Source: an uncultured Paracoccaceae bacterium
GTDB lineage: Bacteria > Pseudomonadota > Alphaproteobacteria > Rhodobacterales > Rhodobacteraceae
Length of the DNA: 64,000 nucleotides
NCBI GenBank assembly: GCA_937916485.1
Contig: CALFSV010000254.1
Coordinates: 1 to 64,000 of the forward strand
Direction: 5' to 3'
Below the pieces are notes generated by a model. It saw nothing but the letters and a program-made list of their open reading frames with translations, was not told the origin of the DNA and did no database searches. The first letter of the stretch is position 1. Every line of letters begins with the position of its first letter. Positions 1 through 64,000 of this stretch are shown here, one piece after another. The position numbers were made by a program, and so were the translations under genes.

Positions 1-1
1 T

Positions 2-1306
2 CTAGTTGGCAGGCCCTGCCCAGGGCCTGCCGCCAACCCAGACTGCCCGAATTGCCCTGTCGTCTCCCATCATGATCGTGGGAAAGACCGCATCCCAAAG
101 GTCACCCGCCCGGGCTGCCCTTTGGGAGATGGCAGGCGTAGATTTCAGGTCGATGACGACAAGGTCGGCTTCCGCGCCGGGCCTGAGATTGCCGACAAGG
201 CCGCCCAGATGCAGGATCTGTGCCGCGCCCTCAGTCGCCAGCCACCAAAGCTGGGCCGGATGTAGGGCCGCACCGTTCAATTGGCCGACCTCATAGGCGG
301 CGGCCATGGTGCGCAGCATGGAAAACGACGATCCGCCCCCGGTGTCGGTCGCCAACCCAACCTTGTGTCCGCCTGCCTTCAACCCAGCCATGTCAAACAG
401 ACCGGACCCGATGAAGGTGTTCGATGTCGGACAATGGGCAAGGCCCGCGCCAACCTCTTTCAGGCGGGCCTTTTCCCGGGCCTCAAGGTGGATGGCATGG
501 CCGTAAACCCCCCTTTCGCCAAGCAGGCCATAAGCCTCATAGGTGTCAAGGTAGTCCCGCGCTTGTGGGTAAAGCCCTTTTACCCATTCAATCTCATCCA
601 CCTGCTCGCTCAGGTGGGTCTGCATCAGGCACGACGGATGTTCCGCCCATAGCGCACCAAGAGCCTCAAGCTGGGGAATCGTCGATGTGGGAGAGAAACG
701 TGGGGTAATGGCATAGCGGGCCCTGCCGCGGCCGTGCCAATCCTCCAGCAACCGCTTGGAATAGTCATACGCACTTTGCGCCGTATCGCGCAGGTCTTTG
801 GGGGCGGTGTTGCGGTTCATGCAGGTCTTGCCTGCTACGATTCGCATGCCCCGCGCTTCGGCGGCGGTAAAGATGGCATCAACGCTCGCGGGGTGGATAG
901 TGCAATAGCTCGCCACCGTCGTCGTGCCGTTTGACAGGTTCAGGTCAAGACAGCGGTTGGCAATCGTGCTTGCATAGGCCTCATCTGCGAACCGGGTTTC
1001 TTCGGGAAATGTGTAAAGGTTCAGCCAATCGATCAGACGCTTGCCCCAGGAGGCGATGATGGCGGTCTGGGGGTAGTGCATATGGGCATCCACGAACCCC
1101 GCCGAGATGAGGCAGCTTCCATAGTCCGTCACCTCGGCCCTGGGATGGGCGGCCCGCAGGGCGTCCGCCTCACCCACTTTGACGACCTCGCCACCCTGGA
1201 CCAGGACACCGCCGCGCGACGAATGCCGGACCGCCTGGTCCAGGGGCACATGAAACGGATCGGCGTCAAAGCCAAGTGTCTGGCCCAGCAGAAGATGGGT
1301 GGTCAT
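2..1306 (-). CDS. guaD: Guanine deaminase
   Basis: Hydrolyses guanine to xanthine and ammonia in purine salvage or catabolism; a cytosolic amidohydrolase-superfamily zinc enzyme. The 434-residue protein has the family's full length and its stop codon sits only two bases inside the window. Metal ligands are visible: H75 and H77 in the FVDAHMHYPQ block, H231 in QTHLSEQ, H270 in YGHAIH, and D321 in LATDTGGG; HCPTSN at about 291-296 is also typical of guanine deaminases. It is divergent from mgtE across a 164-bp gap. Its usual xanthine dehydrogenase partners would lie beyond the window. Function is inferred from motifs and overall length; a related chlorohydrolase-type deaminase is less likely. 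Confidence 0.93.
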   Translation of the reverse strand: MTTHLLLGQTLGFDADPFHVPLDQAVRHSSRGGVLVQGGEVVKVGEADALRAAHPRAEVTDYGSCLISAGFVDAHMHYPQTAIIASWGKRLIDWLNLYTFPEETRFADEAYASTIANRCLDLNLSNGTTTVASYCTIHPASVDAIFTAAEARGMRIVAGKTCMNRNTAPKDLRDTAQSAYDYSKRLLEDWHGRGRARYAITPRFSPTSTIPQLEALGALWAEHPSCLMQTHLSEQVDEIEWVKGLYPQARDYLDTYEAYGLLGERGVYGHAIHLEAREKARLKEVGAGLAHCPTSNTFIGSGLFDMAGLKAGGHKVGLATDTGGGSSFSMLRTMAAAYEVGQLNGAALHPAQLWWLATEGAAQILHLGGLVGNLRPGAEADLVVIDLKSTPAISQRAARAGDLWDAVFPTIMMGDDRAIRAVWVGGRPWAGPAN

Positions 1307-1386
1307 TCGGGATCCTTCGTGCCGAAGTTTGGTTCAGTTGGCCGACGCAGTCATAAGACCACGGTGCTTAAGATTTCCATTACGCA

Positions 1387-1429
1387 CGTCAGGCGCTATG
1401 GATACAAGGCAGGCATCGTTTTCCTGACG
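1387..1429. other. Inverted repeat in guaD/mgtE divergent gap
   Basis: CGTCAGG (1387-1393) and CCTGACG (1423-1429) form a 7-bp perfect inverted repeat enclosing 29 bases, 42 bases ahead of the mgtE ATG. It could be a stem in the mgtE leader or a binding site. It does not match the size or pairing of a known Mg2+ leader that I can recognise. Confidence 0.3.
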
Positions 1430-1470
1430 CGGCCACGGCCAATCACCTCTTGACCAGGACGGAGCACCGC

Positions 1471-2859
1471 ATGAGTGACGAGGAAGACATCGAAACAGCC
1501 GCTGCAACAGATGATGACTTCGGTCTGCCATCCGGGCTTTTTGATGCCGTACTCGATGCGGTCGAGGCGGGCGACGCCAAGGCGCTGGACGCGCTCTTTG
1601 ACCCTCTGCACCCCGCCGACATCGCCGACCTGTTCGAACAGATCGACAGCCGCGACCGTCGGGCGCTCTTGTCCTTGTGGAAAGGCGGAATGGACGGCGA
1701 GATCCTGTCGGAACTCGACGACAACCTGCGCGAAGAAATCATCGCAGCCCTCGCCCCGGCCGATCTGGCACTGGCCATGCGGGACCTGGAATCCGACGAT
1801 GTCGTCGATCTGGTCGAGGATCTGGATGCCGCCCAGCAAGAGGCGGTCCTGGCCTCGCTCAATGCCCTCGACCGCGTCGCGGTGGAAAAGGCGCTGGCCT
1901 ATCCTGAATACTCCGCCGGTCGTCTCATGCAGGTCGAGGTGGCCCGCGCACCCGAGCATTGGTCCGTAGGAGAGGCGATCGACTACCTGCGCTCTGACGT
2001 GACCCTGCCCGAGCAGTTCTACCACCTCATCCTTGTGGATCCCAGGATGAAGCCAAAGGGCTATGTGACCCTGGGCAGGCTCTTGTCCTCACGGCGCGAA
2101 GTCCTGCTGCGCGATCTGCTCGAAGACAGCTTCCGCACCTTTCATGTCGAAGACGAACAGGGCGCGGTCGCCTATGCCTTCAACCAGTATCACCTGATTT
2201 CGGCACCCGTGGTGGACGATGACGACCGGCTGGTCGGGGTCATCACCATCGACGACGCGATGGAGGTGCTCGATGATGAACACGAGGAAGACATCCTGCG
2301 CCTCGCCGGTGTGGGCGGCGAATCAGAGCTGTCGGATTCCGTGTTAGAAACGACGCGGCAAAGGTTTCCCTGGCTGGCGGTGAACCTGCTGACCGCGATT
2401 CTGGCCTCTGGTGTCATCTCCCTGTTCGAAGGAACGATCGAGGCCCTGGTGGCGCTGGCCGTTCTGATGCCCATTGTGGCCTCGATGGGCGGCAATGCGG
2501 GCACGCAAAGCCTGACCGTGGCCGTCAGGGCCATCGCAACACGCGACCTGACCGGCTCCAACCTCTGGCGGGTCATCCGGCGCGAGATCGCCGTGGGGGC
2601 GATCAACGGGGTGATCTTTGCGGTTGTCATGGGCGCCGTCGGGGTCTTGTGGTTCGGCTCGCCGCTTTTGGGGATCGTGATCGCGGCGGCCATGGTGATC
2701 AACCTTGTCATTGCCGGGTTGGCGGGCACCGCCATTCCGGTCGCGCTTGAACGGATGGGGGTCGACCCGGCGCTCGCATCGGGGGCCTTTGTGACGACAG
2801 TCACCGACGTGGTGGGCTTCTTCGCCTTCCTCGGACTGGCCGCCGTGATCCTGCTATGA
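1471..2859 (+). CDS. mgtE: Magnesium transporter MgtE
   Basis: Mg2+ channel/transporter of the inner membrane, gated by cytosolic Mg2+. Order of parts in the 462-residue product: acidic helical MgtE N-domain (about 22-135), paired CBS domains (about 150-270, with a GVITIDDAMEVL block at the end of CBS2), then a hydrophobic C-terminal half (about 300-462) carrying the family signature MPIVASMGGNAGTQS at 333-347. The ATG at 1471 was chosen over the upstream TTG at 1450 because GGAG lies 6 bases before it. The stop overlaps the next gene's ATG by 4 bases, so the two are translationally coupled. Confidence 0.95.
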   Translation: MSDEEDIETAAATDDDFGLPSGLFDAVLDAVEAGDAKALDALFDPLHPADIADLFEQIDSRDRRALLSLWKGGMDGEILSELDDNLREEIIAALAPADLALAMRDLESDDVVDLVEDLDAAQQEAVLASLNALDRVAVEKALAYPEYSAGRLMQVEVARAPEHWSVGEAIDYLRSDVTLPEQFYHLILVDPRMKPKGYVTLGRLLSSRREVLLRDLLEDSFRTFHVEDEQGAVAYAFNQYHLISAPVVDDDDRLVGVITIDDAMEVLDDEHEEDILRLAGVGGESELSDSVLETTRQRFPWLAVNLLTAILASGVISLFEGTIEALVALAVLMPIVASMGGNAGTQSLTVAVRAIATRDLTGSNLWRVIRREIAVGAINGVIFAVVMGAVGVLWFGSPLLGIVIAAAMVINLVIAGLAGTAIPVALERMGVDPALASGAFVTTVTDVVGFFAFLGLAAVILL

Positions 2860-3422
2860 CGGACCTTACTGCTGCCAAAGCGGCTGCCCGGGCGGCGGCG
2901 TTCGCCCGGCGCAAGATCGCCCACGCAGGTGCGGAGGCGACACAGGCCAGCCACCTTTCCTCAGTGCTTGCCGCCCACCGGGGGGTGCCACTGGCCGGTT
3001 ACATGGCCATGCGGACCGAAATCGATCCAACCCCCGCGATGGAAGAGGCCGCGGGCCATGGGCCGGTCTGCGTCCCGGTCATCCAGGGGGCCGGACAACC
3101 GCTGCTCTTCCGGCAATGGTCGCCCGGCTGCACGATGGAGCCCGGTCCCTTCGGGGCCGCGATCCCCGCAAGTGGCGACTGGATCACGCCGCAGATCCTG
3201 ATCGTTCCGCTTGTTGCTTTCGACCGGCAGGGCGGCAGGCTGGGCTACGGGGGCGGCTTTTACGACCGGACCCTCGAAGGGTTGCGCGCCCGTGGGCCGG
3301 TACTCGCCATCGGCTTTGCCTTCGCCGCGCAAGAGGCTCAAGATCTCCCGCTGGAAGAAACCGACCAGCCCCTCGACCTTATCGTGACGGAAAAAGGCAT
3401 CCTTGATCTGCCACCTCGATGA
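2856..3422 (+). CDS. 5-formyltetrahydrofolate cyclo-ligase
   Basis: Converts 5-formyl-THF to 5,10-methenyl-THF with ATP, returning a storage/inhibitory folate to the one-carbon pool. The 188-residue length is normal. The N-terminal basic helix (RAAAFARRKIAH) and the C-terminal GYGGGFYDRTL phosphate-binding block (about 130-140) are diagnostic. Begins at an ATGA overlap with mgtE, which suggests one transcript. In many proteobacteria this gene follows 6S RNA; here mgtE precedes it directly, leaving no room for 6S RNA upstream. Confidence 0.93.
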   Translation: MTDLTAAKAAARAAAFARRKIAHAGAEATQASHLSSVLAAHRGVPLAGYMAMRTEIDPTPAMEEAAGHGPVCVPVIQGAGQPLLFRQWSPGCTMEPGPFGAAIPASGDWITPQILIVPLVAFDRQGGRLGYGGGFYDRTLEGLRARGPVLAIGFAFAAQEAQDLPLEETDQPLDLIVTEKGILDLPPR

Positions 3423-3462
3423 CGAAGGCGCCTCGCAAACGGGCCAAGTGATACCTTGTAGT

Positions 3463-3484
3463 CTTCGCTTCGTTACAAATACTC
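3463..3484. repeat. Clade-type intergenic repeat, copy 1
   Basis: Begins CTTCGCTTCGTTACAAATAC. It matches copies at 9604-9625 (other strand) and 14705-14726 except for one or two bases at positions 12-13. It lies in the 128-bp gap after the folate gene. The rest of that gap shows no gene. No protein-coding explanation. Confidence 0.7.
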
Positions 3485-3550
3485 ATCATCCCGGCGCTTA
3501 GGCCTTTCGGCACGCTTGCCCTTTTGCGCAGCCAACCCTAACACCCCATT

Positions 3551-4366
3551 ATGCGACTATTGTTCCTGGGAGATGTGATGGGCCGGTCAGGCCGGGCGGC
3601 CATCAGCGCCGAACTGCCACGGCTGCGGGCCGACTGGCGGCTCGACTTCGTTGTCGTCAATGGCGAGAACGCCACCTCGGGCGCCGGGCTGTCTCCAGCG
3701 CACGCCAAGGACCTCTTGGCAGCCGGTGCCGATGTCCTGACACTGGGCGATCACGCCTTCGACCAGAAAGACATGCTGCAATTCGTCGAGACTGAGCCGC
3801 GGATCATCCGCCCGCTCAACTACTCCAAGGCCGCTCCGGGCAAGGGGGCGCGGGTGTTCGATGCGCCGGGCGGGCGCAAGGTGCTTGTCGCCCAGGTGCT
3901 TGGCCAGGTCTTTATGAAGCGGGCCTTTGATGACCCGTTTTCGGCCATCGACAGCGTGCTCAAGACCCACCCCTTGGGCGGCATGGTCAACGCCAGCCTT
4001 GTGGACATGCACTGCGAGGCGACAAGTGAAAAGATGGCGATGGGGCACTTCTGCAAGGGCCGGGCCAGTGTCGTTGTCGGAACGCATACCCATGTGGCAA
4101 CTGCTGACGCAATGATCCTTCCGGGCGGCACGGCCTATCTGTCGGATGCCGGAATGTGCGGTGACTATAATTCGGTCATCGGGATGGAACCGGGCGAACC
4201 GATGCGCCGCTTCCTGACCGGTATGCCGCGCGACAGGTTCACCCCTGCCGATGGCGACGCGACCCTTTCCGGTCTTTACGTCGAGACCGACGACCGCACC
4301 GGTCAGGCGACCCGGATCGAGATGGTGCGCCAGGGCGGGCGGCTTATGCAGGCAGGCCCCGTTTGA
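3551..4366 (+). CDS. YmdB/TIGR00282-type metallophosphoesterase
   Basis: Calcineurin-like phosphoesterase of the YmdB group, for which Bacillus and Deinococcus members hydrolyse 2',3'-cyclic nucleotides. Binuclear metal residues are visible: D8 in LGDVMG, E39/N40 in NGEN, D67/H68 in LGDHAFD, and the late H-T-H pair in VGTHTHVATADA. The 271 residues match the family. Starts at ATG 3551 after a 128-bp gap; its stop TGA overlaps the TTG start proposed for the next gene. Biological substrate in Alphaproteobacteria is not known to me. Confidence 0.88.
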   Translation: MRLLFLGDVMGRSGRAAISAELPRLRADWRLDFVVVNGENATSGAGLSPAHAKDLLAAGADVLTLGDHAFDQKDMLQFVETEPRIIRPLNYSKAAPGKGARVFDAPGGRKVLVAQVLGQVFMKRAFDDPFSAIDSVLKTHPLGGMVNASLVDMHCEATSEKMAMGHFCKGRASVVVGTHTHVATADAMILPGGTAYLSDAGMCGDYNSVIGMEPGEPMRRFLTGMPRDRFTPADGDATLSGLYVETDDRTGQATRIEMVRQGGRLMQAGPV

Positions 4367-5334
4367 GCAGTTCGACCCCTGAAATGCCCTTGGGGGGGGA
4401 TGCACCGGACGTGCCCGGCGGGCGCGGAACGCTGACGATGGCCCTTCTGGTCATGGGCGCGGGCTGGGGATTGACCCAGCCGCTGGTCAAGATCGCGGTC
4501 TCCGGCGGACATGGGCCGATGGGGCTGGTGTTCTGGCAACTGGTGATTGGCGCAATCCTGTTGACGGTGGTCAACAGCCTGCGCGGGCTGGGCCTGCCGT
4601 TTCATCGCAAGGCCCTGTTTCTTTATACTTTCATCGCCTTGCTCGGGACCGTCATCCCGAACTGGGCCAGCTTTACATCCGCTTTTCACCTTCCCGCAGG
4701 TGTGATGTCCATCGTCATCTCGGCGGTGCCGATGTTCTCCTTTCCCATTGCTCTGGCCCTGAAGGGTGACCAGTTTTCGGCCCGGCGGATGGCAGGGCTG
4801 ATGCTGGGGCTGGCGGGCGTGGCGCTGATTGCGCTTCCTGAAACCAGCCTGCCGGACCGGGCGATGGTCGCCTTTCTGCCGCTCGCTCTGCTGGCGCCGT
4901 TCTGTTACGCGATTGAGGGCAATCTGGTCGCCCGCTGGGGAACCGGCAATGTCGATCCGGTTCAGGTCCTGCAAGGGGCGTCGATCGTCGGGGCCTTCTT
5001 TGCCTTGCCGCTGGCCCTTGGCCTTGGCCAGTTTGTCGATCCGCGCGGTCCTTGGGGTGCTGCGGAATACGCATTGCTCGCGTCCTCGTCGATCCATGCC
5101 CTGGTCTATTCGGCCTATGTCTGGATGGTTGGCCGGGCTGGGGCGGTTTTTGCCGCCCAGGTCAGCTATCTTGTCACCGGCTTTGGCGTCGTCTGGGCGA
5201 TGCTTTTGCTGGGAGAGCGGTATTCGGGGTATGTCTGGGCGGCCCTTGCCCTCATGGCGGTGGGCCTGACACTGGTGCAGCCGCGTCTGAGGAGCAAAGC
5301 AACCTTGATCCTGCCAGCCAAAGACCCGATCTGA
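4363..5334 (+). CDS. DMT superfamily (EamA) transporter
   Basis: Inner-membrane drug/metabolite transporter with two EamA repeats and about ten hydrophobic segments over 323 residues, each half ending in a conserved GLMLGLAGVALI / ALMAVGLTLVQ type helix. Substrate unknown; such proteins commonly export amino acids or metabolites. Start is uncertain: TTG at 4363 overlaps the previous stop, whereas ATG at 4384 gives 316 residues. A run of eight G bases (4392-4399) lies just inside the reading frame after that ATG. Ends TGATG with the next gene. Confidence 0.85.
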   Translation: MSSSTPEMPLGGDAPDVPGGRGTLTMALLVMGAGWGLTQPLVKIAVSGGHGPMGLVFWQLVIGAILLTVVNSLRGLGLPFHRKALFLYTFIALLGTVIPNWASFTSAFHLPAGVMSIVISAVPMFSFPIALALKGDQFSARRMAGLMLGLAGVALIALPETSLPDRAMVAFLPLALLAPFCYAIEGNLVARWGTGNVDPVQVLQGASIVGAFFALPLALGLGQFVDPRGPWGAAEYALLASSSIHALVYSAYVWMVGRAGAVFAAQVSYLVTGFGVVWAMLLLGERYSGYVWAALALMAVGLTLVQPRLRSKATLILPAKDPI

Positions 5335-7112
5335 TGTTCGGCATCGCCCTATCGCCGCAGGCCGCGCCGATCATCGCGATGATCATCGTCCTTGGCATGT
5401 TCGGCGCCTTCGTCCGAGAGCGTTACCCCGTCGAGGTCATCGCCCTGTGCGGGGCGGTTCTTATGCTTGTGCTGGGCATCGCGCCGCAAGATCAGGCGAT
5501 CGAGGTTTTTGCCAACCCCGCCCCCTGGACCATCGCCGCCCTGTTCATCATCGTGGGCGCAATGGTGCGAACCGGGGCGCTTGACTGGATCTCGAGCCTC
5601 GCCGCCCGCCATGTTGAACGGCGACCCGCGGCCACTCTGATCACCCTGACCTTCACCGTCCTCTTTCTGTCGGCCTTCATCAACAACACACCCATCGTGG
5701 TGGTGATGATCCCGATCTTCGTCAAACTGTCCAAGCAGATGGGAACGTCCCCCTCCAAGCTGCTGATCCCTCTGAGCTATTTCTCGATTTTCGGGGGGAC
5801 GCTGACACTGATCGGAACTTCGACCAACTTGTTGGTCGACGGTGTCGTTCAGGCCGCCGGCCTGCCGGCCTTCACCATTTTCGAGATTACGCCGGTTGGC
5901 CTCATCATCGCCACAACGGCGGTCTTGTACCTGGCCCTGATCGGCCGCAAACTGCTGCCCGAACGGGACAGCATGGCCGGGCTTTTGTCCGACAAGTCGC
6001 GGATGCGGTTCTTCACAGAGGCGGTCATCCCGCCGGACTCCAACCTGATTGGCCGCGAAGTGAACAGCGTCCAGCTATTCAAGCGGGACGGGGTGCGGTT
6101 GATCGACGTCGTGCGGGGCGATGCCTCGTTGCGGCGGGATTTGTCGGACGTGGTGCTTGAGGTTGGGGACCGGGTGGTTCTGCGGACTGCGATGACAGAG
6201 CTTCTGTCCTTGCAGCAAAACAAGTCGCTGCGACGGGTCGACCAGGTGTCAGCGGTTGAGACGACGACGGTCGAGGTGCTGATCACCCCCGATTGCCGCA
6301 TGGTCGGGCGGCGGCTGGGCGAGTTGCGCCTGCGTCGGCGGTATGCGGTCTATACGCTTGCCGTGCATCGCCGGGACAAGAACATCGGGCGGCAGCTTGA
6401 CGATCTGGTGGTGCGGGTGGGCGATACCCTCCTGCTCGAAGGTGCACCGGCCGACATCCAGAGGCTGGCCGCGGACATGAACCTTGTCGACGTCAGCCGG
6501 CCGACCGAACGGGCGTTCCGGCGCAGCCATGCCCCCATCGTTCTGGGTGTGCTGGCCGCAATCGTGGGGCTTTCGGCCCTTGGTGTCGCCAGTATCGGGG
6601 CGCTGGGCTTTATCGGTGTGGCGGTGGTCCTCTTGACCCGATGCATCGACGCCGACGAGGCCTTTGGGTTCGTGGACGGACGCCTTCTGACGCTGATCTT
6701 TGCCATGCTTGTGGTGGGCGTGGGGCTGGACCGCTCCGGCGCGATCGAGATTGCGGTGGGCTGGCTGGCCCCCTATCTGGCCGCCTTGCCAAGTTGGGCG
6801 CTTGTGCTGTGCGTCTATCTCATTGCCTCTACCTTGACCGAGATTGTGTCGAACAACGCGGTCGCCGTGATCGTCACACCGGTCGCCATCGGGCTGGCCG
6901 CTACGCTGGGGGTCGATCCCCGACCGTTGGTGGTGGCGGTGATGTTCGGCGCCTCGGCCAGTTTTGCCACGCCCATCGGCTACCAGACCAACACGCTTGT
7001 CTATGGTCCGGGGGGATACCGGTTCTCGGACTTTCTCAGGATCGGGGTGCCATTGAACCTGCTGACAGCTGTCACCGCATCGATTGCCATCCCGATCTTC
7101 TTCCCGCTCTAG
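5334..7112 (+). CDS. SLC13-family permease with TrkA-C domains
   Basis: Sodium-coupled anion permease of the SLC13/DASS group (sulfate, dicarboxylate or similar). The 592-residue protein has two transmembrane halves flanking a soluble insert of about residues 215-390 containing two TrkA-C (RCK-C) domains. The paired signature is visible: FINNTPIVVVMIP plus GTSTNLL in the first half and SNNAVAVIVTP plus YQTNTLV in the second. The ATG at 5334 overlaps the preceding stop (TGATG), so co-translation with the EamA gene is likely; the frame stays open upstream but inside the previous gene. Substrate cannot be assigned. Confidence 0.88.
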   Translation: MFGIALSPQAAPIIAMIIVLGMFGAFVRERYPVEVIALCGAVLMLVLGIAPQDQAIEVFANPAPWTIAALFIIVGAMVRTGALDWISSLAARHVERRPAATLITLTFTVLFLSAFINNTPIVVVMIPIFVKLSKQMGTSPSKLLIPLSYFSIFGGTLTLIGTSTNLLVDGVVQAAGLPAFTIFEITPVGLIIATTAVLYLALIGRKLLPERDSMAGLLSDKSRMRFFTEAVIPPDSNLIGREVNSVQLFKRDGVRLIDVVRGDASLRRDLSDVVLEVGDRVVLRTAMTELLSLQQNKSLRRVDQVSAVETTTVEVLITPDCRMVGRRLGELRLRRRYAVYTLAVHRRDKNIGRQLDDLVVRVGDTLLLEGAPADIQRLAADMNLVDVSRPTERAFRRSHAPIVLGVLAAIVGLSALGVASIGALGFIGVAVVLLTRCIDADEAFGFVDGRLLTLIFAMLVVGVGLDRSGAIEIAVGWLAPYLAALPSWALVLCVYLIASTLTEIVSNNAVAVIVTPVAIGLAATLGVDPRPLVVAVMFGASASFATPIGYQTNTLVYGPGGYRFSDFLRIGVPLNLLTAVTASIAIPIFFPL

Positions 7113-7203
7113 CCCACCGGGCATGCCGGGAAGGGTTGCAGGCCCGGGACCGGCTGTCTTATAGACCGCTTCGAACACCTGATACGCAAAGTGAGACACC
7201 GCC

Positions 7204-7974
7204 ATGGCCGGCCATTCCAAATGGGCTAACATCCAACACCGCAAGGGGCGGCAGGATGCCATCCGCTCCAAGATGTTCTCCAAGCTCGCCAAGGAGATCA
7301 CCGTCGCTGCAAAGATGGGCGACCCCGACCCCGAGAAGAACCCCCGCCTGCGTCTGGCCGTGAAAGAGGCCAAGTCCGTTTCGGTCCCCAAGGACGTCAT
7401 CGAGCGGGCGATCAAAAAGTCGCAAGGCGGCGATGCCGAGAACTACGACGAGATCCGCTACGAGGGCTACGGTCCCGGCGGTGTGGCCGTGATCGTAGAG
7501 GCGATGACCGACAACCGCAATCGCACCGCGTCGGTTGTCCGCTCGACCTTTTCCAAGAACGGCGGCAACCTGGGCGAGACCGGGTCCGTTGGCTTCATGT
7601 TCGATCGCAAGGGCCAGATTACCTATGACTTCAAGGTCGGCGACGCCGATACGGTCATGATGGCCGCCATCGAAGCCGGGGCCGAGGACGTTGAAAGCGA
7701 TGGAGGCGACGGGGACGAGGATGAAGGCGGGCACTGGATCACCTGCGCGGCCGAAGACATGAACGAGGTTGCCACGGCCCTTGAGGCGGACCTGGGGGAA
7801 AGCAAGTCGACCAAGCTGGTCTGGAAACCCCAGACTACCACGCCGGTCGACCTTGAGACCCTGACCAAGCTGATGAAGCTGGTCGAGACCCTTGAGGACG
7901 ATGATGACGTGCAATCCGTCACCACCAACTTCGAGGCCCCCGACGACGTCATGGACGCCTACGGCAAAAGCTGA
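7204..7974 (+). CDS. YebC/PmpR-family protein (TACO1 family)
   Basis: Widely conserved protein of 256 residues beginning with the invariant [14 protein letters not shown] block; the family is described both as a DNA-binding regulator (PmpR) and as a translation factor that helps ribosomes pass proline stretches. The GYGPGGVA and [10 protein letters not shown] blocks in the first half and the acidic middle insert are typical. Standalone gene preceded by a 91-bp gap and followed by a 26-bp palindrome. Confidence 0.95.
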
Positions 7975-7986
7975 GTGTGCCTATAG

Positions 7987-8012
7987 GTAAGGTGGGTCAT
8001 GACCCACCTTAC
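7987..8012. repeat. Perfect 26-bp palindrome after yebC
   Basis: The left arm GTAAGGTGGGTCA is followed at once by its exact reverse complement. It lies 12 bases after the yebC stop and 27 before the LysE gene. No T-run follows, so it is not a canonical intrinsic terminator. GGTGGGT..ACCCACC palindromes of this type recur as REP-like elements in many bacteria. Only this one copy was found in the window. Confidence 0.75.
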
Positions 8013-8039
8013 GTTGCGGAACCGGGCGGGGAGGCCTGA

Positions 8040-8648
8040 ATGGCGGCGTCTGCCTTTGTCACCGGGTTCGGGCTCGGATTTTCCCTTATTCTGGCCATCG
8101 GCGCCCAGAACGCATTTGTCCTGCGGCAGGGCCTGCGTCGTCTACATGTGCTGGCCGTGGTTCTGACCTGCGCGGTGTCGGACGCCATATTGATCGCCGC
8201 AGGGGTGGCCGGCTTTGGCTATCTGACCCAGAGCGCACCCTGGATCGTCCCCCTGATGCGCTGGCTTGGGGCTGCGTTTCTTGTGGTCTACGGTGGGATG
8301 GCCTTTCGGTCGGCCTGGGCTGGCACGACTGGGCTTCAGGCAGAGGGTGCCGAGGGGCAGAGCCTTTGGGCCGCGGTCCTGACCTGCCTGGCCCTGACCT
8401 GGCTCAACCCGCATGTCTACCTGGATACGGTCGTGTTGATCGGCTCCATCGCCAGCCAGTATGATGGCACGCGGCTGGTTTTCGGGGCCGGGGCTGTCCT
8501 GGCCTCTTTCACCTTTTTCTTCAGCCTCGGTTACGGCGCCCGGCTTTTGGGGCCGGTGTTTGCCCAGCCCATCGCCTGGCGGTTCCTCGATGTCCTGATT
8601 GGCTGCGTTATGTGGTCCATCGCCCTGAGCCTCATTCTGAAGGGTTGA
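8040..8648 (+). CDS. LysE/ArgO-type amino-acid exporter
   Basis: Six-helix inner-membrane exporter of the LysE family, 202 residues. The N-terminal motif GFGLGFSLILAIGAQNAFVLRQG, split across residues 9-32, is characteristic of LysE/ArgO (export of lysine/arginine). The LTWLNPHVYLDTVV block in the centre is equally typical. The start ATG follows a GGGGAGG run. Monocistronic by spacing; LysG-type regulators are absent nearby. Confidence 0.92.
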   Translation: MAASAFVTGFGLGFSLILAIGAQNAFVLRQGLRRLHVLAVVLTCAVSDAILIAAGVAGFGYLTQSAPWIVPLMRWLGAAFLVVYGGMAFRSAWAGTTGLQAEGAEGQSLWAAVLTCLALTWLNPHVYLDTVVLIGSIASQYDGTRLVFGAGAVLASFTFFFSLGYGARLLGPVFAQPIAWRFLDVLIGCVMWSIALSLILKG

Positions 8649-8698
8649 GCGGCGTTTGTGCCCTTGTGCCGGGCGCCCCGTTCGGGTCACATCCCCCC

Positions 8699-9598
8699 AT
8701 GCAGGACAAGAGTAGTCGGCCCCTCGTGGGTGTCATGTGGATGCTGTTGACGGGCCTTTGTTTCGTGGCTGTGACAGGTATCGTGAAATACGTAGGCTCC
8801 AACGTGCCGGCGGCGCAGGCGGCGTTCCTGCGCTATGTCCTGGGCCTGGTGTTCCTGTTGCCCATGATCCGCCCGATCATCGCCGCCCGTCTGACGCGCC
8901 GGCAACTGGGGCTTTTCACCCTGCGCGGCCTTGTCCATTCGGGGGCGGTGATCCTTTGGTTCTTTGCCATGACCCAGATCCCCATCGCCGAGGTGACGGC
9001 GATGAATTACCTCAACCCGGTTTATGTGACGCTGGCCGCAGCCCTGTTCCTGGGCGAGGCGCTGCCACCGCGCCGCCTGCCTGCTGTCGGCTTTGCCTTG
9101 CTGGGCGCCATCGTCATCCTGCGCCCGGGCATCCGGGCGATCGAGCCGGGCCATATTGCCATGCTCTTTACCGCCCTTGGATTTGCGGCGAGCTATCTCA
9201 TTGCCAAGATCGTGTCGGGCGAGGTCAGCGCGGCGGTGGTCGTCGGCATGCTGTCTGTCACCGTGACCATAGGGCTGGCCCCCTTTGCCTGGGCGGTCTG
9301 GGTGACGCCGACCCTGTCTGATCTGGGCTGGTTGTTCCTTGTGGCCTGCTTTGCCACGGCGGGTCATTACACCATGACCCTGGCCTTTGCCGCGGCCCCC
9401 CTGACTGTGACGCAGCCCGTCACCTTCCTGCAGTTGGTCTGGGCTGTGACCCTGGGATGGGCAGTCTTTGGCGAGGCGGTGGACTGCTGGGTGATCCTCG
9501 GTGGAGCCATCATCATGGCGAGTGTTACCTTTATCACCTGGCGCGAGGCTTTGGCCCGGCGCAAGATCACGCCGGCGGTGCAGGAAACCAAGGTCTGA
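8699..9598 (+). CDS. DMT superfamily (EamA) transporter
   Basis: Second EamA permease of the window, 299 residues, about ten membrane segments in two repeats (MNYLNPVYVTLAAALFLGEALP in the first, LQLVWAVTLGWAVFGEA in the second). The ATG at 8699 was chosen since the in-frame extension to 8612 would overlap the LysE gene and shows no hydrophobic or conserved sequence. Substrate unknown; export of S-adenosylmethionine or amino-acid derivatives is known for similar proteins. Confidence 0.86.
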   Translation: MQDKSSRPLVGVMWMLLTGLCFVAVTGIVKYVGSNVPAAQAAFLRYVLGLVFLLPMIRPIIAARLTRRQLGLFTLRGLVHSGAVILWFFAMTQIPIAEVTAMNYLNPVYVTLAAALFLGEALPPRRLPAVGFALLGAIVILRPGIRAIEPGHIAMLFTALGFAASYLIAKIVSGEVSAAVVVGMLSVTVTIGLAPFAWAVWVTPTLSDLGWLFLVACFATAGHYTMTLAFAAAPLTVTQPVTFLQLVWAVTLGWAVFGEAVDCWVILGGAIIMASVTFITWREALARRKITPAVQETKV

Positions 9599-9603
9599 TT
9601 CTC

Positions 9604-9625
9604 GAGTATTTGGGACGAAGCGAAG
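9604..9625. repeat. Clade-type intergenic repeat, copy 2 (reverse orientation)
   Basis: Reads GAGTATTTGGGACGAAGCGA on the plus strand, the reverse complement of the copies at 3463 and 14705. It sits in the 34-bp convergent gap between the EamA gene and choV, followed by GGGGCGGCCTAGCCCC which can fold into a short stem. It may act in 3'-end formation. Confidence 0.7.
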
Positions 9626-9632
9626 GGGCGGC

Positions 9633-10658
9633 CTAGCCCCTGGGATCAAGAAGCTTGGCCAGAACGGAATCCTTCGTGATCTCGCCTATGATCTTGCCGT
9701 TCTCGGCGACTGCCACTGGCCGGCCGGTTTGCCGCACCCGGTCCATCACTTGCCTTATGTCGGTTTCAGGGCCAACCGCGTCGGGGGCCTCCGGATCGCT
9801 GCCTGGTCCCATGACATCACGGGCGCAGAGCACGCCCAGCGGGTTCATATGGGCCACGAAGTCGGCCACATAGTCGTTCGCGGGGGCGGTGAAAATTTCG
9901 CGCGGAGTGCCGCATTGCACGATCCGACCGCCCTCCATGATGGCGATCCGGTTGCCGATCTTGAAGGCTTCGTCCAGGTCATGGCTGACGAAAACGATGG
10001 TTCGGTTGCGCTTGGCCTGAAGTTCCAGCAGTTCGTCCTGCAGGCGGTTGCGGATCAAGGGATCGAGGGCCGAAAACGGCTCGTCCATCAAAAGGATGGG
10101 TGCGTCGGTGGCAAAGGCCCGCGCCAGACCGACCCGTTGCTGCATGCCCCCGGAAAGCTCTCCGACCAGGGCATCGGCCCGGTCGATAAGCCCCACGAGC
10201 GCCAGTTCGTCGTCTACCCGGGCGTGCCGGGCGGCCTTGGACTGGCCACTGAGTTCGAGGCCCAGCCCAACGTTGTCTCGCACCGTGCGCCATGGCAGCA
10301 GTCCGAATTGCTGGAACACCATGGCGACGGTGGTTTGGCGGATCCCGCGCAGGGTCCGGGCATCCGCCTGGGTGACGCTGGTCATCCCGTCGCCGGTCTT
10401 GACCAGAACCTCGCCCCGCACCACCGGGTTCAGCCCATTGACCGCCCGCAGAAGCGTTGATTTGCCCGAGCCCGAAAGCCCCATCAGCACGAGGATCTCG
10501 CCCTCGCCTACAGTCAGGGAGCAGTCGTGCACCCCAAGGACCTGTCCGCAAGCGGCGTTAATCTCGGCCCGGCTTTGTCCCTTGTCCATCAAGGGCAGGG
10601 CCTGTTCGGGATGATCGCCAAAGACGATGGAGACGGATTTGAACTCAACCGCGGTCAT
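9633..10658 (-). CDS. choV: Choline/glycine-betaine ABC transporter ATP-binding protein
   Basis: ATPase of a ChoXWV/ProU-type importer for choline or betaine. Walker A GLSGSGKST at residues 60-68, ABC signature LSGGMQQRVG and Walker B LLMDEP follow in order; the insert before Walker A and the C-terminal CBS-like tail (about 280-341, ending EITKDSVLAKLLD) are typical of OpuA/ProV/ChoV ATPases. Its ATG overlaps the permease stop by 4 bases. Placed in the choline cluster next to betI-betC-betA, so choline is the likeliest substrate. Confidence 0.93.
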   Translation of the reverse strand: MTAVEFKSVSIVFGDHPEQALPLMDKGQSRAEINAACGQVLGVHDCSLTVGEGEILVLMGLSGSGKSTLLRAVNGLNPVVRGEVLVKTGDGMTSVTQADARTLRGIRQTTVAMVFQQFGLLPWRTVRDNVGLGLELSGQSKAARHARVDDELALVGLIDRADALVGELSGGMQQRVGLARAFATDAPILLMDEPFSALDPLIRNRLQDELLELQAKRNRTIVFVSHDLDEAFKIGNRIAIMEGGRIVQCGTPREIFTAPANDYVADFVAHMNPLGVLCARDVMGPGSDPEAPDAVGPETDIRQVMDRVRQTGRPVAVAENGKIIGEITKDSVLAKLLDPRG

Positions 10659-11488
10659 TTGCGTGTCACCCGCAGCATACGGTCCAGCATGATGGCGACC
10701 ACCACGATGATGATCCCCGATTCAAAGCCCAGTGAGGTGTTGACCGAGTTCAGCGCCCGCACAACCGGCACCCCCAACCCGCTGGCCCCGACGAGGGCCG
10801 CAATCACGACCATCGACAGCGACAGCATGATGGTCTGGTTCAGCCCGGCCATGATTTGGGGAAAGGCCGACGGCAGTTCGACCTTCCACAGAACCTGGCT
10901 TGGAGTGGCCCCGAAGGCCTCTGCCGCTTCCAGCAAGGGTTGAGGGGTGGACGAGATGCCAAGATGGGTCAACCGGATCGGGGCGGGCAGGACAAAGATC
11001 ACCGTGGCGATCAGTCCGGGCACCATGCCGATGCCAAAGAACACGATGGCCGGGATGAGGTAGACGAAGGTGGGCAGGGTCTGCATCAGGTCAAGGACGG
11101 GCGACATCCAGGAGTACAGTTTTGGCCGATGGGCTGCCGCGATGCCGATCGGGACGCCGACGGCCATGCAGACCACGCAGGAGGACAGGACAAGGGTCAG
11201 GCTTTCCGTCGTCTCCTCCCAATAGCCCTGATTGAGGATGAACAGGAATCCCAGCACGATCAGCAGGCATGGTTGCCAGCGGCGCTGCAGGACCCAGGTC
11301 AGGACGACAAAAAGCGCTATGATCACAAAGGGATGCGGCGTCTGTAGCAGCCAGAGGATCCCGTCGATCATCGCCTCCAGCACCAGGCTGAGCCAGTCGA
11401 AGACCCCCGCCCCGTTGTCCTTGAGCCAGTCGAAGGCCACCTTGGCGGTGCGGCCCACCGGTATCTTGTTATCCGTCAGCCAGTCCAT
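10655..11488 (-). CDS. choW: Choline ABC transporter permease
   Basis: Membrane subunit of the ChoXWV importer, 277 residues with about six to seven membrane segments. The EAA-type loop is visible in EAAEAFGATPSQVLWKVELP, followed by QTIMLSLSMVVIAALVGASGLG, which is strongly conserved in ProW/ChoW permeases. Middle gene of the leftward choX-choW-choV operon; separated from choX by 84 bp that contain a strong stem-loop. Confidence 0.92.
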   Translation of the reverse strand: MDWLTDNKIPVGRTAKVAFDWLKDNGAGVFDWLSLVLEAMIDGILWLLQTPHPFVIIALFVVLTWVLQRRWQPCLLIVLGFLFILNQGYWEETTESLTLVLSSCVVCMAVGVPIGIAAAHRPKLYSWMSPVLDLMQTLPTFVYLIPAIVFFGIGMVPGLIATVIFVLPAPIRLTHLGISSTPQPLLEAAEAFGATPSQVLWKVELPSAFPQIMAGLNQTIMLSLSMVVIAALVGASGLGVPVVRALNSVNTSLGFESGIIIVVVAIMLDRMLRVTRK

Positions 11489-11536
11489 GCCTGCCCTTTC
11501 CAGGCAAGGCCCGCAGGCCCGCCTTCGGTCTTTTGC

Positions 11537-11565
11537 GGGGTCCCCGGCCGGTGGCCGGGAACCCC
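11537..11565. other. Intercistronic stem-loop between choX and choW
   Basis: GGGGTCCCCGGCC pairs with GGCCGGGAACCCC across a 3-base loop: 13 positions with a single mismatch. In the direction of transcription (leftward) the stem is followed by GCAAAAG, not a T-run, so it is more likely an mRNA 3'-end stabiliser or partial attenuator than a full terminator. Such stems often raise the level of the binding-protein mRNA over the permease. Confidence 0.6.
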
Positions 11566-11572
11566 AATGGCG

Positions 11573-12496
11573 TTACATGTTGATGGCTGCCGACACGGCC
11601 GCCATGGCATCACCACCATCGGCGGTGGTCACACCGTCAAGCCAGGGGGCCACGGCATCGGGGTTGGCTGCCAGCCAGGCCTGCGCCGCGTCGACCGGAT
11701 CGGCACCGTCGTTGAGGATCGCGCCCATGATCTCGTTCTCCATCGCCAGGGTGAAGGTGAGATTGGACAGCAGAGCGCCTACGTTGGGGCAGTCCGCGGC
11801 AAAGCCTGCCCGGGTGTTGGTGGCCACTTCTGCGCCGCCAAGGTTGGGACCGAACCAGTCATCACCGCCCTCAAGATAGGTCATCTGAAAGTTGGCGTTC
11901 ATCGGGTGCGGCTCCCACCCAAGGAAGATGATCGGCGTGTCGCGGCTGGATGCCCGGTCGACCTGCGCCAGCATTCCCTGTTCGGAGCTTTCCACCAGCT
12001 CGAACCCGCTCAGCCCAAAGGCGTCAGCTTCGATCATGTCAAGGATCAGGCGGTTGCCGTCGTTGCCGGGCTCGATCCCGTAGATCTGACCGTCAAGGGC
12101 CTCGGCGTTGGCGGCAATAGCTGCAAAGCTGTCGATGCCAAGGGCGGCGCCAGCGGCATTGGTGGCAAGGGTGTACTTTGCGCCCTCAAGGTTGACGCGG
12201 ACGGTTTCGACCGTGCCGGCATCACGGTAGGGGGCGATGTCAGCCTCCATCGTGGGCATCCAGTTGCCGAGGAAGACATCAACATCGCCTTCGGCCATCG
12301 AGGTATAGGTGACCGGCACCGACAACAGCTTGATGTCGTTGTCATAGCCCAGGGCATCGAGGACAAAGGTGGTCACAGCGGTGGTGGCAGTGATGTCGGT
12401 CCAGCCGACATCGGAAAAAGTGATGGTGCCGCAATCGGCAAGGGCCGGGCTTGCTGCGCAAAGGGCAAGGGCGGAAAGGGTATATCTGAGGTTCAT
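11573..12496 (-). CDS. choX: Choline-binding periplasmic protein
   Basis: Substrate-binding protein of the choline ABC importer (OpuAC-type fold). The first 21 residues form a signal peptide ending near SPALADC; the mature protein shows the DVGWTDITATTAV start, the VDVFLGNWMPTME block and IIFLGWEPHPMN, all typical of ChoX with its aromatic choline cage. 307 residues. First gene of the leftward operon; the start codon is 34 bases from the probable BetI operator. Confidence 0.93.
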   Translation of the reverse strand: MNLRYTLSALALCAASPALADCGTITFSDVGWTDITATTAVTTFVLDALGYDNDIKLLSVPVTYTSMAEGDVDVFLGNWMPTMEADIAPYRDAGTVETVRVNLEGAKYTLATNAAGAALGIDSFAAIAANAEALDGQIYGIEPGNDGNRLILDMIEADAFGLSGFELVESSEQGMLAQVDRASSRDTPIIFLGWEPHPMNANFQMTYLEGGDDWFGPNLGGAEVATNTRAGFAADCPNVGALLSNLTFTLAMENEIMGAILNDGADPVDAAQAWLAANPDAVAPWLDGVTTADGGDAMAAVSAAINM

Positions 12497-12529
12497 TTCG
12501 GTCTCCCTGGTGGACGTGGTTTTTTCTTG

Positions 12530-12543
12530 ATTGACTAGTCAAT
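12530..12543. promoter_or_regulatory. Probable BetI operator in choX/betI gap
   Basis: ATTGACTAGTCAAT is a perfect 14-bp palindrome in the 118-bp gap between the divergent choX and betI genes. BetI repressors in enterics and rhizobia bind TTGA..TCAA inverted repeats at the same location. Its position would let one site control both the importer and the betICA operon. Assignment is inference from sequence and context. Confidence 0.65.
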
Positions 12544-12614
12544 AAAGGAACATCTAGGTCTGTATGGCAAGCCTGAATTCTCGGGCCATGCCATGAGCCA
12601 TTGAGGTGCAAAAC

Positions 12615-13199
12615 ATGCCAAAGCTCGGGATGGAGCCTATACGCCGCGCCGCCTTGGTGGAAGCGACGATTGCCGAGATCGGCGTACAGGGGACGCTGGA
12701 TGTCACAGTAAGCCAGATCGCACGCCGTGCGGGCATGTCGTCTGCGCTGGCGCATCATTACTTTGGCGGCAAGGAGCAGATCTTCCTCGCCGCGATGCGC
12801 CACGTGCTGGCTGTCTACGGTGCCGAGGTGCGGGGCGCTTTGGCGATGGCGGATGGCCCGCGGGCCCGGCTGATTGCGGTGATCCGGGCGGGCTTCAATT
12901 CGTCGAACTTCCGACCCGAGGTCATCGCCGCCTGGCTGAATTTCTACGCTCTGGCCCGGACCTCGCCCGAGGCTGGCCGCCTTCTGGCGGTTTACAAGGG
13001 ACGGCTGGCCGCAAACCTTGTGCACGACCTGCGCCCGCTGGTGGGTGAGGCAGCCCCGGGCATCGCAGAGCGTCTGGGCGGGCTGATCGACGGCCTTTAC
13101 CTTCGCGAAGGTCTGCGGCAGGGGGCGCCGGATGGGGCAGGGGCAACGGCTCACGTCTTGCGGATACTGGATCTCGAAATCAAAGGCGCATTGGCATGA
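12615..13199 (+). CDS. betI: Choline-responsive repressor BetI
   Basis: TetR-family repressor of choline oxidation genes, relieved by choline. The N-terminus MPKLGMEPIRRAAL is the hallmark of BetI, followed by a TetR helix-turn-helix (about 25-50, VSQIARRAGMSSALAHHYFGGKEQIF). 194 residues from the ATG at 12615, which has GAGG 8 bases upstream; a GTG at 12606 would add three residues. Overlaps betC by ATGA, so repressor and enzyme are co-translated and autoregulation is expected. Confidence 0.94.
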   Translation: MPKLGMEPIRRAALVEATIAEIGVQGTLDVTVSQIARRAGMSSALAHHYFGGKEQIFLAAMRHVLAVYGAEVRGALAMADGPRARLIAVIRAGFNSSNFRPEVIAAWLNFYALARTSPEAGRLLAVYKGRLAANLVHDLRPLVGEAAPGIAERLGGLIDGLYLREGLRQGAPDGAGATAHVLRILDLEIKGALA

Positions 13200-14701
13200 G
13201 CAAACCCAATATTCTGATCATCATGGTCGACCAGCTCAACGGGACCCTGTTTCCCGACGGGCCTGCGGACTGGCTGCATACGCCGCATCTGGCGGCCCTG
13301 GCTGCGCGATCGGTGCGCTTTGCCAATGCTTATACCGGCTCACCGCTTTGCGCGCCGGGGCGGGCGTCCTTCATGTCCGGTCAACTGCCATCCCGGACCG
13401 GGGTCTATGATAATGCTGCGGAATTCGTGTCTTCCATCCCCACCTATGCGCACCACCTGCGCCGGGCCGGCTATCTGACCTTTCTGTCGGGCAAGATGCA
13501 CTTTGTCGGCCCCGACCAGATGCATGGGTTCGAGGAACGGCTGACGACCGACATTTACCCGGCCGATTTCGGCTGGACCCCGGACTATCGCAAACCCGGC
13601 GAGCGGATCGACTGGTGGTATCACAATCTGGGCTCTGTCACAGGGGCAGGGGTGGCCGAGATCACCAACCAGATGGAATATGACGACGACGTCGCCCACC
13701 ATGCCCGACAGCGGATTTATGACCTGGCACGGGGCGGGGATCGGCCATGGTGCCTGACGGTCAGTTTCACCCATCCGCACGACCCCTACGTGGCGCGCAA
13801 AGAGTATTGGGACCTTTATGAGGACTGCAAACATTTGCAACCGACGGTCCCAGCACTTGCATATTCCGAACAAGATGCGCATTCGAAGCGGCTGATGGAT
13901 GCCAATGACTATCATAATTTCAACATAACTGCAGATGACATCGCTCGCTCGCGACGGGCCTACTTCGCCAACCTCTCCTACCTCGACGATCACATCGGCC
14001 GCATCCTCAAGACGCTTCGCGATACCCGGCAAGAGGCCATTGTCCTCTTCGTCTCGGATCACGGCGATAAACTGGGTGAGGGGGGGATGTGGTTCAAGAT
14101 GTCCTTCCGCGAAGGCTCTGCCCGGGTGCCGCTGATGATCGCCGCCCCCGGACTTGATCCCCACAAGATCGACACGCCGGTCTCGACAATCGACGTGCTG
14201 CCGACGCTCTGCGATCTGGCGGGCATCGACATGGAGGAGGTCATGCCCTGGACCGACGGCACCTCCCTTTTGCCGCTGGCGCAAGGGATCGAGCGGACCG
14301 CGCCCGTCGCCATGGAATACGCGGCCGAAGGCAGTCAGGCCCCGCTTGTCGGGTTGCGCTACGGCAAATGGAAATACATCCGTTGCGCATTGGACCCCGA
14401 CCAGCTCTTTGACCTCGATGCGGACCCGCAGGAAAGGACCAACCTGGCCGATCATCCTGCCCACCAGGGCACGGTCGCAAGCCTGCGTGCCAAATCCGAG
14501 GCGCGCTGGGACCTGGCCGCCTTTGACGCCTCGGTGCGCGAAAGTCAGGCCCGCCGCTGGGTCGTCTACCCCGCCCTGCGCAATGGGGACTACTACCCCT
14601 GGGACTACCAGCCCCTGCAAAAGGCCTCCGAACGGTACATGCGAAACCACATGGACCTCAACACCCTCGAAGAGAGCAAACGCTTCCCCCGAGGCGAATA
14701 A
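13196..14701 (+). CDS. betC: Choline-sulfatase
   Basis: Hydrolyses choline-O-sulfate to choline and sulfate, feeding the betaine pathway. Type I sulfatase: metal residues D12-Q13 near the start and the C-x-P-x-R motif CAPGR at 52-56, with C52 the residue converted to formylglycine. HDPYVARKEYW and SDHGDKLGE are the later metal/sulfate blocks, and the C-terminal extension (WDLAAFDASVRESQARR) is specific to choline-sulfatases. 501 residues, normal length. Second gene of the betI operon. Confidence 0.95.
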   Translation: MSKPNILIIMVDQLNGTLFPDGPADWLHTPHLAALAARSVRFANAYTGSPLCAPGRASFMSGQLPSRTGVYDNAAEFVSSIPTYAHHLRRAGYLTFLSGKMHFVGPDQMHGFEERLTTDIYPADFGWTPDYRKPGERIDWWYHNLGSVTGAGVAEITNQMEYDDDVAHHARQRIYDLARGGDRPWCLTVSFTHPHDPYVARKEYWDLYEDCKHLQPTVPALAYSEQDAHSKRLMDANDYHNFNITADDIARSRRAYFANLSYLDDHIGRILKTLRDTRQEAIVLFVSDHGDKLGEGGMWFKMSFREGSARVPLMIAAPGLDPHKIDTPVSTIDVLPTLCDLAGIDMEEVMPWTDGTSLLPLAQGIERTAPVAMEYAAEGSQAPLVGLRYGKWKYIRCALDPDQLFDLDADPQERTNLADHPAHQGTVASLRAKSEARWDLAAFDASVRESQARRWVVYPALRNGDYYPWDYQPLQKASERYMRNHMDLNTLEESKRFPRGE

Positions 14702-14704
14702 CCC

Positions 14705-14726
14705 CTTCGCTTCGTTCCAAATACTC
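14705..14726. repeat. Clade-type intergenic repeat, copy 3
   Basis: Begins CTTCGCTTCGTTCCAAATAC, and is followed by CCGCCGGAGGCGG, a small stem. It starts 4 bases after the betC stop within the 126-bp gap before betA. Same element as 3463-3484 and 9604-9625. Confidence 0.7.
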
Positions 14727-14827
14727 CCGCCGGAGGCGGCCCCATCCGCCCAGTGCCCGCACCAGGACCGTGCAAATGACCACTTCACCCGTCGCAACCC
14801 TCACGGCAATCGCAAGGCGCCAGACCG

Positions 14828-16480
14828 ATGCAATCTGAATATGTTATCATCGGGGCAGGCAGTGCCGGTTGCGCAATTGCCTATCGGCTGGCCGAAGCCG
14901 GGCGCAAGGTCATCGTCATCGAACACGGGGGCACCGACGCAGGACCCCTCATCCAGATGCCCGCGGCCCTCAGCTATCCGATGAACATGTCCCGCTACGA
15001 CTGGGGCTTCTCCTCCGAGCCCGAGCCTCATCTCGGCGGCCGCAGGCTGGCCACGCCTCGTGGCAAGGTGATCGGCGGCTCCTCATCGATCAATGGCATG
15101 GTCTATGTGCGCGGCCACGCCGGGGACTACGATCATTGGGCCGAAGCGGGGGCACAGGGCTGGGCCTATGCAGATGTGCTACCCTATTTCCGGCGGATGG
15201 AGAACTGGCATGGAGGCGACAATGCCGACGGCTGGCGCGGCGACAGTGGCCCCCTCCACATCTCTCGCGGTCCACGCACCAATCCCCTGACCCGCGCCTT
15301 TACCGAAGCAGGCCATCAGGCAGGCTACCCCCTGACCGAGGATTACAATGGCCGCCAGCAAGAGGGCTTTGGCGCGTTCGAGGCGACCATCTGGAAGGGT
15401 CAGCGTTGGTCTGCCGCCAATGCCTACCTCAAACCCGCCAAGAAGACCGGCAATGTCGAGGTCGTGCAGGCCCTTGCCCAGCGGATCGTCATCAAGGACG
15501 GGGTTGCGACAGGGGTCGAGGTTCTGCGCAAGGGCCGGGTCGAGGTGATCGAGGCGCAGGCCGAGGTGATCATTGCAGCCTCTGCCATCAACTCGCCCAA
15601 GCTGTTGATGCTGTCGGGCATCGGTCCCGCCGCACATTTGGCCGAACATGGCATCGACGTCGTGGCGGACCGGCCCGGTGTTGGTCAGAACCTACAGGAT
15701 CATCTGGAAATGTATATCCAGATGGCCGCGACCAAGCCCGTCTCGCTGTACACCTATTGGAACCTTCTGGGCAAAGCGGCCCTGGGCGCCCAGTGGCTCT
15801 TCACGCGCAAGGGTCTTGCCGCGTCCAACCAATTTGAAAGCACAGGGTTTATCCGCTCCCGTCCGGGCATCCGCTATCCCGATGTGCAGTTCCATTTCCT
15901 GCCGCTTGCCGTCCGCTATGACGGCAAGATCGCTGCGGGCGGTCATGGCTTTCAGGCGCATGTCGGGCCTATGCGGTCCCCGTCGCGTGGCGCGATCACC
16001 CTAAAAAGCGCTGATCCGAACGAGGCCCCGCGCATCGTCTTCAACTACATGTCGACGGAACAGGACTGGATCGATTTCCGCAAATGCATCCGGCTGACCC
16101 GCGAAATCTTTGCACAGGAGGCCTTCGCCCCCTATCGCGGGCGCGAACTTCAGCCCGGCTCCGACGCCCAAAGCGACGCCGCGCTGGACGATGCGATCTG
16201 CGAACACGCAGAAAGCGCCTATCACCCCTGTGGCACCTGCAAGATGGGCGCAGCGGATGATCCGATGGCGGTGGTGGACCCTCATACCCGCGTCATCGGG
16301 GTAGACCGGCTGCGCGTTGCCGACAGCTCGATTTTCCCGCAAATCACCAATGGCAATCTCAACGGTCCCTCGATCCTGGTGGGAGAAAAGGCCTCCGATC
16401 ACATCCTCGGCCGCCAGCCTCTTGCCTCGGCCAATGCAGAGCCATGGTTCCATCCCCATTGGGAAACGGCGCAGCGCTAA
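14828..16480 (+). CDS. betA: Choline dehydrogenase
   Basis: Membrane-associated GMC flavoprotein oxidising choline to betaine aldehyde (and partly on to betaine). The FAD-binding GxGxxG is in [16 protein letters not shown] at about 5-22, GMC signature 1 at [18 protein letters not shown], and signature 2 at [15 protein letters not shown]; the catalytic His lies in [11 protein letters not shown]. 550 residues, full length. Same strand as betI-betC but after 126 bp; betB (betaine aldehyde dehydrogenase), the usual partner, does not follow. Confidence 0.95.
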
Positions 16481-16489
16481 CCGCCGGAC

Positions 16490-16503
16490 TTGATCCGCAT
16501 CAA
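16490..16503. promoter_or_regulatory. FnrL-type box upstream of DUF465 gene
   Basis: TTGATCCGCATCAA is an exact match to the FNR/FnrL consensus TTGAT-N4-ATCAA. It ends 57 bases before the ATG at 16561. Binding by an oxygen-sensing Fnr protein is inferred from the match and position. Confidence 0.75.
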
Positions 16504-16560
16504 GGCCGGGCAGGGCCATATGGGGCAGACTGTGGAAAACCACATCAAAAGGAGCGATCC

Positions 16561-16806
16561 ATGTCCCATACACCCCATGAACTGGCCGAGGAATTCCCGG
16601 ACCACATCACCGCAATGCACGCGTTGCGCCAGTCCGACCACCATTTCGCAGCCTTGGCCGATGCCTATCACGAAATAAACCGCGCCATTCACCGGGCAGA
16701 GACGGACGTCGAACCAACAGACGACGCCCATATGACCGAGTTGCGCCGGCAAAGGCTGCATCTGAAGGACCAGATCTGGGCGGCTCTTCAAAAGGCCCAA
16801 GGTTAG
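16561..16806 (+). CDS. DUF465/YdcH-family small protein
   Basis: 81-residue, mostly helical charged protein of the YdcH/SlyX-like DUF465 family, function unknown. Typical features: an N-terminal EFPDH segment, LRQSDHHFAALADAYHEINRAIHRAE, and LRRQRLHLKDQIWAALQ at the end, predicted to form an antiparallel coiled coil. The ATG at 16561 has AAAAGGAGCGATCC directly before it; longer in-frame starts run back into betA. A perfect FNR box lies upstream, suggesting induction when oxygen falls. Confidence 0.85.
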   Translation: MSHTPHELAEEFPDHITAMHALRQSDHHFAALADAYHEINRAIHRAETDVEPTDDAHMTELRRQRLHLKDQIWAALQKAQG

Positions 16807-16879
16807 CCGCTTGCCACGTTGACAGATTCGCATCGCTACGGAACCCTGGCCCCGTGCAACACACAGTAGGGGGTTTGGC

Positions 16880-17566
16880 ATGTCATGGCCTATGCTAAGA
16901 ACTGGCGAATTTGTCCTTGCCTTGCTTGTCATTCTTGCGGTGTCCGGGTGTTTGCTGGACCGATCCGCCCCCCTGACTGGCGATATTCTTGTCATCGGTG
17001 ACAGCGTCCTTTGGTGGAACAGCGAAGCAGACGCCTCTGTCGCCGATGTCCTGACGACCCGGTTGGGATTGGAGGTGGCCAATGCCTCGGTCCCCGGAGC
17101 CCTGTTTGTCGGCCCGCAAGGCGATAGCATTCAGGACCAATACGTGCTCGGCGACTGGGCCTGGCTGGTCATGGATGGCGGGGCGAACGACCTGGGCGAG
17201 GGCTGCGGCTGCGGCGACTGCATCGCCGCCGTTGACCCTTTGATCAGCCCGGACGCCACCGCGGGCGCAATCCCCGCCTTTGCCCAGCGTATCGTCGAGG
17301 ACGGTCCCAGGCTGGTTATCATGGGGTATTACGACTCCCCCGATGCGGGGGGTGAGTTCTCGGGATGTCAGGAAGAGCTTGCAGCACTGAACGACCGGCT
17401 TGAGTTGCTGTCCGAGCGGCTGTCGGGGGTCTTTTTTGCCCCCGCGGCACAGGTCATAGAGCCGGGCAATCGCGCTCACTACGATGAAGACTTGGTGCAC
17501 CCGTCCGTGCTTGGCAGCCGCCTGATCGGGGACCAGATCGCCGCAGTGATCCTTGCAGCCCCCTGA
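16880..17566 (+). CDS. SGNH/GDSL hydrolase-like lipoprotein
   Basis: Exported lipoprotein with a hydrophobic leader ending in the lipobox AVSGC (Cys about residue 23). The SGNH esterase blocks are present: GDSV (block I, about 40-43), GGAND (block III), and DEDLVHPS near the C-terminus giving the catalytic D-x-x-H pair. 228 residues. Could act on an ester or acyl group on the cell envelope. A cysteine-rich stretch EGCGCGDC at about 111-118 is unusual. Monocistronic; no partner gene nearby suggests the substrate. Confidence 0.82.
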   Translation: MSWPMLRTGEFVLALLVILAVSGCLLDRSAPLTGDILVIGDSVLWWNSEADASVADVLTTRLGLEVANASVPGALFVGPQGDSIQDQYVLGDWAWLVMDGGANDLGEGCGCGDCIAAVDPLISPDATAGAIPAFAQRIVEDGPRLVIMGYYDSPDAGGEFSGCQEELAALNDRLELLSERLSGVFFAPAAQVIEPGNRAHYDEDLVHPSVLGSRLIGDQIAAVILAAP

Positions 17567-17630
17567 TTTCATGGCACCTGAGCGACGGACCGCCAGGAAA
17601 TGCACCTTGTTCCAGGACGCGGGGTCTCTT

Positions 17631-18089
17631 TCAGGCCTCTGCGTCGCCTGTCGCTTCGACCTCTTCCTGAAACCGTTCAAAGAACTGGTCGGACATCTTC
17701 CGGGCAAATCCGCTGATGATCCGGCTGCCTAATTGGGCCAGCTTTCCACCGACCTGGGCCACGACCTTGTAGGTCAGTTCGGTCCCGCCCTCGACATCAA
17801 CAAGCGATACATCCGCCCCGCCCTTGGCAAAACCGGCAACGCCACCCTTGCCCTCGCCCGAGATCGTATAGCTTTCGCCGGGAACGACGTTGGACAGGCT
17901 GACAGCGCCTTTGAAGGTTGCTTTGACCGGGCCGACCTTCTGCACCACCGTCGCCTCGAAGCCCTCTTCGGGAGACCCCGAAAGCTCTTGGCAGCCCGGA
18001 ATGCAGGCCCTGAGCGTTTCCGCATCGTTAAGCCTTGCCCAAACCGTTGCGCGATCTGCTGCGATCACGCGGGTGCCGTCCATTTCCAT
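17631..18089 (-). CDS. CoxG-like SRPBCC-family protein
   Basis: 152-residue START/SRPBCC-fold protein of the CoxG (CO dehydrogenase subunit G) group. Diagnostic blocks: DRATVWARLNDAETLRACIPGC near the start, VGPVKATFKGAV in the middle and VGGKLAQLGSRIISG near the end. Family members are linked to assembly or membrane recruitment of molybdenum hydroxylases, but no coxMSL-type genes lie in the window, so its role here is open. The ATG at 18089 follows GGAAGGATACGGC. Confidence 0.88.
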   Translation of the reverse strand: MEMDGTRVIAADRATVWARLNDAETLRACIPGCQELSGSPEEGFEATVVQKVGPVKATFKGAVSLSNVVPGESYTISGEGKGGVAGFAKGGADVSLVDVEGGTELTYKVVAQVGGKLAQLGSRIISGFARKMSDQFFERFQEEVEATGDAEA

Positions 18090-18160
18090 GCCGTATCCTT
18101 CCAGAAGTCGCCACAAGATGCAGGGCGCAGAGGGGAAAGATCAAGGGGCCATTTGCCAGA

Positions 18161-19561
18161 TCATGTCACGCTATAGGGCAAGACACCGCGCCGGTCGGGG
18201 TCGACCCGCACCCGGCGTTCCAGTGGTGGAACCGCCCTTTGATGACACTCGCGCCGTTCGCAGATACGGCAGGAAATCCCGATCGGCTGGTAGGCGGCGG
18301 GCGTGCCAAGGTCCATGTGATCGGCGTAGACGAGGGCGGCGGCATGGCGCACCTCGCAGCCAAGTCCGATCGCGTAGCGCCGGACCGGCGCGTCAAAGGC
18401 GCCGCCCGATTTGCTGACATCACGGGCAAGGCAAAAGTATCTCACCCCGTCCGGCGTTTCGGCAAGCTGGCGCAACCATGAATTGGGCGTCTCAAACGCG
18501 CTGTGCACATTCCAAAGCGGGCAGGCCCCGCCATACCGCGCAAACTGCAATGTCGTGGCCGAATGCCGTTTTGTGATGGTGCCCGCCTGATCCACCCGGA
18601 CAAAGAAGAAGGGGATGCCCTTGTCGCCGGGGCGCTGCAAGGTCGACAACCGATGGGCCACCTGCTCGAACGAGGCGCCAAAGCGGTCGGCCAGACGCTC
18701 TAGATCATGCCGGGTCTCACGGGCGGCGGCCAGAAACGCGCCGTAGGGCATGAGGGCGGCGCCCGCAAAATAGTTGGCCAGCCCGACCTTGGCTATGGAC
18801 CACGCCTCGGGCGACTGGAAACGGGCAAGATCCAGAGTTGCCTCAAGCAGCCGGTCCTGGGCGAGCAAGGCAAGTTGCAAGAGCATCTGAAAGGCGCGGG
18901 TCGGGGCGGCGGCGCGCCGGGACAGGCGCAGAACCCGCGTTTCGGGGTCGTAGTCCCGTAAGGGCCCGTCCTCAACTTCGATCACTGTGACCTGCTGCGC
19001 GGTAAGGGCCGTGCGCGCCGCGTCAGCGATATTGCCTGCCGGTCCTGCCTGCGTTGCAAACCGCTCGGCCGCCCTGTCCACGGCATCTATGTAGTTGTCG
19101 CAATAGTGGAAAAAGTCGCGGACCTCCTCCCAAGGGCTGGGTTGCAGGCGGGCATCCTCGCGACCCAACGCCTCGTCCAGGGAGGCCAGTCTTTCGTGAC
19201 TTTGCCGATAGGCGGCGTGTAGGGCCAGAAAGGCATGCGCCAGTGCCGGTGCATTTCCCGCGGCCAGTCGCAGATCGGCGGCAGACGGCAGGGGGCCGGT
19301 AAAGATGGGATCGGCCAGCGCTTCGCGCATATCGCTAAGCAGGCGGGTTTCATCCCCCGACTGCAATTCGGTCACGTCAAAACGGAACTCTTGCGCCAGC
19401 GCCAGCACTACCGAAGTCGAGACCGGGCGGTTGTTGTTTTCCATCTGGTTGAGGTAGGGCAACGACACGCCCAACTGCTCTGCAAATCTGCGTTGGGTCA
19501 GGCCCAGCCGTGTGCGCAATTCGCGCAGCTTGGCCCCGGCATACAGTTTCGGCGTCGCCAT
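18161..19561 (-). CDS. pccR: Short-chain fatty acyl regulator PccR (ScfR family)
   Basis: Transcription factor that in Rhodobacter controls propionyl-CoA carboxylase genes in response to short-chain acyl-CoA. The 466-residue product has an XRE helix-turn-helix (about 9-64, LGLTQRRFAEQLGVSLPYLNQMEN), a central IrrE/DUF955-like region, and a C-terminal domain with conserved cysteines (GISCRICERRECHQRAVP). ATG 19561 was chosen for its AAGGGAA ribosome site; the upstream extension would cross the TTTGCAAA element. Divergence from and proximity to pccB and the TTTGCAAA motifs support the assignment. Confidence 0.9.
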   Translation of the reverse strand: MATPKLYAGAKLRELRTRLGLTQRRFAEQLGVSLPYLNQMENNNRPVSTSVVLALAQEFRFDVTELQSGDETRLLSDMREALADPIFTGPLPSAADLRLAAGNAPALAHAFLALHAAYRQSHERLASLDEALGREDARLQPSPWEEVRDFFHYCDNYIDAVDRAAERFATQAGPAGNIADAARTALTAQQVTVIEVEDGPLRDYDPETRVLRLSRRAAAPTRAFQMLLQLALLAQDRLLEATLDLARFQSPEAWSIAKVGLANYFAGAALMPYGAFLAAARETRHDLERLADRFGASFEQVAHRLSTLQRPGDKGIPFFFVRVDQAGTITKRHSATTLQFARYGGACPLWNVHSAFETPNSWLRQLAETPDGVRYFCLARDVSKSGGAFDAPVRRYAIGLGCEVRHAAALVYADHMDLGTPAAYQPIGISCRICERRECHQRAVPPLERRVRVDPDRRGVLPYSVT

Positions 19562-19583
19562 TGTAGTTCCCTTTGCTGGACAG

Positions 19584-19613
19584 TTTGCAAACTGCCCCTG
19601 CAAAGGCTGCAAA
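19584..19613. promoter_or_regulatory. TTTGCAAA element upstream of pccR
   Basis: TTTGCAAA at 19584-19591 is followed by GCAAA at 19600-19604 and 19609-19613. The first element is 22 bases before the pccR ATG, consistent with autoregulation. The same octamer occurs twice ahead of pccB. Confidence 0.65.
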
Positions 19614-19624
19614 TCAAGCTGGAT

Positions 19625-20848
19625 TCAGAGGGTGTTGACGGCCAGCCGCCGCTCACGCCGCATCACAAGCAAGACTGACGTCCCGCTCAGGACCGAGGTC
19701 ACGAACATAATGAGCTGTAGCGGCAGAGGGCCGGTTTCAACCGACAACAGGCTGCCTGCCAGTGCAGACAGGGCCGCGCCGCCGCCAATCATGATCGCGC
19801 TGCCCAATCCGCTGGCCGTCCCCGCCAGGCGGGGCCGAACCGACAGCGACCCTGCCGTTGCGCTTGGCAGCATGATCCCGTTGCCAAGGCCCAGAAGGGT
19901 GCAAAGGCCAAAGAAGAGGGCCGGGTGGCTGATCCCCGCAAGGGTCAGAAGCAGCGACACCCCCATCCCGACGGAGGATACGGCAGCCCCCGCCAGCGCC
20001 ATGCGGTTGATGCCGAACCGGGTTGCATAGCGGCCGGACAGGAAATTCCCCAAGGCATAGCCGATCGCTGGCGACCCAAGCGCCATGCCGGTGAAAAACG
20101 GCGACAGGCCAAAGAATTCGCCCGCAACGAAGGACGCGCCGCCTAATAGGGCAAAGAAGGCGCCTGACCCAAAGGCCGCGCACATCGCGTAGCCCCAGAA
20201 CCGGGGTGATGTCAAAAGCTCGGGGTAGCCTGCCAATTGTTCCGCGAAACTGACACCCGACCCAGCGACGGTTTCGCCCAGGTCCCGCCAGCACAGGAAC
20301 AGGACGCCCGTCCCTGCCAGTGCAAGAAAGACAAAGATCGCATGCCAGTCGAACAAGACGTCCAAAGCGCCCCCGATCATCGGACCGACCATAGGCACCA
20401 GCGCCATGCCCATCGTGACATATCCAATCATCGAGGCCGCCTCGGCCTGCGGGACCATGTCACGCACGATGGCCCGGCTTAGCACGATCCCCGTCGCCAC
20501 GGCGGCCTGGATCATCCTGAATAGCAAGAATATCTCGACCGAGGGGGCCAGAACCGCCCCGATGGTTGCTAAAACAAAGATGGTCAGGGCAATGATCACG
20601 ATCTTGCGCCGACCATAGCGGTCTGACAGCGGTCCGACCACGATCTGTAGGATCGCTGTGGCCAAAAGGTAGGCCGACACCGACAGCTGCATGATCGCGT
20701 AGTCGGTATCGAAATAGGCCGTCATGTTGTTCAGAGACGGCAGAAAGATCGACATGTTCAGCGCGGATATGCCAGCAAGCAGGATCAGCGTCGTGATGTG
20801 CGGGGGTGTCGTGCGATCCATGAATCGCACCATTGGGGCGGTTGTCAT
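19625..20848 (-). CDS. Bcr/CflA-type multidrug MFS exporter
   Basis: Major-facilitator drug:H+ antiporter with twelve predicted helices over 407 residues. The motif A loop reads GPLSDRYGRRKI at about 72-83, and motif C-like ALVPMVGPMIGG lies in helix 5, both typical of Bcr/CflA exporters. It sits between pccR and the pccB promoter on the pccR strand, so it could be read from the same control region. Substrate unknown. Confidence 0.88.
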   Translation of the reverse strand: MTTAPMVRFMDRTTPPHITTLILLAGISALNMSIFLPSLNNMTAYFDTDYAIMQLSVSAYLLATAILQIVVGPLSDRYGRRKIVIIALTIFVLATIGAVLAPSVEIFLLFRMIQAAVATGIVLSRAIVRDMVPQAEAASMIGYVTMGMALVPMVGPMIGGALDVLFDWHAIFVFLALAGTGVLFLCWRDLGETVAGSGVSFAEQLAGYPELLTSPRFWGYAMCAAFGSGAFFALLGGASFVAGEFFGLSPFFTGMALGSPAIGYALGNFLSGRYATRFGINRMALAGAAVSSVGMGVSLLLTLAGISHPALFFGLCTLLGLGNGIMLPSATAGSLSVRPRLAGTASGLGSAIMIGGGAALSALAGSLLSVETGPLPLQLIMFVTSVLSGTSVLLVMRRERRLAVNTL

Positions 20849-20930
20849 GCTTTTCGGTTAGTCCAACCCGCCGGCCTTGTCCATTGGGCCGCTCTCAAAG
20901 TGATGGCGCGCGCATGGAAATATGAGAAAG

Positions 20931-20977
20931 TTTGCAAAACTGGCGGTTTGCTAATCAATTGTTTTGCAAATTTGCGA
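20931..20977. promoter_or_regulatory. PccR-type binding sites upstream of pccB
   Basis: TTTGCAAA at 20931-20938, TTTGCTAA at 20947-20954 and TTTGCAAA at 20963-20970 recur every 16 bases, with TTTGCGAT abutting at 20971. In Rhodobacter sphaeroides PccR binds paired TTTGCAAA sequences in front of pccB. The spacing puts the half-sites on nearly the same helix face after three steps. The cluster lies 68 bases before the pccB ATG, and also upstream of the divergent exporter. Confidence 0.75.
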
Positions 20978-21045
20978 TTTCGTCCTTCATCCCGCGTGAG
21001 CGGATGCTTATGCTGCTGCAAGAGCTCAGGAAAGGATGGACCGCA

Positions 21046-22578
21046 ATGAAGGATATTGTGCAGGAACTGGAAAACCGGCGCGCCATCGCTCGGGCCGGTG
21101 GGGGCGAGGCGCGGATCGCGGCTCAGCACGCCAAGGGCAAGCTGACAGCGCGCGAGCGGATCGACCTGTTGCTGGACGAAGGCTCTTTCGAAGAATTCGA
21201 CATGTTCGTGGCCCATCGCTGCACCGATTTCGGGATGGAGCAAAGCCGCCCGTCGGGGGACGGGGTTGTCACAGGATGGGGCACGGTCAATGGGCGCATG
21301 GTCTATGTGTTTAGCCAGGACTTTACCGTCTTTGGTGGATCGCTGTCAGAAACCCATGCCGAAAAGATCTGCAAGATCATGGACATGGCGATCCAGAATG
21401 GCGCACCTGTCATCGGCATCAACGATTCCGGCGGTGCCCGTATCCAGGAAGGTGTGGCCAGCCTTGCCGGCTATGCCGAGGTGTTCCAGCGCAATGTCAT
21501 GGCCTCGGGCGTGGTGCCGCAGATCAGTGTGATCATGGGCCCCTGCGCCGGCGGAGCCGTCTATTCACCCGCCATGACCGATTTCATCTTCATGGTCAAA
21601 GACAGCTCCTACATGTTTGTCACCGGGCCGGATGTCGTCAAGACGGTCACGAATGAGGTCGTAACGGCTGAAGAACTGGGCGGGGCGAGCACCCACACCC
21701 GCAAATCCTCGGTCGCGGATGGTGCGTTCGAGAACGATGTCGAGGCCCTTGCCGAAATCCGGAGGCTTGTCGATTTCCTGCCGCTGTCCAACCGCGAAAA
21801 GCCGCCAACCCGCCCCTATTTCGACGCCCATGACCGGATTGAGCCCAGCCTTGACACGCTGATCCCAGACAATGCCAACACGCCCTATGACATGAACGAG
21901 TTGATCCGGAAGCTGGCGGACGAGGGCGACTTTTTCGAGATACAGGCAGAGTTCGCCAAGAACATCCTGACCGGCTTTATCCGGCTTGAGGGAACGACTG
22001 TCGGCGTTGTGGCCAACCAGCCGATGGTTCTTGCAGGCTGTCTCGATATCGACAGCTCGCGCAAGGCGGCCCGCTTTGTGCGGTTCTGCGATGCCTTCGA
22101 AATCCCGATCCTGACCCTTGTCGATGTGCCCGGGTTCCTTCCCGGAACCGGTCAGGAATATGGCGGCGTGATTAAGCATGGGGCCAAGCTGCTGTTCGCC
22201 TATGGCGAGGCAACGGTGCCGAAGGTGACGGTCATCACCCGCAAGGCCTATGGCGGCGCCTATGACGTCATGTCTTCGAAGCACCTGCGCGGCGACTTCA
22301 ACTATGCCTGGCCTACCGCCGAAATCGCGGTGATGGGGGCCAAGGGCGCTGTCGAGATCCTGTATCGGTCGGAACTTGGCGATCCTGAAAAGATCGCCGC
22401 CCGGACGGCTGATTACGAAAGCCGGTTTGCCAACCCCTTTGTGGCCGCCGAAAAGGGCTTTATCGACGAAGTCATCGCGCCTCGGTCAACCCGCAAACGG
22501 GTCTGTCGGGCCTTTGCGTCGCTACGCGGCAAGCAGCAGAAAAACCCTTGGAAAAAGCACGACAACATTCCGCTATGA
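21046..22578 (+). CDS. pccB: Propionyl-CoA carboxylase beta subunit
   Basis: Carboxyltransferase subunit that moves CO2 from biotin to propionyl-CoA giving methylmalonyl-CoA. 510 residues; [13 protein letters not shown] start, the acyl-CoA pocket block [14 protein letters not shown], carboxybiotin block [11 protein letters not shown] and [13 protein letters not shown], and the C-terminal [11 protein letters not shown] tail are characteristic of PccB. ATG 21046 chosen from AAAGGA upstream and family length; the frame continues upstream into the PccR sites. First gene of the pcc cluster. Confidence 0.96.
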
Positions 22579-22949
22579 TCCGGACCGCTGCGATAGCCGC
22601 CTTGCTGACTGGGCCCGTATGGGGTCAGACCATGCCAGTGCCCTCTGGCCTTGAGATGGCCTTTGACGAGGTCATTCTTGAGCCGGACAGCGGTTTCGCA
22701 CGCTTTCGGTTTGTCGCGCCCGAGGTCGGGGTCGAGGGATTCGATTTTGACAGGGTTGCTGGCGACTTTGCCTGGCTCTGCTCGATTCTTGCCCTTCCGG
22801 CCCTAAACCGGTCGGGTTGGGACGCCAGCCAGATCGTTGTTTCTATTGCAGACCGATCCGTGCCATTCGGGGCGACCGATCCAGACGCCACGCAATTCTT
22901 TGAGGGCTTCAGCATCCAGGGTGATGCTTGCCAGTGGGAGCCATTCTGA
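22575..22949 (+). CDS. Small exported protein, DUF6497-like
   Basis: 124-residue protein with a cleavable-looking leader ([16 protein letters not shown]) and a single compact domain with two late cysteines (WLCS, DACQW). I recognise it as the small exported protein commonly found after pccB in Rhodobacterales; no enzymatic motif is visible. Overlaps pccB by ATGA and the next gene by TGATG, so it is co-translated. Function unknown, possibly unrelated to the carboxylase. Confidence 0.7.
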
Positions 22950-23293
22950 TGGAAAAACACCGCGGATTTCCGGGACGCTTGCCCGGCACAGATTTTCAAT
23001 TCGTCATCCGACGGGCCGCAAAGGAAGGGGCAACCCGCCTGACCGCCCGCGAACGCTATGCGGATCGCCGTCCCGCAGACCGCCGGGCCGACGAAGGCTT
23101 TATGGCGGCCCTGATCGAGCATTTCGGAGAAGAGCCGTTCGAACGGGGCAACCTTGATGCAGGCCGCCTGAGCTGGCTGTTCGAGCGCGAGGTTGTCCCC
23201 GCCGAAGACCTGTTCGACCCCGAAAGCTACGATGCCCTGCTAAAGGTCGATATGCGGCGTGCCATGACCTCGTTTCCGGACCTTTTTGAATGA
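22949..23293 (+). CDS. Conserved hypothetical protein of pcc cluster
   Basis: 114-residue soluble protein, strongly charged, no signal peptide. Visible parts: a basic N-terminal half (FVIRRAAKEGATRLTARERYADRR split around 19-42) and an acidic C-terminal half ending in MRRAMTSFPDLFE. No known domain. Start overlaps the preceding stop (TGATG). Its tight coupling argues it is real. Confidence 0.65.
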   Translation: MEKHRGFPGRLPGTDFQFVIRRAAKEGATRLTARERYADRRPADRRADEGFMAALIEHFGEEPFERGNLDAGRLSWLFEREVVPAEDLFDPESYDALLKVDMRRAMTSFPDLFE

Positions 23294-23711
23294 CTTTTCG
23301 GACGGACAAGAAACGCGGTGGCAAAAGGTCGCCCGTCCAAGGGCGGTCCGTGCAGGGTCTTGCGGTCTGTCCTGATGGCCCAGACACGGAATTGCCGAAC
23401 GCCTGCTGTCGTCACGCCATGCATCAGCCTGCGGCCTTGGTCAGCGTCCAGAAGCTGGCTTGCGTAGGACACCGCGTCGAACCTTCGCCAGCGGGCTCGC
23501 CTGCTTCATATCGGTTTGGCACCACCTATGGGTCATTGATAAACAGACCTGCTAACTCTGCCCAGAATTGGGCAGGTTTTCGCCGGTTGGCACCTCGGGG
23601 ACGGCGTCAAACAGGCGGATGTCGGGCCGTCGTCGCAAGCAGATGTTGCGCTTGCAATGCCAAGGTGACACATTCTCGCCCATCTGGGGCAGACATGACA
23701 GGAGACAATTC
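23294..23711. other. 418-bp gap inside the pcc cluster
   Basis: No convincing gene. A frame opening with ATGA at 23290 runs 240 codons but has no family features, is rich in Arg/Ser/Pro as out-of-frame G+C-rich reading usually is, and would run through the lipoprotein gene and terminator. The region holds one stem-loop (23558-23580) and presumably the promoter of the lipoprotein gene. A small RNA or broken gene cannot be excluded. Confidence 0.5.
23558..23580 (+). terminator. Possible weak terminator
   Basis: CTGCCC (23558-23563) pairs with GGGCAG (23570-23575) around the loop AGAATT, then GTTTT. The stem is only six pairs and the T-run four, so this is a tentative end for the pccB-side transcript. 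Confidence 0.4.
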
Positions 23712-23927
23712 ATGGTCAAATCGTTCAAGGTCCTTGCGGTTGTCGCAACGGCATTCACTCTTTCCGCTTGTGGCCAATCCGATGGCGAGCGCACGGCAAC
23801 CGGTGCGGTCATGGGGGGCGCTCTTGCGGCCATCACTGGTGAAAGCATCGTCAATGGCGCCCTCATCGGTGGCGCTGTCGGCGCTGTCAGCTGCTCGGTC
23901 GCGCCTGGCGCACCTAACTGCTACTAA
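23712..23927 (+). CDS. Small glycine-zipper lipoprotein
   Basis: 71-residue lipoprotein: hydrophobic leader with lipobox FTLSAC (Cys at about 20), then a short mature part dominated by GAVMGGALAAITGESIVNG and ALIGGAVGAV, a glycine-zipper pattern like that of membrane-inserting small lipoproteins, and two more cysteines near the end (SCSVAPGAPNCY). ATG follows CAGGAGACAATTC. It is closed by a strong terminator, so it is probably made at a high level as its own short transcript. Function unknown. Confidence 0.8.
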   Translation: MVKSFKVLAVVATAFTLSACGQSDGERTATGAVMGGALAAITGESIVNGALIGGAVGAVSCSVAPGAPNCY

Positions 23928-23960
23928 CGTCTATCGCCGGTCACCGACCGGAACATTCAA

Positions 23961-23994
23961 GGCCGTCTGGAGTAGTGCTCCGGGCGGCCTTTTT
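23961..23994 (+). terminator. Strong intrinsic terminator between lipoprotein gene and pccA
   Basis: GGCCGTCTGGAG pairs with CTCCGGGCGGCC (two G-U pairs, 12 positions) around loop TAGTG, followed by TTTTT. It begins 33 bases after the lipoprotein stop and ends 21 bases before the pccA ATG. It implies that pccA depends on read-through or on a promoter overlapping the stem. Confidence 0.88.
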
Positions 23995-24015
23995 GCATGC
24001 TTGGGGACCTGATCC

Positions 24016-26016
24016 ATGTTCAAGAAAATCCTGATCGCAAACCGTGGTGAAATTGCCTGCCGGGTCATCAAGACAGCCCGCAAGATGGGGATCGCGACGG
24101 TGGCTGTCTATTCAGACGCCGACCGCAATGCCCTGCATGTGAAAATGGCGGATGAGGCGGTCCACATCGGTCCGGCCCCGGCCAACCAGTCCTATATTGT
24201 CATCGAGCGTATTCTTGAGGCGATCCGGGCAACAGGTGCCGAGGCGGTCCACCCCGGATATGGCTTCCTGTCCGAGAACAGCCGCTTTGCCGAGGCGCTG
24301 GCCGCCGAAGGCGTGGCCTTCATCGGTCCGCCTGTGCGCGCGATCGAGGCGATGGGGGACAAGATCACCTCTAAAAAGCTGGCTGCAGAGGCGGGCGTGT
24401 CAACCGTACCCGGCTACATGGGGCTGATCGCGGATGCTGACGAGGCGGTCAAAATCTCGGGTCAGATCGGCTATCCTGTCATGATCAAGGCCAGCGCTGG
24501 CGGCGGTGGCAAGGGGATGCGGATCGCCTGGAACGACGCAGAGGCCCGCGAAGGCTTTCAATCCTCCAAGAACGAGGCGGCCAGCTCCTTTGGCGACGAC
24601 CGGATTTTCATCGAAAAGTTTGTGACCCAGCCGCGCCATATCGAGATCCAGGTGCTGGCCGACAGCCACGGCAACACGGTCTATCTGCACGAGCGTGAAT
24701 GTTCGATCCAGCGCCGCAACCAGAAGGTGATCGAAGAGGCGCCGTCGCCCTTCCTTGATCCCGCAACCCGCAAGGCAATGGGCGAGCAGGCCTGCGACCT
24801 TGCTGCGGCGGTCGGCTATACCTCTGCCGGGACTGTGGAATTCATCGTAGACGGCGACCGCAACTTCTTTTTCCTTGAGATGAACACCCGCCTTCAGGTG
24901 GAGCATCCGGTGACCGAGCTGATCACCGGCATCGACCTCGTCGAACAGATGATCCGCGTTGCCGCAGGTGAGCCGCTGCCGTTTGCCCAATCGGACATCG
25001 CGCTGCGGGGCTGGGCCATGGAAAGCCGCCTTTATGCCGAGGACCCTTACCGCAACTTCCTGCCCTCGATCGGGCGGCTAAGCCGGTATCGTCCCCCTAC
25101 CGAAGTCGCCGAGACAAGCTATGCCATCCGCAATGACACCGGCGTCTACGAGGGTGGCGAAATCAGCATGTACTACGACCCGATGATCGCCAAGCTGTGC
25201 ACATGGGCGCCGGACCGCGCTTCTGCGATTGCCGAGATGCGCGGCGCCCTTGACGCATTTGAGGTTGAAGGCATCGGGCACAACCTGCCATTCCTGTCCG
25301 CCGTCATGGACCACCCCAAGTTCATCGCGGGCAATATCACCACGGCCTTTATCGAAGAGGAATGGCCTGAAGGTTTTGCCGGGGTGACGCTTGGCGCGCC
25401 CGAGGCCAATCGGGTTGCTGCGGCTGCGGTCGCCATGTACCGCGTCGCCGAAATTCGCCGCGCCCGGGTGTCGGGCCGGATGGACAATCATGAACGCAAG
25501 GTCGGCACCGACTGGGTGGTCAGTCTGCAAGGCGAGGACGTCAAGGTTTCGCTTGTGGCCGATCATGACGGATCGACGGTCACTCTTCCCGATGGCTCAA
25601 CGCTGCGGGTCAAGGGGGAATGGACCCCAGGGATGCGGCTTGCCCGGCTTGACGTTGGGGGAATGCCCCTGACCCTCAAGGTCGAGGAAGCAACCGGAGG
25701 GTTCCGCATTCGGACCCGTGGGGCCGACCTTCGGGTCTATGTCCGGACCGAACGTCAGGCGGAGCTTGCGTCCCTGATGCCGGTCAAGGCAGCTCCGGAT
25801 ACGTCGCGTCTGCTGCTGTGCCCGATGCCGGGTCTGATCGTCAAACTGGATGTCGCTGTCGGAGACGAGGTGCAGGTGGGGCAAGCCCTGTGCACCGTGG
25901 AGGCGATGAAGATGGAAAACATCCTTCGGGCGGAACGTACCGGCATCGTGGTCAAGATCAATGCGGAGGCGGGAAGCAGCCTGGCCGTTGACGACGTCAT
26001 TATGGAATTTGAATGA
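24016..26016 (+). CDS. pccA: Propionyl-CoA carboxylase alpha subunit (biotin carboxylase/carrier)
   Basis: Biotin-carrying subunit of propionyl-CoA carboxylase, 666 residues. Biotin carboxylase N-domain starts FKKILIANRGEIACR; the ATP-grasp glycine loop is KASAGGGGKGMR; ERECSIQRRNQK and EMNTRLQVEHPVTE are catalytic blocks (about 1-450). A BT linker domain follows and the biotinyl domain ends the protein with AMKM, K632 being the biotinylation site. Partners PccB as a dodecamer. Located after a strong terminator, so its transcription may be partly separate from pccB. Confidence 0.96.
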   Translation: MFKKILIANRGEIACRVIKTARKMGIATVAVYSDADRNALHVKMADEAVHIGPAPANQSYIVIERILEAIRATGAEAVHPGYGFLSENSRFAEALAAEGVAFIGPPVRAIEAMGDKITSKKLAAEAGVSTVPGYMGLIADADEAVKISGQIGYPVMIKASAGGGGKGMRIAWNDAEAREGFQSSKNEAASSFGDDRIFIEKFVTQPRHIEIQVLADSHGNTVYLHERECSIQRRNQKVIEEAPSPFLDPATRKAMGEQACDLAAAVGYTSAGTVEFIVDGDRNFFFLEMNTRLQVEHPVTELITGIDLVEQMIRVAAGEPLPFAQSDIALRGWAMESRLYAEDPYRNFLPSIGRLSRYRPPTEVAETSYAIRNDTGVYEGGEISMYYDPMIAKLCTWAPDRASAIAEMRGALDAFEVEGIGHNLPFLSAVMDHPKFIAGNITTAFIEEEWPEGFAGVTLGAPEANRVAAAAVAMYRVAEIRRARVSGRMDNHERKVGTDWVVSLQGEDVKVSLVADHDGSTVTLPDGSTLRVKGEWTPGMRLARLDVGGMPLTLKVEEATGGFRIRTRGADLRVYVRTERQAELASLMPVKAAPDTSRLLLCPMPGLIVKLDVAVGDEVQVGQALCTVEAMKMENILRAERTGIVVKINAEAGSSLAVDDVIMEFE

Positions 26017-26053
26017 CCGACCGGTCGAACACCTTTGGGACCAGTTGGCCCGT

Positions 26054-26563
26054 CTATTCGGTCCGTTCGCGGATTTCCTGCTGGCGCAGCGGCATTTTGT
26101 CGATGGACCGCGTCAGTTCGCGCACGTCCCAAGGGGCTGGCTTTCTTAGGGCGACACGCCCGTCCTTGCCGACCAACACAAGGCCAAAACCGCGTGGCCG
26201 CAATTCTTGCCGCAGAGGGGATCGTGCTGCCGGGTCTGTGTCAGTGATGATGATCACGTCGCGGATCACCAGTTCTTCCACCCGTGACAACAACAGCTCC
26301 AATTGTTCCGCGTATTGCGGATCGGCGGGGCTGTCGGCAAAAACAACGACCGGCCGCGCAATAAAATGCAGGTCCTCGATGACGATTTCGTTGCTGTCGA
26401 AGACAGTTGTGGGATCCAGAACCCACCGCTCAACCACACTAAGTTGCACAACATCCGTTGCCGTCGTCGCGGTCGCCGCCAGTTCCTGCGCGGAGACTGC
26501 ACCGGACAGGGTCAAAAATCCCGCAAATACAATGGCCAAAGCCTGTGTGATACGTCGTTCCAT
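26054..26563 (-). CDS. DUF4174 exported protein
   Basis: 169-residue protein with a signal peptide (ending near SGAVSAQ) and a DUF4174 domain, a thioredoxin-like fold without active cysteines: RPVVVFADSPADPQYAEQ, then RDVIIITDT and GFGLVLVGKDGRVALRKPAPW. Antisense to its neighbours, placed between pccA and the mutase gene. Function unknown. Confidence 0.82.
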   Translation of the reverse strand: MERRITQALAIVFAGFLTLSGAVSAQELAATATTATDVVQLSVVERWVLDPTTVFDSNEIVIEDLHFIARPVVVFADSPADPQYAEQLELLLSRVEELVIRDVIIITDTDPAARSPLRQELRPRGFGLVLVGKDGRVALRKPAPWDVRELTRSIDKMPLRQQEIRERTE

Positions 26564-26763
26564 AGATATGCATATAGGATGGCCAGATGTGAAAGCGAAG
26601 GCTCTGGAGGCAGATGCCTCAACAATTTTTGGTCAGATGGTTGCAGCGTGCCAAACCGCTGCCCGCGCATCCGGCCCGCTTTCCCACCCAATAGGTCACA
26701 GGGGTCGCGCCGGATTGCAGGCTTTTGCATCGGTCGGGCCGCTTGTTGCAGAAGGATACTGGA

Positions 26764-28893
<2,130 letters not shown>

Positions 28894-28935
28894 CGAAAAA
28901 GGCCCCGCCGGTTTGGCGGGGCCTGACTCTTTTAG
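28894..28935. terminator. Bidirectional intrinsic terminator (mutase / nhaA)
   Basis: GGCCCCGCC (28901-28909) pairs perfectly with GGCGGGGCC (28915-28923). Plus-strand tail CTCTTTT serves the mutase gene; on the minus strand the stem is followed by TTTTTC, serving nhaA. Confidence 0.9.
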
Positions 28936-28947
28936 ACGTTACCCGAA

Positions 28948-30165
28948 CTATTCTGCGAGGACCGGATCGGCTTTTGCCCGCTTTTCCTGACGCTGCGAGG
29001 CTAGCATCAGGACGGTATAGCCGACCACGCCGGCGACGACCGAGCCGGACAGAACGCCCAGGCGCACCTCGTTGATCATGGCAGGGTCAGAGAAGCTGAG
29101 CCCGCCGATAAAGAGCGACATGGTAAAGCCAACACCAGCCAGACAGGCCAACCCAAAGATATGCGCCCAATTTGCCCCATGGGGGAGACGGGCCAGCCCA
29201 AACTTGACCATCAGGAAGGTCACCCCGAACACACCGACCATCTTGCCGACCACAAGACCTGTTGCGATACCCATCGGCACAGGCTCAAGCAAGTTGCCGA
29301 CCGACATTCCGGCAAGCACGACACCGGCGTTGGCAAAGGCAAAGATCGGGATGATGCCAAAGTTGACATAGGGCGTCAGGCCATTTTCCAATGAATGCAG
29401 CGGGGATTTGCCCCAGCGATCATAAAGCGGGATACAAAACGCTGTTACGACTCCCGCCAGCGTCGCATGGACGCCAGAGCGCAGAACGAAGAACCACATG
29501 ATCGTCCCCAGCAGCAGGGCCGGCGCAATCCGATGCGCTCCACGCAGGTTCAGGATGATCAGGCCAATGAGCGGGATTACCGCCATGAACAGGTAATCTA
29601 CCTTGAGTTCAGCGGTGTAGAACAAGGCGATGATTATGATCGCGCCAAGGTCGTCGAGGATCGCCAGGGTCAGCAGAAACACCTTGAGCGAGGTTGGCGC
29701 CCGGCTGCCTACGAGGGCCAGAATGCCAAGAGCAAAGGCAATATCGGTCGCCGCGGGAATCGCCCAGCCACCGATCGTCTCGGGGTTGCCCCAGTTGATA
29801 TAGGCATAAATCATAGCAGGCACCGCCATGCCGCCAACGGCCGCCATGCCCGGCAGGATCACGTCGCGCGGGTTCTTGAGCTTGCCTTCCAGCAGCTCGC
29901 GCTTCAGCTCGAGCCCGATCAGAAAGAAGAATACGGCCATAAGGCCATCGTTGATCCAAAGGATCAGGGGTTTTTCAATGCCTTCGCCGTTCAGGGTGAC
30001 GGCGAAATAGGATTTCAGGGCGCTGTCATAGATCCCTGACAAGGAAGAGTTGGCGACCAGCAATGCGGCAACAGCGGCCATCATCAGCAGGATGCCCCCA
30101 AATGCTTCGTGATTGACGACGCGACTAAAGAGCGTGTCCTGGGCGGAAGGGGCGGGGGATGCCAT
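28948..30165 (-). CDS. nhaA: Na+/H+ antiporter NhaA
   Basis: Electrogenic sodium/proton antiporter of the inner membrane for salt and alkaline pH tolerance. 405 residues with about twelve helices. The ion-binding aspartates D171-D172 lie in TLAILDDLGAII, and ATDIAFALG (D141) is the unwound helix IV equivalent; FFFLIGLELKRELLEG is also diagnostic. Single gene, read toward a shared terminator and divergent from the VOC gene. Confidence 0.95.
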   Translation of the reverse strand: MASPAPSAQDTLFSRVVNHEAFGGILLMMAAVAALLVANSSLSGIYDSALKSYFAVTLNGEGIEKPLILWINDGLMAVFFFLIGLELKRELLEGKLKNPRDVILPGMAAVGGMAVPAMIYAYINWGNPETIGGWAIPAATDIAFALGILALVGSRAPTSLKVFLLTLAILDDLGAIIIIALFYTAELKVDYLFMAVIPLIGLIILNLRGAHRIAPALLLGTIMWFFVLRSGVHATLAGVVTAFCIPLYDRWGKSPLHSLENGLTPYVNFGIIPIFAFANAGVVLAGMSVGNLLEPVPMGIATGLVVGKMVGVFGVTFLMVKFGLARLPHGANWAHIFGLACLAGVGFTMSLFIGGLSFSDPAMINEVRLGVLSGSVVAGVVGYTVLMLASQRQEKRAKADPVLAE

Positions 30166-30307
30166 CGTCTCTCCTCAAAATTAAGCTATGTTGTGTGGCA
30201 GATAGGATCGTGTGCCGACGGATCAAGAACCCGTGAGGCAAAAGCGGAGCGAAGTTGTCGGATATTCGGTTTTGGTGCCAAAATCGACAGCGAAAAGAGG
30301 AAACCTG

Positions 30308-30907
30308 ATGGAAATCGATCACCTGGCGGTTGTCTGTTCGGATCTTGCAACCGGGGTGGCCTCTGTCGAATCTGCCTTGGGCGTGGACCTGCAGTTTGGC
30401 GGCCAGCATGTGCATTACGGGACCCACAACAGGCTGTTGGGCCTTGGTCCTGGGCTTTACCTCGAAGTGATCGCCCCGGACCCGGATGTCCCCTCGCCAC
30501 CCCGGCCCCGCTGGTTCGGCCTTGACGCCGCGCCAAAGGTGCCACGCCTTGGCAACTGGATCGTTCGGTCTGACACGATGGCGGGTCTCCCGCCAGAAGC
30601 GGGGGCTATCGTCCCCCTGCGCCGGGCTGACCTGGAGTGGGAATTGACCGTGCCAGAAGACGGCAGTCTGTGCGAGGGCGGGGCCTTCCCCTCGATCATC
30701 TATTGGGCGTCAGGGCCCCACCCCTCGGCCCGTCTGCTGGATGTCGGGGTCAGGCTGACGGCCTTGACCGTGTCCCACCCTGAGCCGGATCGCATCCGCG
30801 CCATGCTAGGGCCGCGCTTCAAGGACGAACGACTGCGGCTGATCGCCGGACCGGAGGTGACATTGTCGGCAGAATTCTATACCCCGGACGGGCAAAGAAC
30901 GCTCTGA
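30308..30907 (+). CDS. VOC (glyoxalase-like) family protein
   Basis: 199-residue vicinal-oxygen-chelate fold protein of the Glyoxalase_3-like group, function unassigned. Starts MEIDHLAVVCSDLATG; HYGTHNRLLGLGPGLYLEVIAPDP is the first metal/active block (His, Glu), and the second module follows a poorly conserved linker. ATG at 30308 follows AGGAAACCTG; a further upstream frame is not conserved in character. Confidence 0.8.
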   Translation: MEIDHLAVVCSDLATGVASVESALGVDLQFGGQHVHYGTHNRLLGLGPGLYLEVIAPDPDVPSPPRPRWFGLDAAPKVPRLGNWIVRSDTMAGLPPEAGAIVPLRRADLEWELTVPEDGSLCEGGAFPSIIYWASGPHPSARLLDVGVRLTALTVSHPEPDRIRAMLGPRFKDERLRLIAGPEVTLSAEFYTPDGQRTL

Positions 30908-30939
30908 CAAACAAACCCGCAAGGGGCTAAGGTAACGCT

Positions 30940-31632
30940 ATGTCGATCTGGACCCGTATCAGCGAAGCCCTGGCGGCCCTGCGCAGTGGCGAAGGCCTTA
31001 GCGCGGTCTTTGACCGGTTGCGCCAAAGCCCGGAACGGACGGTGGCCTTCACGATCGCTGTAATCGCCCTTGGGGCCAAGATGGCCAAGGCCGATGGCCT
31101 TGTGACCCGGGACGAAGTGGCCGCTTTTCGTGAGGTTTTTCACATACCCAAGGCCGATGAACCGCAGGCGGCACGAGTGTTTGACTTGGCGCGTCAGGAT
31201 ATCGCGGGTTTTGAGGATTACGCCTCGCGCATTGGCGCGATGTTCGAGAAGGAGGGTGGTCCCCAGGGCGGCCCGCTTTGCGATCTTCTCGAAGGGCTGT
31301 TCCACATTGCGGTCGCGGATGGCAATTATCACCCCGCCGAAGATGCCTTTCTGGCTCGCGTGGCCGAGCTGTTCGGCTTTGACGCCATCGCCTTTTCCCG
31401 GTTGCGGGCGCAGTTCGTTCCGGATGCAGAACGCGACCCCTACGAGGTTCTGGGCGTCGCCCCCGACACTCCCATGCCCGAGGTTCGGGCCGCTTGGCGC
31501 GACCTTGTCCGCGAAACCCATCCTGACCGTATGATGGCGCGTGGTGTGCCGGAGGAGGCGGTCAAGCTGGCGGAAAAGCGACTGATCACGATCAACCGCG
31601 CCTGGGAAGCGATTTCAGAAGCACGGGTCTAA
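30940..31632 (+). CDS. djlA: DjlA-like co-chaperone (TerB + J domain)
   Basis: DnaK co-chaperone. 230 residues: a TerB-like helical domain (about 35-150, with AKADGLVTRDEVAAFREVF and VADGNYHPAEDAFLARVAELFG) and a C-terminal J domain (about 165-228) with DPYEVLGVAPD and the HPD tripeptide in ETHPDRMM. Unlike enterobacterial DjlA, no clear N-terminal membrane anchor is seen, so a soluble form is likely. Small gap to the next gene (9 bases) suggests co-transcription. Confidence 0.9.
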   Translation: MSIWTRISEALAALRSGEGLSAVFDRLRQSPERTVAFTIAVIALGAKMAKADGLVTRDEVAAFREVFHIPKADEPQAARVFDLARQDIAGFEDYASRIGAMFEKEGGPQGGPLCDLLEGLFHIAVADGNYHPAEDAFLARVAELFGFDAIAFSRLRAQFVPDAERDPYEVLGVAPDTPMPEVRAAWRDLVRETHPDRMMARGVPEEAVKLAEKRLITINRAWEAISEARV

Positions 31633-31641
31633 GAGGCCGCC

Positions 31642-32709
31642 ATGCGGATTGCCACCTATAACGTGGAATGGTTCGACCACCTCTTCGACGACGATGGCGC
31701 GTTGGTCGACAACCTAAGCTGGTCAGGCCGCTTCAACATCACAAAGGCCGATCAGTTGGCCGGGCTGGGGGCGGTCTTTCGCGCCCTTGATGCCGACGTC
31801 TGGATGATTATCGAGGCCCCCGATTGCAGCCGACGGCGCGACGGGGTCAAGGCGCTTGAGGCCTTTGCCCGCCATTTTGGACTGCGCACCCGCAAGGCCA
31901 TGGTGGGGTATCCCAATGATACGCAACAGGAAATTGTCCTTCTGTATGATCCTGATGTGGTCACGGCCGTGCATGACCCCAGGGGCAGGGACCCCAATGC
32001 CCCACTCAACGAGGGCGACCCTGGCGAGGTTCCCCGCTTTGACGGTGAATTCCGGCTTGACGTCGACGTGGACGCCAGCCCGGACCCGATCCGCTGGTCG
32101 AAACCTCCGCTTGAGGTGGCTCTGACCCCAAGGGCGGGCGGGCCTGTGATCCGTTTGATCGGGGTCCATGCCAAATCCAAGGCCCCCCACGGCGCCCGCA
32201 ACAAGGCAGAGGTGATGCGCCTGTCGATTGAGAACCGGCGCAAGCAATTGGCCCAATGCATCTGGCTGCGCCAAAGGGTCGTGGCGCATTTGGAGATCGG
32301 CGATCCCATCATCGTTCTGGGGGATTTCAACGATGGTCCGGGCCTTGATGAGTACGAGAAACTCTTTGGCCGGTCAGGGGCCGAGGTTGTGTTGGGCGAA
32401 GGTAACGGAACTCAGCTGTTCGACCCCCACGCCCGACAGGCCTTGTCCCAGCGGATCGGGGTAATGCCGGCCACCGCCCGCTTTCAGTTGCCGCCCGAAG
32501 GTCGGTTTCTATCGGCCCTCCTAGACTATGTCATGGTGTCCCCCGATATCCGGGCGACGGCGCCAGTCTGGCGCATCTGGCATCCCTTTGACGATCCTGA
32601 ATGTTTTGCAGACCCGGTGCTGCGCGAGGCTCTACTGGTCGCGTCGGACCACTTTCCGGTGTCCCTTGATCTTGAGCTGTCAAAGCTCGGGCTTGGGGAA
32701 ACGGTCTGA
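31642..32709 (+). CDS. Endonuclease/exonuclease/phosphatase family protein
   Basis: 355-residue Mg2+-dependent EEP-fold hydrolase. Motifs in order: TYNVEWFD near the start (metal Asn/Glu), IEAPD, VLGDFNDGPG (about 230, catalytic Asp/Asn) and ASDHFPVSLD at the C-terminus (Asp-His). Substrate may be nucleic acid or phosphoester; no signal peptide. Immediately downstream of djlA. Confidence 0.85.
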   Translation: MRIATYNVEWFDHLFDDDGALVDNLSWSGRFNITKADQLAGLGAVFRALDADVWMIIEAPDCSRRRDGVKALEAFARHFGLRTRKAMVGYPNDTQQEIVLLYDPDVVTAVHDPRGRDPNAPLNEGDPGEVPRFDGEFRLDVDVDASPDPIRWSKPPLEVALTPRAGGPVIRLIGVHAKSKAPHGARNKAEVMRLSIENRRKQLAQCIWLRQRVVAHLEIGDPIIVLGDFNDGPGLDEYEKLFGRSGAEVVLGEGNGTQLFDPHARQALSQRIGVMPATARFQLPPEGRFLSALLDYVMVSPDIRATAPVWRIWHPFDDPECFADPVLREALLVASDHFPVSLDLELSKLGLGETV

Positions 32710-32727
32710 CGCACCTATATTGGGGTG

Positions 32728-33117
32728 ATGAAGAAACGTTTTGCCCTCTCCCTCGTCCTATGCCTTTCGGCAGCACCTGTCCTTGCGCAGGACGAGGATG
32801 GCTTTTCCCTGATGGACCAAGGCGCGCGCCTGTTCCTGCGTGGCCTTATGTCAGAGCTGGAGCCGACCCTCGACGAGCTGGAAGGCATGGCGCAAGAGAT
32901 CAAACCGGGGCTGCAAGCGCTTGCCGATGAAATGGGACCGGCGCTGGCGCAGATTTTCGCGCGGATTGACGATCTGCGGTATTACGATGCCCCGGTGATC
33001 CTGGATAACGGCGACATCCTGATCCGCAGAAGGGCAGAGGCGCCGCCATACGCACCGACTGGCCCCGAGGCAGAGCCCGAGGATGCACCCGCCCCAAATC
33101 CCGAGATCGACCTTTAA
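32728..33117 (+). CDS. Small exported acidic protein
   Basis: 129-residue protein with a signal peptide (KKRFALSLVLCLSAAPVLAQ) and an acidic helical body; the C-terminus is Pro/Glu-rich and likely disordered. Similar short proteins are common in Rhodobacterales and are sometimes mislabelled AAA+ ATPase, but no Walker motif is present. Starts at ATG 32728 (GTG 32725 possible). Convergent with ppx, overlapping by 4 bases. Confidence 0.7.
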   Translation: MKKRFALSLVLCLSAAPVLAQDEDGFSLMDQGARLFLRGLMSELEPTLDELEGMAQEIKPGLQALADEMGPALAQIFARIDDLRYYDAPVILDNGDILIRRRAEAPPYAPTGPEAEPEDAPAPNPEIDL

Positions 33118-34664
33118 TCTTTCTCGATTGTTACCTTTGAGGTGGCACCAAGGGCCGAGGCAAGGGCATCAAGCCTTGTCTTGACCACTTCGCTGAACAG
33201 CGGCTGCGCCTTTGCATTCAGCTTGAAGGACAGCTGCTTTTTCTGCGGCTGCCAGACCAGCTTGGCGGGTTGTTCCTCCGCGCCCAGCCAAAGCATGGCG
33301 CCAAGGCGCATGGCCTTGCCCAGCACTTCGGCCTCTTTGATCTGCACATCATCCAGCATCCCAAAGAGTGGGGCGTATCGCGATCCTTCGCGCTTGTTCG
33401 AGTAGCGGTGCAACAGTGCCAGCCCAAGGTAGACCCGCTCAGCGTGTTTCAACCCGCCCAGATTGGCGCGGGTTGCATTGTCGAAACAGACCTCGGCCCG
33501 GTAGTCGGGGTGTGCCCGCCAGCTGACGTCGTGCAACAGGCAGGCGGCGTGGATGATCCGCTTTTTCTGCCAGTCGGCCCGGGGGAACAGGGGCAGCACA
33601 AAGTCATACAGGACAGGTCCAAAGCCCGGCATCCGGGCGTCCTTGGCCTCGGCAAAGCGGCAGGCCTCGATCAGTGGATCGCGATCCCGCAGCTCTTGCG
33701 GCATCTGTTCGTACAGCATCCCCTCGCGGATGCCGTAAGACGATACGGTGATGTCCTTCGGCTTGAAGGTGCGTACCAATTCGTTGAGGACCAGAACCGC
33801 CAGCGGTACCAGTGACATCCTGTCGTCCGACACGCCGCAGCGGCTACGCAGGTCCTGCAGGTCGCTGTCGGCGATGTATTCGCGGGTTGCGGCCACGCTT
33901 CGGGTGGTCATGCGGTACTCGTGCAGGACGGTCAGGGGGTATGACCGCCGCTCCATGTCGATCCGGGCGATTGCGCGCCATGAGCCGCCGACAAGGAACA
34001 GGCGCATTCCTGTTTCGTTGTTCATCCGCGCATGGACGTCCTGCACGACGGTTTTTATGTGGGCCTTGATTGCCTTCCGGCCGCCCTCGATCTCGCGCAG
34101 CTTGAGCGGTCCGAGAGGGGAGGTCAGCCTGCGACCGACCGTACCATCGGCCAGATCGGCAAGCTCCAGCGATGAGCCACCAATATCGCAGACAAGGCCA
34201 TAGCTCCCCGGCCAACCCAAGAGTACGCCTTGGGCAGACAGACGGGCCTCTTCCTCCCCGTCGATGACGTAGATCTTCAGACCTGTCTCACGCTCTACCT
34301 CCTCGCGGAAGTCGTCGCCGTCACTGGCCTCGCGCACCGCTGCCGTGGCCACGGCGGTCAAGGGCGAGATGCCCATCCCGTCCGCAAGAGCCGCAAAGCG
34401 GCGGATGGCGGCCAGTGCGCGCTTGCGCCCTTCAGGGTTGAGCCGGCCGGTGTCCGACAAACCGACACCCAGCCCGCACATGATCTTTTCATTGTAGAAA
34501 TAGGCCGGGCTTCGGGCTGCGCCGTCGAACACAACCATACGGACCGAGTTGGAGCCGACGTCGACCACGCCAACACGTGACAGCGCGATGGCCTTGGGAT
34601 CGTTGAAAATGGGACGACCAAAGCCTCGCCAGCCGATGGTGTCTTCTGTACTTTGTCCGTCCAT
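33114..34664 (-). CDS. ppx: Exopolyphosphatase / Ppx-GppA family
   Basis: Degrades polyphosphate (and/or pppGpp to ppGpp). 516 residues: ASKHA N-terminal phosphate-binding DVGSNSVRMVVFDG (about 36-49), catalytic Glu in TAVATAAVREASDG, IDGEEEARLSAQG and DIGGSSLEL, then a C-terminal HD-like helical region (HAACLLHDVSWRAH). Last gene of the hdaA-ppk-ppx group; pairing the polymer-making and polymer-breaking enzymes in one operon allows joint control of polyphosphate. Confidence 0.92.
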   Translation of the reverse strand: MDGQSTEDTIGWRGFGRPIFNDPKAIALSRVGVVDVGSNSVRMVVFDGAARSPAYFYNEKIMCGLGVGLSDTGRLNPEGRKRALAAIRRFAALADGMGISPLTAVATAAVREASDGDDFREEVERETGLKIYVIDGEEEARLSAQGVLLGWPGSYGLVCDIGGSSLELADLADGTVGRRLTSPLGPLKLREIEGGRKAIKAHIKTVVQDVHARMNNETGMRLFLVGGSWRAIARIDMERRSYPLTVLHEYRMTTRSVAATREYIADSDLQDLRSRCGVSDDRMSLVPLAVLVLNELVRTFKPKDITVSSYGIREGMLYEQMPQELRDRDPLIEACRFAEAKDARMPGFGPVLYDFVLPLFPRADWQKKRIIHAACLLHDVSWRAHPDYRAEVCFDNATRANLGGLKHAERVYLGLALLHRYSNKREGSRYAPLFGMLDDVQIKEAEVLGKAMRLGAMLWLGAEEQPAKLVWQPQKKQLSFKLNAKAQPLFSEVVKTRLDALASALGATSKVTIEKD

Positions 34665-34750
34665 ACGGCCCCCTTTTGTGGGGTGCAGGATGATGCTTCT
34701 CCAAGCCCCAAGTCAATCGCCGGGGCGCGGATGAATCCCTGCTTTGGCGA

Positions 34751-36934
34751 TCATTCCTCGGTGTGGGTCAATTGCGGCACATCCGACGCCCCGGCAGAGC
34801 CTCGACCGGAAAGCGACGGATTTTCCATGAAAAAGCGATGGCAGTTGAACGCCAAACCTTCGGTCGGCAGCGTCGCGCGATCACAGCGCCCGTCGGGGCG
34901 CATCACCCAGCTTTGGGCAACATCAGCCAGATTGGCGGCCATGATCTGATCGACAATCTGCGCCTTAACGGTGGCATTCGTGATCTCGACAAGCGTTTCA
35001 ACTCGGCGGGACAGGTTCCGGCCCATCCAGTCGGCCGAGGACATATAGACCCGCGCCTTGCGTGATGGCAGGCCGTGCCCATTCCCGAAACAAACGATCC
35101 GGCTGTGTTCCAGAAACCGGCCAACGATGGATTTGACGCGGATATTCTCGCTAAGTCCTTTTATGCCGGGCCGCAGTCCGCAGATGCCCCGGATGACAAG
35201 GCTGATCTTCACCCCGGCCTGCGAGGCTGCGTAGAGGGCGTCAATCACGTCCTCTTCAACCAGCGAGTTCATCTTGGCCCAGATCTCGGCCGGTTTGCCC
35301 TTGGCTGCATGGTCGGCCTCGGCTGCGATCATCTCAAGCAGTCGGTCCTTTAGGGTTGATGGCGAAAGGGCAAGGTTTTCCAGCCCTTCGGGTTGGGCAT
35401 ATCCCCCGACATAGTTGAATACCTTGGTGGCATCCCGGCCCAACCGCGCGTCGCATGTGAACAGGGACAGGTCGGTGTAGATGCGGGCCGTAATGGGGTG
35501 ATAGTTCCCGGTCCCAAAGTGGGAATAGGTCACCAGCTTGTCGCCTTCGCGGCGGACAACGACACTGATTTTGGCGTGGGTCTTGTACTGGGTAAAGCCG
35601 TAGACCACATGCGCTCCGGCCCGCTCCAGTCGGCGCGACTGACGGATGTTGGCGGCCTCGTCAAAGCGGGCCTTCAACTCGACCAGCGCGGTGACCGATT
35701 TGCCATCCTCGGCCGCCTCGCAGAGTGCCTCGACAATAGGGGAATTGCGCGAGGTGCGGTAGAGCGTCTGCTTGATCGCCACGACATTGGGGTCGCGGGC
35801 GGCCTGTTGCAGGAACCTCACCACCATGTCGAAGGTTTCATAGGGGTGATGCAGGAGCATGTCCTTTTGGGCGATGGCGGCGAACATGTCGCCATCATGG
35901 TCCTGCACACGCTCGGGCACGCGGGGGGCGAAGGGGGGCCACAACAGATCAGGCCGGGTGTCATTCACCAGCTCGGACAGGTCGCCCACGCCGATCAGCC
36001 CATCAACTTCGACCACCTCTTCCTCACGGACAGGCAGTTCGCGCATGATCAGCGCTTTGAGGGCAGGCGGGGCGCCGGCGGACAACTTCATCCGAACCAC
36101 TTCGCCCCGACGGCGGCGTTTCAACGCTGTCTCGAACTCGCGCACAAGGTCCTCGGCTTCGTCCTCGACCTCAAGGTCGCTGTCGCGCAACACCCGAAAG
36201 GCGCAGTGCCCCTTGACCCGGTAGCCGGGGAAAAGACGGTCGAGGTGCAGCAAAAGCAGCTCTTCCAGCGGCAGGTAGCGTTGGCCGACGTCCGTGGGGA
36301 CCGACACAAATCGGTCGATCTGATGCGGCACCGGCAACAGCGCCCGAAGCGCCCGCTTGTCCGACACCCTCTCAAGCTGGAGGGCGAGGGCAAATCCCTC
36401 ATTGGGGATAAAGGGAAATGGGTGGGCTGGGTCAATGGCCAGCGGCGACAACACAGCAAAGACCTGATTAAGGAAGATATCCAGCAGATAGTCCCGATCC
36501 GCATCGTTCACATCGTCGCGGCTCATGATCAGTACGTCAGTCGCGGCCAGCTCTTTGGCGAGCTCCTGGAACACCTCCTGCTGCCGGGTCATCAGGGACC
36601 TGGCCTCGGCGTCGATCAGCTTGAGCTGTTCGGCAGGCGTCAGCCCATCGGGCGAGGGGGTGGTATTGCCCGACTGGGCCAGTTCGCGCAGTCCGGCGAC
36701 GCGGACAGTATAGAATTCATCCAGGTTGGAGGCAGATATCGACACAAAGCGCAAACGCTCCAACAATGGAACCCGTGTGTTCTCGGCCTCTTCCAGAACC
36801 CGCCAGTTAAAGCCGAGCCAGCTGATTTCGCGGTTCATGAAACGGGCCGGCTCCGAAAGGTCGGCGTCAAGGGTGACGGGATCAACGAAGGGTGCGGCCA
36901 GGAAGTCGGCTTGGATCATCTGGGGGTCTTTCAT
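34751..36934 (-). CDS. ppk1: Polyphosphate kinase 1
   Basis: Makes polyphosphate from ATP at the membrane. 727 residues with the four PPK1 domains: N (about 30-135, [35 protein letters not shown]), head, and two PLD-like catalytic domains. The autophosphorylated His lies in TGNYHPIT, and the second conserved His in [16 protein letters not shown] and DLSLFTCD are conserved too. Starts 24 bases after hdaA stops on the same strand. Confidence 0.95.
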
Positions 36935-36958
36935 CAGCTATTGGGCTGGAAACTTGGG

Positions 36959-37639
36959 CTATTCTTCAAGGTTTCCGTGGGCTTTGTCCAGAATGACGCG
37001 TGCAAGTGACTGATTGATGACAAGCCCACCACTCAGCGCCGCTTCATCAAGGGCCGCCACGATCCATGCGGCAGAGGCAAAGGACCGTTCGATCCGCGGC
37101 AAGAGCCAGTCGATCAACCGTGGCGACGGCTGCAACTGGCGGTCGGCAAAGTGCTTGGTCAACACAGCCCGCAACAAGAGGTCATCAGGGTCCGCGACCG
37201 GGATCACGGTCGTCGCCTGCAACCGGCTGGCCAAGTCGGGCAGGGCGAGGGGCCACCGGGCCGGTGCCCTGCGCCCGGTGAGAAGAAGCAACCCACCCGT
37301 GGCGGCAAGGTGATTGTGCAGGTGAAACAGATACTCTTCGGCCTCCGGTGCAAGGTGGTCGCCATCTTCAAGAACGACACGGGCCCCGGCTTCTGGCAGG
37401 TCGGCGGCAGGATCAAGGTCCTGCGCCTTAAGGATCAGGGTGCCGGTGCGCACCTGCCACAACCGCGCGAGATGGCTCTTGCCGCTGCCTTCAGGGCCGA
37501 TAACCGCCAGTTTGCCGTTCGGCCAGTCGGTCTCACCGGTGACCATGGCAAAGGCTTCTCTGTTCGCCTCGGACACGAAATAGTCGTCCGGCCCCAATGC
37601 AACATGCAGCGGGAGGTCAAAGTGTAGTTGCTCTGCCAT
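36959..37639 (-). CDS. hdaA: DnaA regulatory inactivator HdaA
   Basis: AAA+ protein that with the beta clamp promotes DnaA-ATP hydrolysis, limiting re-initiation of replication. 226 residues, lacking the DNA-binding domain of DnaA. Clamp-binding-like peptide QLHFDLP at residues 4-10, Walker A GPEGSGKSHL at about 48-57, Walker B VVLEDGDH, and sensor/Box VII region LASRLQATTVIPVADPDD. Lies between an AI-2E-type permease (2-base gap) and ppk in one leftward operon, the arrangement common in Rhodobacterales. Confidence 0.9.
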   Translation of the reverse strand: MAEQLHFDLPLHVALGPDDYFVSEANREAFAMVTGETDWPNGKLAVIGPEGSGKSHLARLWQVRTGTLILKAQDLDPAADLPEAGARVVLEDGDHLAPEAEEYLFHLHNHLAATGGLLLLTGRRAPARWPLALPDLASRLQATTVIPVADPDDLLLRAVLTKHFADRQLQPSPRLIDWLLPRIERSFASAAWIVAALDEAALSGGLVINQSLARVILDKAHGNLEE

Positions 37640-37641
37640 GG

Positions 37642-38736
37642 TCAGTCAGGGTCGCCGTGTGGGGCGTCAATCATGTCCGCGGCCACTTCGCGACCCTTGT
37701 AGAGCAGGCTCGCCCGGTACTGACCGATGCCAAAGCGGGCCAGCACGCCGATCATGGCTGCCACAGGCACAGCAACCAGAAGGCCTACAAAACCGAACAG
37801 CGCGCCAAACAGCGACAGGGCAAACAGCAGCCAGACGGGGTGCAGCCCGACGCTGGACCCGACCAGCTTGGGCGTCAGAATATTGCCTTCGACGAATTGG
37901 CCGGCCTGAAAGATCGCGTAAACGAGGATGATCCAGGGCCAGTCGCCCCAGAACTGGAACAGGGCCAGCCCGATGGCAAGGCTGCCTCCGACAAGGGCTC
38001 CAACATAGGGAATGAACGTGACAAGGCCAGCCACGGCCCCGATCACCAGACCAAAGTTCAGGCCGACAAGCATCAGGGCGACAGCATAATAGGTCCCAAG
38101 GATCAGACAGACGAGGCCCTGTCCCCGGATGAACGAGGCGAGGGTCCGGTCAATCTCGCTGGCCAGATGGCGCAGGGTCGGGGCGTGGTCCCGGGGCAGA
38201 AGGGCGTCGATCTGCGCAACCATGCGGTCCCAGTCCAGCAACAGGTAAAAGGTCACGACAGGCACGACAATGACAAGGACCAGCACGTTGATCAGGCTCA
38301 GCGCCGAGGTAAGGACACCGTTCAGCAATTCGCCGCCCCGCGACGAGATCATGTCACCGATCGCAATCAATTGGCGGCGGATCGGACTTCCCTCGTCCAT
38401 CACATCGGGAAACTTCTCGGTCAGCCAGGCCTGAAGCTGGCGAAACAGCTCGGGCGCGGTGTTGATCAGCTGGCCTGTCTGCGAGATCAGCGTCGGGATG
38501 ATCAGCAGGATCATCAGGACAAAGATCAAAAGCGCGACCAGAGTGATCAGCACGACCGACATTGTGCGGCTCAGGCCCAACCGCTCAAGCCGGTCTGCGA
38601 CGGGGTCCAAACAGTAGGCAATTGCCCCACCCAGAACGAAGGGGAGGATCACATTGCCAAGGTACCACAGAGTGACCAGAAAGATCACTGTTGCGATCCC
38701 CCAGTACGTCGTCTGTTCCTTAACGCTAAGTGCCAT
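37642..38736 (-). CDS. AI-2E-family permease (PerM/TqsA-like)
   Basis: Membrane protein of the AI-2E/UPF0118 family with about eight helices: two N-terminal hairpins, a soluble amphipathic region (about 140-190) and a C-terminal set containing VSFLPYVGALVG-like LVTFIPYVGALVGGSLAIGLA. Functions reported for the family include autoinducer export and ion/H+ transport. 364 residues from ATG 38736, which has GGTGGAG upstream. First gene of the hdaA-ppk-ppx operon. Confidence 0.88.
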   Translation of the reverse strand: MALSVKEQTTYWGIATVIFLVTLWYLGNVILPFVLGGAIAYCLDPVADRLERLGLSRTMSVVLITLVALLIFVLMILLIIPTLISQTGQLINTAPELFRQLQAWLTEKFPDVMDEGSPIRRQLIAIGDMISSRGGELLNGVLTSALSLINVLVLVIVVPVVTFYLLLDWDRMVAQIDALLPRDHAPTLRHLASEIDRTLASFIRGQGLVCLILGTYYAVALMLVGLNFGLVIGAVAGLVTFIPYVGALVGGSLAIGLALFQFWGDWPWIILVYAIFQAGQFVEGNILTPKLVGSSVGLHPVWLLFALSLFGALFGFVGLLVAVPVAAMIGVLARFGIGQYRASLLYKGREVAADMIDAPHGDPD

Positions 38737-39010
38737 GACTGCTCCACCTTTGTCGCCTCTCACATGTCGCTTGTGAGGGACTGCGTTTCAACCCTTGATC
38801 TACAGGGAAACCGGCTTCGGGGCCCGGGAGCCGCATCTCGCGCCCTCCGACCCCGTCAAAAGAGGGCCGCATGGACCAACAGGGCAGAGGTGTCGCTACC
38901 AACCCACCTGTTGTGCGCCTTATTCGGGCGCCAGGACGCGGCAACGCTTGCCTGCCCCGCTTCAGCGCCGTAAACCGCGCAGGACCACTTTTGCCCAAGG
39001 ATTGCATGCC

Positions 39011-40348
39011 ATGCGCCTCAGCCGTTACTTCCTGCCCGTCCTCAAGGAAAACCCTGCCGAGGCGCAGATCGTCTCGCATCGCTACATGCTGCGGGCGGGG
39101 ATGATCAAACAGCAGCAGGCAGGCATCTATTCCTGGCTGCCCCTTGGCTACAAGGTGCTGCGCCGCATCGAACAGATCGTGCATGAAGAGCAGGCCCGCG
39201 CCGGACATATCGCCCTTTTGATGCCGACCTTGCAACCGGCTGACCTGTGGCGTGAAAGCGGCCGCTATAACGACTATGGCGAAGAGATGCTGCGGATCAC
39301 CGACCGGCAGGGCCGGGACATGCTCTATGGCCCGACGAACGAAGAGATGATCACCGACATCTTCCGCAGCCATGTGTCCTCGTACAAGGACCTGCCGCTG
39401 ACCCTGTATCACATCCAATGGAAGTTTCGCGACGAGATGCGCCCCCGGTTCGGCGTCATGCGTGGCCGGGAATTCCTGATGAAGGACGGCTACAACTTTG
39501 ACATCGACAAGGAGGCCGCCCTGCATGCCTACAACCGCCACATGGTCGCCTACCTGCGCACCTACGAGCGTATGGGCCTGACGGCGATCCCGATGCGGGC
39601 CGACAGCGGCCCGATTGGCGGCGATGACACGCATGAGTTCCTCGTCCTCGCCTCGACCGGCGAATCCGAGGTGTTTTATGACGAGGCCGTCACCCAGCTT
39701 AGCCTTGGCGATCGCAAGATCGACTACGACAACCGCGAAGAGGTAGCTGAGGTCTGCAAGGAGTTCACGACCCTCTACGCCCGGACCGACGAAACCCATA
39801 AGGAAGAGCTGTTCAACGAGGTCCCCGAAGACCGTCGCAAGGTGGGCCGGGGGATCGAAGTAGGCCAGATCTTCTACTTTGGCACCAAGTATTCCGATGC
39901 GATGGGCGCGACGGTCCAGACATCGGACGGCTCGTCCGTGCCTGTCCACATGGGGTCGCACGGGATCGGGGTCAGCCGTCTTCTTGGGGCGATCATCGAG
40001 GCGAGCCACGATGACAAGGGTATCATCTGGCCCGAGGGGGTGACGCCGTTCCATTGCGGGATCGTCAATCTCAAGCAAGGGGACGACGCGGCTGATACAG
40101 CCTGTCAGGACCTGTACGACAGCCTTGTGGCCCTGGGGCTTGAGCCGCTTTACGACGACCGCGATGCGCGTGCTGGTGAAAAATTTGCGACGATGGACCT
40201 GATCGGTCTGCCCTGGCGGATCACAGTCGGGCCACGCGGCCTGAAGAACGGGGTGGTGGAACTGACCTCGCGCCGGACCGGCGAAAGCGAAGAGCTGCCG
40301 CCGGCCGAGGCTGTTGCAAAGGTCTCGGCGATCTACGCGGGCATCTGA
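39011..40348 (+). CDS. proS: Prolyl-tRNA synthetase
   Basis: Charges tRNA-Pro; class II synthetase. 445 residues, i.e. the short alphaproteobacterial form without the editing (INS) insertion. Motif 1 [19 protein letters not shown], motif 2 [12 protein letters not shown] followed by [24 protein letters not shown], motif 3 [17 protein letters not shown]-terminal anticodon domain. Start at ATG 39011 within [12 protein letters not shown]. It overlaps the convergent DUF2306 gene by 16 bases. Confidence 0.96.
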
Positions 40349-40989
40349 TTGGCGCGGCGCGCCCTGCCTGACGTTGTGGCGCGCCGGATCACCCATTCGC
40401 CGATGACGATGTTGATGACCCAGGACAGCACGAAGATGAGGTCCGCGGCATAGCCCGTGGGCGCCTCTCCGGTCAGAATGAAGATCGGGAAGAATAGCAG
40501 TGACACAGTGGCGGCCCCCATGCCGATGGCATAGGCCCGGATCATCCAGGCCCGGTGCGCCCGCTGGTCGCCTCGGCGGATGGCGCGAACGGCGATCCAC
40601 AGCATGGCGCCGACCGCTATGCCGGTGACCAGCCAGGCACCGTCCAGCACCCAGGTCGAGCTGCCAGGAAACTGCCACAGCAGCCGTAAAGAAGAGACTG
40701 ACAAGAGCGCGCCCGCCGCGACGAAGACCCGGCCCAGCACCCGGTGCAGGCGGCCGTAGCGCCCCGCCAGCACCCGTCCGAACTGCAACGGACCAAGGAT
40801 GCCGAAGGTCGCACCTGCAAGCGCATGGGCAAAGTGCCAGACTGGCACGACGGCAAAATAAAGTGCCTCCGCCGGCAGCGTGCCCGCCGGGATCTGCACC
40901 AGCCGCACGAGGCTTACGCCAATGGGGATGGCGCTGAAAAACAGCAGGACGGCAGGCACGGCCCATCTGGCCCCGGAACGACGTTCCAT
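40333..40989 (-). CDS. DUF2306 membrane protein
   Basis: 218-residue integral membrane protein with about six helices and the DUF2306 pattern: [37 protein letters not shown], and [21 protein letters not shown] with conserved basic/histidine residues that suggest haem or quinone contact, though this is unproven. Likely the last gene of a leftward set with the XRE regulator and membrane protein. Overlaps proS convergently. Confidence 0.82.
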
Positions 40990-41022
40990 GGTGAATTCCT
41001 TTTGATCAGAGTGTGTTGCGGG

Positions 41023-41250
41023 TCAATCCTGGGGCGGATCGCCGTAGTGGAAGACCTCTTCAAGTGGCTTGTCGAAGGCCCGCGCGATTTTGAAGGCAAG
41101 TTCAAGCGTCGGCGAATATTTGGCGTTTTCAATCGCCACGATGGTCTGGCGGGTGACGCCCACCGCTTCGGCCAGGTCCTTCTGGGTCATCTCGCCTGCG
41201 TCAAAGCGCAGACGGCGAATGGTGTTGCTGATGACGGGTCCACGCGCCAT
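41023..41250 (-). CDS. Small XRE-family repressor
   Basis: 75-residue single-domain helix-turn-helix protein (MTQKDLAEAVGVTRQTIVAIENAKYSPTLEL split at 21-51) of the YozG/HipB-like group that usually regulates the adjacent membrane-protein gene. Stop is 33 bases before DUF2306; start is 5 bases after the membrane gene stop, so the three form one operon. Likely binds the palindrome at 41768-41783. Confidence 0.9.
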   Translation of the reverse strand: MARGPVISNTIRRLRFDAGEMTQKDLAEAVGVTRQTIVAIENAKYSPTLELAFKIARAFDKPLEEVFHYGDPPQD

Positions 41251-41255
41251 GTCGT

Positions 41256-41705
41256 CTAGCCCCCGGCCCGGTAGCTCAGAAGTTTCACGATGTCCCCCAT
41301 GAGGCTTCCGGCTGCGGTCAAGAAATACAGGATCAGAAAGGCGGTCAGCGCGCTAGAGCCCACCGCGAGGGCCACGATCGAGCCGATGAAACCCAGCACC
41401 ATCAGCAGGGTGGTGGCGCCGTTGCCCCGCATCTCGAACACCGCGTCGCGCTCGTCCTTGAGGAACGAGGGGTCGTGGTCGCCGGTTGCGATGGCAAAGA
41501 CGATGTTGAAGGCGATAGTCAGCAGGATCGTCAGGACAATCGCTGCCCCGATCACCCAAAGCGTCATCTGCGCCCAGACCTGAAGCGCGTCCGGCCCATT
41601 GAATGCACCGGCGGCAAACATCTCGCGCAAGCGCCAGATGACATAGCCGTTGACCAGTAGGTTGCACAGCAGGCTGACGAAGGTGTTGCGTTCTTCGGGT
41701 GACAT
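41256..41705 (-). CDS. Four-helix membrane protein paired with XRE regulator
   Basis: 149-residue integral membrane protein, about four helices (around 12-28, 48-70, 93-115, 120-140). No family recognised; pairing with a small XRE repressor is a common arrangement for such membrane proteins. First gene of the leftward operon, with a promoter in which the -35 TTGACT lies within the palindrome 41768-41783. Confidence 0.75.
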   Translation of the reverse strand: MSPEERNTFVSLLCNLLVNGYVIWRLREMFAAGAFNGPDALQVWAQMTLWVIGAAIVLTILLTIAFNIVFAIATGDHDPSFLKDERDAVFEMRGNGATTLLMVLGFIGSIVALAVGSSALTAFLILYFLTAAGSLMGDIVKLLSYRAGG

Positions 41706-41767
41706 GGGATCCCTCCGACTCGGATGACTGTTTCGTTGGACTCTGAGTATTCTTTGCCAGACATAAA

Positions 41768-41783
41768 GTCAAATATATTTGAC
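41768..41783. promoter_or_regulatory. Palindromic operator overlapping two divergent -35 boxes
   Basis: GTCAAATATATTTGAC is a perfect 16-bp palindrome. Rightward it supplies TTGACA (41779-41784) with ACTTAT 18 bases on; leftward it supplies TTGACT (41772-41767) with TACTCA 17 bases on. One repressor here would block both the membrane/XRE operon and the ThuA-like gene. Confidence 0.65.
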
Positions 41784-41881
41784 ACATGGTAAGGTAAACC
41801 AGACTTATGTATGCGCGTGACCTGTCTCTTGACCTGCCGGCCGCCCTGGTTCAGCCTGCGCCCGAACAAGGGGGGACAAGC

Positions 41882-42595
41882 ATGGCAAAAGCGTTGATTA
41901 CCTGGGGTGGCTGGCCCGGACACGAGCCGGACAAGGTCGCGGCGATCTTTCAGGACATGCTGGTCGGGGCCGGGGCCTCGGTCACGCTGACCGACAGCCT
42001 TGCCTGCTTTGACGAGGCCGAGGAATTGCGCGGCTACGACCTGATCGTCCCGGTCTGGACGATGAGCGAGCTTAGCAAAGAGGCCGCCACCAATGTCTCC
42101 GAGGCGGTTGCGCGGGGGACGGGCCTTGCCGGTTGTCACGGCGGCATGTGCGATGCCTTCCGGGCCAACACGCTTTGGCAGTTCATGACGGGGGCCAACT
42201 GGGTCGCGCATCCGGGGGGAGACGGGGTCGACTACCGCGTCACCATCACCCGCCCCGACCATCCGCTGGTCGCAGGGATCGACGATTTCGACGTCTCGTC
42301 CGAGCAGTATTACCTGCATGTCGACCCGGTCAACGATGTGCTGGCGACAACCGCCCTGCCAACCGTGCCCTGGTATCACAGTGCCAATGGGCCGGTGCAG
42401 ATGCCAGTGGTCTGGACCCGCGCCTGGGGGCATGGCCGCGTCTACTACAACGCGCTGGGCCATAAGGCCAACGTCATCGCGGACGGCCCCGCCCACGAGA
42501 TGCTGCGCCGGGGCCTGCTTTGGGCGCTTGAGGGCAAGGCGCTGGCGGCGGGCAAGGGCGTTGACATGTTCGAGAGCACGGGCAGTCACTTCTGA
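41882..42595 (+). CDS. ThuA-like domain protein
   Basis: 237-residue protein of the ThuA family (class I glutamine-amidotransferase-like fold) associated with trehalose/sugar metabolism. Blocks: KALITWGGWPGHEPDKVA at the start, TGLAGCHGGMCDAFR (about 83-97), DHPLVAGIDDF, EQYYLHVDP and VWTRAWGHGRVYYNALGH. ATG 41882 preceded by GGGGGACAAGC; an in-frame start at 41807 would overlap the predicted -10. No oxidoreductase partner adjacent. Confidence 0.88.
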   Translation: MAKALITWGGWPGHEPDKVAAIFQDMLVGAGASVTLTDSLACFDEAEELRGYDLIVPVWTMSELSKEAATNVSEAVARGTGLAGCHGGMCDAFRANTLWQFMTGANWVAHPGGDGVDYRVTITRPDHPLVAGIDDFDVSSEQYYLHVDPVNDVLATTALPTVPWYHSANGPVQMPVVWTRAWGHGRVYYNALGHKANVIADGPAHEMLRRGLLWALEGKALAAGKGVDMFESTGSHF

Positions 42596-42667
42596 CGGTG
42601 CTGGCAGGCCGGGGGCCAAATCGGTATACCCGGCCCAACAGCACAAAGCAGAGCAGGTACCCGCCCT

Positions 42668-43957
42668 ATGGTCAGCCGAACCACGCCGCCCTTCGCCGCC
42701 TTTGAATGGATGATCGCGTGGCGCTACATCCGGGCGAAACGGGCCGAAGGCGGTGTCAGCGTCATGACCTGGATCAGCCTGATCGGGATTACCCTGGCCG
42801 TCTTTGCCCTCATTGCCACCCTTGCCGTGCGGTCCGGGTTCCGGGCCGAGTTCGTGGACACGATCCTGGGCGCCAATGCCCATGCCACCGTCTACCAAAG
42901 CCTGACCGTCAACGAATTCGGCCAGACCAGCCGAACCATTTCAGACTACGAGGGCATGGCCGCGCGTCTTGCCGCCGTTCCCGGCGTCGTCCGGGCGGCC
43001 CCGCTTGTGCGCGGGCAGGTCATGGCGAATTTCCAGAACGCCAATACCGGTGTGCAGGTCTTTGGGATCGAGGCTGCGGACTTTGCCCAGATCCCCCGCA
43101 TCCTGAACCCGGAAACCTCGATGGGGGACATCGCCCGGTTTGACGACGGTGTCGCCATCGGGTCGGGCGTGGCGCGTGATCTGGGCCTTGGGGTCGGCGG
43201 ACGGCTGCGCCTGATCTCGCCCAACGGGGCGCGGACGCCGATGGGCACCAGTCCCCGCGTGGGCGTCTACGAGGTCACTTACGTCTTTTCCGCCGGGCGC
43301 TACGACATCGATTCAACCCGCATCTATATGCCGCTGGCCGAGGCGCAGTCCTTCTTCAACCGGGACGGCGTTGTCGATCAGGTCGAAGTGATCGTCGCGG
43401 ACCCCGATGCCATCGACAGCATCGTTCCGGCCCTTGTGACAGCGGGGGGCGACAGGGCGCTGGTCTTTACCTGGCGGGATACGGCGGGCGCCTTTCTGCG
43501 GGCGCTGACCATCGAGGACAACGTGATGTTCGTCATCTTGTCGATCCTGGTGCTGATCGCCTCGCTCAACATCGTTTCGGGGCTCATCATGCTGGTCAAG
43601 AACAAGGGCCGCGATATCGGGATTTTGCGCACCATGGGGCTGACCGAAGGGTCGATCCTGCGGATATTCTTCATCTGCGGGGCGGGGATCGGGACGATTG
43701 CCACGGTGTTTGGCGTCATTCTGGGCTGTGCCTTTGCGATCTGGATCGACCCGATCTTTTCGTTTGTGAACTATGTGGCGGGGGGCGGCGTCTGGGACCC
43801 CTCGATCCGGGGCATCTACAACCTGCCGGCCAAGCTGGAGTGGCCCGACGTCCTTTCGGCGGTGTCCCTGTCGCTGGGGCTCAGCTGGATCGTCACGATC
43901 TTTCCGGCCCGCCGTGCGGCCCGCATGAACCCGGTGGAGGCCCTTCGTTATGAGTGA
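42668..43957 (+). CDS. lolC: Lipoprotein-releasing ABC permease LolC/E
   Basis: Inner-membrane subunit that extracts lipoproteins for delivery to LolA. 429 residues: N-terminal helix ([22 protein letters not shown]), large periplasmic domain (about 55-270), three C-terminal helices ([21 protein letters not shown]..; [51 protein letters not shown]). Only one LolC/E-type gene is beside lolD, so a homodimeric (LolF-like) permease is likely. Overlaps lolD by 8 bases. Confidence 0.92.
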
Positions 43958-44633
43958 TCCGGTGCTTGAGCTGACGGACATCACCAAGGTCTACAAGCAG
44001 GGCAAACCGGGCGAGGTTGCCGTGTTGCAGGGGGCTGCCCTTTCCGTGGCCCCGGGCGAGGTGGTTGCACTTGTCGCCCCCTCGGGCGCGGGCAAATCGA
44101 CCTTGCTGCATATCGCTGGCCTGCTCGACACGCCCGACGGGGGCGGCGTGCGGATCGGCGGGGCGGACATGACCCGCCTGTCCGATCGGCGGCGGACGGC
44201 GGTGCGTCGGTCAGATGTCGGGTTCATCTACCAGTTCCACCACCTCCTGCCCGAGTTCACGGCGCTTGAGAACATCACCCTGCCGCAACGCGCCAATGGC
44301 ACCTCGACGGCCGAGGCCGAGGCGCGGGCGATGACGCTGCTTGAACAGGTGGGCATCGGTGCAAGGGCCGATCACCGGCCTGCGGCCCTGTCCGGTGGTG
44401 AACAGCAGCGTGTTGCCTTTTGCAGGGCATTGGCCAATGCCCCCCGCCTGCTTTTGGCGGACGAACCCACCGGGAACCTTGATCCCGAAACCTCGGACCG
44501 GGTGTTCGCGGCGCTGATGGATCTGGTTCGGGGCACTGGCCTGTCAGCTGTGATTGCCACCCATAACATGGAACTGGCTGCCCGGATGGACCGCATCGTC
44601 CGGTTGGACAAAGGAAAGGTAGTGCCTGCATGA
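43950..44633 (+). CDS. lolD: Lipoprotein-releasing ABC ATPase LolD
   Basis: ATPase driving lipoprotein release. 227 residues: Walker [10 protein letters not shown] (about 48-56), Q-loop [16 protein letters not shown] typical of LolD/MacB-type, signature [11 protein letters not shown], Walker [13 protein letters not shown]. Starts inside the permease gene and overlaps the following dehydrogenase gene by ATGA. Confidence 0.94.
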
Positions 44634-45607
44634 AAGTCTCGGTCCCCGAAATCGAAGCCCGCTCAAAGGCGGCCCTTATCGCCCATGGGGCAGGGGACTG
44701 GCAGGCCAGCGAGGTCGCCCGCGCCGTCGCGCGTGCTGAGGCGACAGGGAACGTGATCTGCGGGCTTTACTATCTGGAAAGCTATTGCCTGCAACTGACC
44801 TCCGGCCGGGTGAAGGGTAAGGTTGAGCCGCAGGTGACAACACCCCGTCCCGGCTCTGTCCTGTCAGACGCCTGCTTTGGCTTTGCTCAGCCCGCCTTTT
44901 CGCGCGCCCTGCCGCAAGCGGTTGCCGCGGCGCGGACCAACGGTGTCGCAATGCTGGCGGTGGCCCATGCCCATACCTGTACCTCGCTGGGATACTTTAC
45001 CGAACAGATCGCGGCCGAAGGGCTGATCGGGATCGGGTTCACCAATGCCAGCGCGGTGGTTGCCCCGCCGGGCGGCAATGCACCGGTTCTGGGCACGAAC
45101 CCAATGGCGGTGACGGTGCCCGGTCCTAAGGCACCGGTCCTGCACTTTGACTTTTCCACCTCTGCCGTGGCGCTGGGCAAGATCACCATGGCCAAGGCGG
45201 CAGGCGAGGCGATCCCGCTCGGCTGGGCGGTGGATGCACAAGGGCAGCCCACGACCGATCCGGCCGAAGCGCTTAAGGGCGCGCTGGTCAGTGCGGGCGG
45301 CTACAAGGGCTGGGGCCTTGGCCTGTTGGTCGAGGTTCTGGCGGCCTGCATGACGGGCAGCGTCAATTCGGTGGATGTAAAGGGGCTCAAGCTGCCCGAC
45401 GGCCCGCCGCATGACCTTGGGCAGTTCTACCTGCTTCTGGATCCCGGTGCCTATGGCGACCATTTCGCGGAGCGGTTCGCAAGGCTTGCCGGCGTGGTGG
45501 CAGAGCAGGAGGGCGGCCGCATTCCGGGTGCCGCCCGCCGGGTCATGACGCAGGTCGAGGTCCCCGACGCCCTCTGGGCGTTGACCGAGCGGCTTGCTGC
45601 CCCCTGA
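44630..45607 (+). CDS. Ldh-family (malate/ureidoglycolate-type) oxidoreductase
   Basis: NAD(P)-dependent dehydrogenase of the YlbC/YiaK/malate-lactate family, a fold distinct from classical LDH. 325 residues. Visible blocks: [17 protein letters not shown] (domain start), [17 protein letters not shown] with the catalytic His, [13 protein letters not shown] and [20 protein letters not shown]. Substrate (malate, sulfolactate, ureidoglycolate or an imino acid) cannot be told. Translationally coupled to lolD, a curious pairing without obvious functional link. Confidence 0.88.
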
Positions 45608-45697
45608 CATTGCCGTGACCAACGCAGGCGTGTGTTGCGGGGTTTGAGAAAGGGGCTAGACCTGAGCCGGTCATCCTGTCGGAGCGATTTCTTGATC

Positions 45698-46333
45698 ATG
45701 CGTATCCTCCCCGCCCTCGCCTTTGCCCTTCTGGCGCCTGCCGCCTCTGCTGGTCCCGTGCCCTTCGACAGCGGCTGGGCCGAGCAGCGGTTGCGGCTTT
45801 TCTCGTCAAACGATTATGCGTTTGGAACCAAACTTGGGATCGTGTCGGACGGGGCGGTCTCCCTTGCCTGGACGCGGGTGCCGACGTCGGACTGGGGCGC
45901 GACCGGAGCGTCCTGGAGTTGGCAAGTAGACCAGTCGGTCCCGGTCACGGACCTGAGGCTCAAGGGCGGGGACGATCGGAACATCTCGATCTATTTCGTG
46001 TTCTTGCCGCAGGATGAGGCCGATGCGCTGGCCGGGGCCAACATTCGCAGGCTGATGGGCAATGGGTCGGTTCGAATATTGCAATACGCCTGGGGCGGAA
46101 ACCACGGACGGGGCGAGATCCTGGCCTCTCCCTATGCACCGGGGCAGGGGGTGACAGTGGCGCTGCGCCAGGCCGGGACGGGCGCGTTTGAGGAGCGGGT
46201 TGATCTGGCCGCGGACTTTCGGGCGGCCTTCGGCACTGAAACCGGGGCGCTGGTTGGCCTCGCTGTCTCGGCTGACAGCGATGATACCGACAGCATCATC
46301 CGGGCCTCGGTCATGAGCATGGTTCTGCGCTAA
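45698..46333 (+). CDS. DUF3047 exported protein
   Basis: 211-residue periplasmic protein: signal peptide RILPALAFALLAPAASA, then a DUF3047 beta-rich domain with WSWQVDQSVPVTDLRLKGGDD, ISIYFVFLPQ and LQYAWGGNHGRGEILASPY. No enzymatic motif known. Start: ATG 45698 lies 13 bases after GGAG; TTG 45692 is better spaced and would add two residues. Upstream of the first cytochrome gene but separated by an FNR-like box. Confidence 0.8.
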   Translation: MRILPALAFALLAPAASAGPVPFDSGWAEQRLRLFSSNDYAFGTKLGIVSDGAVSLAWTRVPTSDWGATGASWSWQVDQSVPVTDLRLKGGDDRNISIYFVFLPQDEADALAGANIRRLMGNGSVRILQYAWGGNHGRGEILASPYAPGQGVTVALRQAGTGAFEERVDLAADFRAAFGTETGALVGLAVSADSDDTDSIIRASVMSMVLR

Positions 46334-46341
46334 GCTCCCGC

Positions 46342-46355
46342 TTGATGCAGATCAG
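46342..46355. promoter_or_regulatory. FnrL-like box upstream of first cytochrome c
   Basis: TTGATGCAGATCAG matches TTGAT-N4-ATCAA at nine of ten positions. It ends 55 bases before the ATG at 46411, almost the same distance as for the second cytochrome gene. Confidence 0.65.
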
Positions 46356-46410
46356 GGTGGTTCTTCCGGCTCTGGCCCAGCATAGTGGTGGCAAAGGCAA
46401 GGAGACGATC

Positions 46411-46824
46411 ATGCGGATCTTGGGCGCGGCGATGGCGACGGCGATTGCGACGGTGGCATTGGCAGGACTGGCAGGCTGTGTGGCAGAGCCCGATGCCTCG
46501 GGCGCCACGATCTATGCCGACAACTGTGCCGCCTGTCATGGTGTGGGGGGCATGGGGGACGGGCCGATGGCCGCCTCTCTGAGTGTCAGCCCGCCAGACC
46601 TGACCGGGCTTAGCGCGCGCAATGACGGCACCTTTCCCCGGACCTATGTCATGAGCACCATCGACGGCTATACGAGGGGCATCCACTTTGCCCCCGACAT
46701 GCCCGAGTTCGGGGCCGGAGATCTGGGGGAGGTCGTCGTGGTTGAAAACCCTGACGGCACAGGCACCCCGATCCCGGTCGAGCTGATCGCGCTGGCCGAC
46801 TACCTCGAGACGCTTCAGCGCTAG
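46411..46824 (+). CDS. Mono-haem cytochrome c lipoprotein
   Basis: 137-residue class I c-type cytochrome anchored as a lipoprotein (lipobox LAGC after a hydrophobic leader). Single haem site CAACH at about 36-40; the distal Met could be M97 in DMPEFGAG. Highly similar in plan to the protein at 47624 (PPDLTGLSARN shared). ATG 46411 follows AAGGAGACGATC. Probably periplasmic electron carrier used at low oxygen, given the upstream FNR-like box; physiological partner unknown. Confidence 0.85.
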   Translation: MRILGAAMATAIATVALAGLAGCVAEPDASGATIYADNCAACHGVGGMGDGPMAASLSVSPPDLTGLSARNDGTFPRTYVMSTIDGYTRGIHFAPDMPEFGAGDLGEVVVVENPDGTGTPIPVELIALADYLETLQR

Positions 46825-47507
46825 GCGGGACCGTCGCAGATCCCCTCGATCTCAACCCCGCGCCACGGCAGATAGATCTCGGCCGCCAAAGGCGCCTCAA
46901 GGGGGGGCAGGTCAAAGACTTCTGCCAGCATGTCATGCAGGCGGCGGGTCCGGTCGGCATTGGGGGCCAGCGCCTTGCAGCAGACATATTCTTCCATGAT
47001 CGCGCCCTGCTGCTCGTAGGCAAAGGATTGGAAGGGGGCGGTTGTCTCGGGGTCGAACAGGTAGGGGTCGCGGCCGCCAAAATGCTCGAACGCGGCCTTC
47101 AGGGGGTGATACTGCGTCTGATCGCGGTTCTGCCATTGCCAGACATGGACCATCTCATGGGCCAGCAACATCGCGTCGGGCAGATAGACCTTAGCGGGAT
47201 ACTGGGACATCAGGTCGTCGAGATAGACCTCTGGCCGCAGGTAGATGTCGTTGAAGATGACCATCGCCTGCGTGCCCACCCTTATCGTATCACCGCTGGG
47301 CGGGGGATAGATGCGCTGCTGACAGGTCAGCCGGGGCGGGGCAGGGATCGTGCGTGGGGCCGCCGTCGCCAGCCCGTCACTCAGCCGCGCGGCCGAGATA
47401 TGAGGGCCGTCCCCCTGCAGGGCGGCGGTAAAGGCCATTTCACCCGGCGTCAGGGGGCGACCGCAGGCGGCAAGGGCAAGAAGGCTAAGAAGGAACAGAC
47501 CACGCAT
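46821..47507 (-). CDS. Lipoprotein with HExxH metallopeptidase-like motif
   Basis: 228-residue lipoprotein: leader with lipobox ALAAC (Cys at about residue 15) and a zinc-type helix LLAHEMVHVWQWQ at about 118-130. Resembles the DUF4157-like group where HExxH helices are followed by W/Q residues. A Glu downstream in AIMEEYV could be the third ligand. Stop overlaps the first cytochrome's stop, and its 5' end faces the FNR box shared with the second cytochrome. Proteolytic activity is not shown. Confidence 0.72.
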   Translation of the reverse strand: MRGLFLLSLLALAACGRPLTPGEMAFTAALQGDGPHISAARLSDGLATAAPRTIPAPPRLTCQQRIYPPPSGDTIRVGTQAMVIFNDIYLRPEVYLDDLMSQYPAKVYLPDAMLLAHEMVHVWQWQNRDQTQYHPLKAAFEHFGGRDPYLFDPETTAPFQSFAYEQQGAIMEEYVCCKALAPNADRTRRLHDMLAEVFDLPPLEAPLAAEIYLPWRGVEIEGICDGPA

Positions 47508-47555
47508 GGTCTCAGGATAGGCAGAGCGGGGGGGCAAGACCATAACCCATTGGCA

Positions 47556-47569
47556 TTGATCCCGATCAA
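47556..47569. promoter_or_regulatory. FnrL-type box between lipoprotein and second cytochrome c
   Basis: TTGATCCCGATCAA is an exact match to TTGAT-N4-ATCAA. It ends 54 bases before the cytochrome ATG (47624) and 49 bases from the divergent lipoprotein start (47507), so it may control both. Confidence 0.8.
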
Positions 47570-47623
47570 GGTGGAGTGATCGTTTGGCGTGCATCGTGGT
47601 CCTATCCCAAAGGAGGACCCCCG

Positions 47624-48025
47624 ATGCGCCATCTCAGCCTCGCCCTTGCCACTGCTGTCAGCTGTCTGGCCAGCCCCCTGATCGCTCAGGACACCGACGC
47701 CGGTGCCGCCCTTTACACCCGCTATTGCGCGACCTGCCACGGTGTGACGGCAGAAGGCGATGGGCCAATGTCACCAAGCCTCGTCATCCAGCCACCTGAC
47801 CTGACCGGACTAAGTGCCCGGAACAACGGGGTCTTTCCGGTGGTCCGGGTGGTGATGCGGATCGACGGGCGCGAGCCGCTGGTCAGCCACGGATCGCCCA
47901 TGCCGGTCTACGGCGACTTTTTCGAGGGCGACGATGCGGCGGTCAAGGCCGAGACGGGTCAGCCAATCCTGACCAGCCAGGCGGTGGTGGACCTGATGGC
48001 GTATCTGGAGGGGGTTCAGAAGTAG
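47624..48025 (+). CDS. Mono-haem cytochrome c, periplasmic
   Basis: 133-residue class I cytochrome c with a cleavable signal peptide (HLSLALATAVSCLASPLIAQ), haem site CATCH at about 35-39 and candidate distal Met in GSPMPVYGDF. Same layout as the cytochrome at 46411, with PPDLTGLSARN and RIDG in common, so the two are paralogues, one soluble and one lipid-anchored. Strong ribosome site AGGAGG. An exact FNR box lies upstream. Confidence 0.88.
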   Translation: MRHLSLALATAVSCLASPLIAQDTDAGAALYTRYCATCHGVTAEGDGPMSPSLVIQPPDLTGLSARNNGVFPVVRVVMRIDGREPLVSHGSPMPVYGDFFEGDDAAVKAETGQPILTSQAVVDLMAYLEGVQK

Positions 48026-48108
48026 GGGGAGGGGCGTCCTAGTCGGCACTGTATCCTCAGGCCCCAGAAGGGAGGGAGGCGCGCCGGGTTCATTGCCAAC
48101 TGCACCAT

Positions 48109-49119
48109 TTGCTTGACGTCGAGGGAAATGCGTGGACTGCCTTTTTTGACAGCGGACCTAGCAAGAACATGCAAAAAGTGTTGAAATCTAGACAGATATA
48201 TGGAGAAATAGTTTCTAGGCATTGTTTAGGTGGGGTAGTGGTGTCTACTTTCGAAGTAGGGGGTTCATGTCTTGCCAGAGTCCACAGGATAGAAAACGAC
48301 AGAAAGTGGTATTGCTACTTTACTGGTTTTCTAGAAGGGATTGCCGCCAGTGGTCAGCTTGAGGTAGGCGAAGTAGAGCCGCTATTGGCGCAATGTAGAG
48401 AATTTTTTTCGAACATAGGCGATCCTGATGCCTCTGATTTCATAGAGGATTGCCAACTAGATTTACTGACCCATGAGCAAGTGTTGCTAACTGCAGAAGT
48501 TCGATCCCGGAACATCGACGTTGCTTGCCAAAAGAGCGCAAAGAACCGATTTAATGGATTTTGCGCGGGTATTAGCTGTGATGGAAGCATCACCTTGTCT
48601 GAAGTTGAGACGGCGATTGGAGCTATCTCCCGAAACCCAGAATTATTAAACGATCCTGATGTGCGCGGGCTTAATCAAATTTGCGTCGATGCGATCGCTG
48701 ATGGCATCGTAGATGAAGAAGAACAGTTGGCGATCTGCGACGCAATAAACCAGATCATTGGAGACATCTATTCTGATACTGGGCTGTCAAGTCTCGGGGC
48801 AACGCGAGCATTAGAGTACGAAAGATTTGAGCTAATTTTAGAGAATTTGGAAGGAGCATGCATTGTCTTGACAGGAAACTTTGAAGTATCTCCCCGCCGG
48901 ATATTGGAAGAGAAGCTTTCAGGTATGGGCGCCATAATTGGTCGCACTGTCAGCAAGAAAGTCCACTACGTTCTGGTTGCTGACGAGGCCTCACGAGACT
49001 GGATTGAGACTCACCAGGGTCACAAGATCAAAAAGGCCATGGAACTCAAGCTGAAGTATGGCGCCCCGTCGTTCTTGACAGAAAAAGAAGTTGTTAGGCA
49101 CCTCGGCCTGAACAACTGA
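48109..49119 (+). CDS. AT-rich gene: TerB-like helical region + BRCT domain
   Basis: 336 residues if read from TTG 48109; 316 if from the first in-frame ATG at 48169 (neither has a clear ribosome site). The C-terminal 90 residues (about 247-336) form a LigA-type BRCT domain: GACIVLTGNF, then GMGAIIGRTVSKKVHYVLVAD, ending FLTEKEVVRHLG. The middle (about 60-215) is helical with acidic repeats resembling TerB modules (SGQLEVGEVEPLL, DGSITLSEVETAI, DGIVDEEEQLAI). The gene is markedly richer in A+T and uses AGA, ATA and TTA codons rare in its neighbours, which suggests recent transfer. Role unknown; DNA-damage or phage-related function is only a guess. Confidence 0.75.
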   Translation: MLDVEGNAWTAFFDSGPSKNMQKVLKSRQIYGEIVSRHCLGGVVVSTFEVGGSCLARVHRIENDRKWYCYFTGFLEGIAASGQLEVGEVEPLLAQCREFFSNIGDPDASDFIEDCQLDLLTHEQVLLTAEVRSRNIDVACQKSAKNRFNGFCAGISCDGSITLSEVETAIGAISRNPELLNDPDVRGLNQICVDAIADGIVDEEEQLAICDAINQIIGDIYSDTGLSSLGATRALEYERFELILENLEGACIVLTGNFEVSPRRILEEKLSGMGAIIGRTVSKKVHYVLVADEASRDWIETHQGHKIKKAMELKLKYGAPSFLTEKEVVRHLGLNN

Positions 49120-49128
49120 GGTCTCCCC

Positions 49129-51087
49129 TCAAACATCCAACTCCTCCACAAACCGCGCATTCTCCTGAATGTACTGGAACCGCATTTCCGGTTTCTTGCC
49201 CATCAAACGCTCAACCAGATCGGCGGTTTCGCCCAGGAAATCGTCCTGCAATGACACCCGGATCAGCTTGCGGGTTTCGGGGTTCATGGTGGTGTCCTTG
49301 AGGTCCTTGGCGTCCATCTCGCCCAGACCCTTAAAGCGCTGGACGTCGATCTTGCCCTTGCCGCCAAGGCCCTTTTCCATCCATTTTTCCTTTTCCGCAT
49401 CGTCGGCCACATACATCCGCCGCGCCCCTTGGGTCAGGCGGTAAAGCGGCGGGCAGGCGAGGTAGAGGTGGCCGGTGTCGATCATCGGCCGCATCTGGGT
49501 AAAGAAGAACGTCATCAGAAGCGCCGCGATATGGGCGCCGTCGACGTCGGCGTCGGTCATGATGATGATCTTGTCATAGCGCAGGTTTTCGACGTTGAAA
49601 CGGGTCCCCAGCCCCACCCCCAAAGCCTGCGTCAGGTCCGAGATTTCCTGGTTCGTCGTCAGCTTGCCCGAAGCGGCGCCAAGGACGTTCAGGATCTTGC
49701 CGCGCAGGGGCAACAGCGCCTGCGTCCGGCGGTCCCGCGCCATCTTGGCCGATCCACCGGCCGAGTCGCCCTCGACGATGAAAAGCTCTGTCCCCTCCCG
49801 GTTGGTGGCGGAACAATCGACCAGCTTGCCGGGCAGGCGCAGTTTCTTGGTGGCGGTCTTGCGGGCGGTCTCTTTCTCCATCCGGCGGCGCAGGCGCTCT
49901 TCGGCCCGCAGCACCAGAAAATCGAGGATCGCGCCCGCGGACTTGGGATCGGCAGCGAGCCAGTTGTCAAAGTGGTCGCGCACCGCCCCCTCGACCAGCC
50001 TTTGTGCGTCGGCTGTGGCCAGCCTGTCCTTGGTCTGGCCCACGAACTCCGGCTCGCGGATAAAGCAGGACACAAGGGCGCATCCCCCCGTCGCCAGATC
50101 CTCACGGGTGATGTCGCTGGCCTTGCGGTTCTTGACCAGTTCGCCGTAGGCGCGGATGCCCTTGAGGATGGCGTTCCAGAACCCCGCCTCATGCGTTCCG
50201 CCTTCGGGCGTGGGGACGGTGTTACAATAGGATTGGATGAACCCGTCCCGCGATGGGGTCCAGTTGACCGCCCACTCAACCTTGCCCGGCACCCCGAACT
50301 TCTGGTTGAAGTCGACCGTTCCGGCAAAGGCCTGATCGGCATAGGTGGCCGCGCTTCCCAGCGTCTCCTTGAGGTAGTCGGCCAGACCTCCGGGAAAGTG
50401 GAACACCGCCTCCATCGGCGTATCGCCATCCGCAATCGCCGATTTCCAACGGATTTCGACGCCCGAGAACAGGTAGGCCTTGGACCGGACCATGGTCAGC
50501 AGGCGGGCAGGCCGGAACCGGTGGTGGCCAAAGATTTCCTCGTCGGCATGAAAGGTAAACGTCGTCCCTCGCCGGTTCTGCGTCGACCCGAGGTTCTGGA
50601 TGGGTCCCAGCGGAATTCCTCTCGAGAACCGCTGTTCATACAGCGTCCGGTCGCGCGCCACCTGAACGACAAGGCTGTCGGACAGGGCGTTGACGACCGA
50701 CGCCCCCACCCCGTGCAGACCGCCCGAGGTCTGATAGGCCTTGCCCGAGAATTTGCCCCCCGCATGCAGGGTGCACAGGATCACCTCAAGGGCGGATTTG
50801 TCGGGAAACTTGGGGTGTGGATCAATCGGGATGCCCCGCCCGTTGTCCCGGATGGTGACCGAGTAGTCGGCCAAAAGCTCGACCTCGATCCGCGTGGCGT
50901 GTCCTGCGACCGCCTCGTCCATTGAGTTATCAAGGACTTCGGCCACCAGGTGATGCAGCGCCCGTTCGTCCGTTCCGCCGATATACATGCCGGGGCGCTT
51001 GCGCACCGGTTCAAGGCCCTCAAGGACCTCGATGGAAGAGGCGTTGTAGTCGGAGGGTTCGGCCCCCGCGAGGAGATCGTCGGACAT
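49129..51087 (-). CDS. parE: DNA topoisomerase IV subunit B
   Basis: ATPase subunit that with ParC decatenates daughter chromosomes. 652 residues: GHKL ATPase (EVLDNSMDEAVAG, DNGRGIPIDPHPK, LHGVGASVVNALS), transducer domain, TOPRIM with EGDSAGGSAKMARDR and TDADVDGAHIAALL, and C-terminal GLGEMDAKDLKDTTMNPETR. The CSATNREGTELF region distinguishes it as ParE-like rather than GyrB. Monocistronic on the minus strand; parC is elsewhere. Confidence 0.95.
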   Translation of the reverse strand: MSDDLLAGAEPSDYNASSIEVLEGLEPVRKRPGMYIGGTDERALHHLVAEVLDNSMDEAVAGHATRIEVELLADYSVTIRDNGRGIPIDPHPKFPDKSALEVILCTLHAGGKFSGKAYQTSGGLHGVGASVVNALSDSLVVQVARDRTLYEQRFSRGIPLGPIQNLGSTQNRRGTTFTFHADEEIFGHHRFRPARLLTMVRSKAYLFSGVEIRWKSAIADGDTPMEAVFHFPGGLADYLKETLGSAATYADQAFAGTVDFNQKFGVPGKVEWAVNWTPSRDGFIQSYCNTVPTPEGGTHEAGFWNAILKGIRAYGELVKNRKASDITREDLATGGCALVSCFIREPEFVGQTKDRLATADAQRLVEGAVRDHFDNWLAADPKSAGAILDFLVLRAEERLRRRMEKETARKTATKKLRLPGKLVDCSATNREGTELFIVEGDSAGGSAKMARDRRTQALLPLRGKILNVLGAASGKLTTNQEISDLTQALGVGLGTRFNVENLRYDKIIIMTDADVDGAHIAALLMTFFFTQMRPMIDTGHLYLACPPLYRLTQGARRMYVADDAEKEKWMEKGLGGKGKIDVQRFKGLGEMDAKDLKDTTMNPETRKLIRVSLQDDFLGETADLVERLMGKKPEMRFQYIQENARFVEELDV

Positions 51088-51172
51088 GGTGCCTGCTACC
51101 TGCTTGTTTGTTTGTCAGGTATATTGGCAGCAGGCGGGCGCGGGGGCAATTGGCTTGTCCGCCCCTTAGGGC

Positions 51173-51466
51173 CTACATTTCCATATTGAGCAGTTCGCAG
51201 ACCTCGATACTTCCGCCGTTAAGGTGGGGACAGCCTTCGGCCATCGCTGATGCGGCCCCAAGATCGGTGGCGGTGATGATGGTATAGCCCGCCAGACCGG
51301 GTGTCCCGCCCCCCAGCATCTTGCTGGGTCCGCAAGGGTTTCCTGGTACTTTGACAGCCGTCCCCATGCCCTGCATCCAGGCCCGCCAAGCGGTCATATG
51401 GGCCTGTCCTTCTTCGGGTGACGAAATGTTGGGCCGCCCCTGATAGGCGAGGATGTAGTCAGGCAT
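51173..51466 (-). CDS. YciI-family small protein
   Basis: 97-residue ferredoxin-like-fold protein of the YCII/DGPF group (PDYILAYQGRP start; GTAVKVPGNP; SAMAEGCPHLNGGSIEVCELLNM with the conserved His-containing ACPHL-type block). Function unknown; DGPF members often accompany sigma factors, none seen here. ATG 51466 has GGAAGGAAAG before it; the longer upstream frame crosses a C-run and looks non-coding. Confidence 0.85.
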   Translation of the reverse strand: MPDYILAYQGRPNISSPEEGQAHMTAWRAWMQGMGTAVKVPGNPCGPSKMLGGGTPGLAGYTIITATDLGAASAMAEGCPHLNGGSIEVCELLNMEM

Positions 51467-51539
51467 GTTCTTTCCTTCCATGCGGTTGCCGCCATCTGGA
51501 GAGGATCTGTCCTCGTGGTCTGGCCGCTGTCGCGCCTGA

Positions 51540-51575
51540 CCCCCCCCCACACCCAAATGATAGACTTCATTATCA
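51540..51575. promoter_or_regulatory. Poly-C tract and TGATA/TATCA inverted repeat upstream of YciI gene
   Basis: Nine C bases at 51540-51548 followed by TGATA (51558-51562) and TATCA (51571-51575) with an 8-base spacer. The repeat sits about 90 bases upstream of the YciI start on the minus strand, in an AT-rich patch probably holding the promoter. Some resemblance to Fur-type GATAAT arrays; no firm assignment. Confidence 0.35.
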
Positions 51576-51636
51576 ACACGGGGATTTTCAAGTAAATCCG
51601 CTTGCGGCGCCGGCATCGAATAGTGGGGGGACGACC

Positions 51637-52938
51637 CTATTGCCCTGCCTGCAAAGTTTCGAACCGCAAACCTACGGCAGTACGGTTCTGGAACCCTTGC
51701 CAATAGGTGAAATCGGCCGTTGGCGTACCTGCCTCATCAACCGCCCAGACCCCGTCGATCGCCTTTGGCATCAGGTCGAGGTAGGGGGCGCGGCTGACAT
51801 CTTCGCGTAGGTGCACGTCCAGAAAAGCCGTCACAAAATGGGCGGATATGTCGTTCAGGCGCACGGTATCCCAGACCGGATCCGCATAGTGATCGAAGGG
51901 GATGAAGTTCAGGGCAGGCGAGGCGACCCAACTCTCGAGGGGGGCCGGGATCGGTGCCCCGGCGTTGTGGTTGCCGTTCTCAAAGGTCAAAAGGTGGCGC
52001 GTCGTTCCAGTCGTCTCGGCAAAGATCTGGCGTATGAAGTCATATCCAGAGACGTCGTCGACGCTGCCTGCAATCAACAAGAGCGGTTTTTCAATCGCGG
52101 ATAACCCTTCGGCATCCCAGAAATTGGTGTTGCGTCCCCAGGGCGCAAAGGCTGCGACGGCCTTGATCCGGGGATCGACCAGGCTGGCCAGGCTTTCGGT
52201 GCCTGCCATGTTGCGTTCAAGTAGGCGCTGCGGGGCTGAGTAGGAAAAGTCGGGTGCCTCTTCGGTCACCCCGCCACCGGCAAAGATGAGGGCGCCGTAG
52301 CCGCCCATCGAATAGCCGACGATAGCGCTGTTGTCGGCGTCGATGATGCCGCCTAGATCCCCATCGAGGGCGGCCAGGCTATCAAGCACAAATCGCTGGT
52401 CCCAGGGCCGGTTCACGAGGGTCGAGCCAAATGCCCCCTGGTCGTCATAGGTGCTGTCCCGATGATCGATCGCGGCGACGACATAGCCCTTGGAGGCAAG
52501 GTTTTCGCCAAGGTGGCTCATCAGGAACCGGTTTCCGGGATAGCCGTGGGACAGGATGACAAGTGGGTATTCGCCATGCGCCGGAGCTGCATCGCGGGCC
52601 GCCCGACCGGTCAACATCACCTCGGTCTCGCCGTCGCGCAAAAGCGCGCGATAGGTTCCACCCTGTTCGGTACCTTCGGCGGCGGGATACCAGATCTCGA
52701 CCGTCAGGCTCCGGTCATAGGTGGGCGGTGTTCCGTCGGCCTCGGTGTTGACGATGTCAATCTGTCCTGGATTGACGAATTGGCGGGTTGTGACGCCGAT
52801 CAGGTAGTTGCCGTAGCTTGCCAGTGACGGGGCATCGGGGCGGACCAGATCAATCCGATTCTGGGCCATCAGGGGCGTCGCCATGACGGCGGCGGTGGCC
52901 AATCCTAGAGCAGCGGCAAGCGGCGTGGTTTTTCGCAT
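51637..52938 (-). CDS. Exported alpha/beta hydrolase (dienelactone-hydrolase-like)
   Basis: 433-residue esterase-like enzyme with a signal peptide (ending PLMAQ, about residue 26). Oxyanion block VILSHGYPGNRF (about 127-138), nucleophile S210 in GYSMGGYG, and a late His in FENGNHNAG are in the right order for a platelet-activating-factor-acetylhydrolase/dienelactone-hydrolase-like fold. Substrate unknown, probably periplasmic or secreted. Stands alone after a 170-bp gap from the YciI gene. Confidence 0.82.
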   Translation of the reverse strand: MRKTTPLAAALGLATAAVMATPLMAQNRIDLVRPDAPSLASYGNYLIGVTTRQFVNPGQIDIVNTEADGTPPTYDRSLTVEIWYPAAEGTEQGGTYRALLRDGETEVMLTGRAARDAAPAHGEYPLVILSHGYPGNRFLMSHLGENLASKGYVVAAIDHRDSTYDDQGAFGSTLVNRPWDQRFVLDSLAALDGDLGGIIDADNSAIVGYSMGGYGALIFAGGGVTEEAPDFSYSAPQRLLERNMAGTESLASLVDPRIKAVAAFAPWGRNTNFWDAEGLSAIEKPLLLIAGSVDDVSGYDFIRQIFAETTGTTRHLLTFENGNHNAGAPIPAPLESWVASPALNFIPFDHYADPVWDTVRLNDISAHFVTAFLDVHLREDVSRAPYLDLMPKAIDGVWAVDEAGTPTADFTYWQGFQNRTAVGLRFETLQAGQ

Positions 52939-53072
52939 CGTGGCAATCCTTCACTTTTTCCACTCATCAAAAACCCGCACCGGGCGAACGCTACTTCGTT
53001 ATCATGACAGCATAGTTTTGAAAGAGAAGCGAAAATGCGCCTAACACGCGCTGGCGGTTGCCATTTTCTTTT

Positions 53073-53720
53073 CTACTCGGTTTCAGCCTCGCGGGCGGCC
53101 CACATCGCCTTGAAGCCGGGCCGCGCCTGGCAGGTGCGAATCCAATCGTTGATTGCGGGATACCCCTCGACCAGACCGGGTCGAAACTGCGCATAGCGCA
53201 CGATCTCGGCCATGTTGATGTCGGCCACCGTGAACCTGTCCCCGACCATGAAGCCGGTCGTCCCCAGATGCCGGTTCAAATCTTGCAGTGGTTGGGTCAG
53301 CGCGGCGAGATGAGGGGCGATGCCCAGACCCTCATCGGACCCTTTTCCCGCAGCATAGAACAGGGGCAAGGTATGCGGCTCGAGGCTGGCCAGCCCGAAC
53401 ATGGCCCATTGCTGCATCAAGGCATCCTCTTGCCCGGTCTGGGCCGCCAGGCCACCGCCGTACTTGCGGGCAAGGTATAGGTTTATGGTCAGCGATTCCG
53501 TCAGGATGAAGCCGTCGTCCTCCAGCACAGGGATCGCGCCCAGCGGGCTTACCTTCAAAAACTTGGGCGAGCGGGTGTTAAGCGGTGCCCCTTCGGCCAA
53601 AGGATCAGACAGTTTGCTGGCCTGGAGGACAGGCACATGGGTCAGTCGAAGTCCCAACTCTGCCGCCAGCCAGAAAATGCGAGTCGCGCGGCTGCGATAC
53701 ACGCCGTAGAGCGTGGCCAT
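53073..53720 (-). CDS. Glutathione S-transferase
   Basis: 215-residue GST-fold protein: thioredoxin-like N-domain (YGVYRSRATRIFWLAAELGL, GAIPVLEDDGFILTESLTINLYLARKYG with the cis-Pro and E-S pair) and helical C-domain ending TCQARPGFKAMWAARE. The serine/arginine region near residue 9 may be the active site. ATG 53720 follows GGGGGATTCACC. Substrate not predictable. Confidence 0.88.
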   Translation of the reverse strand: MATLYGVYRSRATRIFWLAAELGLRLTHVPVLQASKLSDPLAEGAPLNTRSPKFLKVSPLGAIPVLEDDGFILTESLTINLYLARKYGGGLAAQTGQEDALMQQWAMFGLASLEPHTLPLFYAAGKGSDEGLGIAPHLAALTQPLQDLNRHLGTTGFMVGDRFTVADINMAEIVRYAQFRPGLVEGYPAINDWIRTCQARPGFKAMWAAREAETE

Positions 53721-53833
53721 TGGTGAATCCCCCCTGAATGTCCCCCGCAACCTTACTAGACCGCGCCGCCCTCTCTTGCCAGTGCCGGCCTGCCGCCCGA
53801 TAGTGCACCCGGCATTTCAAGGAGGGACGACAC

Positions 53834-54724
53834 ATGCGCATTCTGTTCACTGGCGGCAGCGGCAAGGCGGGGCGGCACGCGGTTCCCTATCTGCTCGACA
53901 AGGGGCATCAGGTCACCAACCTTGACCTCGTTCCGCTGGATCATCCTGGCGTGCGCAACCTGCGGGTCGAACTGACGGATGCGGGCCAGGTCTTCAACGC
54001 CTGCGCGGCCTACGCGAGCTTTGACGAGCTTGAGCCGGGGACTGGCGTGCCACGCTATGACGCCATCGTCCATTTCGCGGCGATCCCCTGCATCCTGATC
54101 CGCCCCGATAACGAGACGTTTCAGATCAACACGATGAGCACCTACAACGTCCTCGACGCAGCGGTAAAGCTGGGCATCCGCAAGGTTATCTTTGCCTCGT
54201 CCGAAACGACCTATGGCATCTGCTTTGCGGATGGCGAGAAAAAACCGGACTATGTGCCCATCGATGAAGAACATCCCACGATCCCGCAGGACAGCTACGC
54301 CATGTCCAAGGTGGTGAACGAGGCCACGGCCCGGTCGTTCCAGGCCCGCAGCGGCATCGACATCTATGCCCTTCGCATCAACAACGTGATCGAGCCGCAT
54401 GAATACGCGCAGAATTTCCCGGCCTATATGGCCAACCCGGATCTGCGCCGCCGCAACATCTTTGCTTATATCGACGCCCGCGATCTGGGCCAGATGGTCG
54501 AATGCTGCCTGCAGACGGACGGGCTGGGTTATCAGGTCTTTAACGTGTCCAACGACGACATGTCGATCAACCTGACCTCGGACGAGGTGATCGCCCGCTA
54601 CTACGACGGTGTGCCGGTCAAATCGCAAATGGCCCCGAACGAGACCTTCTACAGCAACGCCAAGGCCAAGCGTCTGGTCGGCTTTCAGCCCGCTCATTCC
54701 TGGCGTGATGTGCTGGAGGGCTGA
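53834..54724 (+). CDS. NAD-dependent epimerase/dehydratase (extended SDR)
   Basis: 296-residue extended short-chain dehydrogenase. NAD-binding TGGSGKAG at 6-13, FASSETTYGI with catalytic Ser region, and Y155-x3-K159 in SYAMSKV. Probably acts on a sugar or sugar-like substrate; family members include uronate dehydrogenases and nucleotide-sugar epimerases. Coupled by TGATG to the next gene, an oxygenase, which suggests one small pathway. Confidence 0.86.
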   Translation: MRILFTGGSGKAGRHAVPYLLDKGHQVTNLDLVPLDHPGVRNLRVELTDAGQVFNACAAYASFDELEPGTGVPRYDAIVHFAAIPCILIRPDNETFQINTMSTYNVLDAAVKLGIRKVIFASSETTYGICFADGEKKPDYVPIDEEHPTIPQDSYAMSKVVNEATARSFQARSGIDIYALRINNVIEPHEYAQNFPAYMANPDLRRRNIFAYIDARDLGQMVECCLQTDGLGYQVFNVSNDDMSINLTSDEVIARYYDGVPVKSQMAPNETFYSNAKAKRLVGFQPAHSWRDVLEG

Positions 54725-55665
54725 TGACCCTTTCCACCTTTGATCTGGTGGCTTTCCTCGCCGCCAAGGGCGAAGATCGTCGCAAAAGGGCCCGGCAGAT
54801 CGACGAGATTTGCCGGGAGACAGGGTTTCTTGTCCTTGAGGGCCACGGTGTGCCAGAGGCGGTCATTGCAAACGTCTGGCAGGCAGCAGCCGCCTTCTTT
54901 GCCCAGCCGCCCGAGACCAAGGCAAAGGTGGCCGCCCCCTATCCGGGCTATCCCTACGGCTGGCTTGGACCGGACAAGGAGGCGCTTGCCCGCTCAAAGG
55001 GGGAGGAGACGCCGCCTGACCTTAAGGAAAGCTTTAACGGTGGCCCTTTGTTGACACCGCCGGGCATGACCGATCCCGATGCGCTGGCCTTTTGCTATCA
55101 GCCCACGCTTTGGCCCGATCTTCCGGGCTTTCGTTCTGCCTGGGAGGCGTACTACACCCATATGGAGCAGTTGGCCGGTCGCATCATGATGGCCTTTGCC
55201 GCAGCCCTTGATCTGCCAGAGGATCATTTCGACCGCTATATCAACAGCCCGATCTCGGCCTTGCGAGCGCTGCACTATCCTGCCACGACGGGGCGGCCTC
55301 TGGACCGGCAGCAGCGGGCGGGGGCGCACAGCGACTACGGATCCCTCACGATCCTGCTGCCGCAACCCGGCTCGCGCGGGCTTGAGATCATGGGCCCCGA
55401 TGGTGATTGGGTCGAGGTTCCGGCCATTCCGGGGACCTTTGTCATCAACATTGGGGACCTCATGGCCCGCTGGACGGCAGATCGCTGGGTGTCGACCCTG
55501 CACCGTGTGGTGGCCCGCCCGGATCAACCGGCCCGGCAAAGTCTGGCCTTTTTCCACCAGCCCAACTGGCTGGCCGAAATCGTGCCGCTGGATGGGTCGG
55601 ACAGTTATGAACCGGTCTTGTCGGGGCCCTACCTGATGGACAAGTTCAAGGCGACCGGCAGCTAG
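54724..55665 (+). CDS. 2-oxoglutarate/Fe(II) oxygenase (isopenicillin-N-synthase-like)
   Basis: 313-residue non-haem iron dioxygenase. Facial triad H202, D204 (AHSDYGSLT) and H260 (TLHRV), and the 2OG-anchoring R271-x-S273 in RQSLAF; an N-terminal DIOX_N-type region (DEICRETGFLVLEGHGVPE). Substrate unknown: hydroxylation or desaturation. ATG overlaps the epimerase stop. Converges with DUF2461 by a 4-base overlap. Confidence 0.9.
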   Translation: MTLSTFDLVAFLAAKGEDRRKRARQIDEICRETGFLVLEGHGVPEAVIANVWQAAAAFFAQPPETKAKVAAPYPGYPYGWLGPDKEALARSKGEETPPDLKESFNGGPLLTPPGMTDPDALAFCYQPTLWPDLPGFRSAWEAYYTHMEQLAGRIMMAFAAALDLPEDHFDRYINSPISALRALHYPATTGRPLDRQQRAGAHSDYGSLTILLPQPGSRGLEIMGPDGDWVEVPAIPGTFVINIGDLMARWTADRWVSTLHRVVARPDQPARQSLAFFHQPNWLAEIVPLDGSDSYEPVLSGPYLMDKFKATGS

Positions 55666-56303
55666 AGCACGCTGTCGAGCATCTTCAGCACCGGCACCAG
55701 GTCGCCCACCCCTGCCGTGATCCGGTCGGTCAACGGCCCCGTTCCGTCCAACGGCCGGGTCAGGACCAGCCCCTTCCGTTTGAGGTGTTCGGCCTGCGGG
55801 TGGTCCTTGGGGAAGGGGTGCGGCACCCGTTTGAGCGCCTCGCCATAATAGCCAAAGCCCTGCGCTTCTGCAGTTCCAAGGATCGTGCCGATCCTGTCAC
55901 CGTCCAGATCGATCATCTTGCGCCAGTCGGCTAGAACCTCTTTGTCAAAGCTGACGACCCCGCCGCCAAAGGTGACGCTGTCGATATCGATCCCAAAGAA
56001 GATGACCGGATCCTGCCGCCCCCCGGCATCAAGCGACCACATCATGTGCAGATGGGTCTGATAGGGGGTCTTGTCCTTGGAAAAGCGGACATCACGGTAG
56101 GGGCGGAACAGTTTCGGCGTCGCATCGTGGCACGTCACCTCCTTGAGGGGGGCTGTCATCGCCTCGAGCAGGGCGAGGGCCGGGCGTTTGAGCTTGGCCT
56201 CATAGGTCGCCTTGTTCGCGTCCCACCAGCCTTTGTTGTTGTTGGCCGCAAGGGTCGCGCAAAAAGCCTGCGCATCCTGAACGAGGGTATCAAGGTCGGA
56301 CAT
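55662..56303 (-). CDS. DUF2461 (TIGR02453) family protein
   Basis: 213-residue cytosolic protein of the DUF2461 family. Typical start: FCATLAANNNKGWWDANKATYEA, then PYRDVRFSKDKTPYQTHLHM and GGVVSFDKEVLADWRKMI. Function unknown. Monocistronic; its 3' end overlaps the oxygenase stop. Confidence 0.87.
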   Translation of the reverse strand: MSDLDTLVQDAQAFCATLAANNNKGWWDANKATYEAKLKRPALALLEAMTAPLKEVTCHDATPKLFRPYRDVRFSKDKTPYQTHLHMMWSLDAGGRQDPVIFFGIDIDSVTFGGGVVSFDKEVLADWRKMIDLDGDRIGTILGTAEAQGFGYYGEALKRVPHPFPKDHPQAEHLKRKGLVLTRPLDGTGPLTDRITAGVGDLVPVLKMLDSVL

Positions 56304-56435
56304 GGTTTTCTGCTCCGGCGTGGACAGGGCGGATCATGGAGCCTCTGGCAACGGCTGTCCACTGTCGCAACATCTGGCCGCTCATCTCGGCTGGCACATC
56401 TGGACTGGGTCCCTGTGCCGCCGTAAGAGGCAGGC

Positions 56436-57818
56436 ATGACGTCACGCACTATCCCTCGTCCCCCTGCGGTCACGTACAAACAGCACTTCCGGGCCATTCT
56501 GGTTCTGGGAATGCCGCTTGTCGGCTCGTCGCTGGCACAATACCTGATCAATTTGACTGACACGGTCATGTTGGGCTGGTACGACGTCACCTCGCTTGCC
56601 GCCGCCGTGCTGGCCACAACCTTCTGGTTCATCACCTTTATCCTTGGGGCGGGCTTTGCCAATGCCGTCATGCCCATGGTCGCCGCCGCGGCCGCCGAAG
56701 GCGATGAGGTCCGGGCCCGGCGTGTGACGCGGATGGGGCTGTGGCTTTCGATCCTTTACACCTGCGTCGCCTTGATCCCGCTGTTGTACGGAGAGTCGAT
56801 CTTTCTGGCCATCGGTCAGGACCCGGAGGTTTCCGCGTTGGCGGGCGATTACCTGACGATTGCCGCCTGGGGGCTGATCCCGGCAATGGCGGCGCAGGCG
56901 TTGCGGTCGTTCCTGTCGGCGTTGGAAAAGACCAAGGTGATCCTCTGGATCACCCTTATCAGCCTCGTCCTGAATGCAATCATCAACTACGCGCTGATCT
57001 TTGGAAACTGGGGCGCGCCGGAAATGGGTATCCGGGGGGCTGCCATAGCCTCGGTTCTGATGAACGTGCTGGCGATGTTGGCGATCGGGGTCTACATCCA
57101 GATCGCCTTGCCAGAATACCGGCTGTACCAGCGTTGGTGGAAAAGCGACGGTCAGATCATGGGGCAGGTGGCCCGGATCGGTTTGCCCATCGGGCTGACC
57201 TCACTTGCCGAAGGGTCGCTGTTTTCGGCCAGCGCCGTCCTTGTCGGCTGGATCGGGCCACTGGAACTGGCAGCCCACGGGATCGCCATTCAGCTGGCCT
57301 CCATGACGTTCATGTTTCACCTCGGGATGAGCCAGGCCGCAACAATCCGGGCGGGCACGGCGCTGGGTCGGCGAGATGAGCTTGCCCTGCGGCGCGGCGG
57401 CATCACTGCGATCATGGTGTCGCTGGCCTTTGCCGCCGTCACAGTTGCCGTGTTTCTGATCTTTCCCGAGTTGCTGGTATCAGCCTTCATCGACCCGACT
57501 GAACCGGCGCGGGATGGGTTGATTGTCGTTGGTGTCGGGCTTTTGGCGATGGCGGCCCTGTTTCAACTGGTGGACGCAGCGCAGGTCATGGCGCTGGGCC
57601 TGTTGCGTGGTGTGCAGGATACGGCCGTCCCCTTTGGCATGGCGGTGATCAGCTATTGGGTGGTCGGCATGCCTTCAAGTTACCTGCTGGGGTTCACCTT
57701 CGGCTTTGGGGCTGTCGGCGTCTGGCTTGGTCTTGTCGTCGGGCTGTCGGTCGCGTCGCTTTTGCTGATGGTGCGGTTCTGGGGCCATTCCGTGCGGATC
57801 AGCCTCAAACACGGCTGA
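56436..57818 (+). CDS. MATE-family multidrug efflux protein
   Basis: Sodium- or proton-coupled multidrug exporter, NorM-like, 460 residues with twelve helices in two halves. Blocks: GMPLVGSSLAQYLINLTDTVMLGWYDVTSLAA near the start, RSFLSALEKTKVILW, and GLPIGLTSLAEGSLFSASAVLVGWIG in the second half. Substrates unknown. Standalone after a 132-bp gap. Confidence 0.92.
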   Translation: MTSRTIPRPPAVTYKQHFRAILVLGMPLVGSSLAQYLINLTDTVMLGWYDVTSLAAAVLATTFWFITFILGAGFANAVMPMVAAAAAEGDEVRARRVTRMGLWLSILYTCVALIPLLYGESIFLAIGQDPEVSALAGDYLTIAAWGLIPAMAAQALRSFLSALEKTKVILWITLISLVLNAIINYALIFGNWGAPEMGIRGAAIASVLMNVLAMLAIGVYIQIALPEYRLYQRWWKSDGQIMGQVARIGLPIGLTSLAEGSLFSASAVLVGWIGPLELAAHGIAIQLASMTFMFHLGMSQAATIRAGTALGRRDELALRRGGITAIMVSLAFAAVTVAVFLIFPELLVSAFIDPTEPARDGLIVVGVGLLAMAALFQLVDAAQVMALGLLRGVQDTAVPFGMAVISYWVVGMPSSYLLGFTFGFGAVGVWLGLVVGLSVASLLLMVRFWGHSVRISLKHG

Positions 57819-57824
57819 TATGGT

Positions 57825-58292
57825 CTATTCCGCCGCCTGTTCGCCCTTGGTCAAGCGATCAGCCTTCTTGCGCACCAGGACTGAGCGCAGGTCATGCATG
57901 GCCAGCAAAAGCGCGTCGGTCACATCCTCAAGCTGCTCATCGCTGGCCTTCGACTGAGCCCATTGTGTCGTCAGGTTCAGGTAGTCGACTGCCCGGTGAA
58001 TATCATCGATGTCGCGGGCGGCCAGCAGGGCGACCCGGCGTTCAAGCCAGTCCTTGATCGTTGCAAGGTCAGCCTCTGACAGGACCGTGTCGCCCTGCGG
58101 TCTGATATCGCCGTTGCGGACGTTGATCACTGCGATCTGGTCCATCTCGATCCGACGCTGACGGTTCTCGGTATCCACCCGAAAAACGGCGGCCCCGTTT
58201 TCGCGAATGCGAAAGTAATACTGCGGTAGATCTGACACGAGGCTCAAACACTCTAAAAACAGTTGCGCTGACTCTATTGACCCTGCTTGCAC
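57825..58292 (-). CDS. Conserved hypothetical protein
   Basis: 155-residue soluble protein. The middle reads ENGAAVFRVDTENRQRRIEMDQIAVINVRNGDIRPQG (given in parts: beta-rich, about 31-66), then a helical half with DLATIKDWLERRVALLAARDIDDI and an acidic/basic C-terminus. I recognise no family. Exact start not decided; the first Met and shorter options are both in frame. Confidence 0.6.
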   Translation of the reverse strand: MQAGSIESAQLFLECLSLVSDLPQYYFRIRENGAAVFRVDTENRQRRIEMDQIAVINVRNGDIRPQGDTVLSEADLATIKDWLERRVALLAARDIDDIHRAVDYLNLTTQWAQSKASDEQLEDVTDALLLAMHDLRSVLVRKKADRLTKGEQAAE

Positions 58293-58359
58293 CTGTCAAA
58301 GCAGCAAGCGCGGATCATGCCGATTTTGCTTGCCCCTGGCCAAGGGCCCGATAGGCGGG

Positions 58360-59601
<1,242 letters not shown>

Positions 59602-59646
59602 TCATATGACCCCCACTACACCCGATCAAGCGAGAAGGAGGACGAT

Positions 59647-60078
59647 ATGTCCGAAACAGACGCTTACGGAGGCCCCAAGGACCAGACCGACGGAAGCGGC
59701 GGTTGGTATGCTGAAGAAACAGCCACCTTCGGAGACCGACTTGCCGGAGCACGAGAAGCCGCTGGACTGACCCAAAGGTCCCTTGCCGAAAAGCTCGGCA
59801 TCAAGCTTGCGACCCTCATCCGCTGGGAAGATGACCTGGCCGAGCCTCGGGCGAACCGCCTGCAGATGCTGGCCGGAATGTTGGGCGTCTCGCTCAGCTG
59901 GCTTTTGACCGGTGTCGGCGACGGCCCTGACGGACCCGACGACGAAGTGCCGCTAAGCGTTGACATGCTCGCCCTTCTGGCCGAGATCAGGACAATGCGC
60001 ACCCAGATGGAAGCCAACGCCGTCCGCCTTGGACAGTTGGAAAAACGTCTGAGAAAGTCATTGAAAGAGGGACTGTGA
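59647..60078 (+). CDS. XRE-family helix-turn-helix protein
   Basis: 143-residue regulator: disordered N-terminal ~20 residues, HTH at about 29-85 (FGDRLAGAREAAGLTQRSLAEKLGIKLATLIRWE in pieces), then a C-terminal coiled-coil-like helix (LLAEIRTMRTQMEANAVRLGQLEKRLRKSL). ATG 59647 preceded by AAGGAGG. Overlaps sdhE by GTGA, so its level is tied to the flavinylation factor. Confidence 0.85.
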   Translation: MSETDAYGGPKDQTDGSGGWYAEETATFGDRLAGAREAAGLTQRSLAEKLGIKLATLIRWEDDLAEPRANRLQMLAGMLGVSLSWLLTGVGDGPDGPDDEVPLSVDMLALLAEIRTMRTQMEANAVRLGQLEKRLRKSLKEGL

Positions 60079-60347
60079 CAGAGAGCCGCGACATCGCCGA
60101 ACGACGCCTTGCCATGCGCTCCATGCGCCGGGGCATCAAGGAAATGGACTTGATCCTGTCAGACTTTGCCGGGCGCCATCTGGCCGTTCTGTCAGATGAC
60201 GAACTGGCGCTTTATGACCAGCTGCTCGAAGAGAACGACCACGATATCTACGCCTGGGTCAACGGTCAGACCGAGGCACCCAGCCTTTATGCGGCCATGG
60301 TCGCCCAGATTGCCAAAGGGGCAAAGGGCATCGTTCGTCCGAGGTAA
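60075..60347 (+). CDS. sdhE: Succinate dehydrogenase assembly factor SdhE
   Basis: 90-residue antitoxin-CptB/SdhE family protein that promotes covalent FAD attachment to SdhA. Helical bundle with the RGxxE-like motif RRGIKEMDLIL and the conserved LDDELALYDQLLEENDHDIYAWVNG block (around 35-62). Uses a GTG start overlapping the XRE stop. sdh genes themselves are elsewhere. Confidence 0.92.
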   Translation: MTESRDIAERRLAMRSMRRGIKEMDLILSDFAGRHLAVLSDDELALYDQLLEENDHDIYAWVNGQTEAPSLYAAMVAQIAKGAKGIVRPR

Positions 60348-60473
60348 GCCTTGGCGATTTGTCTAAAGTTATTGTGGTTTCTTTGGGCAAATTGCGCGGG
60401 CAAGCTGTCTGCTTAACCAACTCTTGGACTTTTTCCCTCACTGCTTTGTCCACACGCAAGACGGAGCATGCTG

Positions 60474-60983
60474 ATGAGTGTCCATACGAACCTTGATCGC
60501 CGCAATTCTGCAGGCAGCCAAGCCGCCTTTATGATGGGCTATCTGGAGTCGCTGAACCTTGTCGAAAGGCTGCATCGCCTGCTGCTGGACGTGATCAAGG
60601 ACGAATTCGAAAGGGTGGGCGTGATCGAGATCAACGCAGTCCAGGCGCTCCTATTGTTCAACATCGGCGAGAACGAGGTTACCGCGGGCGAGTTGAAGTC
60701 GCGCGGCTACTACCAGGGCTCGAACGTCAGCTATAACCTCAAGAAGTTGGTCGAAACCGGCTACATGCACCATCAGCGGTGCGAGATTGACCGCCGCTCG
60801 GTGAGGGTCCGACTGACCGAAAAGGGACGCAGGATCAAGGATATCGTGGCTGAACTCTTTGCCCGTCACTCCGAGGGGCTGATTTCGCGCGGTGTGCTGG
60901 ACCTGGACGGCATCGATCTGATCACCACATCCCTGCGCCGGGTCGAAAGGTATTGGAGCGATCAGATCCGCTATATTTACTAA
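60474..60983 (+). CDS. ldtR: LdtR-type MarR-family regulator
   Basis: Winged-helix regulator of 169 residues, resembling LdtR that controls L,D-transpeptidase and stress genes in Rhizobiales/Rhodobacterales. Regions: VERLHRLLLDVIKDEFERV, INAVQALLLFNIGENEVTAGEL and RGYYQGSNVSYNLKKLVETGY (recognition helix about 78-98), wing RCEIDRRSVRVRLTEKGR. ATG 60474 has GGAG 7 bases before; a second ATG at 60468 is poorly spaced. AT-rich promoter region of 126 bp upstream. Confidence 0.85.
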   Translation: MSVHTNLDRRNSAGSQAAFMMGYLESLNLVERLHRLLLDVIKDEFERVGVIEINAVQALLLFNIGENEVTAGELKSRGYYQGSNVSYNLKKLVETGYMHHQRCEIDRRSVRVRLTEKGRRIKDIVAELFARHSEGLISRGVLDLDGIDLITTSLRRVERYWSDQIRYIY

Positions 60984-61075
60984 GTCGGGCGGATGCTTTG
61001 TCGGGCGCGGGCGGACACAGGGAGAGAGGAAGATAGGATACGTGGCTGGCTACGGGCCGGGCAGGGGCCGTATTG

Positions 61076-61819
61076 CTAGTTTTCCGCCTTGACGAGAACC
61101 ACAAGCCCATCCTCCTCTGGGGTGGTTTGCCCGATGGCAAGGCTGGTCAGTTCCCTTAGCAACTTGCGCCGCATGGCGGTTTCGTAGTCCTCGAACCCCA
61201 AAGCGGTTTCCACGAACGCCCCAAGGCCGCGGATCACATAAGCCGAGTAGTAGGAGGACAGTTCCTTGATTTCGGCCAGGCGCAGGTCGCCGTTGGTGTC
61301 CGACCCTCCGATGACGAGTCCATTGACCACGATCCCCTGGGCGCTGTTGCCGCCGTCCACATCCTGGGGACGCGGCCCGGTGTTCGATTGTCCGTCGCCA
61401 GACAGGTCAAGGGTCCGGGTCAGGCAGTCTGGTTGTTGACCCAAAAGATCGTAGCCCGTCAGAATGGCCGACCCGATTGCGGTGGTCAGGTCCACGCTGC
61501 GCCGGCGAGAGGACAGCAATTGGTTGATGGCCGAATCCAGTGCGGCGCTATCGGTTATTTCGGTCCAGGGCAGAAGGACAGCCTGCCCGACAGGACCGCT
61601 CCATTCATAGACCGTAAGGCGCACCGGCGCTTCGGGCTGACCGAGCAGGGCCTCGCGCACCTCGGGGGCGTTCAGCGCGGCGGCAAGCCCTTCGATCTGC
61701 AACCGATACTCCCGCGCGTCGACCGAGCCCGAAACATCCAGCCCAAGGGCGAGGGCCTGCCGACACTCGGCCAGGGCCGGTCCGGCCAGCAACATGCAAA
61801 GGGCCGCTAATCTCATCAT
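61076..61819 (-). CDS. DUF1194 exported vWA-like protein (copy 2)
   Basis: 247-residue periplasmic protein: leader RLAALCMLLAGPALA and a vWA-like MIDAS start LGLDVSGSVDAREYRLQIEGLAAAL. Other conserved parts: YEWSG, DLSGDGQSNTG, AYVIRGLGAFVETALGFEDYETAMRRKLLREL. DUF1194 function is unknown; the metal-ion-dependent adhesion motif points to a metal-bound protein-protein contact. ATG overlaps the stop of the other DUF1194 gene. Confidence 0.85.
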   Translation of the reverse strand: MMRLAALCMLLAGPALAECRQALALGLDVSGSVDAREYRLQIEGLAAALNAPEVREALLGQPEAPVRLTVYEWSGPVGQAVLLPWTEITDSAALDSAINQLLSSRRRSVDLTTAIGSAILTGYDLLGQQPDCLTRTLDLSGDGQSNTGPRPQDVDGGNSAQGIVVNGLVIGGSDTNGDLRLAEIKELSSYYSAYVIRGLGAFVETALGFEDYETAMRRKLLRELTSLAIGQTTPEEDGLVVLVKAEN

Positions 61820-62526
61820 CCTGGCAACGTACCTTCCCTTTGAACGGACCCAAGCATCTGGACCGACAATTCGGCCAATAATTTGCGGCGCATGGCAGGG
61901 CCGTCGTCGCTATAGCCTTGGGCGATTTCGACGAATGACCCGGGGCCGCGGATCACATGGTCACGATAGTAACGAACGATGCTGTTGTCGCCCGGAGATG
62001 GGATCACGAGCGCATTGACGGTCACATCCTCGAACGGGAAGGCGTCATAGGCGCTTTGCGGGCCAAAGCTTTCGTTGTTCGGGCCATCTGCCGAGACATC
62101 AATGGTGCGAAACAGGCAATTCGGCCCCCGGCGCAACATCGTCACCGCATGCCCCAGAGCCGAACCGAGGGCGGTTGGCATGTCCTCGCGAGACCGAGGG
62201 CTAGAGGCGATAAGGCCAGCCGCCTGATCCAGGTCGCGGGTAGATGCGATCATCATCCAGTCTGGCAACAGGGGGACCTGATCGAACTTTCCACTCCATT
62301 CAAAGGCATAAAGGGCAACCGGATCTGGAGAGGCCATAAAGGCCGCCTGAACCTGCGGGTCCCGCAAGGCCCCTGCCAGTCCGATCCGCTGTTGTCGGTC
62401 CTCGATCGGATCGACCGAGGACGATACGTCAAGCGCCAGGACAAGGGCAAGGCGACAGGTCGCATCGGCGGCGCCCGCTGTCACGGCAAGAAGCGCGGAC
62501 AGAAGGGCTAGACCGGCCGACCGCAC
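61816..62526 (-). CDS. DUF1194 exported vWA-like protein (copy 1)
   Basis: 236 residues from GTG 62526 (Val in the frame just before the leader RSAGLALLSALLAVTAGAADA); a frame upstream is unsupported. vWA-type MIDAS LALDVSSSVDPIEDRQQ, YAFEWSG, SADGPNNESFGPQ and the common RDHVIRGPGSFVEIAQGYSDDGPAMRRKLLAEL tail (in pieces). Paralogue of the gene at 61076, to which it is linked by ATGA. Together with gloA it forms a three-gene leftward operon. Confidence 0.82.
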   Translation of the reverse strand: MRSAGLALLSALLAVTAGAADATCRLALVLALDVSSSVDPIEDRQQRIGLAGALRDPQVQAAFMASPDPVALYAFEWSGKFDQVPLLPDWMMIASTRDLDQAAGLIASSPRSREDMPTALGSALGHAVTMLRRGPNCLFRTIDVSADGPNNESFGPQSAYDAFPFEDVTVNALVIPSPGDNSIVRYYRDHVIRGPGSFVEIAQGYSDDGPAMRRKLLAELSVQMLGSVQREGTLPG

Positions 62527-62536
62527 GCCTAGCGTC

Positions 62537-62965
62537 CTACCAGTGCCCGGTGTTGGGCATCGACGCCCAAGGCTCAGCGGGCGGCTTGCTCTCGCCGGCC
62601 TGTAGCAACTCGATCGAGATATTGTCGGGCGACCGCACAAACGCCATGTGACCGTCGCGCGGCGGGCGATTGATGACCACGCCATTGTCCATCAGTTTTT
62701 GGCAAAGGGCGTAGATGTCATCGACACGATAGGCGAGGTGGCCGAAGTGCCGCCCGTCGGACGGCAGCCCATCGTCACCATCCCAGTTGTAAGTCAGCTC
62801 AATCGGGGTGTCTTCCTGGCCAGGTGCGGCCATGAAGATCAGGCTGAACCGGCCGCCTTCGCTGTCATGGCGCCGGATCTCAGTCAGACCCAGAAGCTCG
62901 TAAAACGCCTTGGAAGCCTCAAGGTCCTTCACACGGACCATAGTGTGCAAATAGGTGAGTGCCAT
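62537..62965 (-). CDS. gloA: Lactoylglutathione lyase (glyoxalase I)
   Basis: 142-residue VOC metalloenzyme that isomerises the methylglyoxal-glutathione hemithioacetal to lactoylglutathione. Metal ligands: His in LHTMVRVKDL (about H7), Glu in IELTYNWD, His in FGHLAYRVDDI and Glu in NISIELLQ. ATG 62965 has AAAGGG upstream. First gene of the operon with the two DUF1194 genes. Confidence 0.92.
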   Translation of the reverse strand: MALTYLHTMVRVKDLEASKAFYELLGLTEIRRHDSEGGRFSLIFMAAPGQEDTPIELTYNWDGDDGLPSDGRHFGHLAYRVDDIYALCQKLMDNGVVINRPPRDGHMAFVRSPDNISIELLQAGESKPPAEPWASMPNTGHW

Positions 62966-63053
62966 GTCTGGCCCTTTCGGTAGTGATTTCGTCACTCATC
63001 AACCTAGCATGCCTATCAGGCGCGGCCACCCCGCAATGGCCCAGCAGTCCGGA

Positions 63054-64000
63054 TCAAAATGTGGACCGGATACCGAACTTGATCCCGATGGCTTCCAGGT
63101 TGAACCGGCTCACATTGCTTTCGGTCTGGCCTACGTCCAAGGACAAGACCGGGGCAAACCCTGCATAGCTGTAATTCGGGAACGCGGCCTCCAACGTAGC
63201 AAAGATGCGTTGATCCTGTCGTCCGTCGGGAACACGGATAAATCCAACGGCATAGTCAGGGAAATCCGAGAATTGGACCCCCGCTTGGCCGCTAAGCTGG
63301 GCCGGACCGACCAAATCGCCATGGGCATATCCGACATGCGCCGTCCATGTGTCAGACGCGTTGTTCAGCAGGTCACTCTCGCGCGCGCTGTAGGCGATTG
63401 TCGCGCTTAGCTGGCCGCCGTTCTGAAGGCGGCTGATGACCTCTGCCTGCCCGCCAAACACCGTATCAGCGCGAGCATTGCTATCCGGATCAAAGCGCTG
63501 TTCATAAAACGCCGATCCCTTCACCGCCACCTGCTGAGTGACGGCAACTGTCCTGTCACCCGAGGCCCGAAGGTAGGAATAGCTGTAGTCGGTGCCAGAC
63601 CAATAGCCGCCGCCATAAAGGTCGAGGCCGAAAACACCCCGACGGGCGGCTTGATCATGGCCGAAAGAGAACTCCAGGCGCCGGGTCGAAAAATCGCTCG
63701 CTGAGATTTGATCGAACCCGCGGGCGTTGTCGGCCTCCAGGCGATCCTTGGACTCTTGCGACAGGATCACACCGCGGGCCGCGAACCTGGCCGACAGGAA
63801 TGTCCGATATTCGTTGCTTTCGCGGAACCGGTAGGTCGTGCGGATATCCGTCTCGCCCAGCCAACCGGACAGCGCTTGCGCGGACTCGCTCAGAATGCCC
63901 ACGATGGGAACGCCGTCGATGACGTTGATGTTGGATTCAGCGCCGCCATTCACATTGTTTGACGGGGCGAATGACAGGCTGACCGAGGTGCTCCAGGGGT
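63054..64000 (-). CDS. Outer-membrane beta-barrel protein, DUF560/Slam-like (5' end outside window)
   Basis: C-terminal part only; the frame stays open to the window end (upstream residues read PWSTSVSLSFAPSNN), so the true start is beyond position 64000. The C-terminus consists of repeated amphipathic strands with aromatic residues (YSYSYLRASGD, GGQLSATIAYSARE, TWTAHVGYAHGD) and ends in GIKFGIRSTF, with the terminal Phe used as the barrel-insertion signal. The plan resembles the surface-lipoprotein-assembly-modifier barrel domain; identity is tentative until the N-terminus is seen. Confidence 0.7.
   Translation of the reverse strand, partial: PWSTSVSLSFAPSNNVNGGAESNINVIDGVPIVGILSESAQALSGWLGETDIRTTYRFRESNEYRTFLSARFAARGVILSQESKDRLEADNARGFDQISASDFSTRRLEFSFGHDQAARRGVFGLDLYGGGYWSGTDYSYSYLRASGDRTVAVTQQVAVKGSAFYEQRFDPDSNARADTVFGGQAEVISRLQNGGQLSATIAYSARESDLLNNASDTWTAHVGYAHGDLVGPAQLSGQAGVQFSDFPDYAVGFIRVPDGRQDQRIFATLEAAFPNYSYAGFAPVLSLDVGQTESNVSRFNLEAIGIKFGIRSTF

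Follow-up and report, generated by a model that had tools for sequence, protein, structure and literature searches.

A phage-related BRCT gene at the parE 3' end, an apparent insertion hotspot in Rhodobacteraceae

The window, by which we mean the whole 64,000-nucleotide stretch of DNA analyzed here, contains an open frame at 48109-49119 on the forward strand between a cytochrome c gene that ends at 48025 and parE, with which it is convergent. A preliminary description of the same DNA had placed a gene here and read it as a protein of 336 residues. That start is too early: in most aligned relatives the protein begins with 'MSxFE', which corresponds to GTG 48241 in the window gene, and a Shine-Dalgarno-like AGGTGGGG stands just before this codon, so the likely length is 292 aa. 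The 132 bases ahead of GTG 48241 are most likely an upstream leader; they are missing from most aligned relatives, a few relatives carry unrelated extensions, and a protein 99% identical to the window protein (P0001) is called from a Met at window residue 21. A search of 48000-49200 gave neither a sigma-70-like promoter nor a terminator. The features of the locus are as follows.

48090..49128, unstranded: inserted AT-rich segment adjoining the parE 3' end (left border approximate, from the GC step)
48109..48240, forward strand: in-frame extension from TTG 48109, 132 bases, judged leader and not coding
48228..48235, forward strand: Shine-Dalgarno-like AGGTGGGG, 5 nt upstream of GTG 48241 (read directly)
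48241..49119, forward strand: coding sequence of 292 aa with GTG start, helical domain plus BRCT domain (start by alignment with relatives)
48241..48804, forward strand: N-terminal helical domain, residues 1-188, two similar halves (models, pLDDT 86.6)
48829..49116, forward strand: BRCT domain, residues 197-292, with pocket residues T211, G212, R219, and K262
49129..51087, reverse strand: parE, topoisomerase IV subunit B, a core gene of the host, with the insertion point at its 3' end (open reading frame)
49132..49167, reverse strand: last 36 nt of parE before the stop codon, an attachment-like stretch (comparison of filled and empty sites)

The gene differs sharply in composition from its surroundings. 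Its GC content is 0.473 and its GC3 0.481, compared to GC3 values of 0.72-0.81 in eight neighbors, and it lies 5.8 s.d. below the mean GC of 879-bp windows across the 64 kb. It is the most AT-rich gene-sized stretch in the window, and 48001-49000 is the lowest-GC 1-kb step across the 64 kb. Given the GC3 gap and the distance of 5.8 s.d., the sharp difference in base and codon use from the neighbors, noted in the preliminary description, is a sound observation and no chance dip. On the cytochrome c side, GC in 50-bp steps is 0.62-0.68 up to about 48075 and is down to 0.3-0.5 by about 48175, and the GC change-point falls 1043 bp from the parE stop codon.

The C-terminal part of the protein is a BRCT domain. 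Pfam PF00533 matches the window protein at 23 bits (cut-off 21.3) and is matched by 52 of the 52 aligned family members, and an AlphaFold2 model of the 292-aa protein (mean pLDDT 86.5) predicts a BRCT fold, the outcome on which the preliminary description had staked its BRCT assignment. The nearest solved BRCT domains are those of NAD-dependent DNA ligase (LigA) and RFC1. In BRCT domains with a pocket for a phosphate or DNA end, a T-G follows strand 1, an Arg opens helix 1, and a Lys lies near the start of helix 2. T211, G212, R219, and K262 are invariant in 13 of 13 aligned proteins, three phage proteins included, and the model has helices at 219-228 and 261-273, with R219 at the start of the first and K262 near the start of the second. 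Sequence and model together place the domain in the pocket-bearing subgroup of LigA and RFC1. The window protein shares the fold and the VxTG / R / K pocket with LigA (DnlJ) and RFC1, but it has no ligase or clamp-loader domains; LigA models match the BRCT part only, far below their cut-offs, and no ligase domain was found. A BRCT pocket need not imply DNA-end binding: that of XRCC1 BRCT1 is reported to be used for poly(ADP-ribose), and docked RFC is reported mostly to hide its own. Databases often give relatives the name 'NAD-dependent DNA ligase', among them a number of about 210-430 aa whose listed Pfam domains are BRCT only or none.

These names, and the solved LigA and RFC1 domains as closest structures, would fit a DNA repair accessory, a stand-alone LigA-type BRCT protein that holds nicks or ends for the host ligase. 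We consider such a role improbable given the missing ligase domain, the patchy distribution of the gene, and its location in phages and at a hotspot, both described below.

The N-terminal helical domain carries the conserved motifs CDGxI...E and DGI...E, and G110, D114, E121, E161, and G174 are invariant in 13 of 13 aligned proteins. Its first and second halves show a weak likeness to each other (hhalign P 6e-4, probability 11%). The TerB-like repeats named in the preliminary description are not supported for this two-half helical domain. Pfam TerB (PF05099) was matched by none of 52 members, and DUF533 (PF04391) by two of 52, with a best E of 0.06, short of the cut-off. Profile comparison with hhalign gave E 0.98 against seven TerB sequences and E 0.21 against four DUF533 sequences, both weak tests, since TerB against DUF533 itself scored poorly. 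The N-terminal model had no clear PDB match, and the best 50 Foldseek and best 50 VIA-align rows for it name no TerB chain, which in itself excludes nothing. The TerB identity thus has no backing from Pfam, profile comparison, or fold search. No nuclease or other catalytic motif was recognized in the window protein.

The protein is a member of a broad, uncharacterized, phage-linked BRCT family. An initial protein search returned 55 proteins at E <= 1e-3; seven relatives had a named organism, six of which we take to be Rhodobacteraceae genera or strains, the seventh being given only as 'Pseudomonadota bacterium'. A profile search returned 364 proteins at E <= 1e-6. The best 120 of these, which reach E 1.7e-55 at the weakest, are mostly a 209-218-aa version, the named ones mainly from Pseudomonas; the remainder of the 364 may hold other BRCT proteins. 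The preliminary description knew of no described protein with this layout, which is nevertheless the layout of PHROG 3989. This family is matched by the window protein (E 3.2e-30, positions 90-290 of 296) and by the relative P0002 (E 4.4e-35, positions 6-293 of 296), and on these matches we assign the window protein to PHROG 3989, a described but uncharacterized family. Among candidate defense families, PADLOC PDC-S48 matches the window protein at E 6.7e-5 (274-380 of 411) and P0002 at E 4.1e-12 (227-380 of 411), so that only the C-terminal part of the candidate profile is covered. The second helical half and the BRCT domain are common to both; the PDC-S48 profiles are longer (411 and 512 positions), however, and their N-terminal parts are unmatched by the window protein. 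We found no functional study of this family in the open-licence literature.

Translated searches with tblastn matched 16 phage records, and we inspected six for gene order. In five of the six, the gene adjoins a CI-type repressor; in phage PG1, it lies one gene further away. Vibrio phages K139 and kappa have the order cI-orf2-glo-int, where the annotation assigns glo a part in phage exclusion. Pseudomonas phages Marin, phi1, and phPA-G carry the gene directly after the repressor. K139 orf2 (kappa kp3) resembles the window protein across nearly its full length, as a small stand-alone phage gene with a helical part and a C-terminal BRCT domain, but identity is 26-27%, and the window gene stands alone beside parE. 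Two plasmids also matched, one with metabolic and regulatory neighbors and the other with a site-specific integrase two genes away; no phage repressor is annotated beside the gene in either plasmid. A search of viral contigs with the family alignment found one locus, L063.

The position beside a repressor raises the strongest rival to the account of function we favor below, namely, that the gene is a prophage lysis-lysogeny regulator whose BRCT domain senses broken or nicked DNA and which acts with the CI repressor, the copy at parE being a domesticated leftover or a trans regulator of prophages. A 2026 preprint (PMC13345283) notes BRCT genes in lysis-lysogeny modules of roseobacter prophages that replace quorum-sensing regulators, and takes them to be DNA-damage regulators; its statement is an inference from annotation. 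No repressor or other phage gene was recognized by eye beside the parE copy in the window, L064, or L065, nor at the lone chromosomal sites L067 to L069 of more distant relatives. We regard a regulator of this kind, which predicts a phenotype in prophage induction, as rather unlikely.

The gene is rare among genomes. At E <= 1e-12, the family sample of 394 genomes contains nine with a match, of which two match over the C-terminal part only; at E <= 1e-15, the phylum sample of 299 contains eight. Judging by the relatives that carry a name and by how similar the cytochrome and ParE are, the sampled family is probably Rhodobacteraceae. In G613 and G375, the gene lies directly 3' of parE and convergent with it, as in the window. 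These two copies, 48% and 45% identical to the window protein, are much closer than the other seven (E 2.8e-136 or better, versus 3.8e-84 or weaker), and a search of 166 relatives of G613 gave five matches, all already known. The remaining seven of the nine matched genomes have no parE in the fetched neighborhood. Five of those relatives were compared with the DNA around them: four are richer in AT, and L070 is host-like (GC 0.65 v 0.63). The preliminary description would have yielded to homologs that were core genes with the base composition of their hosts: the gene is not core, but one of the five relatives does have such a composition. Distant relatives also occur as AT-richer lone genes amid host-like genes in three other places (L067:8555-9490, L068:8620-9600, and L069:180-1085).

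We compared 96 parE flanks, comprising 80 chosen blind to the content of the site, 13 reached through the cytochrome gene, and three with the BRCT gene (window, L064, and L065). In the family sample, 368 of 394 genomes have a parE match at E <= 1e-250, and the 80 come from the part of these whose parE positions were listed. The content-blind set consists of 60 minus-strand parE genes with contig room and 20 plus-strand genes (large coordinates or contig continuing); the choice was non-random and blind to what the parE site holds, with at least one suitable minus-strand site (G581) passed over and seven others already in the cytochrome-chosen set. Of 20 flanks picked by the cytochrome gene, 13 had parE within 8 kb. 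We called sites filled or empty by a GC change-point threshold, which misjudged some (L114 and L109 look partly filled).

By this threshold, 49 of the 96 sites are filled: 35 of 80 content-blind flanks, 11 of 13 reached through the cytochrome gene, and all three with the BRCT gene. The AT-rich inserts begin at the parE stop codon, are 499 to 1508 bp long (median 900, 49 filled sites), and usually hold one gene. Counting outward from the parE stop codon in 250-bp bins, GC was at least 0.10 under the local mean in 52, 48, 45, 20, 7, and 6 of 94 flanks, and in 0-2 of 94 in each of the next ten bins, which serve as an internal control. On this comparison of sequences, the parE 3' end in Rhodobacteraceae appears as a hotspot at which AT-rich segments, mostly of a single gene, are inserted. 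The hotspot is a stronger and more surprising result than the BRCT gene itself, and we found no description of it in the open-licence literature. The preliminary description's transferred, stand-alone, phage-related gene is upheld: the gene is AT-rich, patchy, found beside phage CI repressors, and located in this hotspot.

Only three parE sites (the window and two genomes) carry the BRCT gene, and given their 45-62% identity, they may go back to a single old insertion followed by losses. An old resident of the parE flank, inherited vertically, lost in most genomes, and odd in composition for other reasons, would likewise explain why the two parE-linked copies are the closest by far in the genome sample and hold the same position. 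Against such a resident stand the GC3 gap to the neighbors, the presence of the gene at parE in only two of 394 sampled genomes, and the many unrelated AT-rich genes at the same spot elsewhere; we judge it very unlikely.

Among the 49 filled sites, 40 hold one open reading frame, five hold two, and four hold none. When the resulting 50 open reading frames, 36 in the direction of parE and 14 opposite, were compared by blastp, 21 fell into eight groups of two to four and 29 had no match to the others. The groups are the three BRCT proteins; L100/L104/L123/L165; L116/L128/L177; L118/L169/L180; and four pairs, L139/L163, L150/L155, L095/L143, and L097/L115. We ran domain scans on 42 of the 50, having dropped five of less than 110 aa and, by hand, three more (L167, L087, and the second open reading frame of L139). 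At E <= 0.01, Pfam matches among the 42 include AbiTii (1), AbiU2 (2), HEPN (3), RelA_SpoT (2), HNH_2 (2), the McrB-like MrcB_N (1), and DUF488 (1). PADLOC matches at the same cut-off include PDC-S48 (3), PDC-S33 (2), HNH (2), and AbiTii, PD-T4-10, PD-T7-4, PDC-M19, and others; the three PDC-S48 occupants (best E 2.3e-10) are presumably the BRCT proteins.

It is our impression that defense genes are enriched among the occupants, the counts being per family and without a control set of other inserts. The presence of defense-type occupants at the same spot in other genomes also speaks against the prophage regulator described above. Apart from this, a recurrent family of about 168 aa occupies L100:6422-6928, L104:3941-4447, L123:3952-4488, and L165:314-796, the first three 54-67% identical; at E <= 0.01, neither Pfam nor PADLOC matches its L104 member. 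L139:3844-4482 and L163:307-930 encode proteins that are 67% identical, share an N-terminal 'NCPFDxxF', and presumably resemble TIR-like or deoxyribosyltransferase-like proteins.

Judged from sequence, the BRCT gene is foreign, patchy, phage-related, and placed where relatives hold other AT-rich inserts, several of which belong to known or candidate defense families. Phage lysogeny operons and spots shared with Abi-type genes are usual places for anti-phage genes, which makes an anti-phage or exclusion account the most economical. We give about even chances to the reading that the gene travels as hotspot cargo and, as a single gene, provides anti-phage defense or superinfection exclusion through a protein that recognizes phosphorylated ends of DNA. 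In such a protein, the BRCT pocket (T-G / R / K) would bind phosphorylated 5' ends of DNA, nicks, or intermediates of replication, or else a phosphorylated partner (phosphopeptide), and the duplicated helical domain would then oligomerize or recruit the effect that stops an invading phage. This effector step is the least certain, since no catalytic motif was recognized. The pocket is conserved across bacteria and phages, which makes a role in DNA-end sensing directly testable.

The end of parE itself differs between filled and empty sites. In the window, 49132-49149 (the last 18 nt of parE) is identical to GTKGAGGAGYTGGATGTT, with 0 mismatches. At least 17 of 18 positions match GTKGAGGAGYTGGATGTT in 44 of 49 filled sites versus 11 of 47 empty sites (Mann-Whitney p 7e-13) and, with content-blind flanks only, in 31 of 35 versus 10 of 45 (p 1e-10); the motif was taken from the filled sites themselves, and the counts carry no correction for kinship among the genomes. 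When the consensus of all 96 sites was used instead, the last 18 nt still differed between filled and empty sites (p 5e-11), the preceding 18 nt differed less (p 1e-4), and there was no difference further, to -180. A terminal GATGTT is present in 38 of 49 filled sites versus 9 of 47 empty sites. GC content of the parE end is 0.59 in both groups, and the conserved end is therefore not a matter of host codon bias. Immediately past the last sense codon the sequences diverge, and even the stop codon varies. No exact match to the parE-end motif was found in viral contigs.

Conservative site-specific recombination, which would repeat the parE end at the insert's far border, was rejected after searches by weight matrix, 15-mer, and longest exact match gave no convincing copy there. 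In favor of such a copy, reverse-complement weight-matrix scores were above shuffles (mean -12.0 v -16.6; forward -15.5), as were 15-mer scores (reverse-complement 8.37 v 7.64 shuffled; forward 7.96), but the best places are scattered over some 500 bases. The longest exact copy of a site's own parE end averaged 5.41, compared to 5.50 in shuffles; the window has a 9-base copy of an empty-site parE end (CTCGACGTC) 35 bases from the change-point. According to PMC11406308, type I-F3 CAST elements such as Tn7017 target parE via TniQ, and insertion next to parE is what they have in common with the segments described here. The segments differ from Tn7-like and CAST elements in their size of 0.5-1.5 kb, in the absence of a transposase by eye among the 50 occupant open reading frames (of 80 aa or more), and in terminal repeats no better than shuffles: with borders taken from the GC step in 49 inserts, inverted repeats scored 9.57 v 9.53 shuffled (14-mer) and direct repeats 9.57 v 9.36. 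On these counts, the inserts do not fit a Tn7-like element at parE.

Our tentative reading, for which we would put the chances somewhat below even, is that the last ~36 nt of parE are an attachment site for undescribed integrase-less cassettes, where a trans factor places small, AT-rich, mostly single-gene cassettes with many defense genes among them, the BRCT gene belonging to one of at least eight recurrent families. If true, each genome would hold an exchangeable defense gene exactly at the parE stop codon. The parE 3' end offers a simple address for collecting uncharacterized, possibly defensive genes of a whole bacterial family, and the hotspot raises the question of what places 1-kb genes at parE when they bring no integrase with them.

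Of the 49 filled sites, 22 have a GC-rich palindrome (GCGCCCGACC...GGTCGGGCGC) close to the far border of the insert, and 5 of the 47 empty sites have it at up to 300 bp from parE; a stricter hairpin search gave few and was not used. In the window, the palindrome is not near the border, and half-sites with one mismatch or fewer occur 18 times in the 64 kb. It is found in L104, L120, L126, and others, at offsets of 589-655, 710-770, and 966-1023 from the parE stop codon.
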